Below are positions 1 to 59,770 of a stretch of DNA of 59,770 bases, piece by piece. The notes under the pieces were generated by a model. The model worked only from the letters and a program-made list of their open reading frames with translations. It was not told the DNA's origin and searched no databases. The stretch spans positions 1 through 59,770 of the forward strand of contig JALOOM010000050.1 of NCBI GenBank assembly GCA_025454395.1, in the 5' to 3' direction. Both the position numbers and the translations under genes were made by a program. The stretch's first letter is position 1. Each line of letters opens with the position of its first letter. Source of the stretch: Elainella sp. Prado103 (GTDB taxonomy: Bacteria > Cyanobacteriota > Cyanobacteriia > Elainellales > Elainellaceae).

Positions 1-98
1 GACCAGCCGACGAAGACGAATCGATCGCGCTTGAGCCAGTCGTCGAGGACATCGAACCATCCCCGCTCTGCTCGCGCTCTCCCCATTGCTATGGTCAT
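1..98 (-). CDS. psbD: Photosystem II D2 protein, N-terminal part (runs off left edge)
   Basis: Reading leftward from the ATG at 98-96 gives 32 codons starting [18 protein letters not shown] and continuing through [14 protein letters not shown], which is the highly conserved cytoplasmic N-terminus of D2 before its first membrane helix. D2 pairs with D1 in the photosystem II reaction centre in the thylakoid and carries pheophytin, QA and half of the P680 pair; those residues lie outside the window. A GGAG ribosome site sits about 8 bases upstream of the ATG. In many cyanobacteria psbC overlaps the end of psbD, so it is probably next beyond the left edge. The identification is firm despite the short fragment because this N-terminus is almost invariant. 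Confidence 0.93.
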
Positions 99-385
99 TG
101 GTGAGATCTCCAAACAGTTATAAATTGAGCATAAGTACAGTGATGTAGCTCCCACTGCGCTCTATGCAGAAAACGCAATAGATCGCGAACAGTGTTTACT
201 TTTCTTTACTGTTTACTCATTATACTGAGAGTCTTCTGGTTTTTCATCGATCGATTCGATTGATTTGGTCAATTTGGCAGATGGGTTCGATCGAGTTCAA
301 CCAGGACGGGCGGACAAACCGTCGCATTGATCCGTAACATGGATAAGAGACAACAGCTTTTCGATCCCACCTTGAAACAATCACT
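99..385. promoter_or_regulatory. Divergent spacer between psbD and the UPF0367 gene
   Basis: This 287-base spacer must hold the promoter of psbD (leftward) and probably that of the UPF0367 gene (rightward). On the minus strand a perfect TATAAT lies at 224-219, about 120 bases before the psbD start, which would leave a long 5' leader. On the plus strand TATACT at 221-226 is preceded by TTTACT at 195-200 with a 20-base spacer. The two boxes overlap, so the two promoters could compete. There is no good -35 box for the minus-strand element. Promoter positions are inference only. Confidence 0.35.
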
Positions 386-667
386 ATGTATGTAATTGAT
401 GTCACCCTCAAAAATTCACCGATCACCCTATCGGTGCAGCGCAAAGCCGAAGAAGATGCCAAAGGCCTGTATCAACAGCTTTTAGAGGCGCTTCGAACGG
501 GTAACCCAACCACTCTAGAGCTAACCTGTGAGCAGCAAGCAGGTAAAATTGTGGCGGTGTTGGTCAACGAAATTGCTGCGATCCAGATGGCTGAAAAGAC
601 AGGCACTGCGACGGCTTCCGGTAGACCCCCTGGATTTTTTACCATGCCAGCGGCATCGGGCTCATAG
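386..667 (+). CDS. UPF0367 family conserved cyanobacterial protein
   Basis: The 93-residue product begins MYVIDVTLKNSPITLSVQRK and ends with a TATASGRPPGFF stretch followed by a short tail. Both the N-terminal beta-strand-like part and the SGRPPGFF tail are typical of UPF0367, a family restricted to cyanobacteria and some plastids. Its function is unknown. It is a small soluble protein with no signal peptide or membrane segment. It is transcribed away from psbD. I see no obvious operon partner; the next gene begins about 200 bases later. The family length (about 85-95 residues) matches. Confidence 0.85.
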   Translation: MYVIDVTLKNSPITLSVQRKAEEDAKGLYQQLLEALRTGNPTTLELTCEQQAGKIVAVLVNEIAAIQMAEKTGTATASGRPPGFFTMPAASGS

Positions 668-676
668 ATGATTGAT

Positions 677-691
677 CCTCAACCCTTGAGG
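677..691. other. Small perfect hairpin after the UPF0367 gene
   Basis: CCTCAA and TTGAGG form a six-base perfect stem around a CCC loop ten bases past the stop codon. No T-run follows, so it is not a classical intrinsic terminator, but it could stabilise the 3' end of the transcript. Confidence 0.3.
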
Positions 692-870
692 AGTCCGCGA
701 TCGGGACAGAGCTCTTTGGCGCTCTCCTGACATTTGTGCTCGCTCCATGCTCCCCACAGCATCCCTGAATGGTTCAAACCCTTAAATCTGTGAGATAGCT
801 GGATTGCACCGACTGAACGCGGGCCGAACCGTTTTAAGTGCCTTACTCTGAGTGCGTTACACTGTGCCCT

Positions 871-1548
871 ATGACTGAAACCGCGATCATTGCTCAAGAG
901 TTACAGTTTCATTGGGCTTCTGGAACCCCAGTGCTTCAGTCTTGTAGTTTCGAGGTACCCAAGGGCGAGTTCTGGATGTTATTGGGCACCAATGGGAGTG
1001 GTAAGTCCACCTTACTGAGGGTTTTGGCCGGGTTACTGTCACCTCAAGCTGGAGCATTTACGATCGCGCCTCCGGTCGGTTTTGTGTTTCAGAATCCCGA
1101 TCATCAATTAGTCATGCCGACGGTTGGCGCAGATGTTGCCTTTGGGCTGGTTGAAGAGCAGTTACCCTATAGTCAGATTCGTCAAAGGGTGAGCGAAGCA
1201 CTGTCTGCTGTAAGCTTAACCCATTTGCAGCGTCGTCCGATTTATGCTTTGAGTGGCGGACAGAAGCAACGAGTTGCCATTGCTGGTGCGATCGCTCGCC
1301 ATTGCCAGGTGCTTTTGCTGGATGAACCGACAGCTCTGTTAGATGCGGACAGTCAGCTTAGCCTCGTGGCTCAGGTACGGCAGCTTATTAAAGAAAGGGG
1401 GCTGACTGCCCTCTGGGTGACGCATCGGCTCGATGAACTCGATTATTGTGATGGCGCTTTCTTATTAGAAGCCGGTCGAGTCGTCGATCAGGGCGATCCA
1501 GCCCGATTACGTCATCGGTTAATCCAAACTAGCGTAGCCATCGCCTAG
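871..1548 (+). CDS. ABC transporter ATP-binding protein, ECF/CbiO-like (ABCI type)
   Basis: A 225-residue stand-alone nucleotide-binding subunit. Walker A is GTNGSGKST, the Q-loop is FQNPDHQ, the signature is LSGGQKQR, Walker B is LLLDEPT and the switch histidine is in VTHRLDE. The NPDHQ Q-loop and the overall length fit the CbiO/EcfA branch, which also has plastid relatives of the ABCI type. Membrane and substrate-binding subunits are not adjacent, as is common in cyanobacteria, so the substrate cannot be told. The reading frame is open 11 codons further upstream to an ATG at 838, but the ATG at 871 gives the usual start just ahead of the first strand of the ATPase fold, so I use that one. 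Confidence 0.85.
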   Translation: MTETAIIAQELQFHWASGTPVLQSCSFEVPKGEFWMLLGTNGSGKSTLLRVLAGLLSPQAGAFTIAPPVGFVFQNPDHQLVMPTVGADVAFGLVEEQLPYSQIRQRVSEALSAVSLTHLQRRPIYALSGGQKQRVAIAGAIARHCQVLLLDEPTALLDADSQLSLVAQVRQLIKERGLTALWVTHRLDELDYCDGAFLLEAGRVVDQGDPARLRHRLIQTSVAIA

Positions 1549-1684
1549 ATCGGCAACTTTTCTTAATCTCGATCAAGATCCCAGAAAGTTCACATTCCGC
1601 AACGAAAAACGCAATAATAAGAGGAGTTGCATTTTGACCACATTTTGACCGCATTGTCAGTCTATGCATTTTATGCGTTGAACC

Positions 1685-2260
1685 ATGCCTGCCTCCTCTT
1701 TACCAGCCATTTTGTTTGTGGATGGATATAACGTCATTGGTGCGTGGCAACACCTATCGCTCTTGCGTGATCGGGAAGGTCTGGAAGTGGCCCGGCGAGA
1801 GTTAGTGGAAGCACTCGTCAGTTACAGTGCAGCGCAAGACTACGATACCCATATTGTGTTTGACTCCCAATATCGTCACACCCCCGGTAGTCGAGAAGCA
1901 ATTACCAGTTATTTATCAATCTGCTATACGGACTACCGGCAAACCGCAGATACCTATATTGAAAAAGCCTGCTCAGATTTCCGCAAGGATCCTCGCAAGT
2001 TTTCCCATCGGTTGATTGTCGCTACTTCGGATCGAGCCCAGCAACTTACAGTCACCGGCTACGGAGCGGAATGGATCTCAGCTCAACGGCTATGGGTGGA
2101 AGTGGAACTGGCAACCCAACGGGTGCGCCATAAACAAGACAAACTCCGCAAACAAAAGCGATCGGCTGGACGTTTTTTGGCGAATGCCTTAGATCCAAAA
2201 GCACAAGAGCGGCTGGCTCAACTGCGATGGGGATCACAGTTTCCAACCGATCAGTCTTAA
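1685..2260 (+). CDS. YacP-like NYN domain nuclease
   Basis: The 191-residue protein opens with ILFVDGYNVIGAW, the diagnostic FVDGYNVI motif of NYN/YacP (DUF901) proteins, and has further acidic positions in HIVFDSQYR and in DTYIEKAC, plus LIVATSDRAQQ, which together would form a PIN-like metal site. Bacillus YacP (Rae1) is a ribosome-associated mRNA endonuclease, so an RNA cleavage role is likely but not shown here. The C-terminal third is rich in Lys, Arg and Gln (LRKQKRSAGRF), which could bind RNA. There is no strong ribosome site before the ATG. It is followed by a tandem array and the convergent chlB gene. Confidence 0.85.
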   Translation: MPASSLPAILFVDGYNVIGAWQHLSLLRDREGLEVARRELVEALVSYSAAQDYDTHIVFDSQYRHTPGSREAITSYLSICYTDYRQTADTYIEKACSDFRKDPRKFSHRLIVATSDRAQQLTVTGYGAEWISAQRLWVEVELATQRVRHKQDKLRKQKRSAGRFLANALDPKAQERLAQLRWGSQFPTDQS

Positions 2261-2387
2261 ATTTTCATTTTCATAGTCCTGTTCCCAGACTTCTGTTCCC
2301 AAGTTCCCGTTCTCAAACTTCACCCGCTCTAAAACTTCAATAGATAGGGAAAACCCAGAAGGCTGAAACGATGAAAAAACGATTTTA

Positions 2388-2470
2388 GGAAATAGCGATT
2401 TAGTAATCAATGATCCAGTAATCAATGATCCAGTAATCAATGATCTGGAAATCAGCGATCTAGTAATCAC
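2388..2470. repeat. Tandem array, 15-bp unit
   Basis: The unit AGTAATCAATGATCC is present twice exactly (2402-2431), a third time with one change (2432-2446), and in more divergent form on both sides (2388-2401, 2447-2470). It fills the spacer between two convergent genes. A minus-strand frame stays open through it (ITGSL repeats), but only because the unit is 15 bp; I do not regard it as a gene. Confidence 0.85.
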
Positions 2471-2517
2471 CAGAAACCGTCTTGCACCTCGCTCCAGCCG
2501 CTAAGACACCGAACTAT

Positions 2518-4044
2518 TTAAGCGCCGACCGCTTCCTTGGCAGCGTACATCACTTCCAATGTAATTTCGTTGAAGCCTCGATCGCGGGCAAATTTTTCGG
2601 TATTGCGCTTCACCTTGCCTCGCACAAAACCTGGCACCTTATTCAGTTCAGTCATGGCTTCTCGGTTCCAGTTGAGATCCGAGTCAGCCGAAACCGCCTT
2701 GGTGATCACCTCTTTAGTATCGTGACCGCCAAAGATTTCCAGCAGGTGATCCTCCATGCCCAGCGTGAACGAGTTGTAAACCAGATCGACGATCTGATTC
2801 GCGCCTTCGTAGCCAACAAAAGGCTTATAGCCGACCGGGAAGTTTTGAATGTGGATCGGGGCCGCAATTACGCCACAGGGGATATCAAGCCGCTTACCCA
2901 CATGTCGCTCCATCTGAGTACCAAAAATGGCCGCAGGTTCTAGTCGGGCAATTGCATCAGCAATTTCAGCATTATCTTCACTGATTAACACCTGATCACA
3001 ATATTCACCAACTTGTTCGCGGAACCATTCAGCATCATATTTACAGTAGGTGCCCGCTAAAACCACATGAATCCCCATTTCGCGAGACAGAATTTTAGTC
3101 ATAGCGGCCGCGTGGGTGTTGTCGCCGAATACCACTGCCTTTTTGCCGGTCAGGTTCTGACAGTCGATCGATCGGGAAAACCAGGCTGCTTGGGAGATGA
3201 AGCGGGTTTGCTCATCAATAAACGGCTCATAATCAACATTAGCGCCTTGCTGGTTCAACACCTGCTGGATGCGACGAATGCAACGGGCTGTTTCAACAAT
3301 GCCCATCGGTGTGATATCCACCAACGGCATATCGAAGTTTTCCTGGAGATAGCGAGCGGTCATCATCCCCAATTCACGGTAGGGCACCAGGTTAAACCAG
3401 GCACGCGGCAGGTTTTTTAATTCATGCACCGAGGCGGCATCAGGAATGATCGCATTGATCTGGATGCCCAGATCCGCCATCAACCGCTTTAGCTCGGTGC
3501 GATCGTGGTTGTTGTGAAAGCCCAACGTCGAAATGCCAATGATATTCACCGAAGGCTGCTCAGTTTTACCCTCCGGGAGGTCTCCTTTTTTGCGGGCTTT
3601 GTGGAGGTAAAACTCGACGATCTGCTGTAAGGTGCGATCGGCCGCTTGCAGTTCGTTGACCCGATAATGGTTGACATCTGCCAGCAGTACATCCCCTTTG
3701 GCTTCCAACTGGGCCCGATCGACAAAGTTTTGCAAGTCTTCCTGCAAAATGCTGGAGGTACAGGTGGGCGTGAGCACGATCAGATCGGGATGCTCTTCTA
3801 AATCTTTGCGAGTAATATTGTCAACGACTTTTTCTTGAGAGCCGCGCGCTAACACATCGCGATCGACAATACTAGCGGTGACTGGCGTGAAATCCCGCTC
3901 TCGCTCTAGCATCGAGCGCATGACATTAAAATAATCATCTCCTAACGGCGCATGCATGATCGCATGGACATTTTTAAAAGAACTGGCGATGCGAAGTGTG
4001 CCGATGTGAGCAGGGCCGGCATACATCCAGTAAGCCAATTTCAT
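2518..4044 (-). CDS. chlB: Light-independent protochlorophyllide reductase subunit B
   Basis: ChlB forms the catalytic ChlN-ChlB heterotetramer of the dark-operative, nitrogenase-like enzyme that reduces ring D of protochlorophyllide with electrons from ChlL. The 508-residue product starts [20 protein letters not shown]. Asp36, in APLGDDYFN, is the unusual aspartate ligand of the NB 4Fe-4S cluster, and Cys95 lies in the conserved [12 protein letters not shown] segment. The C-terminal part with [20 protein letters not shown] is the typical ChlB tail that closes over the substrate. The frame is open 27 codons further upstream, but the ATG at 4044 has a GGGAG ribosome site and matches the family start. 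chlL and chlN are not adjacent, which is common in cyanobacteria. Confidence 0.97.
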
Positions 4045-4597
4045 AGCGTTCGATCTCCCGATGATGAAGTGCAGTTCCAAGCAGGCTTCTGGGATCGGGA
4101 CAGCAGGAAAGCACGATCGCATCAATCAACCATGGCATAACTGAGGCATATCCCAAGACGATAAGACGGATCGTGAAGTTTGATACCCTCTATTGAGATC
4201 ACTAAGGATCATTAGGATCACTAAGGATCATTGGGATCGCTGGGATCATTGGGATCGCTAAGGATCATTGGGATCGCTGGGATCATTGGGATCGCTAAGG
4301 ATCACTAAAGACCATTGGGATCACTGAGATCACAAACTGAGGGAATGAACTAAACGAAATCAAGGCAAAGCTAAGGCTGTGATTATTCTCGCAAAGGCTA
4401 AGCGGTTCTGAGCGATTCCCAGCCTGAAACTTAATGAATTGAGATATTCCCGTAGCTCCGCCATCAATTACGGTTTAACCATGACTGCTGAAACGGAACA
4501 ACCGAAGTCCATTACCTGGTAGATATTTGGTAGAAGTGGTTGCTGGCAACCGGCTTTGCCAGTGAACTCTTCACTTACCAGAACTTATCGGAACTTA
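4045..4597. other. Gene-free spacer upstream of chlB, with repeats
   Basis: The 553-base spacer lies between chlB (leader side) and the end of the GspE-like gene. It should hold the chlB promoter. It contains the GGATCATTG-type tandem array described separately. A 13-codon plus-strand frame starting MTAETEQPKSITW at 4480 ends in TAG and is not credible as a gene. I see no RNA gene. Confidence 0.6.
4195..4332. repeat. Higher-order tandem array with two exact 37-bp units
   Basis: Basic words GGATCATTG and GGATCGCT or GGATCACTAA repeat every 9-10 bases. Two adjacent 37-bp blocks (4225-4261 and 4262-4298) are identical, so an older 9-10-bp array was itself duplicated as a block. The array lies about 150-290 bases upstream of the chlB start codon, on the promoter side. 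Confidence 0.9.
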
Positions 4598-6298
4598 TCA
4601 GAACTGGGATGTTCTTGCTTGGCAAGCCCCAAAAGTGCTGTGAGGCAAGACCCGACGCACCTCCTCCACAGTAGTAATGCCTGCAAAGACTTTTTGGATC
4701 GCCCCCACCCGAAATGAGTGGAACTGAATTTCGTCGAGATAACGCCGCAGTTGGGTGACGGTGCCTTCATAGATAATTTGCCGGACTACATCATCAATCG
4801 GCAGCAGTTCAATCACCGCTTCTCGCCCCTGATAACCAGACTCAAAACAGTGCTCACACCCCTTACCCTTGCGCCAAGCTTGGGGGTTCACCTCATTCAA
4901 CTTCAGTCCGAATAATTTCAGATCATCAGTGGTCGGATGATAGGGCTCAGCACAATGGGGGCAAACTTTGCGAATCAATCGTTGCGCTACAATTCCCAGC
5001 AGCGCATCACTAATTAGACCCGGATCGGGACCGATATCCTTCAGCCTTGGAATCACCCCGATCGCGTCGTTAGTGTGCAGTGTTGTCAGCACCAAATGGC
5101 CGGTCAACGCTGCCCGCACTGCCGTTTCTGCGGTTTCGTGATCGCGGATTTCCCCCACCATAATAATGTCCGGATCTTGCCGCAAAATGGCCCGTAGCCC
5201 GGCCGCAAAAGTCATTCCGGCTGGCTCATGCACCTGGGTTTGGGTGATACCGGACAGCACATATTCCACCGGGTCTTCCACCGTGACAATGTTCACCGAT
5301 TCCGTGGCGATCGATTGCAGACTGGTGTAAAGCGTACTGGTTTTCCCCGATCCGGTTGGTCCAGTAAAAATAATCATGCCCTGCGGTTCTTGTAACCAGC
5401 TCGTGTAAATTTCTAGCGTTTGATCCGTAAAGCCCAAATCCTGGATCGTGCGGAAAGAATTTTGTTGACGCAGCAGGCGTAGCACCACCTTTTCGCCCGG
5501 TTCGCCTTTGCGGACGCTCACACAAGGCAAGGTGCTCACCCGTAGATCTAGCCCCTGCTCTTGCTGATCGGTCATATACTTTTCACCGATCCGCCCATCC
5601 TGAGGTCGCCGACTTTCGGCAATATCCATGTCACTCATCACCTTGAGCGAAACGATCACCTTGCGGCTAATTTCAGGAGGCAGGGTGGTAATATGCCGCA
5701 AAATGCCGTCGATCCGAAACCGCACCTGTAGACCGCTAGCCGTGGGAGCAAGATGGATATCACTGGCTCGATTCCGCAGAGCGCTCGCGATCAGGGTTTT
5801 GATCCGCTCAATCTGGTTGTCGGTTTGAGATAAATACAGCTCGGCAATTTCGCTAATATTTTCCCGCTCAATTTCCCCAGTTAGTGGATCAATATGCTCA
5901 TAGTGGCTCAATTGTCCGGCTTCAAAGGCTTGCAGCCGATGCCAGTCGCGGTAGCTTTTTTCGGTGATCGAAATGAGTTGAATTTGAATGCTGAGCCGAT
6001 CGCTCAACTGCTGGATCACATTTGGCGCGATCGTCACCGGCGTGCCCAGATAGTAGCAGCCTTGCCAGAGCAGCAGCGGCAAAACTGGCGGTAGGGCATC
6101 TCGATTGCTGAAGTGTCGCCAAAACCGGGCATTGAGTTCAGCATCCAACCAATCTAGCCGCACTTGACCCGTCGAATCGACCAACCGTTCGATCGCTTCA
6201 GCACAGGAAATTTGTTTGAGTTTGAGCTGCTGCCAAGCGGTTTGTTTCAGCTCTGGTTTTAGCTCTGATTTGATCTCAGTCAATCGATTCGCTTGCAT
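4598..6298 (-). CDS. GspE/PilB family type II secretion or type IV pilus assembly ATPase
   Basis: The 566-residue protein is a hexameric-type ATPase. Walker A GPTGSGKT is at about 313-320, the Asp box with EDPVEY at 341-346, Walker B with IIMVGEIRDHETAETA at 378-392, and the His box LTTLHTND at 404-411. A zinc-binding tetracysteine module is present (C446, C449, C481, C484), as in extension ATPases. The N-terminal 150 residues resemble a shortened N1/N2 region with ASDIHLAP at 178-185 opening the core. Such ATPases drive pseudopilus or pilus extension from the cytoplasmic face of the membrane. It is shorter than the usual cyanobacterial PilB (about 670 residues), and no pilT or pilC neighbour is present, so it may be a second, specialised copy. 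The ATG follows weak ribosome-site sequence. Confidence 0.88.
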   Translation of the reverse strand: MQANRLTEIKSELKPELKQTAWQQLKLKQISCAEAIERLVDSTGQVRLDWLDAELNARFWRHFSNRDALPPVLPLLLWQGCYYLGTPVTIAPNVIQQLSDRLSIQIQLISITEKSYRDWHRLQAFEAGQLSHYEHIDPLTGEIERENISEIAELYLSQTDNQIERIKTLIASALRNRASDIHLAPTASGLQVRFRIDGILRHITTLPPEISRKVIVSLKVMSDMDIAESRRPQDGRIGEKYMTDQQEQGLDLRVSTLPCVSVRKGEPGEKVVLRLLRQQNSFRTIQDLGFTDQTLEIYTSWLQEPQGMIIFTGPTGSGKTSTLYTSLQSIATESVNIVTVEDPVEYVLSGITQTQVHEPAGMTFAAGLRAILRQDPDIIMVGEIRDHETAETAVRAALTGHLVLTTLHTNDAIGVIPRLKDIGPDPGLISDALLGIVAQRLIRKVCPHCAEPYHPTTDDLKLFGLKLNEVNPQAWRKGKGCEHCFESGYQGREAVIELLPIDDVVRQIIYEGTVTQLRRYLDEIQFHSFRVGAIQKVFAGITTVEEVRRVLPHSTFGACQARTSQF

Positions 6299-6361
6299 GG
6301 TTACGAAAGTGCAGGTTGCGCAGGCTGGCAGAGTGGATAAGAACGATCCGGGATGGGCGGA

Positions 6362-6775
6362 CTATTGGCTAGAGTTCCCAGTTGAGGTGCGATCGGAAGA
6401 CGGGCAGGGGTTACCTTGGTCGTCCAAGCCAAAACAAGGGGGGGCATTGTTGCCGCGACCGTAGATATCTAACCCGCCCAGATTGGTGTAAGGACTGAGT
6501 GAGCTACTGGAACTGGCGATCGGAGCGGGAAGAGAGTCGGGCTTCCTGGGTTGAGAACCGCAGATCCGAGTCAGATCGATCGTTCTGCCATCTACCGTTT
6601 GCATATAACAGACCAAATCGATGCCCTCAAACCCAATCGATTGAGCTTGGGCGATCGAGGTTAGAACGATCGAGGTTAAAACGATCGAGGTTGAAACTGT
6701 TGAAACTAACGTGACTCCACTCCAAGCAGCCAGGAGGAGTCCATACCCTAAGCAGGAAGAATTACGCTTCAGCAT
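6362..6775 (-). CDS. Small exported protein of unknown function
   Basis: The 137-residue product has a clear signal peptide of about 42 residues ending in AQAQS. A short mature domain follows with two cysteines in DLVCYMQT and LTRICGS, then a Ser-rich stretch, and the NAPPCFGLDDQGNPCPSS tail with two more cysteines. Four cysteines suggest two disulfides in the periplasm or outside. The hydrophobic core of the signal peptide is made of VSTSI-VLTSI-VLTSI, encoded by three 15-bp DNA repeats. I chose the ATG at 6775 because a GAGAG ribosome-like site lies about 8 bases upstream; a GTG three codons earlier is possible. I do not recognise a family. Confidence 0.6.
   Translation of the reverse strand: MLKRNSSCLGYGLLLAAWSGVTLVSTVSTSIVLTSIVLTSIAQAQSIGFEGIDLVCYMQTVDGRTIDLTRICGSQPRKPDSLPAPIASSSSSLSPYTNLGGLDIYGRGNNAPPCFGLDDQGNPCPSSDRTSTGNSSQ
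6653..6697. repeat. In-frame 15-bp tandem repeat inside a signal-peptide sequence
   Basis: GATCGAGGTTAGAAC, GATCGAGGTTAAAAC and GATCGAGGTTGAAAC follow one another directly. On the coding (minus) strand each copy gives one V-L/S-T-S-I pentapeptide, so copy number sets the length of the signal peptide hydrophobic core. Confidence 0.85.
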
Positions 6776-6805
6776 AGCATTCACTCTCAGATTAGCGGTG
6801 CCTAG

Positions 6806-8338
6806 TTAGAATTGCGAGATCGCTTGAGCTGACAAACCGAACCCGATGCAGACAATACCTATCGCACTCAGGATCGGCAGCAGTTTGATGGCGCGTTTGG
6901 GTGCTGGGAACTGCCGAAATAGAGGTTTGGCATAGACCATCAGTAGCCCTAACCCGATTAGTACACCCGCTAGTCCGAGGCTAAAGGCCAAAACCAACAG
7001 TAATCCCAATCCAACTTGACCAAGGGCGATCGAGCTGAGGAGGAGGACGAGGGCGGCAGGGCAAGGGATGAGCCCACCAGAGATGCCCAGGGTGAGGAGA
7101 TCCTGCCAGGAAGCAGGAAGCTGATGATGTGAGTGGTGATGTGAGTGATGATGTGAGTGATGATGTGAGTAATCAGAACTGGAATGAGAGTGATAGGCTT
7201 GACCAGAAGGTATAGAGGAATGATGATCACTTGCGTGAGGATGAGGATGAGGATAATCATGTGAGTGATCGTGATGATGAGTCTGCCCTCTGGATCGCTG
7301 CCAGAGTAACCGACAGCCAATGCCAATCACCATTAGCCCAGAGATGAGGTTCATCCAGGGATAGGCTTGGTGGGGGAGGAAATAGCGGGAAGCGAAGAGG
7401 GTCAGGCTGCCTAAAGCGAAAATGCCGATCGTGTGGGTGATGGTGGTTGTGAGTCCGAGGACAATGGCATGTTTGGGGGTGGCACGATTGCCGACGAGGT
7501 AGGCTCCTACCAGAGTTTTGCCGTGACCGGGGGAGAGGGCGTGCATGGCTCCCCAGCCGATCGCGCCTAAAATCACCCAAATAGAACTGCCGATCGATCG
7601 GGTTGCGAGTCCGGGAGTGAGTGAGAGTAAGCGGCGATCGGGCGTGAAAGTAAAGGTTTGTAACTGTTGATTTTGCAGGATAGTGGCCAGACAGCTTGCT
7701 GTAGAAATCCCTGGCAAAAACAGATGGTAGTGAATCTGGAGTCCTTCGATCGGTTCTGTCCAAGTGTAGGTCAGGTTTAAGGTGGTGTGGGTGGGTGTAA
7801 CGGATGGGGGGGGTGTAACGGATGGGGGATGGGTGGAGCGGATGGGGTTTTGGGGAACGGATGGGGTGTTTGTTGAGGATGGGGTTTTGGGGAGCGGATG
7901 GGGGGGGATTGGAGGGGTGAGGGTGAGTTGGCCGGGTTGGTTGTTGTTGTTTGTGAGTTGGATGGCTTGGGCTAGGAAGGTTTGGAGTTCGGCTTGGTGG
8001 GTTTTGATTTCGGTGGGGTCGAGTTGTTTGTCTTGGTTGCGATCGGCGAAGGGGGTGAGTTGTGTGGGATAGGTGAGGTTGATTGCGACTGTGGTTTCGT
8101 TTACGATGATTTCGGCAGCAGACATATCGGCCCAGTGGGCTTGGCTGGGGAGGGCGATCGAGCTAATCAGGACAGTGACTAGGGTTGACAGTAGGCTAAG
8201 TTGCAGTGTTCTGGGGAAGTTGAGATAGGTGGGTTGGGGGGGGCAAGTACGGATTTGGGATGGCGATCGTATCAAGCTGCTAAATAGGTGCTTGAATGGG
8301 TGGATGAATTTAAGTTGAGTGGTTTTGGGAATGTTCAT
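6806..8338 (-). CDS. NicO/RcnA-type nickel-cobalt transporter with His-rich loop
   Basis: The 510-residue protein is a membrane transporter of the NicO family. After an N-terminal hydrophobic segment (about 47-66, ending SQAHW) comes a periplasmic-like domain with an EF-hand-like loop, DRNQDKQLDPTE (99-110), then a Pro/Ser/Thr-rich linker (140-185). The membrane domain carries the family motif HALSPGHGKT (266-275) and GGLIPCPAA (421-429). Between them is a His-rich cytosolic loop (353-405) with HHSH tetrapeptide repeats, typical of metal-binding loops in Ni/Co exporters such as RcnA. Its ATG overlaps the stop of the TPR gene (ATGA, 8338-8335), so it is probably translated by coupling. The exact metal is not determined by sequence. 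Confidence 0.82.
   Translation of the reverse strand: MNIPKTTQLKFIHPFKHLFSSLIRSPSQIRTCPPQPTYLNFPRTLQLSLLSTLVTVLISSIALPSQAHWADMSAAEIIVNETTVAINLTYPTQLTPFADRNQDKQLDPTEIKTHQAELQTFLAQAIQLTNNNNQPGQLTLTPPIPPHPLPKTPSSTNTPSVPQNPIRSTHPPSVTPPPSVTPTHTTLNLTYTWTEPIEGLQIHYHLFLPGISTASCLATILQNQQLQTFTFTPDRRLLSLTPGLATRSIGSSIWVILGAIGWGAMHALSPGHGKTLVGAYLVGNRATPKHAIVLGLTTTITHTIGIFALGSLTLFASRYFLPHQAYPWMNLISGLMVIGIGCRLLWQRSRGQTHHHDHSHDYPHPHPHASDHHSSIPSGQAYHSHSSSDYSHHHSHHHSHHHSHHQLPASWQDLLTLGISGGLIPCPAALVLLLSSIALGQVGLGLLLVLAFSLGLAGVLIGLGLLMVYAKPLFRQFPAPKRAIKLLPILSAIGIVCIGFGLSAQAISQF
7126..7172. repeat. 12-bp in-frame repeat coding HHSH tetrapeptides
   Basis: GATGATGTGAGT-like units repeat about four times. On the minus strand they encode the HHSH repeats of the metal-binding loop in the NicO transporter. 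Confidence 0.8.
7780..7935. repeat. G-rich low-complexity tract in the NicO gene
   Basis: The plus strand carries many runs of four to eight G (ACGGATGGGG-type degenerate repeats separated by GTGTA, TTTTGGGG and similar). The gene is on the other strand, so its mRNA is C-rich and its template strand is G-rich. The encoded segment is the Pro/Ser/Thr-rich linker of the transporter. The tract has the run spacing expected of G-quadruplex-forming DNA. Confidence 0.7.
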
Positions 8339-9744
8339 AAGCCTAACCCTACGCCTAAATCCATCACTTGCTGGGCGGTCATGTCAAAGGCTGGATCGAT
8401 CGATCGTTGTTGATTATGATATTGAGTTGCCTGGTCGGTGTTACCCAATGCCGTGGCAATTTGGGCGGCTTGATGGCATAACCCAGCGTCTTTTGTGCCT
8501 AAATCTAAGGCGGTTTGTACAATCGATTGGGCTTCTTGCCAGCGCTTGGATTGACTCAAAGCAGTGGCATAGGTGCTGAGGGTATTGGCATCTCGGCGTT
8601 GCTGCACTTCTGCAGCCATAAGGCTTATGGCTTCTGATCGATCGGCTGGGTTGCCGCGTTCCAAGAGCAGTTTGGCTAAATCTCGCCGATGTCCAAAGGC
8701 AAATGAGGCAGAGCCATCAACACTTTGCCGCAGTTGGGTTTCAGCTTTTGCCCACAGAGATTCAGCAGTCGATCGCTGCCCCTGCCGCAGTGCTACCTGA
8801 GCTTGTCCACGCAAAATTAGGGGAGCAAAGACTGTGATACCAGATTGCGCTTGCTGGGCTTGACGATAGTGCCGATCGGCAGCTCGCCAATCTCCCTGAC
8901 GTAACTCAAGCTGAGCGAGGTTCAGGAGGGCTGGGGTATAGGTCGGCAAAATCCGTAAGGCTTCTCGATAGAGTTGAGCGGCTCGTTCGAGCTGACCTCG
9001 TTCGTAGTGAAATCGCCCTAACAGGGTACGGGTGCGGGCTGAGCTGCTGAGTTCTCCGGCTTCTTCGACCTCCAGCGCATACTGAAAGTTGTTCAATGCT
9101 TGCTGATCTTCTCCTTGAGCCGCATCTACCAGAGCTTGTAGGGTAAAGGCATTCATGCTGAGGGTCAGATCCACCAGGGTTTTGGCAGCGCGATCGGCCG
9201 CATCGAGTTCCCCGATCGCTAAATTGGCGGTGACTTGGATCGGGAGTGCTTCCTGAGGCTGGGGAATTTGGTTGGCAAGCTGAAGTGCCGTGGCAAAATC
9301 ATGACGGGCTTCGGCCACACGGGCCAACACCGTTAAGGCTTCCGAGTTATCGATCGGCAGCAGGGAAAGCGACTTCTGAGCCGTTTGATCTGCTAGCAAA
9401 TACCAGTTGCTAGCTCCCGTTGTGCGGGCCATTCGAAGATAGGTGGTCGCCAAGGCAGCTTGTTCTAAGGCGCGATCAGGATACTGCCGCAATATATCTT
9501 GATAAAATCCCATCTCCTGTTGTAGCAGGGTGGTTGGATCCGTATCTACAGGTTCAAACTCATAGCGATAGGGTTGTTCTAACCGATTCCCGAACCGATC
9601 CTGCCAACGTTCCCACTGAAACTGCCAACTCGGTTGGGTTAACCAGAGTAGTGCTGCGGCACTCGGCAACCCTAAGAGGAATAACCAGAGCCATTTCGAT
9701 CGATCGGTTTTGAATCGATCCAGGTATATAGCCGGGGACTTCAT
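8335..9744 (-). CDS. Membrane-anchored TPR protein
   Basis: The 469-residue protein has one membrane helix near its start (about 18-36, WLWLFLLGLPSAAALLWL) followed by a long helical region of tetratricopeptide repeats. Good TPR signatures are AEEALRILPTYTPALLNLAQ-like segments such as AQLYREALRILPTYTPALL and WRAADRHYRQAQQA. TPR arrays serve as protein-binding scaffolds. It ends in an ATGA overlap with the NicO transporter gene and follows the DUF4331 gene on the same strand, which suggests one transcript. The frame is open upstream to a TTG at 9786, but that part is made of an intergenic tandem array, so I place the start at the ATG at 9744. Confidence 0.82.
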   Translation of the reverse strand: MKSPAIYLDRFKTDRSKWLWLFLLGLPSAAALLWLTQPSWQFQWERWQDRFGNRLEQPYRYEFEPVDTDPTTLLQQEMGFYQDILRQYPDRALEQAALATTYLRMARTTGASNWYLLADQTAQKSLSLLPIDNSEALTVLARVAEARHDFATALQLANQIPQPQEALPIQVTANLAIGELDAADRAAKTLVDLTLSMNAFTLQALVDAAQGEDQQALNNFQYALEVEEAGELSSSARTRTLLGRFHYERGQLERAAQLYREALRILPTYTPALLNLAQLELRQGDWRAADRHYRQAQQAQSGITVFAPLILRGQAQVALRQGQRSTAESLWAKAETQLRQSVDGSASFAFGHRRDLAKLLLERGNPADRSEAISLMAAEVQQRRDANTLSTYATALSQSKRWQEAQSIVQTALDLGTKDAGLCHQAAQIATALGNTDQATQYHNQQRSIDPAFDMTAQQVMDLGVGLGL

Positions 9745-9763
9745 GATGACTTTTGCAATAATC

Positions 9764-9826
9764 ACTTGGAAATAACTTGGAAACAACTTGGAAATAAGTT
9801 GGAGCTAGTTGGAGTTAGTTGGGTAA
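9764..9826. repeat. Tandem array spanning the 3' end of the DUF4331 gene
   Basis: Three 11-bp units (ACTTGGAAATA or ACTTGGAAACA) run into three 10-bp units (AGTTGGAGCT, AGTTGGAGTT, AGTTGGGTAA). The last two contain the stop codon and final codon of the DUF4331 gene, which ends at 9815. The array fills the whole spacer to the TPR gene. Confidence 0.85.
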
Positions 9827-11056
9827 TGCCAGGTAAGGAAAGTTGGGTTCAAGCGGATCATGTCCCTGAGCAGGATTGCCGGGTAAGCCTTCGTAGCTGA
9901 CATTGTCGGTTGTAACTGCCCCGTTGGTGAGAACTGTTAAGGCAATATCCACCACATCATCCGCTAGCATTCGTCCTCGAATTGGAGATCCTTTACTATT
10001 AAGTTCGTTGGCAAAACCACTCACTCCCAGCGTATCGATCCGCATTACATCGGGAATAAAGGCACCCAACAGGGCATTGGCGCGTTGGCGTGAATTGCCT
10101 AATGCCAGGAGCACGTTCGTTGCTTCATTGGCAACGGCTGGCGGCACCGTACGGCTAGGTTGTGTCCGGTTGTAGGCGGCCAAATTACTCTGTCCCACTA
10201 ATAAAGCTTCATTGATGCCAGGGCGGGCTAATTGCTCGGTTTGGACGAATTGTCCGGTGCGGGGATCGCGAATGAGGAGGGATAGCCACACATCAAACGT
10301 AGTCGCATTGGTTCCTGCCTGTAAAAAGCGACGCGGTATTCGCACCACGATCGTATTGACGTTGTAACCTGTAGCAAAATCGATCGCCGTGGCTGGATCG
10401 CGGAATCCTACTGCGGGCCCTCGCCCCAGTAAACCGGCCCGCACTCGAAAGAATTGTTCTACATCGAAAAAGAAGGGATCTTCCCGCAACCCCGCAAAAA
10501 TTGTGAGATTACTGCCTCGCACATTCACTTCATTCAAGCGAGGACTGCTGGCTGTCGTTAAGGGAGTGGTGAATAAGCTACTATTGCTGCTTGTCTTGTC
10601 GATCACGATCGATCCACGGGAGTCCACGACCGTCATCGTCATTTTTTGGCGACGGGGTGACCCTTGGGGTTCTTCAAAGGTAAACCTTAATGTAGTATCA
10701 GGTCTACCCGTTGGAATTGAATTATTACCATTGGCGCGAGTAATTCGAAATTCATAACGGGCTTCTGTACTAAAGAAATAATGTTGTCGTGCTAACGATC
10801 GCGGATTGGTATTCATCACGAGAATCAGATCATTCTCTTTTGCAGCCGGATTTAGATCTCGTTCCCGGAATACATAGAGATCGGTGAGGCTGAGGGCACG
10901 GCTACGCACATCAATATCCCCATCGTCATGGTCGGAAGCTTGAGCGGTAGGAGGCAGGATTATCCCAGTCACCCCTAAGGTAAGCAATGTGAAACTAAGG
11001 GTGACCACTATCTGACCTAGCCTCAAACCAGATTGCCAAATCGATCGAAGCACCAT
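9815..11056 (-). CDS. Exported DUF4331 family protein
   Basis: The 413-residue product has a signal peptide of about 40 residues ending PPTAQAS. The mature protein begins SDHDDGDIDVRSRALSLTDLYVF, the conserved acidic opening of DUF4331, and continues with LVMNTNPRS, FRITRANG and SYEGLPG segments characteristic of the family. The function is unknown; the acidic N-terminus could bind a divalent metal. The frame is open upstream to 11224, but the ATG at 11056 has an AGGAG ribosome site and directly precedes the signal peptide. It is followed by the TPR and NicO genes on the same strand. Confidence 0.85.
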   Translation of the reverse strand: MVLRSIWQSGLRLGQIVVTLSFTLLTLGVTGIILPPTAQASDHDDGDIDVRSRALSLTDLYVFRERDLNPAAKENDLILVMNTNPRSLARQHYFFSTEARYEFRITRANGNNSIPTGRPDTTLRFTFEEPQGSPRRQKMTMTVVDSRGSIVIDKTSSNSSLFTTPLTTASSPRLNEVNVRGSNLTIFAGLREDPFFFDVEQFFRVRAGLLGRGPAVGFRDPATAIDFATGYNVNTIVVRIPRRFLQAGTNATTFDVWLSLLIRDPRTGQFVQTEQLARPGINEALLVGQSNLAAYNRTQPSRTVPPAVANEATNVLLALGNSRQRANALLGAFIPDVMRIDTLGVSGFANELNSKGSPIRGRMLADDVVDIALTVLTNGAVTTDNVSYEGLPGNPAQGHDPLEPNFPYLALPN

Positions 11057-11484
11057 CTTGATTCTCCTAGAAAAACGCAACGTAAAACCAGACAAAGCGC
11101 AGCGTAAAACTGCAAACTGTAAAGCAAGCAAACCCATCGGTTGAACGGGCATGGTACGCAACAGGACGCTGTATAGGACACCCCTGAGACATGCCATAAA
11201 GCGCTGAATCGCTATGCACCGCAAACTGTGAGCCTAACTGAGTAGACTCGATTTAAAACCTCAAATGGAAAAAGCCTAGATTAAGAGATGGATTTGCAAA
11301 CTGCTCTCTAGTCGAATCTACGCAGGTGCGATCGGATCAGTTTTAAAGCAACTGCAAAAAATTAGAAAAAATTGCTTTCAGTTTCGTGAGATAGTGCTGA
11401 AAGGTAAGAATGGGTCTTGACCAAGATCTCGATCAAGGCTCGACTTAGCCGAACTTAGCCGAACTTAGCCGATCGAAAGTTGCC
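11057..11484. other. Divergent spacer between DUF4331 and methyltransferase genes
   Basis: The 428-base spacer should contain promoters in both directions. Its only distinct element is a 10-bp tandem repeat just before the methyltransferase start. The part at 11057-11224 is an open frame on the minus strand, but it lies upstream of a strong ribosome site and is not signal-peptide-like. Nothing else is recognisable. Confidence 0.5.
11441..11470. repeat. Three 10-bp repeats before a start codon
   Basis: CGACTTAGCC, GAACTTAGCC and GAACTTAGCC lie head to tail, ending 14 bases before the ATG of the methyltransferase gene. They occupy the ribosome-binding region and leave no recognisable Shine-Dalgarno sequence. 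Confidence 0.8.
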
Positions 11485-12675
11485 ATGTCCGATCCCACTG
11501 TTAGCGCTGCGGTTGCCAAACTCTACGACACCTATCCGTTTCCGCCAGAGCCGATCCTGGACGAACCGCCACCGGGCTATAACTGGCGCTGGAACTGGGT
11601 CACCGCTTACCATTTCTGTACGGGACGCAAACCCGATCGATCGGATATTCGGATTTTGGATGCGGGCTGTGGCTCTGGCGTGGGCACAGAATATCTGGTA
11701 CATCTCAATCCCCAGGCTCAGGTGGTTGGGATCGATCTGAGTGCAGGCACCCTGGCTGTAGCCAAAGAACGCTGTCAGCGATCCGGGGCCGATCGAGTCG
11801 AGTTCCATCAGCTCAGTTTGTTTGATGTCGATCAGTTACCTGGCGAGTTTGATTTGATCAACTGTGTAGGTGTGCTGCACCATACGGCCGATCCAATTCG
11901 CGGCATTCAGGCTCTGGCGGGCAAGTTGGCACCGGGTGGTCTGCTCCACATCTTCGTCTACGGCGAACTGGGACGCTGGGAAATTCATCTGATGCAACAA
12001 GCCATCGCCCTGCTGCAAGGCAACCAACGCGGCGACTATCGAGATGGTGTGCAGGTGGGTCGCCAAATTTTTGCGGCCCTGCCGGAAAATAATCGGCTCC
12101 TCAAGCGCGAAAAGGAACGCTGGTCGATCGAAAACCACCGGGATGAATGCTTTGCCGATATGTATGTCCATCCGCAGGAAATTGACTATAACATTGACAC
12201 CCTGTTTGAGCTGATCGATGCCTCTGGGCTAGAATTTGTTGGGTTTTCTAATCCCCAAGTCTGGCAGCTCGATCGCCTGCTGGCCAAAGCACCTGAGTTG
12301 ATCGAACGATCCCGAACCCTGACCGATCGGCAACGCTATCGGCTGATTGAATTGCTCGATCCCGAAGCGATCAGCCACTACGAATTTTTCTTGGCTCGTC
12401 CTCCCTTCCAGCGCACCGATTGGTCAGCCGATTCGACCTTGCTAGCCGCCATTCCGGAACGCAGCCCCTGCATGGATGGTTGGGATAGCCACACTTTATT
12501 CAACTGCGATTACCAGATTGTCCACCTGAGCGAAGCCGAATGGCAGTTTCTCAAAGCCTGCGACGGCAACCAAACCCGATCGATCCAGTCTATCCTCAAT
12601 GAAATCCCATTAGAGCTGGCGGTGGTGCGATCCTTGCTCAATCAACAACTCATCCTGCTCAGCCCCAACTCCTAA
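11485..12675 (+). CDS. Class I SAM-dependent methyltransferase with C-terminal extension
   Basis: The 396-residue protein has a Rossmann methyltransferase core. Motif I is ILDAGCGSGVGTEYL (about 52-66), the acidic loop is VVGIDLS, motif post-I is around EFHQLSLFDVDQLP, and motif III is LAPGGLLHIFVYG. The N-terminus AKLYDTYPFPPEPIL is characteristic of a large cyanobacterial and bacterial methyltransferase group. The last 150 residues form a separate helical region ending DGNQTRSIQSILNEIPLELA, which looks like a small winged-helix or PqqD-like fold. The substrate is not known. It lies upstream of a glycan-export cluster, but almost 600 bases of repeats separate them. Confidence 0.82.
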   Translation: MSDPTVSAAVAKLYDTYPFPPEPILDEPPPGYNWRWNWVTAYHFCTGRKPDRSDIRILDAGCGSGVGTEYLVHLNPQAQVVGIDLSAGTLAVAKERCQRSGADRVEFHQLSLFDVDQLPGEFDLINCVGVLHHTADPIRGIQALAGKLAPGGLLHIFVYGELGRWEIHLMQQAIALLQGNQRGDYRDGVQVGRQIFAALPENNRLLKREKERWSIENHRDECFADMYVHPQEIDYNIDTLFELIDASGLEFVGFSNPQVWQLDRLLAKAPELIERSRTLTDRQRYRLIELLDPEAISHYEFFLARPPFQRTDWSADSTLLAAIPERSPCMDGWDSHTLFNCDYQIVHLSEAEWQFLKACDGNQTRSIQSILNEIPLELAVVRSLLNQQLILLSPNS

Positions 12676-12885
12676 TCCCATCCCCTGCTCTGCTGCTGTA
12701 TACCGCTGGAACACCGCTCTCGCACCCCTGCTAGTAACTTGCTACCTGAGTGGGGTATCATCTTGCTTTGGATGATTGTTAAGCGAAGGGTTACATTTAA
12801 AGTCGGCTAAGTTTAGCTGCAAATTGGCTTCAGAGCGGTCAAAAAATGGGTCAAAAGCTCCGATCGCCAGAAACTAAAATCCGCC

Positions 12886-12999
12886 AAAACAGTCCAAACC
12901 AAAACAGTCCAAACCAAAACAGTTCAAACTAAAACAGTCCAAACTAAAACAGTTCAAACTAAAACAGTCCAAACTAAAACAGTTCAAAACAGTTGAAAA
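12886..12999. repeat. Tandem array, 15-bp unit, about seven copies
   Basis: AAAACAGTCCAAACC or its variants AAAACAGTTCAAACT and AAAACAGTCCAAACT repeat without gaps. From 12916 on, TTC and TCC versions alternate, giving a 30-bp higher-order period. Confidence 0.92.
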
Positions 13000-13016
13000 T
13001 AGATGGCTAATCCACG

Positions 13017-13068
13017 GTCTACTCGAACAGTCTACTCGAATGGTCTACTCAGACAGTCTATCCAGATT
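13017..13068. repeat. Tandem array, 13-bp unit, four copies
   Basis: GTCTACTCGAACA, GTCTACTCGAATG, GTCTACTCAGACA and GTCTATCCAGATT follow directly. The unit is unrelated to the 15-bp array that ends only about 20 bases earlier. Confidence 0.8.
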
Positions 13069-13104
13069 ATTTCCTCAACTGTCCTTTAACAGGGAAGATG
13101 ATTG

Positions 13105-13146
13105 GCTAATTCGGCCAAGCTAATTCGGCCAAGCTAATTCGGCGAA
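13105..13146. repeat. Tandem array, 14-bp unit, three copies
   Basis: GCTAATTCGGCCAA occurs twice exactly and once as GCTAATTCGGCGAA. It is flanked on both sides by similar AGGGAAGAYGATYGGCTA words. Confidence 0.85.
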
Positions 13147-13271
13147 TAGGGAAGACGATCGGCTATTTTAGACATGGATTGGCATCGGGTTGATTGGGCG
13201 ATCAGCAGGTCATTCAGCCCGGTGACTCGCAAGGGTGAATCAAATCAGATGGCGCATGGGGAGGAGTGAGT

Positions 13272-14117
13272 GTGAGTATCAGTCAACCGATCGATCGAAA
13301 CGGTGGCCCAAAGCGGAATGGACGAGGCGGTAAACCCCGGACGTTTGCTGGTGGGCGCAATTTTGAGAATTACCGTGACATTTTGATTGTTTTACTCCAA
13401 AAAGAGTTAAAAGTCCGATATAACAACAAGCTGCTAGGCTATCTCTGGTCGATCGCCAACCCGCTTGCTTCTGCCTTTGTCTACTTCATTGCCTTTAAGA
13501 TTTTGATGCGCATCCAGGTGGAAGATTACCCGCTGGTGCTGATTTCTGGCATTTTTCCCTGGCAGTGGATGTCAAACGCGATCGGGTCTTCGCCCAATGT
13601 GTTTGTCGGCAACTCTTCGATTATCAAAAAGGTGAACTTTCCCCGTAACATCGTGCCGCTTTGCATGGTGTCAAACCACATGATTCACTTTTTGGCTTCG
13701 ATTCCGGTGATTATTCTGTTTTTGGCGATTTACGGTCAAGCGCCCAGCCCCACCTGGCTGATCGGTATGCCCCTCTTGATGGTGGCTCACTTTGCTATGG
13801 CCTACGGCATTGCCCTCACCCTGGCTTCCATCAATCTGTTCTTCCGCGATTTGGAGCGGCTGACCGGCATTGTCTTAAACTTCACATTTTATTTGACCCC
13901 GATCCTTTATCCGGTTGATTTAATCCCGGAACGAGTGCGACATTTGATCGTACTGAATCCATTCGCGCCACTGGTAATCGCTTGGCGGGAAATGTTCCTG
14001 TTCGGTACCCTGAACTTCCCCTATATCCTGGTGAGCTTCGGCTATGGGGTACTGTTTATGGCGATCGGCACATTGGTCTATCGACGACTTTCCTGGAAGT
14101 TTGCAGAGGTGCTATGA
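13272..14117 (+). CDS. ABC-2 type polysaccharide export permease (Wzm/KpsM-like)
   Basis: The 281-residue integral membrane protein has a cytosolic N-terminal tail and about six hydrophobic helices. The stretch YRDILIVLLQKELKVRYNNK followed by LLGYLWSIANPL is the classic start of the RfbA/Wzm/KpsM family, and INLFFRDLERL and LYPVDLIPER are also typical. With its ATPase partner it would export lipid-linked or reducing-end-capped glycan across the plasma membrane. The GTG at 13272 has GGGGAGGAG five bases upstream; a GTG two codons earlier overlaps that ribosome site and is less likely. Its stop overlaps the start of the ATPase gene. Confidence 0.9.
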   Translation: MSISQPIDRNGGPKRNGRGGKPRTFAGGRNFENYRDILIVLLQKELKVRYNNKLLGYLWSIANPLASAFVYFIAFKILMRIQVEDYPLVLISGIFPWQWMSNAIGSSPNVFVGNSSIIKKVNFPRNIVPLCMVSNHMIHFLASIPVIILFLAIYGQAPSPTWLIGMPLLMVAHFAMAYGIALTLASINLFFRDLERLTGIVLNFTFYLTPILYPVDLIPERVRHLIVLNPFAPLVIAWREMFLFGTLNFPYILVSFGYGVLFMAIGTLVYRRLSWKFAEVL

Positions 14118-14893
14118 GAGAGGCGGTGATTGGGTTCTATAACGTCAGCAAGTCCTATCCCCTCTATGGACACATTCGTGGCATTAAGAACTTTCTGTTT
14201 GATTTTCCGAGAAGTATTACCTCAATGAAGCAGGAGCGCTTTGATGCCCTGCGCAACATCTCATTTGAAATCTACGAAGGCGAGAATTTTGGCATTATTG
14301 GCAACAACGGGGCGGGCAAAAGTACTACATTGGGACTGATTGCAGGCGTACTCAAACCCAATAGCGGTCGGGTGATGGTGAACCGGCGCGTTTCGCCCTT
14401 GCTAGCCTTAGGGGCAGGCTTCCATCCAGAGCTGACAGGGCGAGAAAACGTAGAGCTGAACGGCGTATTGCTGGGGCTGACCCGCAAAGAGATCCGCAGC
14501 AAAATGGAAGAAATTATCGAGTTCTCGGAATTGGGCGATTTTGTCAACCGACCGGTACGAGTCTACTCCAGTGGCATGATGGCCCGCTTGGGTTTTTCGG
14601 TCGTGGCACACCTCGATCCAGAAATCCTGCTAATTGATGAAGTGCTGGGTGTGGGCGACATTCGCTTCCAGAAAAAATGTCTCGACAAAATGATGACCTT
14701 CAAAGACAGTGGGGTAACGATGGTGTTAGTGACCCACTCGGTCGCAAGCGTCATGAATATCTGTGATCGCGCCATGTGGATTGCCGATCGACAAGTGCAG
14801 ATGATTGGCGATCCGCAGCAAGTGGTGGAAGCCTATTGCGAAAAGTCGAATGTCGCAATCAATACCTCCGCAGTCAACAAGGCAGCCCTGTAG
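14114..14893 (+). CDS. ABC-2 polysaccharide export ATPase (Wzt/KpsT-like)
   Basis: The 259-residue ATPase has Walker A GNNGAGKST, a Q-loop region PLLALGAGFHPELTGREN typical of glycan exporters, a degenerate signature YSSGMMARLGFS, Walker B EILLIDEVLGVGD and the switch VTHS. It starts at an ATG inside the permease stop codon (ATGA, 14114-14117), so the two are translationally coupled. It lacks the C-terminal glycan-binding extension found in long Wzt proteins; this short type is not selective for a terminal sugar cap. Frames upstream of 14114 overlap the permease and are not used. Confidence 0.92.
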   Translation: MREAVIGFYNVSKSYPLYGHIRGIKNFLFDFPRSITSMKQERFDALRNISFEIYEGENFGIIGNNGAGKSTTLGLIAGVLKPNSGRVMVNRRVSPLLALGAGFHPELTGRENVELNGVLLGLTRKEIRSKMEEIIEFSELGDFVNRPVRVYSSGMMARLGFSVVAHLDPEILLIDEVLGVGDIRFQKKCLDKMMTFKDSGVTMVLVTHSVASVMNICDRAMWIADRQVQMIGDPQQVVEAYCEKSNVAINTSAVNKAAL

Positions 14894-14978
14894 TGGTCTT
14901 CCCGATCGTTCCTGCTGAGTCTGGCCGCCCGATCGCCTGAGTGATGTTTTGCCCGAGTGCTATTTTGCCCTGAGTCGC

Positions 14979-16742
14979 ATGAGAAATTTTCCTACCCAAT
15001 ATAATTTGCGTCAGACGGATGTGATGTATTTTTGTCACATTCCCAAGACGGCTGGCATGACCTTTCGCACCATTATTGAGGATCAGTTTCCCTGCGACGA
15101 TGTCTGTCCGGCGACGCTCAATGCCCAACTCCGCAAACTCACACCCGAAGAATTACGGCAGTATCGCCTGTTTCGTGGTCATTTAGGCTTCAGCAATCTC
15201 CCTGATCTGCTAGCAGACAAACGGGTGATTAACATTACGATCCTGCGGGAGCCGATCGCCCGCGTCATTTCCCACTACGACTACATTCGGCGAATGCCTG
15301 GGGATCCTCACTATGCAGCGGTGAAAGACATGACCCTGGAGGAGTTTGCTCAACGCTTGACAGCGGGTAAATTGGGCAAAAACATCCAGACCTATCATGT
15401 AGCCAAAACCACCCAAAGCAGCCTGGATAAGCTGTCGGTGGCAGAAACCCTGGATCTGGCCAAAACGAGCCTGGATCAGTTCGGCTTTGTCGGGTTGGTC
15501 GAGCGCTTCCAAGACTCACTGTTCTTACTCTCCTACATTTTTGGCTGGAAGCCGATCCTGAATAGCCGCCGCGAAAATGCCGCCAAGGTGAAGAAGCCAG
15601 TCGATGAAATTCCGGAGAGTACGCTGGCGGTGATTCGGGCGAATAGCCAACTAGATGCCCAGCTTTATGACTATGCGCGGGAGATTTTTGAGCTGCGGTT
15701 TGCTGCAATGCAGCACGATCTACTCAGCCGCTTTGGCGATCAAGTTGTGCCGCAGTTAATGCCCGATCTCCGATCGGATCCAGACCTAAAACTTTCGATC
15801 GGCCAACTCACCCAACTCCTAGAGCTTCACTACGACGAGCGCTACCGTCAACAGCATCCCCATCCAGCCGAACGGTATTTCTATGACTTCAATCAACCGC
15901 TGCGCGGCGATGGCTGGCAACGGCGCGAATATCCCCTGAACGACATGGCTTCCTATCGCTGGATCGGGCCAGAGCCGATCGCCACGCTGGATATGCCCGT
16001 GCCGACCGATCAGGATGCTTGTCTGGAATTTCAGCTGATCTGCACTACTGCTACCCTGCCGGAGGTGTTGAATAGCCTGACCCTCAAAGCCAACGGCAAA
16101 CCTGTGATAGCCAGCTTACTGCAAGGCGATCAGGATCGACGCTTGATGATTGCTTGGTTGCCCCAAGCCGTATTACAAAGCAGTCGGCCCTTCACCCATT
16201 TAGAATTTCAGGTCAATCGTACCCTCGCACTCAACTCGATCGATCCGAAAAACCCAGATACGCGATCGGTCGGATTGGCCTTTAACCTGTTCCAGATTTA
16301 CCCCGCTCATCTCGCCAATCAATACAGTTTGGTGGGATCGATGTTTGACACTCAGCCCTGGGTAGAAACCGCCAAATTTTTGCAGGAGCAGACCCAGCCA
16401 GCCGATCCGATCGCGGCCCCGCTGGCTTTCAAAATTCAATTGCCCAATCCCATCTCCGATTACCGTACCTTTGCCAAGAAAGGCCACTTCCCCTGGGTCG
16501 TTGTGCATAAAGGGATGCTGGAAGCGGTGGATACAGCTATGCCGCGTTTGATTCTGGAAGGCTATGCTCCCGTCTTTGCCAACGAAGTGTTTGTAATTTT
16601 CTCGAAGCGATCGTTACCCAAAATCAGCTATTTCACTGCCCATGTGAAGTCGTTGTATGTCGATTTTCTACGGCGGAGTTTCACGAACTGGATGAAGCCG
16701 ATTCGCAATCGGTTCGCTCGTCAGCCAGAGGTTTCAGTTTAG
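14979..16742 (+). CDS. Sulfotransferase-like protein fused to an uncharacterised C-terminal region
   Basis: The 587-residue protein begins with a sulfotransferase fold. The PAPS 5'-phosphosulfate loop is HIPKTAGMTF (20-29) and the 3'-phosphate segment is ILREPIARVISHY (88-100), followed by a family-typical helical region to about 250. Residues from about 299 on (FYDFNQPLRGDGWQRREYP and SYRWIGPEPIATLDMP) look like a beta-sandwich module as found in glycan-related proteins. A less conserved tail to 587 has a second strand-rich segment. It would act on a sugar at the cytosolic face. Position between Wzt-like and glycosyltransferase genes suggests sulfation of the exported glycan. ATG at 14979 was chosen; an upstream TTG is less likely. 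Confidence 0.78.
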   Translation: MRNFPTQYNLRQTDVMYFCHIPKTAGMTFRTIIEDQFPCDDVCPATLNAQLRKLTPEELRQYRLFRGHLGFSNLPDLLADKRVINITILREPIARVISHYDYIRRMPGDPHYAAVKDMTLEEFAQRLTAGKLGKNIQTYHVAKTTQSSLDKLSVAETLDLAKTSLDQFGFVGLVERFQDSLFLLSYIFGWKPILNSRRENAAKVKKPVDEIPESTLAVIRANSQLDAQLYDYAREIFELRFAAMQHDLLSRFGDQVVPQLMPDLRSDPDLKLSIGQLTQLLELHYDERYRQQHPHPAERYFYDFNQPLRGDGWQRREYPLNDMASYRWIGPEPIATLDMPVPTDQDACLEFQLICTTATLPEVLNSLTLKANGKPVIASLLQGDQDRRLMIAWLPQAVLQSSRPFTHLEFQVNRTLALNSIDPKNPDTRSVGLAFNLFQIYPAHLANQYSLVGSMFDTQPWVETAKFLQEQTQPADPIAAPLAFKIQLPNPISDYRTFAKKGHFPWVVVHKGMLEAVDTAMPRLILEGYAPVFANEVFVIFSKRSLPKISYFTAHVKSLYVDFLRRSFTNWMKPIRNRFARQPEVSV

Positions 16743-16782
16743 AGGTTTCAGTTTAGAGGTTTCAGTTTAGAGGTTTCAGTTT
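16727..16782. repeat. Tandem array of the sulfotransferase gene's last codons, 14 bp, four copies
   Basis: AGAGGTTTCAGTTT is present four times with no change. Copy one (16727-16740) lies inside the gene and codes for the final EVSV; the second copy begins with the last bases of the stop codon. Copies two to four are in the spacer and end just before the ribosome site of the glycosyltransferase gene. Confidence 0.95.
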
Positions 16783-16799
16783 AAGGGAGAGTTGATGCC

Positions 16800-18044
16800 G
16801 TGCCATGCCCTCCAGAGTCTGGTGCCACTCCTGCTCTGCCACCGGATCGGACGATCCAGCAGGCAATCCAACGGGCGATCGATCCAGCCGGTGAGCGCTC
16901 TGTAGCGGGCGATCGATCCATTGTGGTAAACCTCGCTTTTGTCAGCCCCAAACCCACTGGATTAGCAACCTATGCGATTAACCTGATCCCCCACCTGCCG
17001 TTGTCGGAAATGACCGTCTTGGCCTCTAACCAGCTCACCTGGATACCGGCTGGGCTCAAAACTTATCCGGTACCTGCCAACCTCACCTACGAGCAAGGAA
17101 AATGGGGACATTTGCGCCGCTTACTCTGGACACAGTGGCGACTTCCCCAAATCTGTGCCGAGCTTCAGGCAGACCTCTTATTTGCCCCCGTGCCTGAGTT
17201 GCCGATCGATTGGACGGGCAATGGGCAATCTCCCCCAGCCGTAGTGATGGTGCATGATGTAATTCCCCTCCGATTCCCCAGCCGCACTTCACCCCTCACC
17301 TATTACTTTCGGTACTATGTGCCTTCTGTGTTGCGGCAAGCCCGCCATATTCTCTGTAATTCGATCGCGACGGCTCAAGACATCCAGCAGTTTTATGGCA
17401 TTGCAGCCGCCCAGATCACCCCGATCGCTTTAGGCTATGATGCCAACCATTTTCGTCCGGTTCCTACCTCTGCATCCGATCGCCCCTATGGTTCTGAGCG
17501 TCCTTACTTTATTTATGTCGGGCGACATGATCCCTACAAAAACCTCCAGCGCTTGATTGCCGCCTTTGCCGCCTTGCCTGAGTCAGTTGATTGTGAACTC
17601 TGGATTGGCGGATCGACCGATCCCCGGTTTACCCCACTGCTGCAAACTCAGGTGAACGAATTGGCAGTAGGCGATCGAGTCAAATTTCTCGACTATGTGG
17701 CCTACGCAGATTTGCCGGAGCTGCTGAGGGGAGCCCTGGCTATGGTGTATCCTAGCTTATGGGAAGGATTTGGTTTTCCGGTGCTGGAAGCAATGGCCTG
17801 TGGGGCACCCGTGATCACCTCCCATCTGTCTTCTTTACCCGAAGTGGTGGGCGATGCGGCAATTTTGATCGATCCCTACAATCTGGCAGACCTGACGGCC
17901 GCAATGCAGCAAATCGCCACTGATGCTATCACTCGTACTCAACTCCAGCAAGCAGGTCTGGCGCGATCGAAGCAGTTTAGCTGGCAAAAAACCGGACAAG
18001 CGACTGCGGCCTTATTACAGCAATTTCGATCGCAGGAGATCTGA
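16800..18044 (+). CDS. GT4 family glycosyltransferase
   Basis: The 414-residue protein has the two Rossmann domains of GT-B glycosyltransferases. The N-domain includes [16 protein letters not shown] and [13 protein letters not shown]. The C-domain begins at [18 protein letters not shown] and has the donor-binding motif [17 protein letters not shown], the EX7E motif of retaining GT4 enzymes. It transfers a nucleotide-sugar-derived sugar in the cytosol. It closes the export cluster and probably builds the same glycan. The start is a GTG at 16800 with GGAGA about nine bases upstream; ATG codons at 16795 and 16805 are in other frames. The first 40 residues are not conserved-looking, so the true start could be later. 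Confidence 0.85.
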
Positions 18045-18335
18045 GGCATTGCTCTACTTTTGACCATCCCTCAAAAATCCGACTTTGAAGTGACTTTCAC
18101 GATCGAGGTTCGCGATCGAGGTTCACGATCGAGGTTCACGATCGAGGTTCACGATCGAGGTTAATTATTGTTGTCAGTAGACCTGATCACGGTCAGTGGG
18201 CGGTCAGTCCGGTTTAAGATCCGAACAGTGCCTGGATTCAGATGCACGCCTGAGCTTCAATTTATTGAGCTTTAATTGATTTCTGCTTAATGTCTGCAAT
18301 TCCTCGTCTCAACTAGAAGTTGACCACAAAGCGTT
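18045..18335. other. Spacer with a 13-bp array
   Basis: No gene is visible in this 291-base spacer. It carries the CACGATCGAGGTT array and, further on, likely promoter sequence for the next gene, without a convincing -10 and -35 pair. Confidence 0.5.
18098..18162. repeat. Tandem array, 13-bp unit, five copies
   Basis: CACGATCGAGGTT occurs at 18098, 18124, 18137 and 18150, with one CGCGATCGAGGTT copy at 18111. The core GATCGAGGTT is the same ten bases that make the 15-bp array at 6653-6697. Confidence 0.92.
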
Positions 18336-18791
18336 ATGACCCCTGCGGTATCCCTTACCTCTGCGCCTGACCTCAACTCAGAAGATTATGTGCTGTTAGG
18401 CCTGGCCACCTGCTTTATTAAACAAGAAGGGGAAGTCTTTCAAATTAAAGTAGTGGAGCCAATTCCTTCTGCTGCACTTGAAGCCCTGTTGAAAGGCATC
18501 CCTACCTCCTATGAACGAGTGACGGCCACTACAGTGGGAGCAGCTCTTGCAGACTCGCTACCCGCTGATTTTCCGCCCGATGCTCAACTGGGCGAAGATT
18601 TTGCCGTTCGTGCCATTGCGGCAGCTCGCACCTATAAAAGTCGATCGGAAGCCCAAGCCCATATTCCCATCGGCACTACTAAAATGGATTTCAACTACTC
18701 ACTCGATCGCAAGCGGGTGTTGAATTCGGGACGAGTGGTGAAAGCAGAAGATAACGTCAAACAACATGCCTATACCCATCAAGTATTATAA
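18336..18791 (+). CDS. Conserved cyanobacterial protein of unknown function
   Basis: The 151-residue soluble protein has no signal peptide. The stretch YVLLGLATCFIKQEGEVFQI and then VVEPIPSAALEALLKGIPTS looks like a conserved core, and I believe it matches a family seen across cyanobacteria, though I cannot name it. The tail has a KMDFNYSLDRKRVLNSGRVV segment rich in basic residues. The next gene (GST) starts 18 bases after the stop, so the two may be co-transcribed. Confidence 0.7.
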   Translation: MTPAVSLTSAPDLNSEDYVLLGLATCFIKQEGEVFQIKVVEPIPSAALEALLKGIPTSYERVTATTVGAALADSLPADFPPDAQLGEDFAVRAIAAARTYKSRSEAQAHIPIGTTKMDFNYSLDRKRVLNSGRVVKAEDNVKQHAYTHQVL

Positions 18792-18809
18792 AAAGTCAGG
18801 AAGTCAAAT

Positions 18810-19361
18810 ATGCTGAAACTCTATGGAGGAGCACGCAGCCGCGCCTCGATCGTGCAGTGGTATTTAGAAGAGTTGGCAATTCCTTATGAGTTTGTGTTGC
18901 TGGATATGGCAACCGGAGAACATCTCCAGCCAGAATTTTTGGCGATCAATCCAATCGGCAAAGTGCCAGCGCTGGTGGATGGCGATCTGAAGCTGTGGGA
19001 ATCGGGGGCAATTCTCCTCTACTTGGCAGAGAAGTACGATCAACCTGTGTCGATCGAGCAACGAGCCGAATATGCTCAGTGGGTATTGTTTGCCAATGCT
19101 ACCTTGGGGCCAGGCATTTTTATTGAAGCCAGCCGCGAAAAGGAAATGCCACGCCTGTTCAAACCGTTGAACGATCGGCTATCGAATCATCTTTACCTGC
19201 TGAGCGACACCTTCACGGTGGCAGATGTGGCAGTGGGTTCCATGCTAGCTTACATGCCGCTGATGCTAAAAATTGATTTTGCAGGCTATCCAGCCATTCA
19301 GGCTTATTTGCAGCGAATTACCGAACGGGAGGGATTCCGGAACTCGATTGGGAAGCGATAA
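18810..19361 (+). CDS. Glutathione S-transferase family protein
   Basis: The 183-residue protein has a thioredoxin-like N-terminal domain (MLKLYGGARSRASIVQWYLE), with a Ser/Arg pair at the catalytic position. The cis-proline motif is in NPIGKVPALVDGDLKLWESG, where E and S bind the glutathione gamma-glutamyl group. The all-helical C-domain includes FTVADVAVGSML, with the N-capping box Asp. It is shorter than typical 200-220-residue GSTs. It would conjugate or reduce electrophiles in the cytosol. An AGGAAGTC ribosome-like site precedes the ATG. Confidence 0.88.
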   Translation: MLKLYGGARSRASIVQWYLEELAIPYEFVLLDMATGEHLQPEFLAINPIGKVPALVDGDLKLWESGAILLYLAEKYDQPVSIEQRAEYAQWVLFANATLGPGIFIEASREKEMPRLFKPLNDRLSNHLYLLSDTFTVADVAVGSMLAYMPLMLKIDFAGYPAIQAYLQRITEREGFRNSIGKR

Positions 19362-19423
19362 CTCGCCAAGCGATCCCTGTATCGAGCAATTGGGATGATT
19401 GAATTAACCGAAGCAATAATCTA

Positions 19424-19461
19424 ATTCAACAAAAAGAAGGACATTCAACAAAAAGAAGGAC
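19424..19461. repeat. Direct duplication of 19 bp
   Basis: ATTCAACAAAAAGAAGGAC occurs twice head to tail. The second copy enters the left arm of the terminator that follows. Confidence 0.9.
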
Positions 19462-19479
19462 GCATCTGCGCCCTTTTTT
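19456..19479. terminator. Intrinsic terminator shared by GST and psbK
   Basis: AAGGACGCA and TGCGCCCTT form a stem with one mismatch around a very small loop, followed by a run of T. On the other strand an A-rich side gives a T-run as well, so it can stop transcription from both the GST gene and the convergent psbK gene. Confidence 0.75.
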
Positions 19480-19540
19480 AATCTTTCTAGGGATTTTGCC
19501 ACCCGTCAACAACTGAAAATGACGAATCTGAAAGAACGAG

Positions 19541-19675
19541 TTATCTAAAACCAACTGAGGCTTGCCAAACAAACGCCAGCAGCAAGAAAAACACAGGAAT
19601 TACCGGCAGGACATCAACCAGGGGGTCAAAAATTGCGTAGGCTTCGGGTAATTTTGCCAGCAGCGCCAGTTCCAT
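19541..19675 (-). CDS. psbK: Photosystem II reaction centre protein K
   Basis: The 44-residue precursor [20 protein letters not shown] ends with the conserved [17 protein letters not shown]. PsbK is a single-helix photosystem II subunit near CP43 and cytochrome b559; the first residues before KLPEAY are removed during maturation. The ATG at 19675 has GGAGAGG about 8 bases upstream; the frame is open further upstream, but that part is not family sequence. The single membrane helix is at about 22-40. Confidence 0.95.
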
Positions 19676-19842
19676 GAATCTGTCTACCTCTCCAACACGA
19701 GTTTCATAATTGTCATGCATTTTAACATGATCGGTTGCCAATTTCTTAGCTTTCATCCCCCAAGACACAGCCAGATCGATCGCAGGCTCCAGAACTCGCC
19801 AACGCTATTTTTGATCGTCGGGTTTCTTTGGGGCTTCAGGTC

Positions 19843-20427
19843 TTACTGAGCCAGTAAAAATCCGGCTCCTGGTTTACGGAGGATATAACGAGCGGTATTC
19901 TCAGCCGGGGTACGATACAAAATCAACCCGTTGCGGTTCGGCAACAAATAAAAATAGTAGACTGCTTGGGAGACTGCCAACTGCTGCTCACGGGGAATGC
20001 CAGCGTTCTCAGGAAAGTAGCCTGCTCGGTTGACTACAGTATATCCAGATAAAATATTGGCAGCGAGATCATAAATGTAAGCATAATCTCCTTCAAAGTA
20101 AGGATCGGTTTCTAGATCGGCTAACACGCCAGTTGAAAGCGTCGCTTCTGCTTGTTGTTCCCACTCTGCAAAGCGGGCTGCGGGCAATACTCCCGATCGA
20201 ATTTCTGACTGAGCGTTTCCGGCTTCCCCCAAACTGAGCAAACTCATCGTAATACTGGCAACCATGCTAGCAACAATGACGATACTGGATCCTCGCTTGA
20301 CGACTTCCTGACGCAGTCGGTTCAGATCGATCGTCGCTCTAGATGGCATTCGCCTAAACTGGATCCTGGACTGGATCCTGAACTGGGAACCCCAACTCTG
20401 AATCAAATTCGCTCGAACAGATTTCAT
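19843..20427 (-). CDS. Hypothetical exported or membrane-anchored protein
   Basis: The 194-residue product has a basic N-terminus, then a hydrophobic segment (about 47-68, SIVIVASMVASITMSLLSLG) that could be a signal anchor or a cleavable signal ending GNAQS. The rest is mixed alpha/beta, with ETDPYFEGDYAYIYDLAANI and a C-terminal FLLAQ. The ATG has a strong AAGGAG ribosome site 8 bases upstream, which argues for this long start. A 12-bp repeat in the N-terminal part encodes RIQSRIQFR. I do not recognise a family. Confidence 0.6.
   Translation of the reverse strand: MKSVRANLIQSWGSQFRIQSRIQFRRMPSRATIDLNRLRQEVVKRGSSIVIVASMVASITMSLLSLGEAGNAQSEIRSGVLPAARFAEWEQQAEATLSTGVLADLETDPYFEGDYAYIYDLAANILSGYTVVNRAGYFPENAGIPREQQLAVSQAVYYFYLLPNRNGLILYRTPAENTARYILRKPGAGFLLAQ
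20358..20393. repeat. 12-bp in-frame repeat, three copies
   Basis: ACTGGATCCTGG, ACTGGATCCTGA and ACTGGGAACCCC lie head to tail inside the start region of the preceding gene, keeping the frame. Confidence 0.75.
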
Positions 20428-20606
20428 GAATAGAACTCCTTCAAGGTCGTGCTAGCGATTTTACTGCCTGTGTTCACGACAGCCTGTGATCAAGTGCCCA
20501 TTGGTACCAACTGCATTCAACTGTGATTTAACTGCTGAAATGTCGGGCACAGCATGTTTTGCCTGCCCAGCGTCTTGAATGTTGCAAGCTTGTTGAATTT
20601 TCATTT

Positions 20607-21116
20607 CTAGGTTGATTCAGATGCAGGCAGTAGATAGATGGCACCGGAAATTAAGGTTAATGCCACAGAGATCCAAAACACAATCATGCTAATTCCCTGC
20701 AACTCGGCCAAGGGAGCCATCAGTAGGGCGATCGCCGTAATTTGCGAAACGGTTTTCAGCTTACCCCACAGGTTTGCCCCAGAAATTTTGGGTTGATTGA
20801 CGCGCCATCCAGCAATTGCCAGCTCTCTGGCCAAAATTAAAAACACTCCCCAAGCCGGAATCTGACCTAACTCGATCAACACCAGTAGGGGTGCCAAAAC
20901 CAGTAACTTATCGACCAGGGGATCCAGAAATTTGCCTAAGTCAGTGATTTGGTTGAGTTTACGCGCTAAGTAGCCATCTAACCAGTCTGTTCCTGCCGCA
21001 ACTAAAAAGACAGCCACCGCCGCCCATTGCAGTGAGATCGCAGGCTGATAAAGCAGAACCAGCACGATCGGCACACCCAGCAGACGAGAAACGGTGATCC
21101 AGGTTGGTAAATTCAT
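20607..21116 (-). CDS. pgsA: CDP-diacylglycerol--glycerol-3-phosphate 3-phosphatidyltransferase
   Basis: The 169-residue membrane enzyme makes phosphatidylglycerol phosphate from CDP-diacylglycerol and glycerol 3-phosphate, the committed step to phosphatidylglycerol, an essential thylakoid lipid. The CDP-alcohol phosphotransferase motif is complete: DWLDGYLAR then GKFLDPLVD, with the four metal-binding aspartates. The opening NLPTWITVSRLLGVPIVLVL and several hydrophobic helices agree with the family. The start region has been duplicated as a 14-bp repeat, so a second ATG lies 14 bases upstream in another frame (separate entry). Confidence 0.92.
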   Translation of the reverse strand: MNLPTWITVSRLLGVPIVLVLLYQPAISLQWAAVAVFLVAAGTDWLDGYLARKLNQITDLGKFLDPLVDKLLVLAPLLVLIELGQIPAWGVFLILARELAIAGWRVNQPKISGANLWGKLKTVSQITAIALLMAPLAELQGISMIVFWISVALTLISGAIYLLPASEST

Positions 21117-21131
21117 ATTGGTAAATTCATA
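21104..21131. repeat. 14-bp duplication of the pgsA start, creating a mini reading frame
   Basis: TTGGTAAATTCATA occurs twice. The copy at 21104-21117 holds the pgsA ATG (21116-21114, minus strand). The upstream copy gives another ATG at 21130-21128 that reads MNLPI and then TGA at 21115-21113, so the mini frame ends in an ATGA overlap with the true start. Confidence 0.92.
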
Positions 21132-21447
21132 TTAGTGGAGAAAAAACAGGTTCTAGAAGTCGTCTTTCGACTTGATTATCCGAAGCATCCCTCCCGGCAT
21201 ATTATCCCAATTATGTTTAGGTGTACTCTTGATATTGGATTATTTTGTCTATGTCAGCTCTCGCCGGATTGGCTGGGCTATACACAATGATCAAGGCTGC
21301 TGAGTTTGGATTGACCGATCGGTCTATACCTGAGTGCAGAGATCATCCCAATTGGAGGGGCAGTAGGTTCTCTCTTGCGATCGATGTCCAGAAACGCAGA
21401 ACTCGGTTGAATGATATCAGCACATCAATAACGGAGACTCAAGGGTA

Positions 21448-21987
21448 ATGCGTAAGTTGAACATTGGCTTAAGCGAAGAGCAGCGCCAAGGCGTGGTTAA
21501 CCTTTTGAATCAGGATTTGGCAGATGCTTACCTACTCCTGATCAAAACTAAAAAATATCATTGGGATGTTGTTGGCCCACAGTTTCGATCGCTTCATGAA
21601 CTTTGGGAAGAACAATATCAGGCACTCACAGCGAATATTGATAGCTTGGCAGAACGGGTACGTACTTTGGGCGGGTATCCAGTTGGCACCGCGAAAGGAT
21701 TTCTGCAAATGGCATCAGTTAAAGAGGATGCTGGCAAAGTGCCTACTGCAACCGAGATGGTTGCCAATCTAGTGGATGATCACGAACAAATTATTCGTAA
21801 CTTGCGTGAGCATGTCGATCAGTGCAGCGATGAGTTTCATGATGAAGGCACGGCTGATTTCTTAACTGGATTAATGGAGCAGCATGAAGAAATGGCCTGG
21901 ATGTTGCGCTCCTTCATTGAAGGCGAGAACTTGACCAGCGATGGCTCTAAGGACAATCGAGCCATTAAGTCTCCTGTGGGCGTTTAG
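21448..21987 (+). CDS. dps: Dps family ferritin-like DNA-protection protein
   Basis: The 179-residue protein is a four-helix-bundle miniferritin. The inter-subunit ferroxidase ligands are in KKYHWDVVGPQFRSLHELWE and in the ALTANIDSLAERVR segment. Twelve subunits would form a hollow sphere that oxidises Fe(II) with hydrogen peroxide and stores iron, protecting DNA in stress. The middle part FLTGLMEQHEEMAWMLRSF is the usual fourth helix. The ATG has GGAG about ten bases upstream. A short frame ending on the same ATG (from 21245) does not look real. Confidence 0.92.
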   Translation: MRKLNIGLSEEQRQGVVNLLNQDLADAYLLLIKTKKYHWDVVGPQFRSLHELWEEQYQALTANIDSLAERVRTLGGYPVGTAKGFLQMASVKEDAGKVPTATEMVANLVDDHEQIIRNLREHVDQCSDEFHDEGTADFLTGLMEQHEEMAWMLRSFIEGENLTSDGSKDNRAIKSPVGV

Positions 21988-22377
21988 CGCTTGAAGCCAT
22001 CTTAGGGCTCACACGCCACTCTTTTCGTCAGATCACCTTCTCAAATACTAGACCACTTTGGCTTCTGGGTGATAGCTCAGGAGCTTTTATCCATGCAATC
22101 TCTGTTGCTGCTTCATCCTCTTGGGCTGGGGCTCTTGGGCTGGCTCTTGGGCTTTGCTATCTGCCGAATTGGGCTATCTGCCCCATTTTGCCCGGTATGG
22201 AGAAAAGGAGCAGGTTTGCCAATATTTAGCCCCTCGATCGCCCATGACCGTGGGGATCCGGGGGCTAAACATAGCAGTCGGTTCGACTTATAAGTTCCAC
22301 AAGTTCCAACACTCTGAGAGAAACACTCTGAGAGAAACACTCTGAGAGAAACACCCTGAGACAATCAAAATGTTTGC
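21988..22377. other. Spacer between dps and serA, with a short array
   Basis: The 390-base spacer separates two convergent genes. A plus-strand frame from about 22069 encodes a Leu/Gly-rich hydrophobic start but then degenerates, and a second frame overlaps it. Neither is convincing. The last 60 bases are a 14-bp array. No terminator with a T-run is obvious. Confidence 0.4.
22311..22366. repeat. Tandem array, 14-bp unit, four copies
   Basis: ACTCTGAGAGAAAC occurs three times exactly (22311-22352), followed by the variant ACCCTGAGACAATC. It ends 12 bases before the serA stop codon. Confidence 0.92.
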
Positions 22378-23973
22378 TTAGAGGTTTTCACTTAGAGTGA
22401 CCGTATAGGCATCCCGAATGCCGGGTACCTTGGTGATTTCGGTAAGAATGCCATCAGGCAGGGGATCATCAATGCTCAAAACCATCACCGCATCGCCCCG
22501 CACAATCTTGCGGCCGACTTGCATACTGGCGATGTTGACATTAAAGCTCCCCAACAACGATCCAATCTTACCGATGATCCCTGGCATATCCCGGTGGACG
22601 GTGAACAGCATGTAGTGGCTGGGTGGCACGTTGATCGGAAAATTATCAACGCTGGTGATGCGGATTTCTGCATCGCCCAAAATGGCCCCGCTCACAGAAT
22701 GCTCACCCAACGCGCCTTGAGCTGTGAGATGCAGCGATCCTGCATAGTCTCGCACTGAAGCATCCCGGGTTTCTACCACTCGAATCCCCCGCTCTTTTGC
22801 TTCAATGTTGGCATTGACATAATTGACTCGTTCTTGCAAAGCATGGGAGAGCATCCCCTTTAGAGCAGCCACAACAACAGGCTGACTTTCATTGCTGGCA
22901 AGCTCACCTTGAAGACGCACATTGAGGGCATCGATCCGCCCCCCTGCTAACTGGCTGACCAGATTGCCCAACATTTCTGCCAGTTGGAGATACGGGCGCA
23001 GTTTTTCCATCAAATCTGGGCGCAATCCCGGAATGTTGACTGCCGATCGGGCTGGCAGATCCAACAACACATCCCGAATTTGCTCCGCCACATCGATCGC
23101 CACATTCACCTGAGCTTCTTCCGTCGAGGCTCCTAAATGAGGAGTCAGAATCACATTCTTACCCAGGGATCGCAAGGGCGACTCAGCTTCTAGAGGTTCA
23201 TTTTCGTAAACATCCAGTGCGGCTCCAGCAATCTGACCATTTTGAACTGCTTGCACTAGCGCTGCCTCATCAATGATCCCGCCCCGGGCACAGTTGATAA
23301 TCCGCGCCGTGGGTTTCATTTTACTGATTGCTTCTGCATTGATCAAATGCTGTGTTTCTGGCGTTTTAGGCAGATGCAGCGTGATATAGTCTGACTCGCG
23401 GAACAGGAAGTCTAGCTCCACCAATTGGCAACCTAACTGCTCTGCCCGTTCAGTGGTCAGAAAGGGATCGTAGGCCAGCAACCGCATGTTCATCGCTCTG
23501 GCAATGCCTGCCACATGGGCCCCAATTTTGCCCAGCCCCACAATTCCCAATGTTTTCTTGTAGACCTCAACCCCCGTAAAGCTCTTGCGATCCCACTTGC
23601 CACTTTTCGTAGACTGGTTGGCATCCGGGATATAACGAGAGAGGGCAAACATCATAGCAACTGCATGTTCTGCCGCCGCCACTGTATTGCCTTCTGGAGA
23701 GTTGACGACTAAGATACCTCGCCGCGTTGCCGCAGGCACATCGACATTATCGACACCGACACCGGCCCGCCCAATAATTTTGAGCTGTTTTCCCGCATCA
23801 ATTACCGCTTGCGTCACACGAGTGCCCGATCGAATCATCAGTGCATCGTAGTCTGGAATAACCTGCACCAATTCCTCTGGTGATAGATTGGTCTTCACAT
23901 CCACTTGCGCGACTTGGGAAAGGATATCGATTCCAACTTGGTCAATCGGATCAGAAACAAGAACCTTAGGCAT
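22378..23973 (-). CDS. serA: D-3-phosphoglycerate dehydrogenase
   Basis: The 531-residue enzyme oxidises 3-phosphoglycerate to 3-phosphohydroxypyruvate, the first step of serine synthesis from the Calvin cycle product. The NAD fold has [13 protein letters not shown], and the catalytic triad lies in [10 protein letters not shown] (Arg), DVYENEPLE (Glu) and LTPHLGAST (His). It is the long form, with an intervening allosteric substrate-binding domain from about 320 and a C-terminal ACT domain ([20 protein letters not shown]), which usually senses serine. The ATG at 23973 matches the family start MPKVLVSDP; a TTG four codons earlier is unlikely. It has no strong ribosome site. Confidence 0.95.
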
Positions 23974-24309
23974 GGGAGTCAGCAAAGAGATGAGTGTTAA
24001 AGTTTAAGGCTTTCTGCTTTCTAGGAGTTCGTCGATGACCGGCTTTTCTCCAGTCTGCCATTCTACTGCAAAGCCGAGACTGCACTATTAAATCAAGGCA
24101 AACTTTTCCGGTTTTGCCAGCATTGAGGTGTACTTAAAGTCGGATTGGGTAACCATTGGTTGGATCCCAATTTGGATCCTAATTTGGACACTAATTCAGA
24201 TCCCTGGCTGATCCGGTTATTGTGGAATCTAGTAATATTTGCCAAGAACATTGATTAGCCAGTATTCTGCTTAAGGCTATCTTCTGGTGTGAGCTGTTTT
24301 GGAAAGAGT
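23974..24309. other. Divergent spacer between serA and the TolC-like gene
   Basis: The 336-base spacer should hold promoters for both genes. A four-copy 12-bp array (24160-24207) lies in its middle. I see no firm -10 or -35 pair. Confidence 0.45.
24160..24207. repeat. Tandem array, 12-bp unit, four copies
   Basis: TTGGATCCCAAT, TTGGATCCTAAT, TTGGACACTAAT and TCAGATCCCTGG lie head to tail, becoming more divergent to the right. Confidence 0.75.
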
Positions 24310-25572
24310 ATGCAATCCCCTACCCCCCTGGCCCTCCGTGTTGGCATGACTGTTATTGCGATCGTGGCGTTTGGCAGCACTCCCGTGATCGCTGAACCAG
24401 GATTACGACAGCCTGCTTCCGGAAGCAGTGAATCCCCTCCAAACGAATCAACCCCATCCCCAGCCGATTCAAGCGTGGTGCAACAGTCGGTGGCACAACA
24501 ACAACAGTCGGTGACGCAACAGTCGGTGACGCAACAGTCGGTGGCGCAACAGTCGGTGGCGCAACAGTCGATCGATCAACGCCTCGATCGACTTCAGACG
24601 GGGATCAATCTTCGCCAGCAACTCAATCAGTCTCGGTTCCGTCATGCTGATCGATCGATCGGTATTGGTGCTGACTCCCTCCAACTCCAGCAGGAACTTC
24701 AGCAACAGTTGCAGTTGCAAGATGACCAGCAGCTTCGCCGCAATGTGAGCACTTCTCCATCGCGTAGCCTGGATCTGCTGCAATTTGAGCAGCGCGTCCG
24801 CCAGCAAATTCGGCAACAGCCTGATGATCCCCAGTCACGGATGACCCTGGCTCAAGCCAATCCGGTCAATACAGCAGACTCAGATAAAGTTCCAGCCATA
24901 ACGGAGGCGGCTCAACCTGCTGCGATCACTCCATCTTCCGAACCAATTCCATCGCCTCAGCCCGCTCCATCGCCTGAAACCCCAGACACTGAGGCCGCTT
25001 CTGCAGCTCCATCGCCTACAACAACCTCCAGTGCAACCGCCTCTGGCGCAGCAGCCTCGATCGAAACACCGTCTACTCCCCAGGCAGAAGCCACCGATCC
25101 TACTAATCAGACGAGCAATCAACCTGCTAATCCTGCCAATCAGCCTGGTACTTCAGAGCAGCCGAACCCTGTCGCGGAAGATCTTTCCGAGCCAGCACCA
25201 GACCTAAAAGATCAGGCGACTGTTGCGGAAGCAATGGCTAATGAGGGCAGCCCAACTGAGGTGACTGCTGAGGAGAGGAAGGCAGAAGCAGCACTAGAAG
25301 CAGCAGAACTTCCAGGGGCAGTTAGCCCAGAGGCAGTTAACCCAGAGGCAGTTAACCCAGAGACAGTTAACCCAGAGACAGTTAACCCAGAGACAGTTAG
25401 CCCAGAGACAGTTAACCCAGAGACAGTTAGCCCAGAGACAGTTAACCCAGAGACAGAAGCTCCAGGAGCTGAGAATGCTGAAGTTGAGGTTTCAGAGACC
25501 ACCGCTGCTGAATCGCCAGAAGCTGAGTCCTCAGAAGCGGTAGAAAAAAGATCAGCCCTCAGAAGAGGATGA
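24310..25572 (+). CDS. N-terminal part of a TolC-like protein, cut short by a one-base shift
   Basis: The 420-residue frame starts with a signal peptide (ALRVGMTVIAIVAFGSTPVI, cut near AEPG). It continues with a low-complexity region: QQSVT/A repeats (55-90), Gln/Leu-rich helices, then a Pro/Ala/Thr/Glu-rich stretch and TVNPE pentapeptide repeats (about 337-382). It ends ESSEAVEKRSALRRG and stops at 25572. The TolC domain lies in the next frame, which is open and plainly coding from 25544 on (KKDQPSEEDEEAAE). The two frames meet at GAAAAAAG (25543-25550): with five A instead of six, one continuous protein of about 905 residues would result. Long disordered N-termini before the TolC domain are common in cyanobacteria. 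ATG at 24310 is preceded by GGAAAG. Confidence 0.75.
   Translation: MQSPTPLALRVGMTVIAIVAFGSTPVIAEPGLRQPASGSSESPPNESTPSPADSSVVQQSVAQQQQSVTQQSVTQQSVAQQSVAQQSIDQRLDRLQTGINLRQQLNQSRFRHADRSIGIGADSLQLQQELQQQLQLQDDQQLRRNVSTSPSRSLDLLQFEQRVRQQIRQQPDDPQSRMTLAQANPVNTADSDKVPAITEAAQPAAITPSSEPIPSPQPAPSPETPDTEAASAAPSPTTTSSATASGAAASIETPSTPQAEATDPTNQTSNQPANPANQPGTSEQPNPVAEDLSEPAPDLKDQATVAEAMANEGSPTEVTAEERKAEAALEAAELPGAVSPEAVNPEAVNPETVNPETVNPETVSPETVNPETVSPETVNPETEAPGAENAEVEVSETTAAESPEAESSEAVEKRSALRRG
24475..24573. repeat. 15-bp in-frame array encoding QQSVT/A
   Basis: CAACAGTCGGTGACG and CAACAGTCGGTGGCG units repeat about five to six times, with one interrupted copy. They give a Gln-rich pentapeptide repeat just after the signal peptide of the TolC-like protein. 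Confidence 0.9.
25318..25458. repeat. 15-bp in-frame array encoding (A/T)V(N/S)PE
   Basis: About nine units of the type GCAGTTAACCCAGAG or ACAGTTAACCCAGAG follow one another, with N to S variants. They encode an acidic, Pro-containing spacer ahead of the frameshift site. Confidence 0.93.
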
Positions 25573-27028
25573 AGAGGCTGCTGAAACCCCTGCTCCGAAG
25601 CCCGATCGCACCACTGCCGAAGCCGAAGATCGGATCGATCGCCAAAATCGTGATTACCCCACCGATCCGGAAGCACCCGCTCCAGAATATCTTGATCCCA
25701 ATCCCAACCCGCTATCTTTCCCAACCACACCCGAAGAAGTAGAGTTGGTTGGCACCCAACCGATCACCATTCAACAGGCGATCGAACTAGCCCTGCGCAA
25801 TAACTCCCAACTGCGACAAGCTCAGTTTGAGTTAGAGCAAAGCCAAGCTGCCTTGCGAGAAACTCAAGCTGCTGCATTACCCACAGTCGATGCCACTGCG
25901 GGTTTCAACCAAATTGGACGAGAGCAAACCACCTTCCCTCAAAACCCGCTGACCGGCGAAACCGGGGATGCAGAGGTTATTTATACAGACTCAACTGCTT
26001 TAGGAGCGGATTTAGAAGTTCGCTACCCCATTTACACTTCCGGACGAATCCCTGCTCTACTTCGAGCTTCCCGTGGGCAAATTCGGCTCCGGCAACTGGA
26101 AGTTGAGCGTCAAACAGAGCAGTTGATTCTAGACACCTCACTCGATTACTACGATCTCCAACAAGCCAGCGCCCAGGTGAAAATCTTCACGGCCAACCTA
26201 GCTCAGTCAGAACGGAGCTTGCAAGATGCCCAGGCTCTGGAGCGGGCCGGTGTCGGTACTCGCTTTGATGTGTTGCAAGCTGAAGTTGATGTGGCCAACG
26301 CACGGCAGGAGTTAACGCAACAATTAAGCCAGCTCGATATTGCTCGACGACAGCTAGCCCAGCGCTTAAATGTAGCCCAAACGGTGAACCTGGAAGCCGC
26401 CGATACGGTTGAAGTAGCCGGGGTTTGGGATCTGAGTCTTGGAGAAAGTATTGTCCAGGCTTACAAAAATCGAGCCGAACTAGAACAACAGTTGATCCAG
26501 CGAGAAATTGCTCAAGACCAACGACGGGCTGCTTTAGCTCAACTCGGGCCGCAAGTTTCTTTCATTGGTGGGTTCGGATTAGATAATGACCTCGATCGCG
26601 ATCCAGGCTTTATCTACAACTATCGGCTGGGACTGAATGTTCAGATGAGCCTCTACGATGGTGGGCTAGCGCGGGCTCAAGCTGACCAGCGGGAATCTGA
26701 CATTTCGATCGCTGAAGCCGAATTCGAGAATATTCGCGATCAAATTCGCTTCCAGGTTGAGCAAGCTTACTCCCAACTGGATGCTAACTTTGCCAATATT
26801 CAAACCACCGCTCTGGCCGTAGAACAAGCTGCTGAAGCGCTTCGCCTCGCTCGTCTCCGGTTCCAAGCAGGGGTGGGGACTCAAACCGATGTGCTACGCC
26901 AGCAGACTGCCCTGGCCCAGTCTCAAGTCAATAACATCCGAGCCATCTTGGACTACAACCGGGCGATCACTCAGCTCCAACGACAAATCAGCAACTACCC
27001 CGAAGGATTTCTCAACGAGCAACCTTAA
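25544..27028 (+). CDS. TolC family outer-membrane efflux domain (downstream frame of the split gene)
   Basis: This frame opens after a TAG at 25541 with an acidic linker, then YLDPNPNPLSFPTTPEEVEL and the TolC domain. The OEP repeats begin ITIQQAIELALRNNSQLRQA and again LSLGESIVQAYKNRAELEQQ, the classical internal duplication of TolC. Beta-barrel strands are around YTDSTALGADLEVRYPIYTS and in the LNVQMSLYDGGLARAQADQR part. Twelve-strand trimeric channels of this type carry exported proteins, lipids or drugs across the outer membrane. No good start codon with a ribosome site lies in the frame (TTG at 25745 only), which fits it being the tail of the preceding gene. It has no signal peptide of its own. 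Confidence 0.88.
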   Translation, partial: KKDQPSEEDEEAAETPAPKPDRTTAEAEDRIDRQNRDYPTDPEAPAPEYLDPNPNPLSFPTTPEEVELVGTQPITIQQAIELALRNNSQLRQAQFELEQSQAALRETQAAALPTVDATAGFNQIGREQTTFPQNPLTGETGDAEVIYTDSTALGADLEVRYPIYTSGRIPALLRASRGQIRLRQLEVERQTEQLILDTSLDYYDLQQASAQVKIFTANLAQSERSLQDAQALERAGVGTRFDVLQAEVDVANARQELTQQLSQLDIARRQLAQRLNVAQTVNLEAADTVEVAGVWDLSLGESIVQAYKNRAELEQQLIQREIAQDQRRAALAQLGPQVSFIGGFGLDNDLDRDPGFIYNYRLGLNVQMSLYDGGLARAQADQRESDISIAEAEFENIRDQIRFQVEQAYSQLDANFANIQTTALAVEQAAEALRLARLRFQAGVGTQTDVLRQQTALAQSQVNNIRAILDYNRAITQLQRQISNYPEGFLNEQP

Positions 27029-27039
27029 TTGGATTTAAG

Positions 27040-27255
27040 TTAATTCGCTTTGAGTTGATAGTCGGCATCCTGCCAGCAACGGGGCAAGCTTTCTCCGGAC
27101 GGAAACACCAAATTTTGTTTCTCAAAGGATTCTGGGTCTTGCTCCTCTTGCCCTTCTTGAATTCGACCCGGTACTTTGTCTTTCACGGGATTGATCAGGG
27201 CTTGAATATCGAGAATTTCAATTAAAGTTCCTGTCTGATTATCTTGTAGCAGCAT
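27040..27255 (-). CDS. Small conserved cyanobacterial protein
   Basis: The 71-residue protein starts MLLQDNQTGTLIEILDIQAL and ends FPSGESLPRCWQDADYQ. The LPRCW segment and general shape look like a small family I associate with cyanobacteria, but I cannot name it. It is acidic, soluble and has no signal peptide. It converges with the TolC-like gene 11 bases from its stop. No Shine-Dalgarno sequence is visible before the ATG. Confidence 0.6.
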   Translation of the reverse strand: MLLQDNQTGTLIEILDIQALINPVKDKVPGRIQEGQEEQDPESFEKQNLVFPSGESLPRCWQDADYQLKAN

Positions 27256-27580
27256 AGTTCGATAGAAAATAATTGGGTGAGAGATAGATAGCTTGATGCC
27301 CAGTGGTATTGTTTAATGCAATGTTTGGTTGCAATATTCCTAGTGTGCAGGAACTTCTCATCACTGACTTCTATCGACTGGACGATCCAAGCTCTGCTTG
27401 AGGTTAGATCTTCCAGAGCGAGATCTTTCTGGAAATGAAAATTAAACACTTATAGATCAAACGAGACTTCTGTGGCTTGTGACTAGCCACTGCTGGATTC
27501 CATCGATCTAACTCTTGGCAGACGGCAGTTTGATCACGGTGGCTTAGGGTTGTGAATATCTAGACTTGCAGGTGAATCCC
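27256..27580. other. Gene-free divergent spacer
   Basis: The 325-base spacer lies between two divergently transcribed genes. A minus-strand frame (27449-27222) overlaps the small gene's start in another frame and has no family likeness. I see no repeats or RNA. Confidence 0.4.
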
Positions 27581-28423
27581 ATGATGAACCCTAATGATCA
27601 AACCCGTGATTTCCCTAGTTCCGATCGGGAAACTGCCTCTAATGCCGATCCCATCACCGGAGAACCGGGAGCCCATCCAGTGGGTACAGGAATCGGAGCT
27701 GCTGCTGCCGGAGCCGCTGCTACTGCCATTGGAGCAACTGCTGGCCCGATCGGCGCAGTGGTGGGCGCAGTCGTTGGTAGCGTGATTGGTGGGCTAGTGG
27801 GCAAAAGTGCTGCAGAATCGACCAATCCAACGATCGAGGAAACCTATTGGCGGGATTCCTATACCAGCCGCCCTTACATCCGTCCTGAGTATCCCTATGA
27901 AGCCTATCAATTGGCTTTTCAGGTGGGACATGAAGGTTATCTGTCCCGATCCAAGCAGCGGATCTCTTTCCATGAAGCTGAACCTGAATTACGCCGCGAA
28001 TATGAAAGCCGTAATCATGAAAGCCGTAATCATGAAAGTCGTAATCATGAAAGTCGTGGGTATGAAAGCGGTAACCATGGGGCAGAGATTGTCTGGGACG
28101 AAGCTAGATACGCTGCCGAAGATGCTTGGGAGCGAACCAAACGGAATACCTTCTTCTATGAAGAGGATCAACATTGGAAAACCCAATTTCAACACCGACC
28201 CTACTATCACCCTAGCCTTTCCTACTCAGACTATCAGCTTGCCTATCGCATAGGCTATGAAGGCTTTGTTGAATATGCCGACCAAAATCAACATTTCGAT
28301 CAGGTAGAGCATATTTTGAAACAAAATTATGAAGCGGATAACACGGCTTCAGTTTTACCCTGGCCAGAAGCTCGCCATGCTGTGTTTGATGGCTGGCATC
28401 ATGCGGCCCAACGATATAACTAG
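27581..28423 (+). CDS. Glycine-zipper protein with a duplicated aromatic domain
   Basis: The 280-residue protein has a hydrophilic start, then a Gly/Ala-rich zipper (about 33-70, GIGAAAAGAAATAIGATAGP and VVGAVVGSVIGGLVG) that can insert in or coat a membrane. Two related units follow. Unit one has YTSRPYIRPEYPYEAYQLAF and WDEARYAAEDAWER; unit two has QHRPYYHPSLSYSDYQLAYR and WPEARHAVFDGWHH. Each is about 90 residues, and an ESRNH repeat array separates the two halves of unit one. It resembles stress-associated membrane-adaptor proteins but I do not know the function. AGGTGA lies before the ATG at 27581; a TTG five codons upstream is possible. Confidence 0.7.
   Translation: MMNPNDQTRDFPSSDRETASNADPITGEPGAHPVGTGIGAAAAGAAATAIGATAGPIGAVVGAVVGSVIGGLVGKSAAESTNPTIEETYWRDSYTSRPYIRPEYPYEAYQLAFQVGHEGYLSRSKQRISFHEAEPELRREYESRNHESRNHESRNHESRGYESGNHGAEIVWDEARYAAEDAWERTKRNTFFYEEDQHWKTQFQHRPYYHPSLSYSDYQLAYRIGYEGFVEYADQNQHFDQVEHILKQNYEADNTASVLPWPEARHAVFDGWHHAAQRYN
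28004..28078. repeat. 15-bp in-frame array encoding ESRNH
   Basis: GAAAGCCGTAATCAT occurs twice exactly, once with one change, and twice in more divergent form. It keeps the frame and inserts about five pentapeptides into the preceding protein. Confidence 0.92.
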
Positions 28424-28504
28424 GAGCAATGATCTCCCGAAACGCAACCTGCTGTCTTAAGCTTGCAGAGGGTGTCAAGTCTGGGCTGGTTAGATTGGGG
28501 CTGA

Positions 28505-30001
28505 TTAAGTTTGGGCTTGGAGAGCAGCTTGTCCCTGTTCAAAAATTGTCCGGGCAAAGTCTGTCCATTGTCCCTGACCCCAATAGCGAAAACAGCTAGT
28601 TTGCAACAGGAGATTGTAAAGCAGGGCCTGTTGATAGTCCGATCGACGAGTCACCAACGGATCCTGCTGAACCAACCGATCATACTTGCGGTGAAACGCT
28701 CCACTGAGTTGAGCCATGGGTTCAAGCACATTTTCATATCCTGCCACCCAGCTTAAATGATTCGTCCAGGAAGCCCCATCGATATGAAAGTGAGGATCGG
28801 TTTGCTGAAGTTGCTCGATCGCCGCAGCCACAGTAGCCGGAGTGGGCTGAGATGGATCAACTTGCTGCCAAATCTTGTGTTGCTGAACAGCTTGACAGGT
28901 TGGAAACTCGTCGTCCGTGATCCCAGATGCCGCTAATAGCTCTAGATATTCTGTACCATTAATCGCCACCGTCCCTTGATGCGTTTCACCTCGATCGCGA
29001 ATTTCATGGTAAACCCGAAACAGATCGCGCGGAAATTCATTCATCATCACCCCTCCATTTTCCCCATCGGCAATCTGACTGACGAGGGATGGGATGCACC
29101 GATCGCCCAATTGAACCCGATTCCGCGATCGAGCTTCAAAGTAGGGTTGCATTTGTGCTACTAGCTTAGTATCTGAGCCTTGGGTTTTGATCAGGGCAAT
29201 TATGCTGATGGTTTCGCCCTGCGAGTTGCGAGCAATCAGGCGATTGGGCAAATACTTCTGAGATTCGGATAGGCCAGAACCATCCAGATTTTCCACCGTA
29301 TGTTCCTGTACCAATAGCCACCGATAGCCACATTCCTTCAGCGCTTTCAGGTAGGCATAGAGCGTATCAGGATGATTGGGCAAGTGCATTTCAGGTGGAG
29401 AGAAGCCCCGCACTCGCTTCAGAGCCTCAAAGCCGAAAATCGCGGCAAAGTGATGCTGCCAAGCTTGCATTTGTAACTTTAAATCGGCGATCGGGGTAGA
29501 GGGAACAACCGCATGGCTCCATAGGGTACCTAACCATTCAACATAGGGCTGATAGGTAGGATCGCAGGTAATCTGTTTGAGGCGATCTAAAATATCATGC
29601 CGCTGCATTTGCTGAAAACTCCAGAGCAAATTGCCTGAATAGTCCAGCATGATGCGCGGATTACAACCGGACTGTACAAGCTGCGGAATAAAATCTCCCA
29701 TGCGGGCATAGCACCCAGCAAAGGGCTCCGCATTGTGATTATCGCCTTCTTGCGCATGTTCATACATATATTGCAAATGCCCGATTAAACTACCCTGCCA
29801 GCCTGCGGGGATGGTCGGTTGATGCATATGCAAAGCACAGGCAAAGCCAGCTTGGATATCTTCAAGCTTTAAATTTGTCTGCGATAGAAAAACAGGCTGA
29901 TCCTGCCTAACTAAAGCTTCTAGCTCCGATTCCCAACCGCAGAGGGTCGGCAAGCCTGATTGAAGTTCCGGCAGCGGCGGCAAAGCAAACGACAGGCTCA
30001 T
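28505..30001 (-). CDS. Glycoside hydrolase family 57 protein
   Basis: The 498-residue protein has the GH57 hallmark at its start (CALHMHQPTIPAGWQGSLIG), the family's first conserved region, and further GH57-like segments IMLDYSGNLLWSFQQM and RGFSPPEMHLPNHPD, where Glu in PPEM is a candidate for the catalytic nucleophile region. GH57 enzymes act on alpha-glucans such as glycogen, amylopectin or their branches; which reaction applies is not clear from the sequence. It has no signal peptide, so it is cytosolic. The ATG at 30001 has AGGAG nine bases upstream; the frame is open further upstream but less plausible. Confidence 0.85.
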   Translation of the reverse strand: MSLSFALPPLPELQSGLPTLCGWESELEALVRQDQPVFLSQTNLKLEDIQAGFACALHMHQPTIPAGWQGSLIGHLQYMYEHAQEGDNHNAEPFAGCYARMGDFIPQLVQSGCNPRIMLDYSGNLLWSFQQMQRHDILDRLKQITCDPTYQPYVEWLGTLWSHAVVPSTPIADLKLQMQAWQHHFAAIFGFEALKRVRGFSPPEMHLPNHPDTLYAYLKALKECGYRWLLVQEHTVENLDGSGLSESQKYLPNRLIARNSQGETISIIALIKTQGSDTKLVAQMQPYFEARSRNRVQLGDRCIPSLVSQIADGENGGVMMNEFPRDLFRVYHEIRDRGETHQGTVAINGTEYLELLAASGITDDEFPTCQAVQQHKIWQQVDPSQPTPATVAAAIEQLQQTDPHFHIDGASWTNHLSWVAGYENVLEPMAQLSGAFHRKYDRLVQQDPLVTRRSDYQQALLYNLLLQTSCFRYWGQGQWTDFARTIFEQGQAALQAQT

Positions 30002-30279
30002 GGTAGGTCTCCTGAGAGCTGAGGGAGAGGATGAAGTTGATCTTCCATCTCCAAGGGGCAAAATCCTCTAAATTGTAATTCTGCTACAGAAAACAGACGC
30101 AATCTGCTCAAATCTTTGATTTTTCTTTTCCGAGTCTCTATAATCAGGCTTGTTTAGTACGCGGCAGCGATGGGAACTCTGGAATCTAAACCGGGGCATT
30201 TAAACCGGATCCAGAGAGTTTAACAAAATCACAAGTTGCTCGATCGGAATAATTTTTCTCTTTTGGAGGAACTTCACGA

Positions 30280-30666
30280 ATGCATTCTAGAATTCACTTG
30301 GGACTGGCAACTTTCAGCGTGATCGCGTTTGCTGGTTTTGCGACACCGGCGATGGCTCAATCGGGTTCAACGCCGATCACCGACGAATTTGGCTTTACAG
30401 GCACTTCTCCCAACGCGGCAGCTTGGCTAGAAGCAATCAACGAGCAATATGGACTGATCACCGAAACCCCAATCACCGATGCCCAAAGCGAAGATGTTCC
30501 ACTTTGGGCTGAAGCAATTCGGGAAGAATATGGCATTCCTTCGCCAGATGTGCAATCTGTAGGTACCCCAGTGACTGACGAGTTCGGTGCCGACGGGTCT
30601 AGCCCTGATTCCGCAGCTTGGTATGAGCGGATGAAAGAAGAATATGGAATCGGTACTGGGGTTTAG
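30280..30666 (+). CDS. Small exported protein with threefold W-E-Y-G repeat
   Basis: The 128-residue product has a signal peptide (LATFSVIAFAGFATPAMAQS, cut at about 26/27). The mature part is acidic and repeats: TPITDEFGFTGTSPNAAAWL followed by EAINEQYG, then a shorter TPITDAQSEDVPLWAEAIRE with EYG, then TPVTDEFGADGSSPDSAAWY with ERMKEEYG. So two long and one short unit of about 30-37 residues. GGAGGAAC precedes the ATG. A good terminator follows. Small, strongly expressed-looking periplasmic or exported protein; the function is unknown to me. Confidence 0.75.
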   Translation: MHSRIHLGLATFSVIAFAGFATPAMAQSGSTPITDEFGFTGTSPNAAAWLEAINEQYGLITETPITDAQSEDVPLWAEAIREEYGIPSPDVQSVGTPVTDEFGADGSSPDSAAWYERMKEEYGIGTGV

Positions 30667-30743
30667 TACTAGCGTAACGAAGGACGACTAGAGCTGGATG
30701 CGCGATCGATTCTTCTCATTTTGCATGATCCGAATTTTCTACG

Positions 30744-30767
30744 GGTGGGCCCAGCTCACCTTTTTTT
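30744..30767 (+). terminator. Intrinsic terminator after the small exported protein
   Basis: GGTGGG and CTCACC form a six-base stem (with one G-T pair) around CCCAG, directly followed by seven T. Confidence 0.85.
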
Positions 30768-30795
30768 ATGGCTCATTTTAACGGCTCATTAAGGT

Positions 30796-31035
30796 TTAAT
30801 CGCGCCACTCTGCTTCGCTCTCTAACTCACTTTCAGAAGGGTAGATGATTGGTTCTAAAATATCATCTAGATTCTCTGATAGTTCACGCTCTTGATATTT
30901 TTCTGGTTCGCTAGCATCAAATCTGCCCATGCTTTCTAGCCAACTCAGTAGAGATTCCCGCAAAATAATAGGCACGATTCTCATTGGTTGTTCTCGCGGC
31001 TCTTCATAGAGAGCGGGATTGTAGTATGCAGACAT
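30796..31035 (-). CDS. DUF3134-like small cyanobacterial protein
   Basis: The 79-residue protein begins MSAYYNPALYEEPREQPMRI and has ESLLSWLESMGRFDA, which matches the pattern of DUF3134 (NPSLREEPR, then SLLDWLESxGRL). The function is unknown. The C-terminal third is very acidic (ESELESEAEWRD). The ATG at 31035 has AGGGAAG about 6 bases upstream, and the frame upstream is not family-like. It converges on the terminator of the preceding gene. Confidence 0.72.
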   Translation of the reverse strand: MSAYYNPALYEEPREQPMRIVPIILRESLLSWLESMGRFDASEPEKYQERELSENLDDILEPIIYPSESELESEAEWRD

Positions 31036-31183
31036 GTTGAACTTCCCTCTTAACAATGGAGACCCCAACCAGGCAATTCAATTCAGGTAGCGCGATCGGA
31101 AAATTGGTCTGAAAACTCAGTTAGAAGGGATATTTTTCTCAGAGCAACTCCGCTGGAAAATGACAGCCTTCAGAACAGCTATG

Positions 31184-31253
31184 TTTCAAGACGGCAGTTT
31201 CAAGATGGCAGTTTCAAGATGATAGTTTCAGGATGATAGTTTCAAGATGACAG
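31184..31253. repeat. Tandem array across the 3' end of the radical SAM gene, 14 bp, five copies
   Basis: TTTCAAGACGGCAG, TTTCAAGATGGCAG, TTTCAAGATGATAG, TTTCAGGATGATAG and TTTCAAGATGACAG are head to tail. The last copy (31240-31253) contains the final codons and stop of the radical SAM gene (minus strand); the others lie beyond the stop. Confidence 0.93.
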
Positions 31254-32819
31254 CGAAACTTCTAATTCAGGAGTGGGCTGTTCAGCAGATAAATAATGAG
31301 CCATCTGTGTTTCAATTTCATCCTTCACAATTTGACGATAGTCTAGAAAATGTTCTAAATGAGCACAGTTAGTCAGATAGTGCTTAAATACGCCAGGGTT
31401 ATGTTGAAGGACTGAGAATAGCTGCTGCCAAAATTGCCAGCGGGTCTTATATTTCAACCCCTGCCGCCAGCAGATAATCAATAATGCGCGCAGATCAGCC
31501 ACTTCGGGTCGTTGGAATTTCTTCTTATGAGGTTGTGGCTTCATATTGATGAAGTGCCGGTACACCCGTGCTAAATAGCGATCGGGTTCATACAATTCCC
31601 AGAAGCAGCGAACATATTCCTGGGCAATTTCTTCAAGCGGTCGCGTCGGGATAAAATTAATCAGCGTTGTTTGGTGGATATTTGCGATATCTTTGGTTTC
31701 AAGTAATCGTCCCTCTTTTCGTAGCCGTTGAGATAGGGCGGTGTTGGGTAAAGCTTGCAACATGCTAAAGAGAGCTTGAGGCGTTGCAGTTGCTTCCACA
31801 AAATCAATAATTCGATCGCCTGCTCCAGTGGTTTCACCATCAAAGCCAATAATAAATCCTGCCATAACCCGTAAACCGGCATGATTGATGGTTTGTACTG
31901 ACTCAATCAGAGAATTGCGGGTGTTTTGAAATTTTTGTGTCAGGGAGAGGCTATCCGTATCAGGGGTCTCAATACCCAGAAAGACAGCAGTGAAATTAGC
32001 AGCAATCATCAGATCCAGCAATTCTTGATCTTGGGCCAGATCAACTGAAGCTTCGGTTGATAAACTGAAGGGATAGCCTCGCTCTGCCATCCAGGGTGCT
32101 AATTCTCGTAGCATCAACTTAACATTACGTTTATTGCCAATGAAGTTATCATCCACAACAAATATCGATCGCCGCCAACCTAGATCATAAAGGCGTTGCA
32201 ACTCAGCTAACAGTTGAGCAGGTGTTTTCGTGCGAGGTTTCCGCCCGTACAGAACGATAATGTCACAAAATTCACATTGATAGGGGCAGCCACGGGAAAA
32301 CTGCACAGACATATCGCTATAGGCACTCAAATCGAGTAAGTCAAATCGTGGGATCGGCGTAGTCGTAATATCTGGCTTTTCCCCGTTGCTGCGAAAAATG
32401 CCGCTGGTTTCACCCCGTTCTAGCGCTTCAACCAGCATCGGTAAGGTGATTTCACCTTCATCTAAAACCAGGAAATCTGCTCCGGCTGCTGAAATGGGTT
32501 CAGGCACAGAAGTAGCGTAAGGTCCACCCACTGCAACCCGCTTTCCCCGCCGCTTAGCCGCTTCAACTAGAAACAGGAGATCGTCTTTTTGAACAATCAT
32601 GCCAGAAATAATTACGAGATCGGCCCAGTACCAATCTGCTTCACTTTCATAGCCAACATTGCGATCCACTAAGCGGAATTGCCAGGTTTGTGGCAGGATC
32701 GCTGCAACAGTGGTTAAGCTTAGGGGCGGAAGAGATACTTTACGACCAATCAATTCCAGTGCTTTATCAAAAGACCAGAAGGATTTGGGAAAGCGGGGAT
32801 ATAGTAAGAGAACTCGCAT
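31242..32819 (-). CDS. B12-binding radical SAM protein (with DUF4070-type C-terminus)
   Basis: The 525-residue protein has a cobalamin-binding N-domain (MRVLLLYPRFPKSFWSF through VAVGGPYATSVPEPISAAGA). The radical SAM core follows, with SRGCPYQCEFCDI at about 176-188, which binds the 4Fe-4S cluster by its CxxxCxxC cysteines. The C-terminal part with RPLEEIAQEYVRCFWELYEP resembles DUF4070, as in the hopanoid methylase HpnP. That family often methylates unactivated carbons, but the substrate here is unknown; it could be a lipid, bacteriochlorin or secondary metabolite. ATG at 32819 is used; a GTG three codons earlier is possible. Neither has a good ribosome site. Confidence 0.85.
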   Translation of the reverse strand: MRVLLLYPRFPKSFWSFDKALELIGRKVSLPPLSLTTVAAILPQTWQFRLVDRNVGYESEADWYWADLVIISGMIVQKDDLLFLVEAAKRRGKRVAVGGPYATSVPEPISAAGADFLVLDEGEITLPMLVEALERGETSGIFRSNGEKPDITTTPIPRFDLLDLSAYSDMSVQFSRGCPYQCEFCDIIVLYGRKPRTKTPAQLLAELQRLYDLGWRRSIFVVDDNFIGNKRNVKLMLRELAPWMAERGYPFSLSTEASVDLAQDQELLDLMIAANFTAVFLGIETPDTDSLSLTQKFQNTRNSLIESVQTINHAGLRVMAGFIIGFDGETTGAGDRIIDFVEATATPQALFSMLQALPNTALSQRLRKEGRLLETKDIANIHQTTLINFIPTRPLEEIAQEYVRCFWELYEPDRYLARVYRHFINMKPQPHKKKFQRPEVADLRALLIICWRQGLKYKTRWQFWQQLFSVLQHNPGVFKHYLTNCAHLEHFLDYRQIVKDEIETQMAHYLSAEQPTPELEVSLSS

Positions 32820-33084
32820 AGGACTCACTCAGGTATTGAATCGTCGCTCCATGATTGGCATCTAAACAGGCAGCAAGGTACCACAATACCTTCATTAACT
32901 GCCCCAATTGGCTGGATGCGACCGGGTAAGAGTACTAAATGTTTGAGCTAATCCAGCTAGAGCGTGAACTACGAAAAAATAGCACAACTTAGGACTTGCT
33001 TAAAACTTGCTCAAAACATGATAAATTTTGTGAATTGCATTAGATGGAAAGGGATCCAATGAAGAGCAAATCATTTAATCAGGA

Positions 33085-33288
33085 TCAAACTGGCATCGTC
33101 TGATAACAATTTCCGCAACGCCAGTAGATTCTACCCTGACCAATGTGACGCAACAAAATCCCCGAACAGCAAAGGCAGGAATGTCTGCTGCTCATGAACA
33201 GTTCAGTATCCTGATTGATCGATCGTTGCACACAACCACCACCATAGCAAGATAAAGACGGCATTGAATGATTGAGTAAAGCTGCCAT
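33085..33288 (-). CDS. Small zinc-ribbon-like cyanobacterial protein
   Basis: The 67-residue protein has a C-terminal CLCCSGILLRHI...YWRCGNCYQTMPV with two CxxC pairs, a compact zinc ribbon. I recall short cyanobacterial proteins ending in this CCxxLLRHIxxGxxYWxCxxC pattern. The function is unknown; a nucleic-acid or protein-binding role is likely for such a ribbon. The start is not secure: no strong ribosome site precedes the ATG. Confidence 0.6.
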   Translation of the reverse strand: MAALLNHSMPSLSCYGGGCVQRSINQDTELFMSSRHSCLCCSGILLRHIGQGRIYWRCGNCYQTMPV

Positions 33289-33943
33289 TTGTAATACCCA
33301 TATTTATAAAAACGCTGAGCAGCGAAAAGAATGAAAACTCAAGATATAGTGTCAGAATAGCTTGTCCAAGTTCATCAGTCGGATTCTCAATGTAGATTGA
33401 ACCTCTTCACAAGCATCTTTTAAGTTCATTGAAATCACAGATATTCGTTGCACTTCTATACTATTTGACCTAATATTTCACATTGCCACCTAGTCTGTGA
33501 AGTGACCTGACCTGGCGAACTCAGGCAAAGTTGGTTAATTTTCCTCATTATTTAACTAACTTAATTTTATCCCTAAAATAGAGATATTTTGTTAAGTCAC
33601 CTAAAGATTAACACAAAAAGGTATAGTGATGTTTATTTCTTGACGAAAAATCAATGTAAGTAGCGATGATCTAGAGGGTGATTGGTTGTTTATGGAAGCC
33701 ATTGATTTGCGTATCATAGAATACAGGCTCAATCAATAGATGAGGTTCCTGCTCTAGAAATCAACATGAATCTGCAATCTGAAATCTTTAAATTAGTTTT
33801 CGAGTTTGGTAATTGGTAAAACGATGAACGATGCCATCTGAATGATTTAATCCTTTGTTGATCATTTTGTATCTTAAGTTTGATGGCAAATTACACCATC
33901 CTCGCAAACTATCAATAGAAATTCCGCATTAGGCAATCAACCG
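33289..33943. other. AT-rich gene-poor region upstream of the ABC transporter
   Basis: The 655-base region is noticeably AT-rich compared with its surroundings. A minus-strand frame at 33429-33352 reads MNLKDACEEVQSTLRIRLMN followed by LDKLF and a stop; it is in the same frame as the zinc-ribbon gene, with two stops between. I see no other gene, RNA or strong terminator. It should contain the promoter of the plus-strand ABC transporter gene. Confidence 0.45.
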
Positions 33944-35854
33944 ATGGATCGATTCAATCTCAGTGCTATTCAGCAATTTTGGACGATCGCTAAATCCTAC
34001 TGGTTTGGTGATCAGAAATGGTCAGCCAGAGGTCTGTTGTTAGGCGTAGTCCTGTTTCTGCTAGCCTATACGGGCTTATCCGTGGTGCTCAACAATAAAC
34101 GGGGTGTACTGATCTCGGCTCTTTCGTCTCAGGATGAGCCCCGGTTTTGGCAAACAGTCTTGATTTTCCTGGCAGTGTTGGTGATTTATGCCCCCCTCCT
34201 CGCAGGGTATACCTATTTGCGCGATCGACTCAGCCTGCAATGGCGACGCTGGTTAACCGATCGATTTGTGAATCACTATTTCCAGAACCGGGCTTACTAT
34301 AATCTGCACATCGTTGAAACCGAAATCGATAATCCAGATCAACGAATTGCCGAAGATGTACGTAGCTTTACCCAAGAATCGCTCACCTTTTTGCTGGTAT
34401 TGGTTGAATCAGTACTGTCAGTCATTGCCTTTAGTAGTGTACTTTGGGGAATTTCTCAACCCCTCGTCTTTTTCCTGGTGCTCTACGCTTTGGTTGGCAC
34501 GCTGGTTACTACTGTCGTATTTGGCAAACCATTAGTCAGACTCAACTTTGAACAACTCAAACGGGAAGCCAACTTACGCTTTAGTTTGGTGCGAGTGCGG
34601 GAAAATGCTGAGGCGATCGCCTTTTATCGCGGAGAAGAGCGTGAATCTCAACAAGTTAAGGAACGTTTTTTGGATGTATTTGAAAATGTTAAGCATTTGC
34701 TAGTCTGGGAACTAAATCTAAATATCCTCACTAATACCTATGAGTTTATTCCCTTTATCTTACCTGCTCTGGTAGTGGCTCCTGCGATTTTTGCAGGTGA
34801 GATGGAGGTAGGAAAAGTTTCTGAAGCTCAGGGAGCGTTCATCCGGGTCTTTTTCTCGCTTAATATTGTAGTGGCTCGCTTCCAGGCGTTGACAACCTTT
34901 GGGGCAGGGATTAATCGTCTCTACACCTTTGCCCAGTTTCTGGAACAAACTGCCTTTGAATCTCAAGCTAAAACTGCATCTCAGATTGAACCAGAGTCTC
35001 AGGTTGAACCAGAATCTGAACTAAAATCTGAACTAAAATCTGAACCAGAATCTATATCTAAACTAGATTCTCAGACTACATCTCAGATTACATCTCAGAC
35101 TACATCCCAAAACTCCTCCTGGATTACCTCTCAGACTGTGCCGCAGAATTCAATTCAGGCAAACTCAAACCAGTCCAAGATTGAGACGGTTGTGGCGGAT
35201 CGGTTAGCAGTTGAGCAGTTGAACTTACAAACGCCTAATTATCAACGAACCCTAGTAGAAAATTTATCGATCGAACTGCTCCCTGGGCAAGGGTTATTGG
35301 TGATGGGGCCGAGCGGTTGTGGTAAGAGTTCGCTATTGCGAGCAATCGCCGGACTTTGGAAAGCAGGTAACGGTAAGATTTTTCGCCCAGAAGCAGACCA
35401 GATGCTATTTCTGCCCCAACGTCCTTACATGGTGTTGGGTAGCTTGCGCGATCAACTGCTTTATCCCAATTCTCATTTAGAAGTTGACGATCAACATTTG
35501 CAGCAAGTGTTAGAGCAGGTGAATTTGGCAGGGTTGGAGGAACGCTTTGGTGGCTTTGCAGCGGAACAGGATTGGGCTGATGTTCTGTCGCTAGGAGAAC
35601 AGCAGCGTTTAAGCTTTGCTCGTCTGCTCCTGAATCAACCTCCCTATGCGATTCTGGATGAAGCCACCAGCGCTTTAGATCTCGAAAATGAAGCAGGACT
35701 CTATCGGCAGCTTCAAGCGATCGGTACGACCTTTTTGAGTGTGGGGCATCGATCGACCTTAGCCGATTACCATCAGAGGTTGTTGAAACTGTCGCAAGAC
35801 AAAACCTGGGAACTGCGATCTACTGTACCTGGAGTCGAAGCGATGGAGCATTGA
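33944..35854 (+). CDS. SbmA/YddA-like ABC transporter (fused permease and ATPase)
   Basis: The 636-residue half-transporter has a membrane domain with about six helices (ABC_membrane_2 type; GDQKWSARGLLLGVVLFLLA at the start and WRRWLTDRFVNHYFQNRAYY in the first cytosolic part), then an ATPase domain with Walker A GPSGCGKSS, signature LSLGEQQR, Walker B YAILDEATSALD and a switch HRST. The family includes vitamin B12 or peptide transporters and cyanobacterial relatives of unknown substrate. Between the domains is a 70-residue low-complexity linker with Ser/Gln/Glu repeats (ESELKSELKSEPES and TSQITSQTTSQ), caused by 15-bp-type degenerate DNA repeats. It would work as a homodimer. Confidence 0.86.
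   Translation: MDRFNLSAIQQFWTIAKSYWFGDQKWSARGLLLGVVLFLLAYTGLSVVLNNKRGVLISALSSQDEPRFWQTVLIFLAVLVIYAPLLAGYTYLRDRLSLQWRRWLTDRFVNHYFQNRAYYNLHIVETEIDNPDQRIAEDVRSFTQESLTFLLVLVESVLSVIAFSSVLWGISQPLVFFLVLYALVGTLVTTVVFGKPLVRLNFEQLKREANLRFSLVRVRENAEAIAFYRGEERESQQVKERFLDVFENVKHLLVWELNLNILTNTYEFIPFILPALVVAPAIFAGEMEVGKVSEAQGAFIRVFFSLNIVVARFQALTTFGAGINRLYTFAQFLEQTAFESQAKTASQIEPESQVEPESELKSELKSEPESISKLDSQTTSQITSQTTSQNSSWITSQTVPQNSIQANSNQSKIETVVADRLAVEQLNLQTPNYQRTLVENLSIELLPGQGLLVMGPSGCGKSSLLRAIAGLWKAGNGKIFRPEADQMLFLPQRPYMVLGSLRDQLLYPNSHLEVDDQHLQQVLEQVNLAGLEERFGGFAAEQDWADVLSLGEQQRLSFARLLLNQPPYAILDEATSALDLENEAGLYRQLQAIGTTFLSVGHRSTLADYHQRLLKLSQDKTWELRSTVPGVEAMEH
34972..35120. repeat. Degenerate in-frame repeats in the ABC transporter linker
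   Basis: Words such as CAGAGTCTCAGGTTGAAC, CTGAACTAAAAT and CTCAGACTACATCTCAG repeat with 12-15-bp spacing. They encode the Glu/Ser/Lys/Gln/Thr-rich linker of the preceding transporter. Confidence 0.6.
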
Positions 35855-35912
35855 ACAATCTCATCGTTGCTCCGATCTCGCTTTAATTGATTCACCCATC
35901 TATCATTCAGCA

Positions 35913-36230
35913 TCATGGATGATTGGATCGTTCTGCCGCAATCATCGTAGCTACCGATTCAGGCAACTCAATCAAATCTGAGTTCTCTGCATTCCCTTTG
36001 ATCGGTGAAATAAAAGTGTAACTTGGATCGCATACGCCGGTATCCCAAACTTGTAGGATCCATTTATCGGGAAAACCCTCTACACCGATCTCCACAACAT
36101 ACCAGCGATCATCTACTGAACGGGCATTCAAAACCGTAAACCATTCCCGATCGTCGAGTGATAGGTTGAGATCGGTCATCAGGAAATCAAAGGCAATTTG
36201 TTCGGCAGCAACGATGGTAGTTGAACTCAT
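35913..36230 (-). CDS. Small hypothetical protein, downstream partner of a CHAT-type N-domain gene
   Basis: The 105-residue soluble protein begins MSSTTIVAAEQIAFDFLMTD and contains WYVVEIGVEGFPDKWILQVW. It looks like a compact alpha/beta protein, possibly a conserved cyanobacterial one, but I do not recognise the family. It follows the next gene upstream by six bases on the same strand, so the two are probably translated from one message. Confidence 0.6.
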   Translation of the reverse strand: MSSTTIVAAEQIAFDFLMTDLNLSLDDREWFTVLNARSVDDRWYVVEIGVEGFPDKWILQVWDTGVCDPSYTFISPIKGNAENSDLIELPESVATMIAAERSNHP

Positions 36231-36236
36231 TGATTT

Positions 36237-36506
36237 CTATGCTTCTACTTGAGGTTGGTCAGGTGTTGGATAGAGCCCAAGCTGTTTGGCTAACTCCCGG
36301 GCCACATGGATCAAAAACTGGGCAGCCTCAGGATTGTCATGATGGGCAAAGTAAGCAGCAACCTGGCTCATGGTTTGGATTAAGCCCGCATCGATTAAGT
36401 CAAGGTGATGATCTAAAATATCTGGTTCTGAGCCATTGGGGCACCGTAGCAGTTGGTTAATCAGATCCATGTAAAGCGATTCACGGGTTTGAGTAGCTTC
36501 TGTCAT
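36237..36506 (-). CDS. Stand-alone small protein resembling the N-terminus of cyanobacterial TPR/CHAT proteins
   Basis: The 89-residue helical protein has YMDLINQLLRCPNGSEPDIL, DAGLIQTMSQVAAYFAHHDN and AAQFLIHVARELAKQLGL. This pattern (INxLLxCP, then a two-helix segment and FLxxLAxxL) is what commonly precedes TPR and CHAT domains in cyanobacterial proteins. Here the domain stands alone and no TPR or protease follows; the downstream gene is unrelated. It may be a remnant or a small regulator that mimics the domain. Confidence 0.6.
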   Translation of the reverse strand: MTEATQTRESLYMDLINQLLRCPNGSEPDILDHHLDLIDAGLIQTMSQVAAYFAHHDNPEAAQFLIHVARELAKQLGLYPTPDQPQVEA

Positions 36507-36789
36507 AGGGCAGGGGGGATGGCTGAAAGAATAACCTTCAGGACAATCGGCCGATCATCGATTGATGAGCGTTCAGATTGGCTGATGGCAAGATAGAACC
36601 ACAAATGAATTGGGCAAACCGTATCGAACAACACGCCTCATGGGTGTCAGTCCTGATTCGCTTCTCATCAATGCGGATCAAGGCTGACAGATTGCCGTGT
36701 TGTCAACATCAAAAAGTTTCGTTAACTTTCTATCTGATATTCATCAAATTGCAACAAAATCTATTAGTTTGACCATTGCAATCATTTTT

Positions 36790-37731
36790 TTAGTTTTTGA
36801 AAGCGAGGGCAGTGGCATATAAAGTTTGTTCGGGATGAGCTTCTGTGTACAGTTGATCGATCGTCAGTAAGGCTTGCAGATAGCTGCGATCCCCTTCATC
36901 CTCCAGGTTGAAATTGGCATATAGCGGCGGTAAGGCGGCAAAGTAGATCGCTCCTCCTGTATGCAGGATTTCTGCATGGGGAAATATTGCCCGCATAGCC
37001 GGGAGGATATTTTCTGCATCAACGGCTTCGGATGGATCCTTGGCGATAATTTTGGCGCGATTGGGACGCTGGCACTCCGATGCAATGAAGCGAGGAGTTT
37101 CGGGAGAGGAGGCAGGATGGATAAAATATTTGCGAGGCATCTTGGCGCGGATCTGGTTGGCAAATTGGAGGCATTGATCAGAAAACTGAATGTAGTTGGG
37201 CCCAACATAATCATCCATCATCAAAAGCCCACCGGGTTTCAACACCGATCGACTCCACCGCAGCGCTGCAAAAGTGTCAGGCATGTGATGGAGAGAATTA
37301 TTCCAATGCACCAGATCAAACCTGTCATTGAGATCTGTTCTGCAAAAAACATCAGTTTGGTGAAATTCGATCCGATCGGATAATGAGCGGCGCTTAGCCT
37401 CAGCATTGGCTTGGGCGATCCGTTCAGCAGATAGCTCAAAGCAGATCATTCGATCAACCAAGCCCCATTGGATCAGGTGCATTTCTTTCACCCCAATTCC
37501 ACAACCGACTGAAATGCCCAATTTCAGGGTGCGGTTTACCTGCTGTTTGGCTTTCTGACAAAGCCCCTGGCTGACTCCAGGCAATTCTTGCCCACAAACC
37601 AGCCGATTGAGATGCTGAATCACAGGTCTGCATGTCCACCAGTTCCAAGTTCGCTGCGGCTGCAACACTCGCTGTGACCAATATGCCCCAATCTGCTTCT
37701 GTGCTTCTGGATTAAATACTTTAGCGGTCAT
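36790..37731 (-). CDS. Class I SAM-dependent methyltransferase
   Basis: The 313-residue protein has the SAM motif LGISVGCGIGVKEMHL (motif I, an unusual SVGCGIG form), ICFELSAERI (acidic loop) and VLKPGGLLMMDDYVGPN (motif post-III). Residues around DLVHWNNSLHHMPD fit motif II. It begins MTAKVFNPEAQKQIGAYWSQ. The substrate is unknown; many cyanobacterial proteins of this kind methylate sugars or secondary metabolites. The ATG at 37731 is used; an upstream frame from 37764 is less likely. It lies alone on the strand, upstream of ispE on the same strand. Confidence 0.82.
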   Translation of the reverse strand: MTAKVFNPEAQKQIGAYWSQRVLQPQRTWNWWTCRPVIQHLNRLVCGQELPGVSQGLCQKAKQQVNRTLKLGISVGCGIGVKEMHLIQWGLVDRMICFELSAERIAQANAEAKRRSLSDRIEFHQTDVFCRTDLNDRFDLVHWNNSLHHMPDTFAALRWSRSVLKPGGLLMMDDYVGPNYIQFSDQCLQFANQIRAKMPRKYFIHPASSPETPRFIASECQRPNRAKIIAKDPSEAVDAENILPAMRAIFPHAEILHTGGAIYFAALPPLYANFNLEDEGDRSYLQALLTIDQLYTEAHPEQTLYATALAFKN

Positions 37732-37831
37732 CTTGATCCAGTTCCAGTGAATAAAAATTGCCAATTTGGATCATTGGATCAAATTGGATTTCAGCTATTT
37801 TATCCAAGGAATCTCAATCGATCGACTCACC

Positions 37832-37869
37832 AGAAATCATGATGGGTTGAAGAAATAGTGATGGGTTAA
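37832..37869. repeat. 19-bp imperfect duplication around the ispE stop codon
   Basis: AGAAATCATGATGGGTTGA (37832-37850) and AGAAATAGTGATGGGTTAA (37851-37869) are adjacent. The second contains the stop codon of ispE (minus strand, 37868-37866). Confidence 0.75.
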
Positions 37870-38813
37870 GGCTGCAAAAGCTGGATACCATTGGCAATCA
37901 AGCGAGTACTCCAAATTCCCAGATCGGGATCGGGCAGGGCTGCTTGCAGTTGATGACGCAGGTGTTCAGCTTGATCCGCTGATTCGGTCAGGGCAAACAC
38001 CGTGGAGCCCGAACCGGACATCATTACGCCCAGGGGATTAAACTGGGCCAGGGTTTGGCGCAACTGCTCAATTTGAGGATGGGCCGGCAACACCACCTTT
38101 TCCAGATCGTTATAAAGACACTGACCAATTTTGCCCCCATCCCGCTGACTAATCGCAGACACCATGGCACCCGAGTGGACACGCTGCCGCCGATCGAGTA
38201 ACCCCGAGCGATCAGAAACATAGGAATCCTGAAATTGCGATCGATAGGTTTTGTAAGCCCAAGGCGTAGAGATTTCCAGGCTACGGTGCTTGGCTAACAC
38301 GGCATAAAGGTAATCGACACTGGGCAAGGGATCGAGCAATTCACCCCGACCCGTCGCTAAAGCAGTTCCTCCGCCCACACAAAACGGGATATCTGAGCCG
38401 AGTTGAGCGGCCAAATCCCGGAGTTCCAATTGGGTCAGCCCTAGTTTCCACATTAGATCAAGCCCCACTAACACGGCAGCCGCATCGGCCGAACCACCAG
38501 CCAGACCTGCCCCCATGGGAATTCGTTTGTGAATCGTAATATCCACCCCACCCAGCTTACGGTAGACGGACGGGAACTGTGCGGCCATCAAGGCAGCCGC
38601 TTTGTAGGCAAGATTGCTGTTATCAGTGGGAATTTGAGGGTTATCACAATGTACGCGAATGTAATCCGTCCCATTCGATCGCAAATCGATTTGATCCGCC
38701 AGATCAATACTTTGCAGCACCATGGCCAACTCGTGATACCCATCCGGTCGATCGCCGATAATTTCCAGATACAGGTTGATTTTGGCAGGAGCAATCAGCG
38801 AATAGGCTTGCAT
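37866..38813 (-). CDS. ispE: 4-diphosphocytidyl-2-C-methyl-D-erythritol kinase
   Basis: The 315-residue GHMP kinase phosphorylates CDP-ME in the MEP pathway, which supplies carotenoids and the chlorophyll side chain. The substrate-binding start is SLIAPAKINLYLEIIGDRPD with the invariant lysine. The ATP loop is PMGAGLAGGSADAAAVL, the catalytic aspartate lies in GSDIPFCVGGG, and the C-terminal motif is GVMMSGSGSTVFAL. The start at 38813 matches the family (MxxYSLIAPAKINLYL). The frame continues upstream to an ATG at 38858 that overlaps the rsmA stop (TAATG), which would allow coupling and a 15-residue extension; this is less likely but cannot be ruled out. Confidence 0.95.
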   Translation of the reverse strand: MQAYSLIAPAKINLYLEIIGDRPDGYHELAMVLQSIDLADQIDLRSNGTDYIRVHCDNPQIPTDNSNLAYKAAALMAAQFPSVYRKLGGVDITIHKRIPMGAGLAGGSADAAAVLVGLDLMWKLGLTQLELRDLAAQLGSDIPFCVGGGTALATGRGELLDPLPSVDYLYAVLAKHRSLEISTPWAYKTYRSQFQDSYVSDRSGLLDRRQRVHSGAMVSAISQRDGGKIGQCLYNDLEKVVLPAHPQIEQLRQTLAQFNPLGVMMSGSGSTVFALTESADQAEHLRHQLQAALPDPDLGIWSTRLIANGIQLLQP

Positions 38814-38857
38814 GGAGTCAGAATTACCAGAACCGGCTTCAGGAAGAACAGTCCCCA

Positions 38858-39670
38858 TTATCCCGCAAGGGCGTTACTTAGGGCGATCCAATCTGTCACA
38901 CTCAGATCTTCTGCTCGAACTTGGGGATTCAAGTTGAGGCTGATCAACAGGTCAGAAAGCTGATCGCGATCGACCACACTCTGTAAATTATTACGCAGCA
39001 TTTTTCGGCGGGTCGCAAACCCTAATCGCACCAACTGATCCAATTGACGGGGTTGACTGGCGGCTGGTTCAATCGATCGAGGCTGGAGGCGAACTACCGC
39101 AGAGTCTACCTGCGGTGGGGGTTGAAAGGCTTTTGCAGGCACATCACAAATCCATTCACAGGTGGCTAAATATTGCACTCGCACTGAGAGAGCTCCAAAT
39201 GCTTTCGTCCCCGATCGGGCACAGAGACGCTCTGCCACTTCCTTTTGTAGCAATAGCACTATATTCTCAAATGGAGATGGGCTAGGGCTGGAGATCGTAC
39301 CTAGTAGCTTTTCTAAAATTGGCCCAGTAATGTTATAGGGAATATTAGCGACTACTTTATTAAGATGCTGAAAATCAGGAAAATCAGCCAGTTTGGCAGC
39401 TATATCCATCTCCAGGAAATCTCCCTCCAACAGCAAAAAATTAGGCACATTATCGAGTTGTTTATGAAGGAGCATACAAAGATCTCGATCGATTTCTACT
39501 GCCACTACCGCCTGGGACTGGGCCAACAGTTGCTTGGTAAGAATGCCTGTTCCTGGGCCAATTTCCAAGACCCGATCGGTTGCGGTCAGTGTGGCTGCAT
39601 TGACAATTTGGGCTAATGCAGTTTCACTACGTAGCCAATGTTGTCCAAAGCGTTTGCGGGCTTGAGGCAT
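38858..39670 (-). CDS. rsmA: 16S rRNA (adenine(1518)-N6/adenine(1519)-N6)-dimethyltransferase
   Basis: The 270-residue enzyme (KsgA) dimethylates two adjacent adenines near the 3' end of 16S rRNA late in 30S assembly. The SAM site is RVLEIGPGTGILTKQLL, the catalytic N-I-P-Y motif is VVANIPYNITGPILEKLL, and RRKMLRNNLQSV is the family's C-terminal signature. The ATG at 39670 (MPQARKRFGQHWL) matches the family start; the upstream frame to 39748 is not family sequence. Its stop is shared with the upstream start codon option of ispE, so the two form a tight pair. Confidence 0.95.
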   Translation of the reverse strand: MPQARKRFGQHWLRSETALAQIVNAATLTATDRVLEIGPGTGILTKQLLAQSQAVVAVEIDRDLCMLLHKQLDNVPNFLLLEGDFLEMDIAAKLADFPDFQHLNKVVANIPYNITGPILEKLLGTISSPSPSPFENIVLLLQKEVAERLCARSGTKAFGALSVRVQYLATCEWICDVPAKAFQPPPQVDSAVVRLQPRSIEPAASQPRQLDQLVRLGFATRRKMLRNNLQSVVDRDQLSDLLISLNLNPQVRAEDLSVTDWIALSNALAG

Positions 39671-39925
39671 GGTTGTAGAGGGGGAATGGAGGCAGGGAGC
39701 GAGCCAGAGGATGGGGGAGGTAAGAAGCCGTTTTTGACTATATAGCAAAATGATTCATAATCCCAATTCCCCAATCCCAACTCCCTCATCCTAATTCCTC
39801 AATCAAGACAACAGGCTAACCGGCTCGATCGCAAGTCCGCTGTTACAAATCTGGTAACTTGAGGTGATTGAATGAGAAGCCATGACAGAGTAGAGCCATC
39901 AGACTTTTGTGAGGAGAAAGGAGCA

Positions 39926-40735
39926 ATGATCTGCAGGACTCAGCGCACTGAAAAACATGGCATCATGCCCAAATCCCAACCCTGGGGTCGATCGCGACGG
40001 GGGCTTCAGGCTTGGATCGTCACGGGTTGCTTGGCGGCGATGCCTGTGCTGGCGGCCATTACCAGTTTATCGATCGCGACCCCCGCTTTAGCCCAACAGG
40101 AACAACTGATGAGAACATTGACCGTCCGAGGTGAAGGAAAAGCCAGCGTTGCCACGACACTGACTGAAGTGCGGCTAGGCGTAGAAGTGCAGGGAAAAAC
40201 GGCGGTAGAGGTACAGCAGGAGGCTGCCGATCGATCGAACCGGGTGGTGGAATTTCTGCGCTCACAAAACGTCGATAAGCTGCAAACCACCGGAATTTAC
40301 TTGAATCCCCAATACGACTATGCCAATAACCGCCAGCAGATCATTGGCTATGGGGCTACCAATACCGTGAGTTTCCGCATTCCGACCGATCGGGCTGGTG
40401 ATATTCTTGATCGGGCAGTGCAACAAGGAGCCACCCGGATTGAGGGAGTTAGCTTTGTCGCCGATGATGCCGCCCTAGAAGCTGCTCGACAGCAAGCGAT
40501 CCGGCAGGCGATCCAAAATGCCCAAGCTCAATCGACCGTCGTTTTGGAATCTTTGGGCTTGAGCCAACAAGAAATTGTCAGCATTCAAGTCGATGGAGCC
40601 GCTCCCCCTCCCCCCATTTTTGCCCGGGCGGCCTATGCTGATCGCACTGAAGCCATGGCGGCGACTCCTCCTTCCCCGGTCATTGGGGGAGAACAGGAAG
40701 TTCAGGCCTCGGTGACACTCCAAATCCGCTACTAG
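39926..40735 (+). CDS. Exported SIMPL domain (DUF541) protein
   Basis: The 269-residue protein has a signal peptide of about 62 residues in total ending ATPALAQQ, then a SIMPL domain (RTLTVRGEGKASVATTLTEV and VRLGVEVQG). The characteristic TTGIYLNPQYDYANNRQQII and VQASVTLQIRY are also present. DUF541 proteins are periplasmic or exported and form oligomers; their role is unclear (oxidative stress in some bacteria). I chose the ATG at 39926, which has GAGGAG nine bases upstream; ATG codons at 39872 and 39965 are alternatives. Confidence 0.82.
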   Translation: MICRTQRTEKHGIMPKSQPWGRSRRGLQAWIVTGCLAAMPVLAAITSLSIATPALAQQEQLMRTLTVRGEGKASVATTLTEVRLGVEVQGKTAVEVQQEAADRSNRVVEFLRSQNVDKLQTTGIYLNPQYDYANNRQQIIGYGATNTVSFRIPTDRAGDILDRAVQQGATRIEGVSFVADDAALEAARQQAIRQAIQNAQAQSTVVLESLGLSQQEIVSIQVDGAAPPPPIFARAAYADRTEAMAATPPSPVIGGEQEVQASVTLQIRY

Positions 40736-40793
40736 GAAGGATTATATTAGGCGTAATTAGGCATCACTTGTCGTTCGTTTTGCTGCATTTACC

Positions 40794-42281
40794 ATGACTT
40801 CCCCCACCCTGCCGATCCTGCAAAACTACATCAATGGTCAGTGGAGCTATGCTGCCGCAACTGAGCTGCTTGATGTGATCAATCCGGCTACGGCTGAGCC
40901 CTTGGCAAAGGTGCCGCTTTCTCCAGCCGAGACGATCGATCAAGCGGCCCAAGCGGCCCAAACAGCTTTCAAAAGTTGGCGCAAAACTCCGGCTCCGCAG
41001 CGGGTGCAATATCTGTTTCGGTTGAAAAACCTGATGGAGGTAGCATTTGAGGATTTAGCACAGACCATCACTTTGGAATGTGGCAAAACTCTGGATGAGG
41101 CGCGGGGGGAAATGCGACGGGCGATCGAGAATGTTGAAATTGCCTGTGGGATTCCCATGATGATGCAGGGCACCAACTTAGAAGATATTGCGACGGGAAT
41201 CGATGAGTTAATGATTCGGCAACCTTTGGGTGTGGCCGCAGTGATCGCTCCGTTCAACTTTCCGGGTATGATTCCTTTCTGGTTTATGCCCTATGCGATC
41301 GCCTGTGGCAACACCTACCTGGTCAAACCTTCTGAACGGGTGCCCCTGACGATGATCAAAGTGTTTGAACTGATCGATCAACTCAATTTGCCACCAGGGG
41401 TACTGAACCTGGTACAGGGGGGGCGAGAAGCTGTCGATGCCATTTTGGATCATCCGGTGATTCGAGCGATCAGTTTTGTCGGATCAACGCCAGTGGCTCG
41501 CTACATTTACAATCGGGCTGCCGCCAATGGTAAGCGGGTGCAGTGTCAGGGCGGTGCCAAAAATCCGGTGATTATTCTGCCGGATGCCGATCTGGAAATG
41601 ACAACACGGATCACGGCGGACAGTGCTTTTGGTTGTGCTGGACAACGTTGTTTAGCCGCTTCGATCGCCATTACAGTGGGAGAGGCTCGCGATACCTACA
41701 CGGAATCGATCGCTCAAACCGCAGCCTCGCGAGTGGTCGGGTATGGGCTGGAGCCGGGTGTGCAGATGGGGCCAGTGATTACCAAAGCAAGCCGCCAACG
41801 GATCGAAGCCCTAATTCAAGCTGGGGTCGATCAGGGAGCTACAGCCTTAGTGGATGGTCGATCGCCCCAGATCCCCGGCTATGAGCAGGGTCATTTTGTC
41901 CGCCCCACTATTTTGCAAAACGTCGATCCTGCCAGTGAAATTGCCAAGACCGAAATTTTCGGCCCAGTGCTAAGCCTGATCCATTTAGATACGATCGATC
42001 AGGCGATCGAGCTGATCAACAGCGGGCAATATGGCAATATGGCTTGCTTGTTTACTGAAAGTGGAGCAGCGGCGCGTCAGTTTCGCTATGAGGCAGAAGC
42101 GGGCAATATTGGCATCAACATCGGGGTAGCAGCTCCGATGGCATTTTTTCCATTTAGCGGTTGGAAGGAGAGCTTTTTTGGCGATCTGCATGGACAGGGT
42201 CAACATGCAGTTGAATTTTTCACCCAAACCAAAGTGGTGGTGGAACGCTGGAGCCCTAAATCCTGGTCGCGGCAGTTTTAG
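40794..42281 (+). CDS. mmsA: CoA-acylating methylmalonate-semialdehyde dehydrogenase
   Basis: The 495-residue aldehyde dehydrogenase converts methylmalonate or malonate semialdehyde to propionyl- or acetyl-CoA in valine, myo-inositol or beta-alanine breakdown. The catalytic cysteine is in [10 protein letters not shown]. The general-base glutamate of ordinary ALDHs is replaced in [11 protein letters not shown], as in MmsA. The C-terminal tail [20 protein letters not shown] and VVVERW is diagnostic of MmsA. No valine- or inositol-degradation partners are adjacent, so the pathway in this organism is unclear. No good ribosome site precedes the ATG. Confidence 0.9.
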
Positions 42282-42296
42282 AGCCCTCATCCTCAC

Positions 42297-44114
42297 CTAC
42301 TGCTCTGCCAATTTCAGCTCATGCACATTCCAGGTCGCTCCACCCAAAGCCGCATAGCGAACCCCTTCAATCCGATTTTTCACAGCCGAGAGGGAGAGGG
42401 GATTGACCAGAAAGATCATCGGCACTTGGGCTTGAGCCAGCTTTTGAATCTCAGCGTAGATCCGCTTACGTTTCTCGTCATTCAGTTCCTGCCCACCCTG
42501 GATATAAAGTCTGCCAATTTTGGTTTCCCAGTCTGCCACCTGTCGTCCTTCGATCGGCGGCTGTCCAGGACTGGGAGACTGATTAAACATATGCAGTCGG
42601 CCATCGGGAGACCAAACATTACGACCGCCATCGGGTTCAACCCCTGCCCCCGTAAAGCCGAGTAAAATCGCTTCCCAATCTAAACTATCAGACATTTTGC
42701 CCACCAGGGTGTTAAAAGCGATCGGTTGAAAGTCCACCTGAATGCCAATCTGAGCCAGGTCTTGTTTAATTTGAGTGCCCATGGCCTCACGAATTTTGTT
42801 GCCTGCATTGGTCATCAGCGTAAACCGAACCAGGTTGCCCTCTGCATCAGTGAGGCGATCCAACGCATCGGATTTGAAACCAGCCTTTTGCAACAGTCGC
42901 TTGGCTTGCTGCACATCATAGTCGTAGGTGGGCAGCCCTTGTTCGGGTGAAAAATAATAGGGACTCTGGATATAGATCGGTGAATGTTGCGGGACTCCCA
43001 ACCCTTTATAGATGTTGTTGATCATCTTGGGACGATCGATAGCATGGGCGATCGCTTGCCGAAATTCGAGCGTGTTAAACCACCGGGATTTGATCGGATC
43101 GACCAGAGGTTTGCCATTTCGACTCGCCTGGTTGAGATTAAAGCTGAGATATTGGGAACTCAGGGCTGGGCCACCATTGTAGATCGTGAATCGACCGCGT
43201 TCTTCTTCTCGCTTCACTAAGGGAAAATAGTCAGGGGTGATCCCTTCAATATCTACGCTTCCCGCCCGAAACTGGGCCAATGCAGCATCATCAGAAGCCA
43301 CCAGTTGGAACACAAATTGATCGATATAAGGTTGAGGCGTTCCGGCGGCATCCTGCTGCCAATAGTAGGGGTTACGTTCTAGAATCACCCGTTCTCCGGG
43401 CTGATAGCCTTTGAGCCGGTAAGGCCCACTACAGATGATGGTTTTGGGATCGGCATCGGTGCCCCAAGTGGAAAGAAATTGGGGATTGCCGTCCGCATCA
43501 ACGGCTTTGATCGTAGCTTCCAGGGCATGTTTTGGTAAAAACGCACCACCGGCAAACCGCAACAACGGCGCAAAGGGTTCTGGAGTAGCAAACTCAATGC
43601 GTCGATCGTCCAGCTTGCGCACCGTCGGAAACACACCGGCTTCACCAATTCGGAAGATATCGGCCGAACTGCTGGGAATTTTTTCGTTGAAGATCACCTC
43701 GTTATAGGTAAACAAGACATCATCGACTGTCAGTGGCACCCCATCCGACCATTTCAACCCCTCCCGCAGCGTGTAAATAATCCGTTTTTGATCCGGCGAG
43801 ACTTCCCACGACTCTGCCAACCCCGGTTCCAGTTCACCATTGATGCCGTTTGTGTTGAGTAACCCCTCATACATCAACGCCAAAATTTCATTGGAACTGG
43901 ATTCGTCACTGGTGATCGAGTTAAAGGTTTTGGGATCGCTCGTCGAGGTGACTACCAGCCGGGGCACCTGAGCCGCCTGGGTGCGAAACTGATTTAAGCT
44001 GCAACCCGTCAGGGGTGAAAGCAGCAGCAGCAGGCAAAGCAAGCTGAGCCAGCCTGACCGCACCCAGCCCCCAGCCAATTTGACCCAGTTCAGATTTCGC
44101 AATCGAGTCAACAT
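42297..44114 (-). CDS. Peptide/nickel-type ABC transporter substrate-binding lipoprotein (SBP_bac_5)
   Basis: The 605-residue protein has a lipoprotein signal with LLLSPLTGC at about 30-38, so it would be anchored at the membrane by the cysteine. The mature part is a periplasmic family-5 binding protein: LALMYEGLLNTNG, LAESWEVSPDQKRIIYTLRE, WSDGVPLTVDDVLFTYNEV and AIAHAIDRPKMINNIYKG are the classic OppA/DppA landmarks. It binds a peptide or similar ligand; permeases and ATPases are not adjacent. The ATG is preceded by AAGGA about 9 bases away. It converges with mmsA. Confidence 0.88.
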   Translation of the reverse strand: MLTRLRNLNWVKLAGGWVRSGWLSLLCLLLLLSPLTGCSLNQFRTQAAQVPRLVVTSTSDPKTFNSITSDESSSNEILALMYEGLLNTNGINGELEPGLAESWEVSPDQKRIIYTLREGLKWSDGVPLTVDDVLFTYNEVIFNEKIPSSSADIFRIGEAGVFPTVRKLDDRRIEFATPEPFAPLLRFAGGAFLPKHALEATIKAVDADGNPQFLSTWGTDADPKTIICSGPYRLKGYQPGERVILERNPYYWQQDAAGTPQPYIDQFVFQLVASDDAALAQFRAGSVDIEGITPDYFPLVKREEERGRFTIYNGGPALSSQYLSFNLNQASRNGKPLVDPIKSRWFNTLEFRQAIAHAIDRPKMINNIYKGLGVPQHSPIYIQSPYYFSPEQGLPTYDYDVQQAKRLLQKAGFKSDALDRLTDAEGNLVRFTLMTNAGNKIREAMGTQIKQDLAQIGIQVDFQPIAFNTLVGKMSDSLDWEAILLGFTGAGVEPDGGRNVWSPDGRLHMFNQSPSPGQPPIEGRQVADWETKIGRLYIQGGQELNDEKRKRIYAEIQKLAQAQVPMIFLVNPLSLSAVKNRIEGVRYAALGGATWNVHELKLAEQ

Positions 44115-44238
44115 CCCTACATCCTTAGCAATGTGCTGTTTGGATCATAGCGAGGGATGGAACGAGCCGGGCAATCCCCGTCTAAAGTTAGGTGAGTGCT
44201 GTCAAACTCTCAGGCTATTTGGATCATAGCGATCGACC

Positions 44239-44613
44239 TTAGCTGGCTTGAGGGACGGCGATCCCTTTTTCGATCGGGTATCCCATCGCTTTCCAGGCGG
44301 GAAGTCCGCCTTGCAGTTCTGAAACATTACAAAACCCAGCTTTTCGCAGCAATGTGGCAGCGAGAGCCGCTTCTTCGTCTGTATCGCTGTAAAGATAAAT
44401 ATCGCGATCGAACTCCAGATTTTTCAGCGCTTGACTCACCAACTCGCTCAAAGGCATTGATACCGCACCTGAAATATGGCTGAAATAAAACTCACGCCGA
44501 TCGCGCACATCCACGATCGTCAGGGCAGGCTTGCCCCAGTCTAAACGAGCCTTCAAATCATAGACACGAGAACGAGTACCCAACGGTACATCTGGGATTA
44601 GTCCAAATAGCAT
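44239..44613 (-). CDS. Rhodanese-like domain protein without the active-site cysteine
   Basis: The 124-residue protein has the rhodanese fold: ALTIVDVRDRREFYFSHISG, then AVSMPLSELVSQAL and ELQGGLPAWKAMGYPIEK. At the place where active rhodaneses carry the catalytic cysteine loop, this protein has YLYSDTDEEAALAATLL, with no cysteine. It is therefore probably a binding or regulatory version, not a sulfurtransferase. A GTG ten codons upstream (44643) is a possible earlier start; neither start has a clear ribosome site. Confidence 0.78.
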   Translation of the reverse strand: MLFGLIPDVPLGTRSRVYDLKARLDWGKPALTIVDVRDRREFYFSHISGAVSMPLSELVSQALKNLEFDRDIYLYSDTDEEAALAATLLRKAGFCNVSELQGGLPAWKAMGYPIEKGIAVPQAS

Positions 44614-44886
44614 AGGGTTTTGCAGGAGCGGCGTTTCCTGCACTGTAACAACATTCTAGAGATTGTGCAAATTTTTATTTAGAGAACCTTTACTGATACA
44701 AGAAGTTATGCATTCTTGACAATTCAATATCTGCCATTAGTCCGAGTCTATTCAAGTGGCATCTGTCAATGAGGTGACATCTGCACCATTCAGCAACAAA
44801 ATGCCAGGTCAACCAACTCGATTGGTTCGCGTTTTTCCTATGAGGGTAGAATTTAAAAAACTAGGAAACCCGTTTGAGTGTGAGCG

Positions 44887-46077
44887 ATGGCAGTTTCTCG
44901 AAAGCGTCTTCTCGTTTGGTTGGCGATCGGATGGTTTGGTGGAGTCGGCATGGGTGCGACTCAGTTATCTCGATCGGTAGGTGCAGCAGCTCCAGAAAGC
45001 CAGTCCCCAACTGCGATCCCAACACCAAGGGTGATCCCTGCTCCTGCGGCGACTCCACTGCCCAGGGAGACTCCATTGCCTGTCACCCCATCACCTGTCA
45101 CCCCATCACCTATACCTCCATCACCAACCCGATCGCGAAATCCTCAGCCGCTCGATCGCCTCTTGCCAAGAGTGCCAGAAGTTCGGCGTACACCCCAACC
45201 TCAGCCCGAACCCGATTATCGAGTGTCCGCTCTGCAAAAAGATTTTCGCAATAACCTCTGGGTCGGATCGTGGCAAGGCTTAGCCAATATCGATCCCAAT
45301 ACAGGGCGGATTGTGGCGCGTGTGCCCTTACCCAATACTGTGATTGGTGCAATGGTGCAGGATCGGGTCGGGCGAGTTTGGGTCGGCACCTATACTGGCT
45401 TGCAGCGGGTGGATCCACGCAGCAATGAAATTACGGCTCAAAATTTCTCGTTGCCATCGAATAAGGTGTTGTCGTTGCTGATCGATCGACGTGGCTTTCT
45501 GTGGGTCGGCACCGATCAAGGGTTAGCCATGATCAGTCCGGATGAAGGGTTGCTGATGACGACGCTGCAACGTTTGCCGGGTGAGAGTGCCAATGCCATG
45601 ACTCTGGATGGCGAAGGACACCTGTGGGTCGGCACCCTGAATGGCTTGGTCAAGGTAAACACGGCCAGTGCCTTTTTGCTCGATCGAGTAGAAAATTTGC
45701 CCGGTAGCACGGTACAAGATCTGACCTTTGGCCCAGATGGTAACCTCTGGGTCGGCACCCCCAGCCGCTTGTTGGTGATCGATCCCAAAACGGGGGATCT
45801 GCTGCGATCGGTAACAGCGTTTCGCGGCAAAAGTGTCACCTCGCTGCAATTCGATCGGCTGGGCTTCCTGTGGGTCGGGACAGACAACGGATTGTATGTT
45901 GTGAACCACTACAATGGGGCGATCGTCGCCGAAATTCCGGGATTACCTTCCGGACAGGTGCTTGACCTATCCACTGACACTGGTAACAAAGCCTGGGTTG
46001 GCACGCAAGAGGGGCTAGCGTGGGTGAGCCTCACCACAGGTCGGGCAAAACCTCATCGGGGATTGAGTCGGCCATAA
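44887..46077 (+). CDS. Exported seven-bladed propeller protein (Reg_prop-like)
   Basis: The 396-residue protein has an N-terminal hydrophobic segment (LLVWLAIGWFGGVGMGATQL), a Pro/Thr-rich spacer (about 38-110) and then a beta-propeller. Each blade ends in a W-V-G motif: LWVGSWQGL, VWVGTYTGL, LWVGTDQGL, LWVGTLNGL, LWVGTPSRL, LWVGTDNGL and AWVGTQEGL, which makes seven blades. Such repeats are found in the sensor part of hybrid two-component regulators; here no kinase follows, so it is a stand-alone periplasmic or exported propeller. The repeat motif is close to identical at DNA level (CTGTGGGTCGGCACC). The start is weakly supported. Confidence 0.8.
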   Translation: MAVSRKRLLVWLAIGWFGGVGMGATQLSRSVGAAAPESQSPTAIPTPRVIPAPAATPLPRETPLPVTPSPVTPSPIPPSPTRSRNPQPLDRLLPRVPEVRRTPQPQPEPDYRVSALQKDFRNNLWVGSWQGLANIDPNTGRIVARVPLPNTVIGAMVQDRVGRVWVGTYTGLQRVDPRSNEITAQNFSLPSNKVLSLLIDRRGFLWVGTDQGLAMISPDEGLLMTTLQRLPGESANAMTLDGEGHLWVGTLNGLVKVNTASAFLLDRVENLPGSTVQDLTFGPDGNLWVGTPSRLLVIDPKTGDLLRSVTAFRGKSVTSLQFDRLGFLWVGTDNGLYVVNHYNGAIVAEIPGLPSGQVLDLSTDTGNKAWVGTQEGLAWVSLTTGRAKPHRGLSRP

Positions 46078-46225
46078 AGCTCAAGGGTGTCGCCTGCAAT
46101 CTGAGATTCTTGATGGAGTTCTTTAGAGTTTTTTTGGAAGCCTGAAAAAAAAGTTAAGCGATCGGGCTTTCCGCCAAACTCTGTGTAAACTTTCATTAAT
46201 AGTAAGCATAAATACTCAAAACATG

Positions 46226-46253
46226 GCGCTACCCCTAGCCAGGGGGATAGTGC
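46226..46253. other. Strong hairpin in the leader of the pentapeptide-repeat gene
   Basis: GCGCTACCCC pairs with GGGGATAGTGC (one bulge and one G-T pair) around TAGCCAG. It ends 19 bases before the ATG of the next gene and is followed by CTTTCTTTT. It could be a terminator-like attenuator or a stem that hides the start region. Confidence 0.5.
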
Positions 46254-46272
46254 TTTCTTTTGTCAAAAATTA

Positions 46273-46827
46273 ATGTTGGATATGGAGAAAATCAGTGTTG
46301 AGCAGCTTTTGTCCGACTATGCCAGCGGCAGACGAAATTTTAGGGAAGTCGATTTAAGTCAGGCAAATTTGTTTGAATGTAACCTCCAAGAAATTGATCT
46401 GCAAGACAGTGATTTGAGCGGTGCCTACTTGCCCTATGCCAACCTGAGCCGTGCCAATCTAAAAAATGTGAAGCTATCACGGGCAGAGCTGGGTAACGCT
46501 CGATTGCAAATGGCTAATTTGGTCAATGCCGATCTTCAGCAAGCAACCTTATTGCGAGCCGATCTCGCGTATTGCCAGTTGCAACAGGCTATTTTGGTTC
46601 AAGCCAATTTACAAGGCGCGGATCTGCGTCATGCCAATCTTACAGCCACCGATTGTACAGGCGCGGATCTGAGTGATGCCAATCTGGAGCAGGCGCAGTT
46701 GATCCAGACTAACTTGCGACGCTGTAACCTCTTTCGATCCATCGTTTCCAGTTTCGATCGGGCTTGCTATGACGATACCACCGTTTTCCCAGATGGCTAC
46801 CGTAGTGGTGATCCAGAACGACCGTAA
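46273..46827 (+). CDS. Pentapeptide repeat protein
   Basis: The 184-residue protein is almost entirely pentapeptide repeats of A(D/N)LXX type, for example SQANLFECNLQEIDLQDSDL and QANLQGADLRHANL. These fold as a right-handed quadrilateral beta helix. A short N-terminal part reads ISVEQLLSDYASGRRNFREV, which is common in cyanobacterial members. There is no signal peptide, so it is probably cytosolic. Function in cyanobacteria is mostly unknown. The ATG at 46282 (MEKISVEQLL) is an alternative start. Confidence 0.82.
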   Translation: MLDMEKISVEQLLSDYASGRRNFREVDLSQANLFECNLQEIDLQDSDLSGAYLPYANLSRANLKNVKLSRAELGNARLQMANLVNADLQQATLLRADLAYCQLQQAILVQANLQGADLRHANLTATDCTGADLSDANLEQAQLIQTNLRRCNLFRSIVSSFDRACYDDTTVFPDGYRSGDPERP

Positions 46828-46837
46828 ATCTTTAAAC

Positions 46838-46901
46838 CGGCTGAGAAGATCGGCTGAGAAGATCGGCTGAGAAGATCGGCTGAGAAGACCGGCTGTGAAA
46901 C
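46838..46901. repeat. Tandem array, 13-bp unit, five copies
   Basis: CGGCTGAGAAGAT occurs three times exactly (46838-46876), then CGGCTGAGAAGAC and a more divergent CGGCTGTGAAACC. It sits in the short space between the convergent pentapeptide and truB genes. Confidence 0.92.
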
Positions 46902-46914
46902 CGGGGAGGTAGAT

Positions 46915-47898
46915 TCACGGCATAAACACGAGCTTGGGGATGAGCCATTGCACGGCTTGATGGTCAGATTGAGGAGTCACGATCTGACCAATCCCCAGGA
47001 ATGACTCGATCGAAGTTGCTGGCAGAAGCGGTAGACTCGTCGGATCGCCAACCCGGCTTCGGCAGATCAGGCAGGGTGGGGAAGGATTTGAGATCACAGC
47101 TAAAGCCGTGAGATCGGGTGGCTCTACCAGGGTGGCACAGTCTAGCCGCTGCCCCTGTTGCCAGAGTTTAATTTGTGGCTCAGTCAACCAGATCACGGGT
47201 AGGTGCTGGAGGGCAGCCTCAGGCGAAATCAACTGCAACCGATCGGACTCTAATTGTTCAGCCACCTGTTCCAGGGTAAGGCTATGGTTCAGATCAAACC
47301 CACTACTGGCAGTGCGAACTAAACTTGCTAACGTGCCGCCACATCCCAATTGGGCTCCCCAGTCGCGGGCAATGGAGCGAATATAGGTACCCGTACCACA
47401 ATCGATTGCCACTTCCAATTCTGGAAATTCACCCGATCGCCAAGCCAGAACCTCAATGCGATGAATGTGGACTGTCCGAGTGGGTGCTGTGACGATCTGC
47501 CCCGATCGAGCCAGATCATAGAGCCGCTGACCACCGACCTGAATGGCGCTGTAACTGGGAGGCACCTGCGCGATCGAGCCAATAAACTGCGGTAAAACCT
47601 GTTGCACTTGCTCTAGGGTTAGTTCAGGCACAGGGGCTTGACTCAGCACTGCTCCTTGCAAGTCATCGGTCTTCGTCGTGATGCCAAACCGAATCACAGC
47701 TCGGTAGGACTTTTCATGGGAGAGATATTGCAGCAAGCGAGTTGCCTTACCAACCGCGATCGGCAGCACCCCCGTAGCGGCTGGATCTAAAGTACCTCCA
47801 TGTCCGACTCGTTTTTGGCGCAATAAATGCCGGACACGAGCGACACAGTCATGGGAAGTGAGTCCAGAGGGTTTGTTGAGATTCAGAAATCCTTGCAC
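46915..47898 (-). CDS. truB: tRNA pseudouridine(55) synthase
   Basis: The 327-residue enzyme makes pseudouridine 55 in the T-loop of tRNAs. The catalytic aspartate is in [20 protein letters not shown]. The start [20 protein letters not shown], the [20 protein letters not shown] segment and the [17 protein letters not shown] motif are all diagnostic. The start codon is GTG (47898) without a good ribosome site. The C-terminal tail is longer than the minimal family form. Confidence 0.95.
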
Positions 47899-47995
47899 AG
47901 CGATTGATTTTGAACACCGGCCACCGAGACTAGCACAAATCCAGGCTCTGCCTCAGAATGGAAGCGGGAGAATACTGAGCGACTTGGAGGATTCG

Positions 47996-48433
47996 ATGCG
48001 TTTACTGCATACCATGCTGCGTGTTGGCAATCTGGAGCAATCATTGAAGTTTTATTGTGATGTGTTAGGCATGAAGCTGTTGCGCCAGAAAGATTATCCC
48101 GGTGGAGAATTTACCCTGGCCTTTGTTGGGTATGGCGATGAGTCTGACCACACGGTTCTGGAGCTGACTTACAACTGGGGTACCGATCGGTATGACTTGG
48201 GCAATGCTTATGGTCATATTGCGATCGGGGTGAATGATATTTATCAAACCTGTAGCCAAATTCAAGCGTTGGGCGGCAAAGTCACCCGCGAACCTGGCCC
48301 GATGAAGCATGGCTCAACAGTGATTGCCTTTGTAGAAGACCCAGATGGCTACAAGGTGGAATTAATTCAACTCGGCACTCAAGGATCGGCAGTTCCCTCT
48401 GCGAATCCTAAAGTCGAGCAGTCAGTGGGATAG
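47996..48433 (+). CDS. gloA: Lactoylglutathione lyase (glyoxalase I)
   Basis: The 145-residue enzyme isomerises the hemithioacetal of methylglyoxal and glutathione. Metal ligands are His5 in [10 protein letters not shown], Glu in [11 protein letters not shown], His in AYGHIAIGV and Glu in [29 protein letters not shown] is the family signature. GGAGG lies five bases before the ATG at 47996; the frame upstream to 47858 is antisense to truB and not used. It is soluble and detoxifies sugar-phosphate by-products. Confidence 0.95.
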
Positions 48434-48473
48434 GACTGATTCATTTGAGCTTGCATTCATCCGTGCTGACAGG

Positions 48474-48497
48474 ACAGGGGGTTTCGGCCCCTTGTTT
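48474..48497 (+). terminator. Possible terminator after gloA
   Basis: ACAGGGGG and CCCCTTGT form an eight-base stem (one G-T pair) around TTTCGG. The T-run after it is short (TTTAAT), so efficiency is uncertain. Confidence 0.55.
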
Positions 48498-48726
48498 AAT
48501 ACAGCTTCACAGAGAATGGATATCAGGCATTTCGCTATCGCATTTCCGCAAATTGACGTAATATTATCCGCCACTCCACACTTCACAATTTGCAATCAAA
48601 TCAAATCAGACTTAATGTAATCGTTCCTATCAGATTTCCGTTAGATATCGCACTTCCTGGGCATTTTAGAACTATCAGCTTAGGGTGATTAGCTATCTAA
48701 TTTTGGGGATCTGAGGAACGTTTTCT
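48498..48726. other. Leader of the autotransporter-like gene
   Basis: About 230 AT-rich bases with no gene. A GAGGAAC ribosome site lies 8-14 bases before the next ATG. I see no repeat or RNA structure. Confidence 0.4.
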
Positions 48727-51348
48727 ATGGCATCTTTGGTTGAAACAAAGTATGGGTTAGTAGTGGCTTTATGGTTGGGACTCACTCTGCCGTCGATCGC
48801 ACAAACTGCTTCCACGCAGCCATCACCTCGATCGGGTTCTTCAGAGGTTTCCCAAGCAACTGCACCAGAGACTTCAGACGAGCAACCGGCCAACTCTTCA
48901 GTCGATTCAGCCGATTCACCAGCTCCCACTACAGTTCCATTGGAATTGCCTGAAGGAACAGCAGATGATCTAAGAATATCCCCTCGGCTCGGGCTACGCC
49001 ACAATAGTTCGACCGGCGGCATTGATGGGATCACGCGCATCGAAGGCTTCTTGCCCTTAAGACAACGGGCTGGACGAGATCTCACTTTCTTGGAAGGGAG
49101 TTTTTTGCTGGATAACGATGCGAATGTTGGGGGGCAATTGGCCCTGGGACACCGCTTTTACGATCCTCAGCACGATCGAATTTGGGGTGGCTATTTCGCA
49201 GTGGACTATCGCGACACCGATCAATCTGATTTTTATCAGTTGGGGCTTGGCTTAGAAAGTTTGGGCGAGGTATGGGATTTTCGGATTAATGGCTATCTGC
49301 CGATCGGGGATACGAGCCAGTTAATGAACGAATCCAGCTTTGATTCGGGTGCTCGTACTTTCACCGGGTTTCAAGGACATCGCCTCCTGCTCACCAACGA
49401 GCGGATTCGGCAAACTAGCCAAACCTGGGAAGATGCATTGGGGGGTTTTGATGCAGAAATTGGAGCCCGGCTAGCCCACTGGGAAGACGGCGATCTGCGT
49501 GCTTTTGGCGGGCTGTATTACTATGACGGTTCCCATACAGATGGCACCTTCGGTTGGCGAGCCCGGTTAGCAGCCACGCCGGTAGACCACATCCAGATCG
49601 GTGCTGCCCTCCAACATGACGATCTGTTTGGCACCAATGTTTCTGTTTCTGTCGGCGTAACTTGGCCACGCATTCACCCGCGAGTCTCCGATCCGGCTGC
49701 TGAAACCGTTGCATTACGGCTGGGAGAATCGATCGTCCGTAATCCTAGCATTTTGGTGAATCAGGAAACCGAAACCGAAACTGAAATCGATCGAACTCAA
49801 CAGCCGTTGATGAACCCGGAAGAAGAACAACCTTACCGCTTCCAGCATGTGGTGTTGGGGCGACAGGGAGGCGATGGCACCTTTGAGCGCCCGTTTGGCA
49901 CGGTACAGGCAGCTCTAGCCGCTTCTCGATCGGATGGGAACGGCATCGTATATGTGGATCGCGGCAATAATCAAACCATTCCTGCCTTCCAGATCCCCGA
50001 TCGGGTGCAGGTGTTGTCGCAGGGGCCGGTGCAAATCCTGGCAGGAATGCCATTTCCAGGCTTTCCCAGCCGTCCAGTGCGGTTACCTTTTTCGCCCACC
50101 GAGAACTTTAACAACGGCATTTTAGTCCAACTGCCCTTCTCGAACGATCGTCGCTTCCCAACGATTACTGAGGATCAGTCCTCTCAGCTCGTGACGTTAG
50201 GCGATCGAACCGTGTTGGCGGGATTCCGTCTCCAAAATGCTTCTGGTGATGCCATATTCGGCCGCAATATTACCAACGTAGAACTGCGAAATAACACGAT
50301 TCGAAATGCAGAGCGCGGCATTTTTCTCGATAACGTGGCAGACAGTGTGGTGCTATTTGATAATACGGTGATCGGGTCTACGGGTGATGCAGATTCTGGT
50401 CAAGGACTGTTGATTACGAACCGTTTGAATGACTCCGTGGAAGTGACGATCGCACGCCAGCGGCTAGTGAATAATCGCGTTGGGCTAGAATTGCGGGCTT
50501 CTGGAGATGAATCTCAACAACAGGGCTCAGCTCAAACTGTTGATATTACCGATACCGTAGTCGAGAACAATCGTGAACAAGGAATATTGTTAGCCTCCGA
50601 ACAATTTGGCAACCAAATCGTTGGCTTTGAAGCAGGAACGATCGAGAATAACGGCGCTGAAGGGATCGAAATCCAGGCAAACAGTGGTAGTGCCCAAGAA
50701 GTGACGATCGAACAGAGTCGCATTGCGCGAAATGCTGGAGATGGGATTCGCATGATTGGGGGAATTCCCAATGGTTCGACAACCGCAGCCCAAGAACTGT
50801 TTGTCCGCAACAACCGCATTCTTGAAAATCAGGGAGATGGCATTCATATTAGCGGCAATGAAGTGGTAGCCCAGGAAGCCGGGATTGACAATAATCAGAT
50901 TCTCAATAATGGGGGAGCGGGAATTCGCGGAATTGCCAATAATGTCGCTTTTCAGGAATATGTCACAGATGCAGATAGCAGTGCCAGTGGCATCAGTGAT
51001 AACCAGATTTCGGGCAATGGCGATCAAGGAATTGATCTGAATGCCAATAATCGAGCCACATTAGTAGCTGATCTACGACGGAATCGTTTAGAGAATAATC
51101 GTACAAATGGTCGCCCTGATTTAGAAGTCACGGCCAGCAGTAACAACACAGATGTTTGTGTGGTGGTGACTGACAACACAGCCCCCGGTGGGATTCGACT
51201 AGATAACAATAGTGCTTTCACTGTTTCAGGACTGTTTGAGGTCGGCGATCTGCCCCAAGTGTCCACCCGCAATATTGGCTCGATCGAGTTCTTACCGAAT
51301 CTCAATACCTTCACCAATAAGCCCGCCGCTCAATCCTGTTTTGAGTAA
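48727..51348 (+). CDS. Inverse-autotransporter-like outer membrane protein with beta-helix passenger
   Basis: The 873-residue protein has a signal peptide (LVVALWLGLTLPSIAQT, about 1-26) and a Ser/Thr/Pro-rich spacer to about 80. Residues from about 82 to 330 resemble the inverse autotransporter beta-barrel: LGLRHNSSTGGIDGITRIEG, LGHRFYDPQHDRIWGGYFAV and FGGLYYYDGSHTDGTFGWRA alternate strands and turns and have the FVDYRDTD-like features of intimin/invasin barrels. From about 375 (RQGGDGTFERPFGTVQAALA) comes a right-handed parallel beta-helix with repeated NNRxxxN and GIxI motifs to about 830. This domain order (barrel first, passenger after) is that of type Ve secretion. GAGGAAC precedes the ATG. 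It is followed by a giant adhesin gene. Confidence 0.72.
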   Translation: MASLVETKYGLVVALWLGLTLPSIAQTASTQPSPRSGSSEVSQATAPETSDEQPANSSVDSADSPAPTTVPLELPEGTADDLRISPRLGLRHNSSTGGIDGITRIEGFLPLRQRAGRDLTFLEGSFLLDNDANVGGQLALGHRFYDPQHDRIWGGYFAVDYRDTDQSDFYQLGLGLESLGEVWDFRINGYLPIGDTSQLMNESSFDSGARTFTGFQGHRLLLTNERIRQTSQTWEDALGGFDAEIGARLAHWEDGDLRAFGGLYYYDGSHTDGTFGWRARLAATPVDHIQIGAALQHDDLFGTNVSVSVGVTWPRIHPRVSDPAAETVALRLGESIVRNPSILVNQETETETEIDRTQQPLMNPEEEQPYRFQHVVLGRQGGDGTFERPFGTVQAALAASRSDGNGIVYVDRGNNQTIPAFQIPDRVQVLSQGPVQILAGMPFPGFPSRPVRLPFSPTENFNNGILVQLPFSNDRRFPTITEDQSSQLVTLGDRTVLAGFRLQNASGDAIFGRNITNVELRNNTIRNAERGIFLDNVADSVVLFDNTVIGSTGDADSGQGLLITNRLNDSVEVTIARQRLVNNRVGLELRASGDESQQQGSAQTVDITDTVVENNREQGILLASEQFGNQIVGFEAGTIENNGAEGIEIQANSGSAQEVTIEQSRIARNAGDGIRMIGGIPNGSTTAAQELFVRNNRILENQGDGIHISGNEVVAQEAGIDNNQILNNGGAGIRGIANNVAFQEYVTDADSSASGISDNQISGNGDQGIDLNANNRATLVADLRRNRLENNRTNGRPDLEVTASSNNTDVCVVVTDNTAPGGIRLDNNSAFTVSGLFEVGDLPQVSTRNIGSIEFLPNLNTFTNKPAAQSCFE

Positions 51349-51947
51349 TCTTTTGAGGACTGAACCGCCTAGTCTCTGCTCTATTGTCTATTGTCGATTT
51401 GTTTATTGACTGATTGATCGAGTCATATTGCAAACGTGTAAATACTCAATCTGAAAAACATTCCTCAAAAATTATCTGATTCATACTGTTGTTTTCATTC
51501 AATCGATTTCTCTAGTATGGCTGAATGTGAGGAATGGCAACACATGGTCAACTCAGACTGGAGATAGGCTTCAAGTGGGTTCAAGCTTGGTATTTGTTGA
51601 TATTGTTGCGTCTATTTATGTATTTAATTGCATCCTCAAGAATCAATAAATTAAGTTTTACCTGTTGAGACCTCCAACATCATCTGGTCTAGTTTCGATT
51701 TTCAACCAATCTGATTTCTCATCCGGATCCTTGAATATCTAATGATGTTTAATTTTCAAAGCTCAATACTGGATTACTCTTCAAATCTAATTCCAGGTGT
51801 TCTGCGGCTACAACATGCTCCTACAAAATGTTCTCAGTCTTGCTCTCAAGCTTGCTGCTCACGCTCTCCACATTAGATAAATCACTACCACCTTCCATTT
51901 AAATCTCATTCAACATTCACTCACGGTTATCATTCAGGAAATCTCTC
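51349..51947. other. AT-rich spacer before the giant adhesin gene
   Basis: The 599-base spacer shows no gene and no clear array. It is AT-rich and probably holds a long leader or promoter for the adhesin. AGGAAA lies about 8 bases before the ATG at 51948. Confidence 0.45.
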
Positions 51948-54900
51948 ATGGCTATCACCCCTACTCTCACTGCTCAATCTGATGCCGGTTTACGATCTAT
52001 CCCACAAACTAGCTCGATCATGGTACACCAATCAACGGAGTTTGCCCGATCGATCATCATTGTAGATAGCCAAATTCCGGATTTTGCCAGCTTAGTGCGA
52101 GGGAGACAGCGGGATACAGAGGTTTATATCCTCAATCCTGATCAAGATAGCATTCAGCAAATCACTGAGCTGTTACAGCAGCATTCAGCAGTGACCCAAC
52201 TGTATCTCATTGCCCATGGTCGTGCTGGTCAACTGCACTTAGGAACCAAAATTATCGATCGATCGCAACTCATCGCAGCAACCCAACAAGTACAGCAGTG
52301 GTTCACTCGCACCCCAGAAGCGGCTGAAATTCATCTTTATGCCTGCCAGACTGCGGCTGGAACTAGCGGAATCGATTTCTTACAGACTTTGCATCAAATC
52401 TCAGGGGCCAAGATTGCCGCTGCAACTGGGAAGGTCGGTGATCCGGCGCAGGGAGGCAGTTGGACATTAGATTATCGCATTGGCAACCCCACAGGTGAAT
52501 TACCAATCGACCCCGTCGTTCTCGCCAACTACTCTGGATTATTAGCAGCACCCCTCATCAATGATGCACTAACGATTACCCGCTCCACCCCAGAAGATGC
52601 TGCTTATCAGGTCACCCATTTGTCGATTAGTGATGCTGATGGAGGGCTTCAGACGGTGACGGTGACGGTTGCCAATGGGTTAATCAGTCTGGCTTCAACG
52701 TCCAATCTGACGATCAGCAACAATGGGACGAGCAGTGTCACGCTCTCAGGTCGTATCGCTGATATTAATGCAGCTCTGGATGGCATGACCTTCACGCCGC
52801 CCGCTGACTTTGCTGATCGCACCAGCCTGACGATTACAGCCAATGATGGTACCACAACCGTTAGCCGTGTCATTGACCTCAATGTAACTCCAGTTAACGA
52901 TGCCCCATCGATCGCGCCATCGGCTCCCAGTGTGGCTGAGGGCAGCAAGATCAGTTTCGCGGCTAGTAATTTTGGCATCGCGGATCTCGATAACCTGGAT
53001 GTACAAGTTATCGTCAAAATTACCCAAATGCCTGAAAAGGGCTATTTGACCCTAGGAGGGAGCCGATTGGTGATCGGTTCTACTTTTTCCTACGATCAAA
53101 TTAGTGCATTAGAATATCACCATGATGGCACCCAAACCACGATCGCAGGTGGTACCAGTGACTTCTTTCAAGTTTCGGTTGATGATGGGGCCGGCGGTGT
53201 GATTCCAACCGCTACCATCCCGATTACCATTACCCCTGTCAACCAACTCCCCAGCATTTCAGGTGCGAATGTAGTCTATGAGGGACAGATTGACTATCCG
53301 GTCAAGATCACGATTCAGGATGTTGATCAGACAGCCGCCAATTTCACGATCAAAATTACTTCTCTGCCAGCAGACGGGGTACTGAAACTAGATGGCAGCC
53401 CGGTGGCCATCAATCAAACTTTTTCTTCTGCCGATCTTGCCAAGTTAACCTACACTCATGATGGCAATGATCAAAACAATGGGTTTCCACCGGATGTCAG
53501 CTTTAACATCGAGGTGATCGACGATGGGGGAGGCACAGGGCTGTCGGGCACTCAGTCTGCCAAAATTGACCTGAAAGTACTCCCCAACAACGATGATCCC
53601 ATTCTGGCTAAGAATACTGGTTTAGCCTACAACACCTCGGATATAGCCGCCGGTGGCTTCTCCCGCTTGATTACCGCCGATCAACTTCAGGTCACCGATG
53701 TCGATTCGGCAACCACCCAGTTGACCTACACTCTCACCGCAATTCCCAATGCAACGATCGGTACAATCCAACTCGATCGAGGCAGTGGATGGCAAATTCT
53801 AGGCGCAGGAGCCACCTTTACCCAGGATGATCTGCTCAAAAATCGGGTTCGGTATGTCTTCCACAAAAATGCTACGGGAGTTTTCAACGATAGTTTCAGT
53901 TTCACTGTGCGAGATAGTGAACTGCGGGATTACCCCTCAGTACGAGAAGGGGGCATTTGGCTGCCTAGTGGTTCAGCACTAGCTGTCAACTCGTTCAACC
54001 TGACGATTACTGTTCCCTCTGTGGCAGGGCCAGGAGGCACCCCCTCGCCCGATATTACCGGCAATGCCTCTCCTTACAAAATTGTTGTAGGCACAGCAAC
54101 GGCTCAGGAAGCGGGGGCAGCGGTAGCAATTACTCAAGCGATGCTGGAGTATGGCGATCCCGATAACGCGCCAGATGAAATTGTCTATCGGGTGATGCAA
54201 CTACCGACCAGCGGGATTTTGCGGTTGAATGGGCAGGCGATCGGTCGCTACGGTTCATTTACTCAGCAGGATATCAATGATGGCAAAGTCACTTTTCAGC
54301 ATTTGGGAGAGGAAGACTTTTTAGATGGGTTTACCTTCACCGTCAGCGATGGTCGGAATGTCACGGTCGAAGAAACCTTTCAGTTGGATATTACTCCCCA
54401 AAATGATGCGCCGATCGTGACGGTAAAAGGTTCGCCTACTCTGGCTGAGGGCGGAACGATTACGATCGATTCCACCTACTTGGGGCTGAATGATGTAGAC
54501 GGCACGGGCGAAAAGTCTGGGATTGGCTATGCTCAGTTGAATACCTTGACCTTCCGAATAACCCAGCTCCCGACCTATGGCAAGCTAGAGGTCGATCAAG
54601 GAGCAGGGTTTGTTGAAGTCACCACCGCCACGGTGATAACTAAAGCTCAACTCGATCAAGGTAAACTACGCTATACCCATAACGGAACTGAAAATTTTGC
54701 AGATGGTTTTTCAGTGCAGGTCAACGATAATACGATCGGCACCAGCAATAACCTCAGTGAAATTAAACCGATCCAGATTGCAATTGCCAAACTCAATGAT
54801 GCGCCTGCTTCCCTGTCGTCTGAGGCGCTCACTGTTGCAGAAGCTGGGGTTGGTGTCATTCAAGGGGCAAGCGGACTGGGAACAAGCACGCCCCATCTGG

Positions 54901-57900
54901 TGTATCAAGACCCAGATAACACTACCATTCAACGGCAGTTCCGGATTACCAATGCTGTCGATCATGGCTCCCTCTTGTTAAATGGGAAAGTTTTATCGAT
55001 CGGCAGCGTCTTTACACAAGCCGATTTAGATAACGGGCGGATTAGCTATCAGCACAATGGTTCTGAACAATATACTGACCGTTTTGAATTCACTGTGAGT
55101 GACGGTGGCGGTAATGCCGTTCCTGGAACTTACAATATTACGATTACCCCTGCCAACGATCCACCAACTCTGAAGGTTCCAGGTACCCAAACGTTTGATA
55201 CGGCAACCCCACTTACGTTTAATGGTGCAAACGGTAACGCGATCGTTGTCGGTGATGTTGATTTAGATGTACTAGAAGGTGGAGAAGTTGATATTCTCCA
55301 AGTTACACTCGACCTCCAGGCAGGCGGAGTAACCTATGGGGGCAGTACATTAACCTTAGGGTCAACCACCAATCTCACGATCCTGCAAGGAACTAGCGGC
55401 GCTTCAGGCGGCAAAATCACCTTTCAAGGCACCAAAGCGGATGTCCAGAAAGCGCTCGATGGCTTACAAGTCCAGGTTCCGACCGATGAGGATCGCACCC
55501 TTAATTTAGTTGTTACGGTGGATGATTTATTAAATGGATTACCGGGTGCACCAGCGCCAACGGGCGAAAAAGTCACTCGATCGATCGCCATCCAAGCCAG
55601 CAACATCAACGATCCAGCGACCCTCACCCACCCCCTCAATCTTACCGTCAATGAAGATACCCGTCTTCCATTTAGTGGGGTCAATGCGATTTCGATCGCT
55701 GATGTCGATAGTTTTAGCTCTACGAATAATACAGTCACCCTCAGTGTGACTCAGGGTAAGCTCAGCCTCACCGATATCAGTTTGGTTACAGGGGGAACCA
55801 ACGACAGTAGCACCATTACTCTGACTGGCAGTTTGGCGGCAATTAACGCAGTGTTGGCTGGCTTATCCTATCAAGGCAACAGCCAGTTTAATGGCAACGA
55901 TACGCTAGCGATTAGCTTTAACGATCAGGGGAATGTTGGCGGAGCAGCTCAGATCGTTAACCGTAATATTCCAATTGTGGTTCAGCCGGTCAATGATCAG
56001 CCCAGCTTGATTGCGCCGAACACAGTACAGACGATCGCCAATACCAATCCCCTCATTTTTAGTACAGCCCAGGGCAATGCCATCACGATCGATGACTTAG
56101 CTGACCTGAATAACAATGGGGCTGATACATTTGAGGTAACCCTGGATGCAATCAGCAACAGCAACCCCTACGGAACCTTGACGGCGGCCGCAGGATCGGG
56201 CGCAACCATTACGGGTAGCGGTGCTAGCATCACGATTTCTGGCACAAAGGCGCAAGTGAATGCCGCCTTAAATGGACTGAGCTATGCGCCTGCGGACTAT
56301 AACTCAGAAGCCACTGTTAGTTTAGCAGTTACGGTGAAAGACCAGGCGAATGGGGGAGCAGGCATTCTTGCTGCCAGCCAAACCATCACAATCAATACCA
56401 GTGACACCAACAATGCTCCCGTAGTCACAACACCAGCGACCATTGTAGTCAATGAAGATACCCAGTTTACTTTCTCTGGGGCAAATCTGATCTCGATTAA
56501 CGATCCAGATGATTTTGGTGCGATCCTCAAAGTTACGCTTTCAGTAACTCAAGGAAATATTAGCCTCGGTTCTATCCAGAATCTTGTTTTCAAACAGGGG
56601 GGCAATAACAGCGCATCCATGGTATTTGAAGGCACAGAAGCAGCAATTAATGCTGCATTGAACAACCTGAAATATCAAGGAGTGACTGACTTTAACGGGC
56701 CAGATGTATTGACTATCAAAGTTGATGACTTAGGAAATACCGGCTCTGGTGGCAACAATATTGTCGAAAAAACGGTCAACATTACGGTCGGTTCCATCAA
56801 CGATGCACCTACCCGCTCTGCATCCTCTGTTACTCTTGCTGCTGTGAATGAAGATGCTGCCAATCCGGTTGGAGCGAAGGTGAGCAGTCTATTAAATCCG
56901 GTTTTCCGAGATGGCAAAGACAATCAAACGGCTAAAGGTGGATCGGCCGCCAACAATCTTGCGGGAATTGCCATCACTAACAATGAAGCGAATGGCTCCA
57001 CCCAGGGAAAATGGCAGTGGTTTGATGGCGTAGACTGGCAAAATATTCCGACTGCCAGTTCGGTGCCTCCCCTTTCAACCAGTGCGGCCTTTGTCTTGGC
57101 TGCAGATACATTTGTACGATTTCTACCCAACGCCAATTATAACGGTACTCCCGGTAACTTAGCAGTACGATTAATCGATGACTCTGCTGGAGCAGTCACA
57201 ATTGGAACCCGAGTAGATCTCTCTGGCAGCAAAAGCGGTGGTACAACCCAATACAGCAACAGCAGCAATGCTGTCACGATCGGCACTTCCATCAGTGCAG
57301 TTAATGATGCACCGATCGCGAGCGGAACGGCAACCTTAGCAGCGATCGATGAAGATACAACCAGCTTACCGGGCGATACGGTCAGCAATCTATTCTCCAG
57401 TTCGTTCAATGATGCGATCGATCAAGTGACAGGTGGATCGAATGCCCATACCTTTGCAGGGATCGCCATTGTCGGTAATGCCGTTACGACAGCGGGTAGT
57501 TGGGAGTATTACAACAGCGTTAGTAACAGTTGGCAAGCAATTGGGGCTCGCTCGGCAAGCAATGCGCTCATCGTCAAAGACAGTGACAAGCTGCGTTTTG
57601 TGCCAGCAACCCACTACAATGGCGCAGCACCCGCCCTGTCCGTCCATCTGATTGATAGTTCGATCGGAAGTTTAACCACTGGGAATAGTGTGGATTTAAG
57701 TGGTTCTAATGCAATAGGAGAAACAACTGCCTACAGTGCGGCGATCGTTCCTCTCAATACAGTTGTCAATCCGGTCAATGATTCACCTTTATTCAGCAAC
57801 TTAGGTGGAACGATCAATTATACCGAGAATGCAGCGGCCGTTGTGTTAGATGGCGATGCCATTGTGCAGGATGTTGAGTTGGGAGGATGGGATAACTGGA

Positions 57901-59555
57901 GTGGAGCTACGTTGACCTTGCAGCGATCGACTGGAGCCAACGCGCAGGATCAGTTTGTCCATAGCGGGACACTCGACAATTTGATCCAGGGCAATAGTCT
58001 AATCGTGGATGGAGCGACGATCGGAACCATCACGAAGAACGCTAACGGACAATTAATTCTGACCTTTAATGCCAATGCGACGACTGCACGAGTGAATCGT
58101 GCTTTGCAACAAATTAGCTATCAAAACAGCAGTGAAGATCCACCTACTGCGGTCACGATCTCCTATACCTTAAGTGATGGCAATATTACTGCTCAAGGAT
58201 CGGGTGGGGAACTGACTGTAAACGGGACAGTAACTGTTAATATCACCCCGATCAATGATTTGCCAGGGGTTGGAGCCGGGGGATTACTCGCCTATACCGA
58301 AAATCAAACTGCCAAAATCATTGACAACACCGTGACCATCAATGATGTTGATGACACGCAAATTGCCAGTGCAACCGTCACGATCAGCAGTGGCTTTACG
58401 ATCGGTGATATTCTGGCAGTCTCAACGGCAGGAACTGCAATTAATGCGACTTACGATAGTGTCACGGGTGTCTTATCCTTGACCGGAGTTGATACGCTAG
58501 CTAACTATCAGCAAGTGATGCGGGCTGTCACCTACCGTAGTAGTAGCGAAGACCCAACCCAACTCTCCAACACTCGGACGATCGCCTGGCAAGTGACTGA
58601 TGCTAATTCGGATGGTGCAGGCGCTAAGAGCAGTACTACTGTGACTAGCACGATCGTCATCAACGCATTACCGGATCCAGTTAATGACAACTTCGTCACC
58701 CCGGAGGATACCCCATTTAGCAGCACTGTTGCCGATCTGGATGCAGGCGAAACCCCTGCGAATTATAGTATTCAGTCTAATCCGACCAACGGCACTGTTG
58801 TTTTCAATGCAGATGGTTCCTTTACCTACACACCTAACGCAGACTTCAACGGCAGTGATAGCTTTGTCTACAAGGTCACTGATAGCAATGGAGATTTTGC
58901 CACAGCAACGGCAACGATCGTAATTAACTCAGTCCAGGATATTCAAAATGACTCGGCTACCGTCAAGGAAGATAGCACGATTAATCTGAATGTCTTGGCG
59001 AATGATTCGTTTGCGCCGGGTGCAGTTGTTAGCAGTGTTTCTCAGGGTAACAATGGTCAAGTTGTTATCGATTCAAATGGCATTGTTAAATACACACCTA
59101 ATCCAAATTTTCACGGTACGGATAGTTTCACCTATACCGTCATCTCTGGTGGCATTTTGGAGACAGCAACTGTAACGATAACGGTTGATCCCGTTCCTGA
59201 TGCAGAGAATGATGTATTTGTGACCAATGAGGATACTGCGATCGGTGGCACAGTTGCGGATGCGGATCCAGGTAGTAATCCTGCTACTTATTCACTCACG
59301 GTTGCTCCCAGTCATGGCTCACTCAATCTCAATGCTGACGGTAGTTTCACCTATACTCCTGATCCTGACTTTCATGGTAGCGATAGCTTTACCTACACTG
59401 TTACTGATGCAAATGGAGATCAAGATACAGCGATCGCCACAGTCACAGTGAACCCAATTCAGGATACTCAAGTTGACTCTGCGACGACGGATGAAGATAC
59501 ATCGATCGAGATTAATGTTCTGGGCAATGGCAGTCACGATCGGTCAAGACGGTAA
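51948..59555 (+). CDS. Giant DUF4347 and cadherin/CSPG-repeat surface protein (frame broken near its end)
   Basis: The 2535-residue frame starts with DUF4347 (about 35-200; YLIAHGRAGQLHLG with His90, and IHLYACQTAAG with Cys133). A cadherin-like domain (NDALTITRSTPEDAAYQVTH) follows, then several CSPG-type repeats of about 100 residues (for example LTFRITQLPTYGKLEVDQGA and LRYTHNGTENFADGF), then two pairs of longer Ig-like repeats, and finally VCBS/cadherin-like tandem units (VFNADGSFTYTPNADFNGSD). No signal peptide is seen, as is usual for proteins secreted by type I systems. It likely makes a fibrous cell-surface adhesin. The frame ends at 59555 because one C-terminal unit has lost part of its sequence (see findings); a good coding frame continues after it. 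Confidence 0.85.
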   Translation: MAITPTLTAQSDAGLRSIPQTSSIMVHQSTEFARSIIIVDSQIPDFASLVRGRQRDTEVYILNPDQDSIQQITELLQQHSAVTQLYLIAHGRAGQLHLGTKIIDRSQLIAATQQVQQWFTRTPEAAEIHLYACQTAAGTSGIDFLQTLHQISGAKIAAATGKVGDPAQGGSWTLDYRIGNPTGELPIDPVVLANYSGLLAAPLINDALTITRSTPEDAAYQVTHLSISDADGGLQTVTVTVANGLISLASTSNLTISNNGTSSVTLSGRIADINAALDGMTFTPPADFADRTSLTITANDGTTTVSRVIDLNVTPVNDAPSIAPSAPSVAEGSKISFAASNFGIADLDNLDVQVIVKITQMPEKGYLTLGGSRLVIGSTFSYDQISALEYHHDGTQTTIAGGTSDFFQVSVDDGAGGVIPTATIPITITPVNQLPSISGANVVYEGQIDYPVKITIQDVDQTAANFTIKITSLPADGVLKLDGSPVAINQTFSSADLAKLTYTHDGNDQNNGFPPDVSFNIEVIDDGGGTGLSGTQSAKIDLKVLPNNDDPILAKNTGLAYNTSDIAAGGFSRLITADQLQVTDVDSATTQLTYTLTAIPNATIGTIQLDRGSGWQILGAGATFTQDDLLKNRVRYVFHKNATGVFNDSFSFTVRDSELRDYPSVREGGIWLPSGSALAVNSFNLTITVPSVAGPGGTPSPDITGNASPYKIVVGTATAQEAGAAVAITQAMLEYGDPDNAPDEIVYRVMQLPTSGILRLNGQAIGRYGSFTQQDINDGKVTFQHLGEEDFLDGFTFTVSDGRNVTVEETFQLDITPQNDAPIVTVKGSPTLAEGGTITIDSTYLGLNDVDGTGEKSGIGYAQLNTLTFRITQLPTYGKLEVDQGAGFVEVTTATVITKAQLDQGKLRYTHNGTENFADGFSVQVNDNTIGTSNNLSEIKPIQIAIAKLNDAPASLSSEALTVAEAGVGVIQGASGLGTSTPHLVYQDPDNTTIQRQFRITNAVDHGSLLLNGKVLSIGSVFTQADLDNGRISYQHNGSEQYTDRFEFTVSDGGGNAVPGTYNITITPANDPPTLKVPGTQTFDTATPLTFNGANGNAIVVGDVDLDVLEGGEVDILQVTLDLQAGGVTYGGSTLTLGSTTNLTILQGTSGASGGKITFQGTKADVQKALDGLQVQVPTDEDRTLNLVVTVDDLLNGLPGAPAPTGEKVTRSIAIQASNINDPATLTHPLNLTVNEDTRLPFSGVNAISIADVDSFSSTNNTVTLSVTQGKLSLTDISLVTGGTNDSSTITLTGSLAAINAVLAGLSYQGNSQFNGNDTLAISFNDQGNVGGAAQIVNRNIPIVVQPVNDQPSLIAPNTVQTIANTNPLIFSTAQGNAITIDDLADLNNNGADTFEVTLDAISNSNPYGTLTAAAGSGATITGSGASITISGTKAQVNAALNGLSYAPADYNSEATVSLAVTVKDQANGGAGILAASQTITINTSDTNNAPVVTTPATIVVNEDTQFTFSGANLISINDPDDFGAILKVTLSVTQGNISLGSIQNLVFKQGGNNSASMVFEGTEAAINAALNNLKYQGVTDFNGPDVLTIKVDDLGNTGSGGNNIVEKTVNITVGSINDAPTRSASSVTLAAVNEDAANPVGAKVSSLLNPVFRDGKDNQTAKGGSAANNLAGIAITNNEANGSTQGKWQWFDGVDWQNIPTASSVPPLSTSAAFVLAADTFVRFLPNANYNGTPGNLAVRLIDDSAGAVTIGTRVDLSGSKSGGTTQYSNSSNAVTIGTSISAVNDAPIASGTATLAAIDEDTTSLPGDTVSNLFSSSFNDAIDQVTGGSNAHTFAGIAIVGNAVTTAGSWEYYNSVSNSWQAIGARSASNALIVKDSDKLRFVPATHYNGAAPALSVHLIDSSIGSLTTGNSVDLSGSNAIGETTAYSAAIVPLNTVVNPVNDSPLFSNLGGTINYTENAAAVVLDGDAIVQDVELGGWDNWSGATLTLQRSTGANAQDQFVHSGTLDNLIQGNSLIVDGATIGTITKNANGQLILTFNANATTARVNRALQQISYQNSSEDPPTAVTISYTLSDGNITAQGSGGELTVNGTVTVNITPINDLPGVGAGGLLAYTENQTAKIIDNTVTINDVDDTQIASATVTISSGFTIGDILAVSTAGTAINATYDSVTGVLSLTGVDTLANYQQVMRAVTYRSSSEDPTQLSNTRTIAWQVTDANSDGAGAKSSTTVTSTIVINALPDPVNDNFVTPEDTPFSSTVADLDAGETPANYSIQSNPTNGTVVFNADGSFTYTPNADFNGSDSFVYKVTDSNGDFATATATIVINSVQDIQNDSATVKEDSTINLNVLANDSFAPGAVVSSVSQGNNGQVVIDSNGIVKYTPNPNFHGTDSFTYTVISGGILETATVTITVDPVPDAENDVFVTNEDTAIGGTVADADPGSNPATYSLTVAPSHGSLNLNADGSFTYTPDPDFHGSDSFTYTVTDANGDQDTAIATVTVNPIQDTQVDSATTDEDTSIEINVLGNGSHDRSRR

Positions 59556-59770
59556 GGTGACTTACACGCCTGATGATGACTTCCACGGTTCTGATTCATT
59601 CACCTACACAGTAACCACCGCCGCTGGTAACACCGAAACGGAAACGGTCAACATCACCGTTAAGCCTGTTCAAGATACTCAAGTTGATGTAGCAAATACA
59701 AATGAGGATACATCGATCGAGATTAATGTCCTCAGTAATGATTCCTTCGAGCCAGGTGCAACTGTTACAG
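59530..59770 (+). CDS. Continuation of the giant adhesin in another frame (partial, runs off right edge)
   Basis: From 59530 a different frame encodes AVTIGQDGKVTYTPDDDFHG and then SDSFTYTVTTAAGNTETETV, NITVKPVQDTQVDVANTNED and TSIEINVLSNDSFEPGATVT. These are perfect cadherin-like tandem units of the same kind as those just upstream (KYTPNPNFHGTDSFTYTV). There is no stop before the window ends. It is the remainder of the adhesin, out of frame with the first part. Whether it is translated (frameshifting) or dead cannot be decided here; an assembly collapse in the repeats is also possible. Confidence 0.85.

Follow-up and report, generated by a model that had tools for sequence, protein, structure and literature searches.

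Three described systems come closest to the arrangement at the pgsA start of Elainella sp. Prado103. The first comprises the short tandem arrays of cyanobacteria; according to the available part of one report, the microsatellites of Leptolyngbya-like strains lie overwhelmingly in coding regions (PMC8619395). The second comprises direct repeats of TAACTGA, which are described, in the accessible portion of the source, from Beggiatoaceae, cyanobacteria and Bacteroidetes, and for which the author proposes an action on translation (PMC4679880). The third is termination-reinitiation at overlapping stop and start codons. As given in excerpts of the two reports, 13 of the 14 E. coli and Haloferax gene pairs tested with an ATGA or TGATG overlap showed coupled translation (PMC6728339), and for two E. 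coli pairs the final 15 nt of the gene upstream were enough (PMC10666635).

The pgsA locus resembles each of these in a different respect. With the cyanobacterial arrays it shares short head-to-tail units that occur at many loci and differ between relatives, with the TAACTGA repeats the position of short direct repeats near start codons in distant lineages, and with the termination-reinitiation pairs the overlap of stop and start as ATGA. The arrangement is very probably a species-level 14-bp tandem duplication that came to cover the pgsA start by chance in an array-rich genome, with little or modest effect.

Structure of the pgsA start region

The window, i.e. the whole 59.8-kb stretch of DNA that was analysed, carries the following features at this locus:

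20607..21116, minus strand: pgsA, 169 aa, with its start in the inner repeat copy (ORF, TIGR00560, Pfam and start aligned with relatives)
21104..21133, minus strand: perfect tandem repeat, period 14, 2.1 copies (TRF, 100% matches, and sequence)
21113..21130, minus strand: five-codon frame ATG AAT TTA CCA ATA TGA (MNLPI, stop) provided by the outer copy (sequence and script check)
21132..21134, minus strand: in-frame TAA upstream of pgsA (sequence and script check)
21135..21447, no strand assigned: region between pgsA (minus) and a divergent 179-aa ORF (plus, 21448-21987) (sequence and ORFs)

The sequence-only reading had described the start-region 14-mer as present twice, and this is confirmed by sequence and TRF, with a repeat length of 30 rather than 28 bases: TTGGTAAATTCATA (plus strand) is followed directly by a second copy of itself over 21104-21131, and the match stays perfect as far as 21133. 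On the minus strand the unit is TATGAATTTACCAA, up to rotation. The array thus conforms to the short arrays of this genome, whose units of about 9-20 bp follow one another head to tail with perfect or almost perfect matches. The same reading had an outer ATG at 21130 open an MNLPI frame whose TGA overlaps the true ATG, which a script check of the minus strand bears out. The outer ATG occupies 21130-21128 and the TGA 21115-21113, which overlaps the inner ATG (21116-21114) as ATGA, the stop/start overlap of coupled gene pairs. The frame exists because 14 equals 2 modulo 3, the gene begins with ATGA and no stop codon intervenes.

The ORF matches TIGR00560 with 167.6 bits (cut-off 109.1) and the Pfam family CDP-OH_P_transf. 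Upstream of the inner ATG, its frame holds five sense codons, none of them a start codon, followed by the TAA at 21134-21132, so a longer pgsA is impossible. In 25 of 37 relatives the aligned start is an ATG followed by A, and the proteins mostly begin with MNLPTWIT; the remaining 12 lack an ATG plus A at the aligned position, and their true starts are less certain. The aligned starts and the upstream TAA together identify the inner ATG as the gene start and the outer copy as the addition. Judging from this anatomy, the native pgsA leader would now stand in front of the outer ATG. The region 21135..21447 presumably holds the pgsA promoter together with this leader, now adjoining the outer ATG. 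A promoter and terminator scan of 21080-21460 found neither a sigma-70-like promoter in the intergenic region nor a terminator.

Conservation among relatives

A pgsA match was obtained in 39 relatives, 37 of which are readable at the aligned start (the matches in G004 and G018 fall short). None of the 37, including the congeners G001, G002 and G003, has an array spanning the pgsA start, so an array at the same site is absent from the relatives read. Upstream of pgsA, the congener G002 (L004) carries arrays of period 11 at -81..-58 and of period 8 at -56..-40, and G003 (L161) carries one of period 13 at -81..-35; G001 has no array upstream of pgsA. The differing arrays in the leaders of G002 and G003 suggest a turnover of arrays in this leader.

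An ATG frame that ends on the pgsA ATGA is found in 6 of the 25 relatives with an ATGA start, with lengths of 6-40 codons. Shuffled upstream regions give 4.5 +/- 1.9 such frames, and 29% of the shuffles reach 6. A five-codon ATG frame on the ATGA is absent in all 37 relatives, i.e. conservation of the kind seen in leader peptides or uORFs was not found among them. A search of 386 genomes of the phylum for doubled starts resembling MNLP (degenerate pattern, spacing 0-25), which would miss starts that deviate from the pattern, yielded ten matches from nine genomes; the only one located at pgsA is that of Prado103 (21106-21130).

Short tandem arrays in the Prado103 genome

Perfect arrays of at least two copies and a period of 9-30 were counted in 1,824,134 bases (101 pieces: 100 stretches and the window) of the 5.84-Mb genome. 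This sample contains 841 arrays (0.46 per kb), 88 of them with period 14; extrapolation of the sampled rate to 5.84 Mb gives about 2,700 arrays in the whole genome. Units of 9-17 bp account for 788 of the 841, units under 9 bp being outside the count. Called ORFs contain fewer arrays per kb (0.21) than the sequence outside them (1.5), and 531 of the 841 arrays lie mostly outside. Base composition does not lead one to expect a perfect repeat of this length: one Markov shuffle of the first 729,779 bases sampled yielded 1 array, where 335 were observed. The repeat at the pgsA start is nevertheless ordinary for this genome, given 0.46 arrays per kb.

In samples of 100 kb from each of three relatives the density is 0.18-0.33 per kb, and the pgsA neighbourhoods of 29 relatives contain 15 arrays in 97.6 kb. 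The genome of a Chromatiales bacterium (G040, see below) has 1 array in 46 kb. Prado103 encodes the photosystem I protein PsaD (246.5 bits), which identifies the genome as cyanobacterial; among 14 control genomes, this family gave a match only in Synechococcus elongatus.

TRF reports 83 rows for the window; in 65 of these the period is 9-19. Long arrays lie at 4192-4333, 7789-7917, 12886-12999 and 25319-25456. A 12-bp array at 20353-20386 falls within the 5' part of the neighbouring minus-strand ORF 19843-20427, where, provided that the start was called correctly, it corresponds roughly to residues 14-25 (SQFRIQSRIQFR).

A mobile or genome-wide repeat family built on the pgsA unit was also considered and rejected. 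A search of viral contigs for ATGAATTTRCCAATATGAATTTRCC gave no exact match, and ATGAATTTNCCAATATGAATTT, with up to 3 mismatches allowed, occurs once in the genome.

Arrays that span gene starts

In the genome sample, 16 rows, one array being listed twice, give 15 separate arrays that run across a plausible ATG start and provide an earlier copy of the ATG; gene starts were taken from a simple ORF caller, and two of the 15 (L100) lie side by side before the same ORF. For 1,395 ORFs, random placement would roughly give 21 (at half the noncoding density) to 42 (at full density). Start-spanning arrays are thus not enriched in the sampled genome, and depletion is not to be read from 15 versus 21-42 either, as the filter behind the observed count is stricter than that behind the expectation.

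Sorted by period modulo 3 (0, 1, 2), the start-spanning arrays number 3, 8 and 4, compared with 442, 205 and 194 among all 841. Class 2, which can yield coupled frames, is therefore not favoured over class 1 among the 15. In class 1, the upstream frame continues into the gene in 7 of 8 cases, and in class 2 all four frames close exactly at ATGA. With a random fourth base, such a result would have an estimated probability of about 0.35 to the fourth power, so the closures form a small excess, in a tiny sample, which counts against an origin by chance. Selection for a coupled frame was rejected as an explanation of these arrays, since the frame classes do not show it, at small numbers. The 1.82 Mb sampled contain four class 2 chains at ORF starts, namely the one at pgsA and the following three:

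L040:2559-2612, Prado103 genome: two MSHNQT-stop frames before a cupin ORF (Pfam Cupin_2)
L040:3137-3164, Prado103 genome: one MSLLI-stop frame before a 145-aa ORF without a Pfam match
L120:19095-19131, Prado103 genome: three MTEA-stop frames before a 291-aa ORF

A parallel array in a Chromatiales genome

An exact scan of genome contigs with the 28-mer, which may leave out records of the Prado103 genome itself, gave one place, in a Chromatiales MAG. At L032:5506-5575, four full copies of the unit TATGAATTTRCCAA and part of a fifth follow one another; immediately upstream the scaffold has a run of N and a duplicated flank, so the true copy number is uncertain. Two of the four full copies carry G for A relative to the pgsA 14-mer. 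The array comprises four MNLPI-stop frames; a protein-kinase ORF of 470 aa begins with the ATG on which the last of them ends.

Horizontal sharing between the two genomes is not favoured. The doubled unit is confined to a single region in each (G000, i.e. Prado103, and G040), the genes are unrelated, only the repeat aligns between L032 and the window across 8 kb, and none of the 57 further genomes recorded as related to G040 has the pattern at up to 1 mismatch. The parallel is judged to be chance convergence, because arrays of this kind occur often, the collection searched is very large and ATGAATTT makes an easy start. By our own estimate, 0.1-1 chance matches to a given AT-rich period-14 unit would be expected in the 257-Gb collection. 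An array of the same 14-mer at the start of an unrelated gene is nonetheless a coincidence that a chance origin must accept, and it counts against that origin.

Origin and consequences of the duplication

Slippage or misalignment during replication probably gave rise to the second copy at pgsA. Any ribosomes that initiated at the outer ATG would stop on top of the true start codon, where the ATGA overlap could let them reinitiate. Given this possible route, the cell probably tolerates the second copy, which would alter the output of PgsA little or modestly and be tolerable rather than useful. The pgsA arrangement is most likely an arithmetic by-product of a mutational process that is common in this genome. 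The sequence-only reading had offered two outcomes, a tuning of PG (phosphatidylglycerol) synthesis or a neutral product of the repeat process. The latter is supported by the data, with 841 arrays in the sampled part of the genome; the former finds no support, given the lack of the arrangement in the relatives read, the chance-level frequency of their coupled frames and the want of start enrichment and frame bias.

An alternative is that the extra copy lowers pgsA expression without useful regulation, either as a decoy start or by moving the leader 14 nt away from the gene. In its favour, the outer ATG has the native upstream context and is followed by the same bases as the inner ATG up to the end of the 14-bp unit. 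By eye, however, neither ATG is closely preceded by a Shine-Dalgarno-like GGAG, and the leader may therefore offer little signal that could be displaced. Moreover, PG has been called indispensable in plants and cyanobacteria (PMC4547039), and a strong loss would thus be selected against. Lowered expression is regarded as unlikely.

The duplication could also be a device for translational coupling, in which the inner start needs initiation at the outer ATG to open or feed it and translation of the MNLPI frame sets the output of PgsA. The coupled gene pairs introduced above lend it a precedent, and the native leader, placed before the outer ATG, would suit it. Folding offers some further support: a weak hairpin of -2.3 kcal/mol is predicted between the two copies and includes the inner AUG; in 21 of the 24 windows folded, this AUG is less open than its counterpart in a comparison sequence with a single copy. 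This effect depends on the window, however. The outer and inner AUG differ in openness by at most 0.06 in 16 of the 24 windows, and the 151-nt region folds no better than its shuffles (z +1.22). A hairpin that hides the inner start, as indicated by one fold (inner AUG 0.10 open, outer 0.88), was discarded as not robust over the 24 windows. Set against coupling are also the 37 relatives without the arrangement, the start-spanning arrays without a bias towards coupled frames, and the coupled ATG frames of the relatives, which occur at chance level. A coupling device is considered improbable.

A bolder version extends the idea of coupling to a class of loci. Slippage duplications with a period of 2 modulo 3 over ATGA starts would produce chains of self-copied mini-frames, each closing on the start of the next, and their copy number could act as a fast-changing dial on translation. 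Candidates are the four ORF starts in the Prado103 genome and the four MNLPI-stop frames before the Chromatiales kinase start. If chain copy number did set output, bacteria would possess a contingency dial on translation; we consider this very improbable.

An assembly artefact, with the second copy absent from the organism, is barely credible: the genome is a 157-contig draft, but hundreds of similar arrays occur in its sampled part and ordinary sequencing reads are long enough to contain a 30-bp repeat.

Comparison with known systems

The favoured reading, a slippage duplication over the pgsA start by chance, places the locus among the short tandem arrays of cyanobacteria. The arrays of the Prado103 genome differ from the microsatellites of Leptolyngbya-like strains, as characterized in the available part of PMC8619395, in that most have units of 9-17 bp (788/841) and the majority lie mostly outside called ORFs (531/841). 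The TAACTGA repeats, as PMC4679880 describes them, are found at numerous loci of a single genome (169 sets in one case), whereas the pgsA unit is doubled at one place; neither TAACTGA nor its reverse complement is present in 21104-21133. A duplicated start like that of pgsA was not recognised in the literature searched, as judged by titles and the beginnings of abstracts, and its absence there is unproven.

Compared with the termination-reinitiation pairs, as far as the excerpts of PMC6728339 and PMC10666635 describe them, the upstream frame at pgsA is putative, a five-codon duplicate of the start itself that was not found in the relatives read. The pgsA case is a warning that mini-frames coupled by ATGA can arise from tandem duplication alone.
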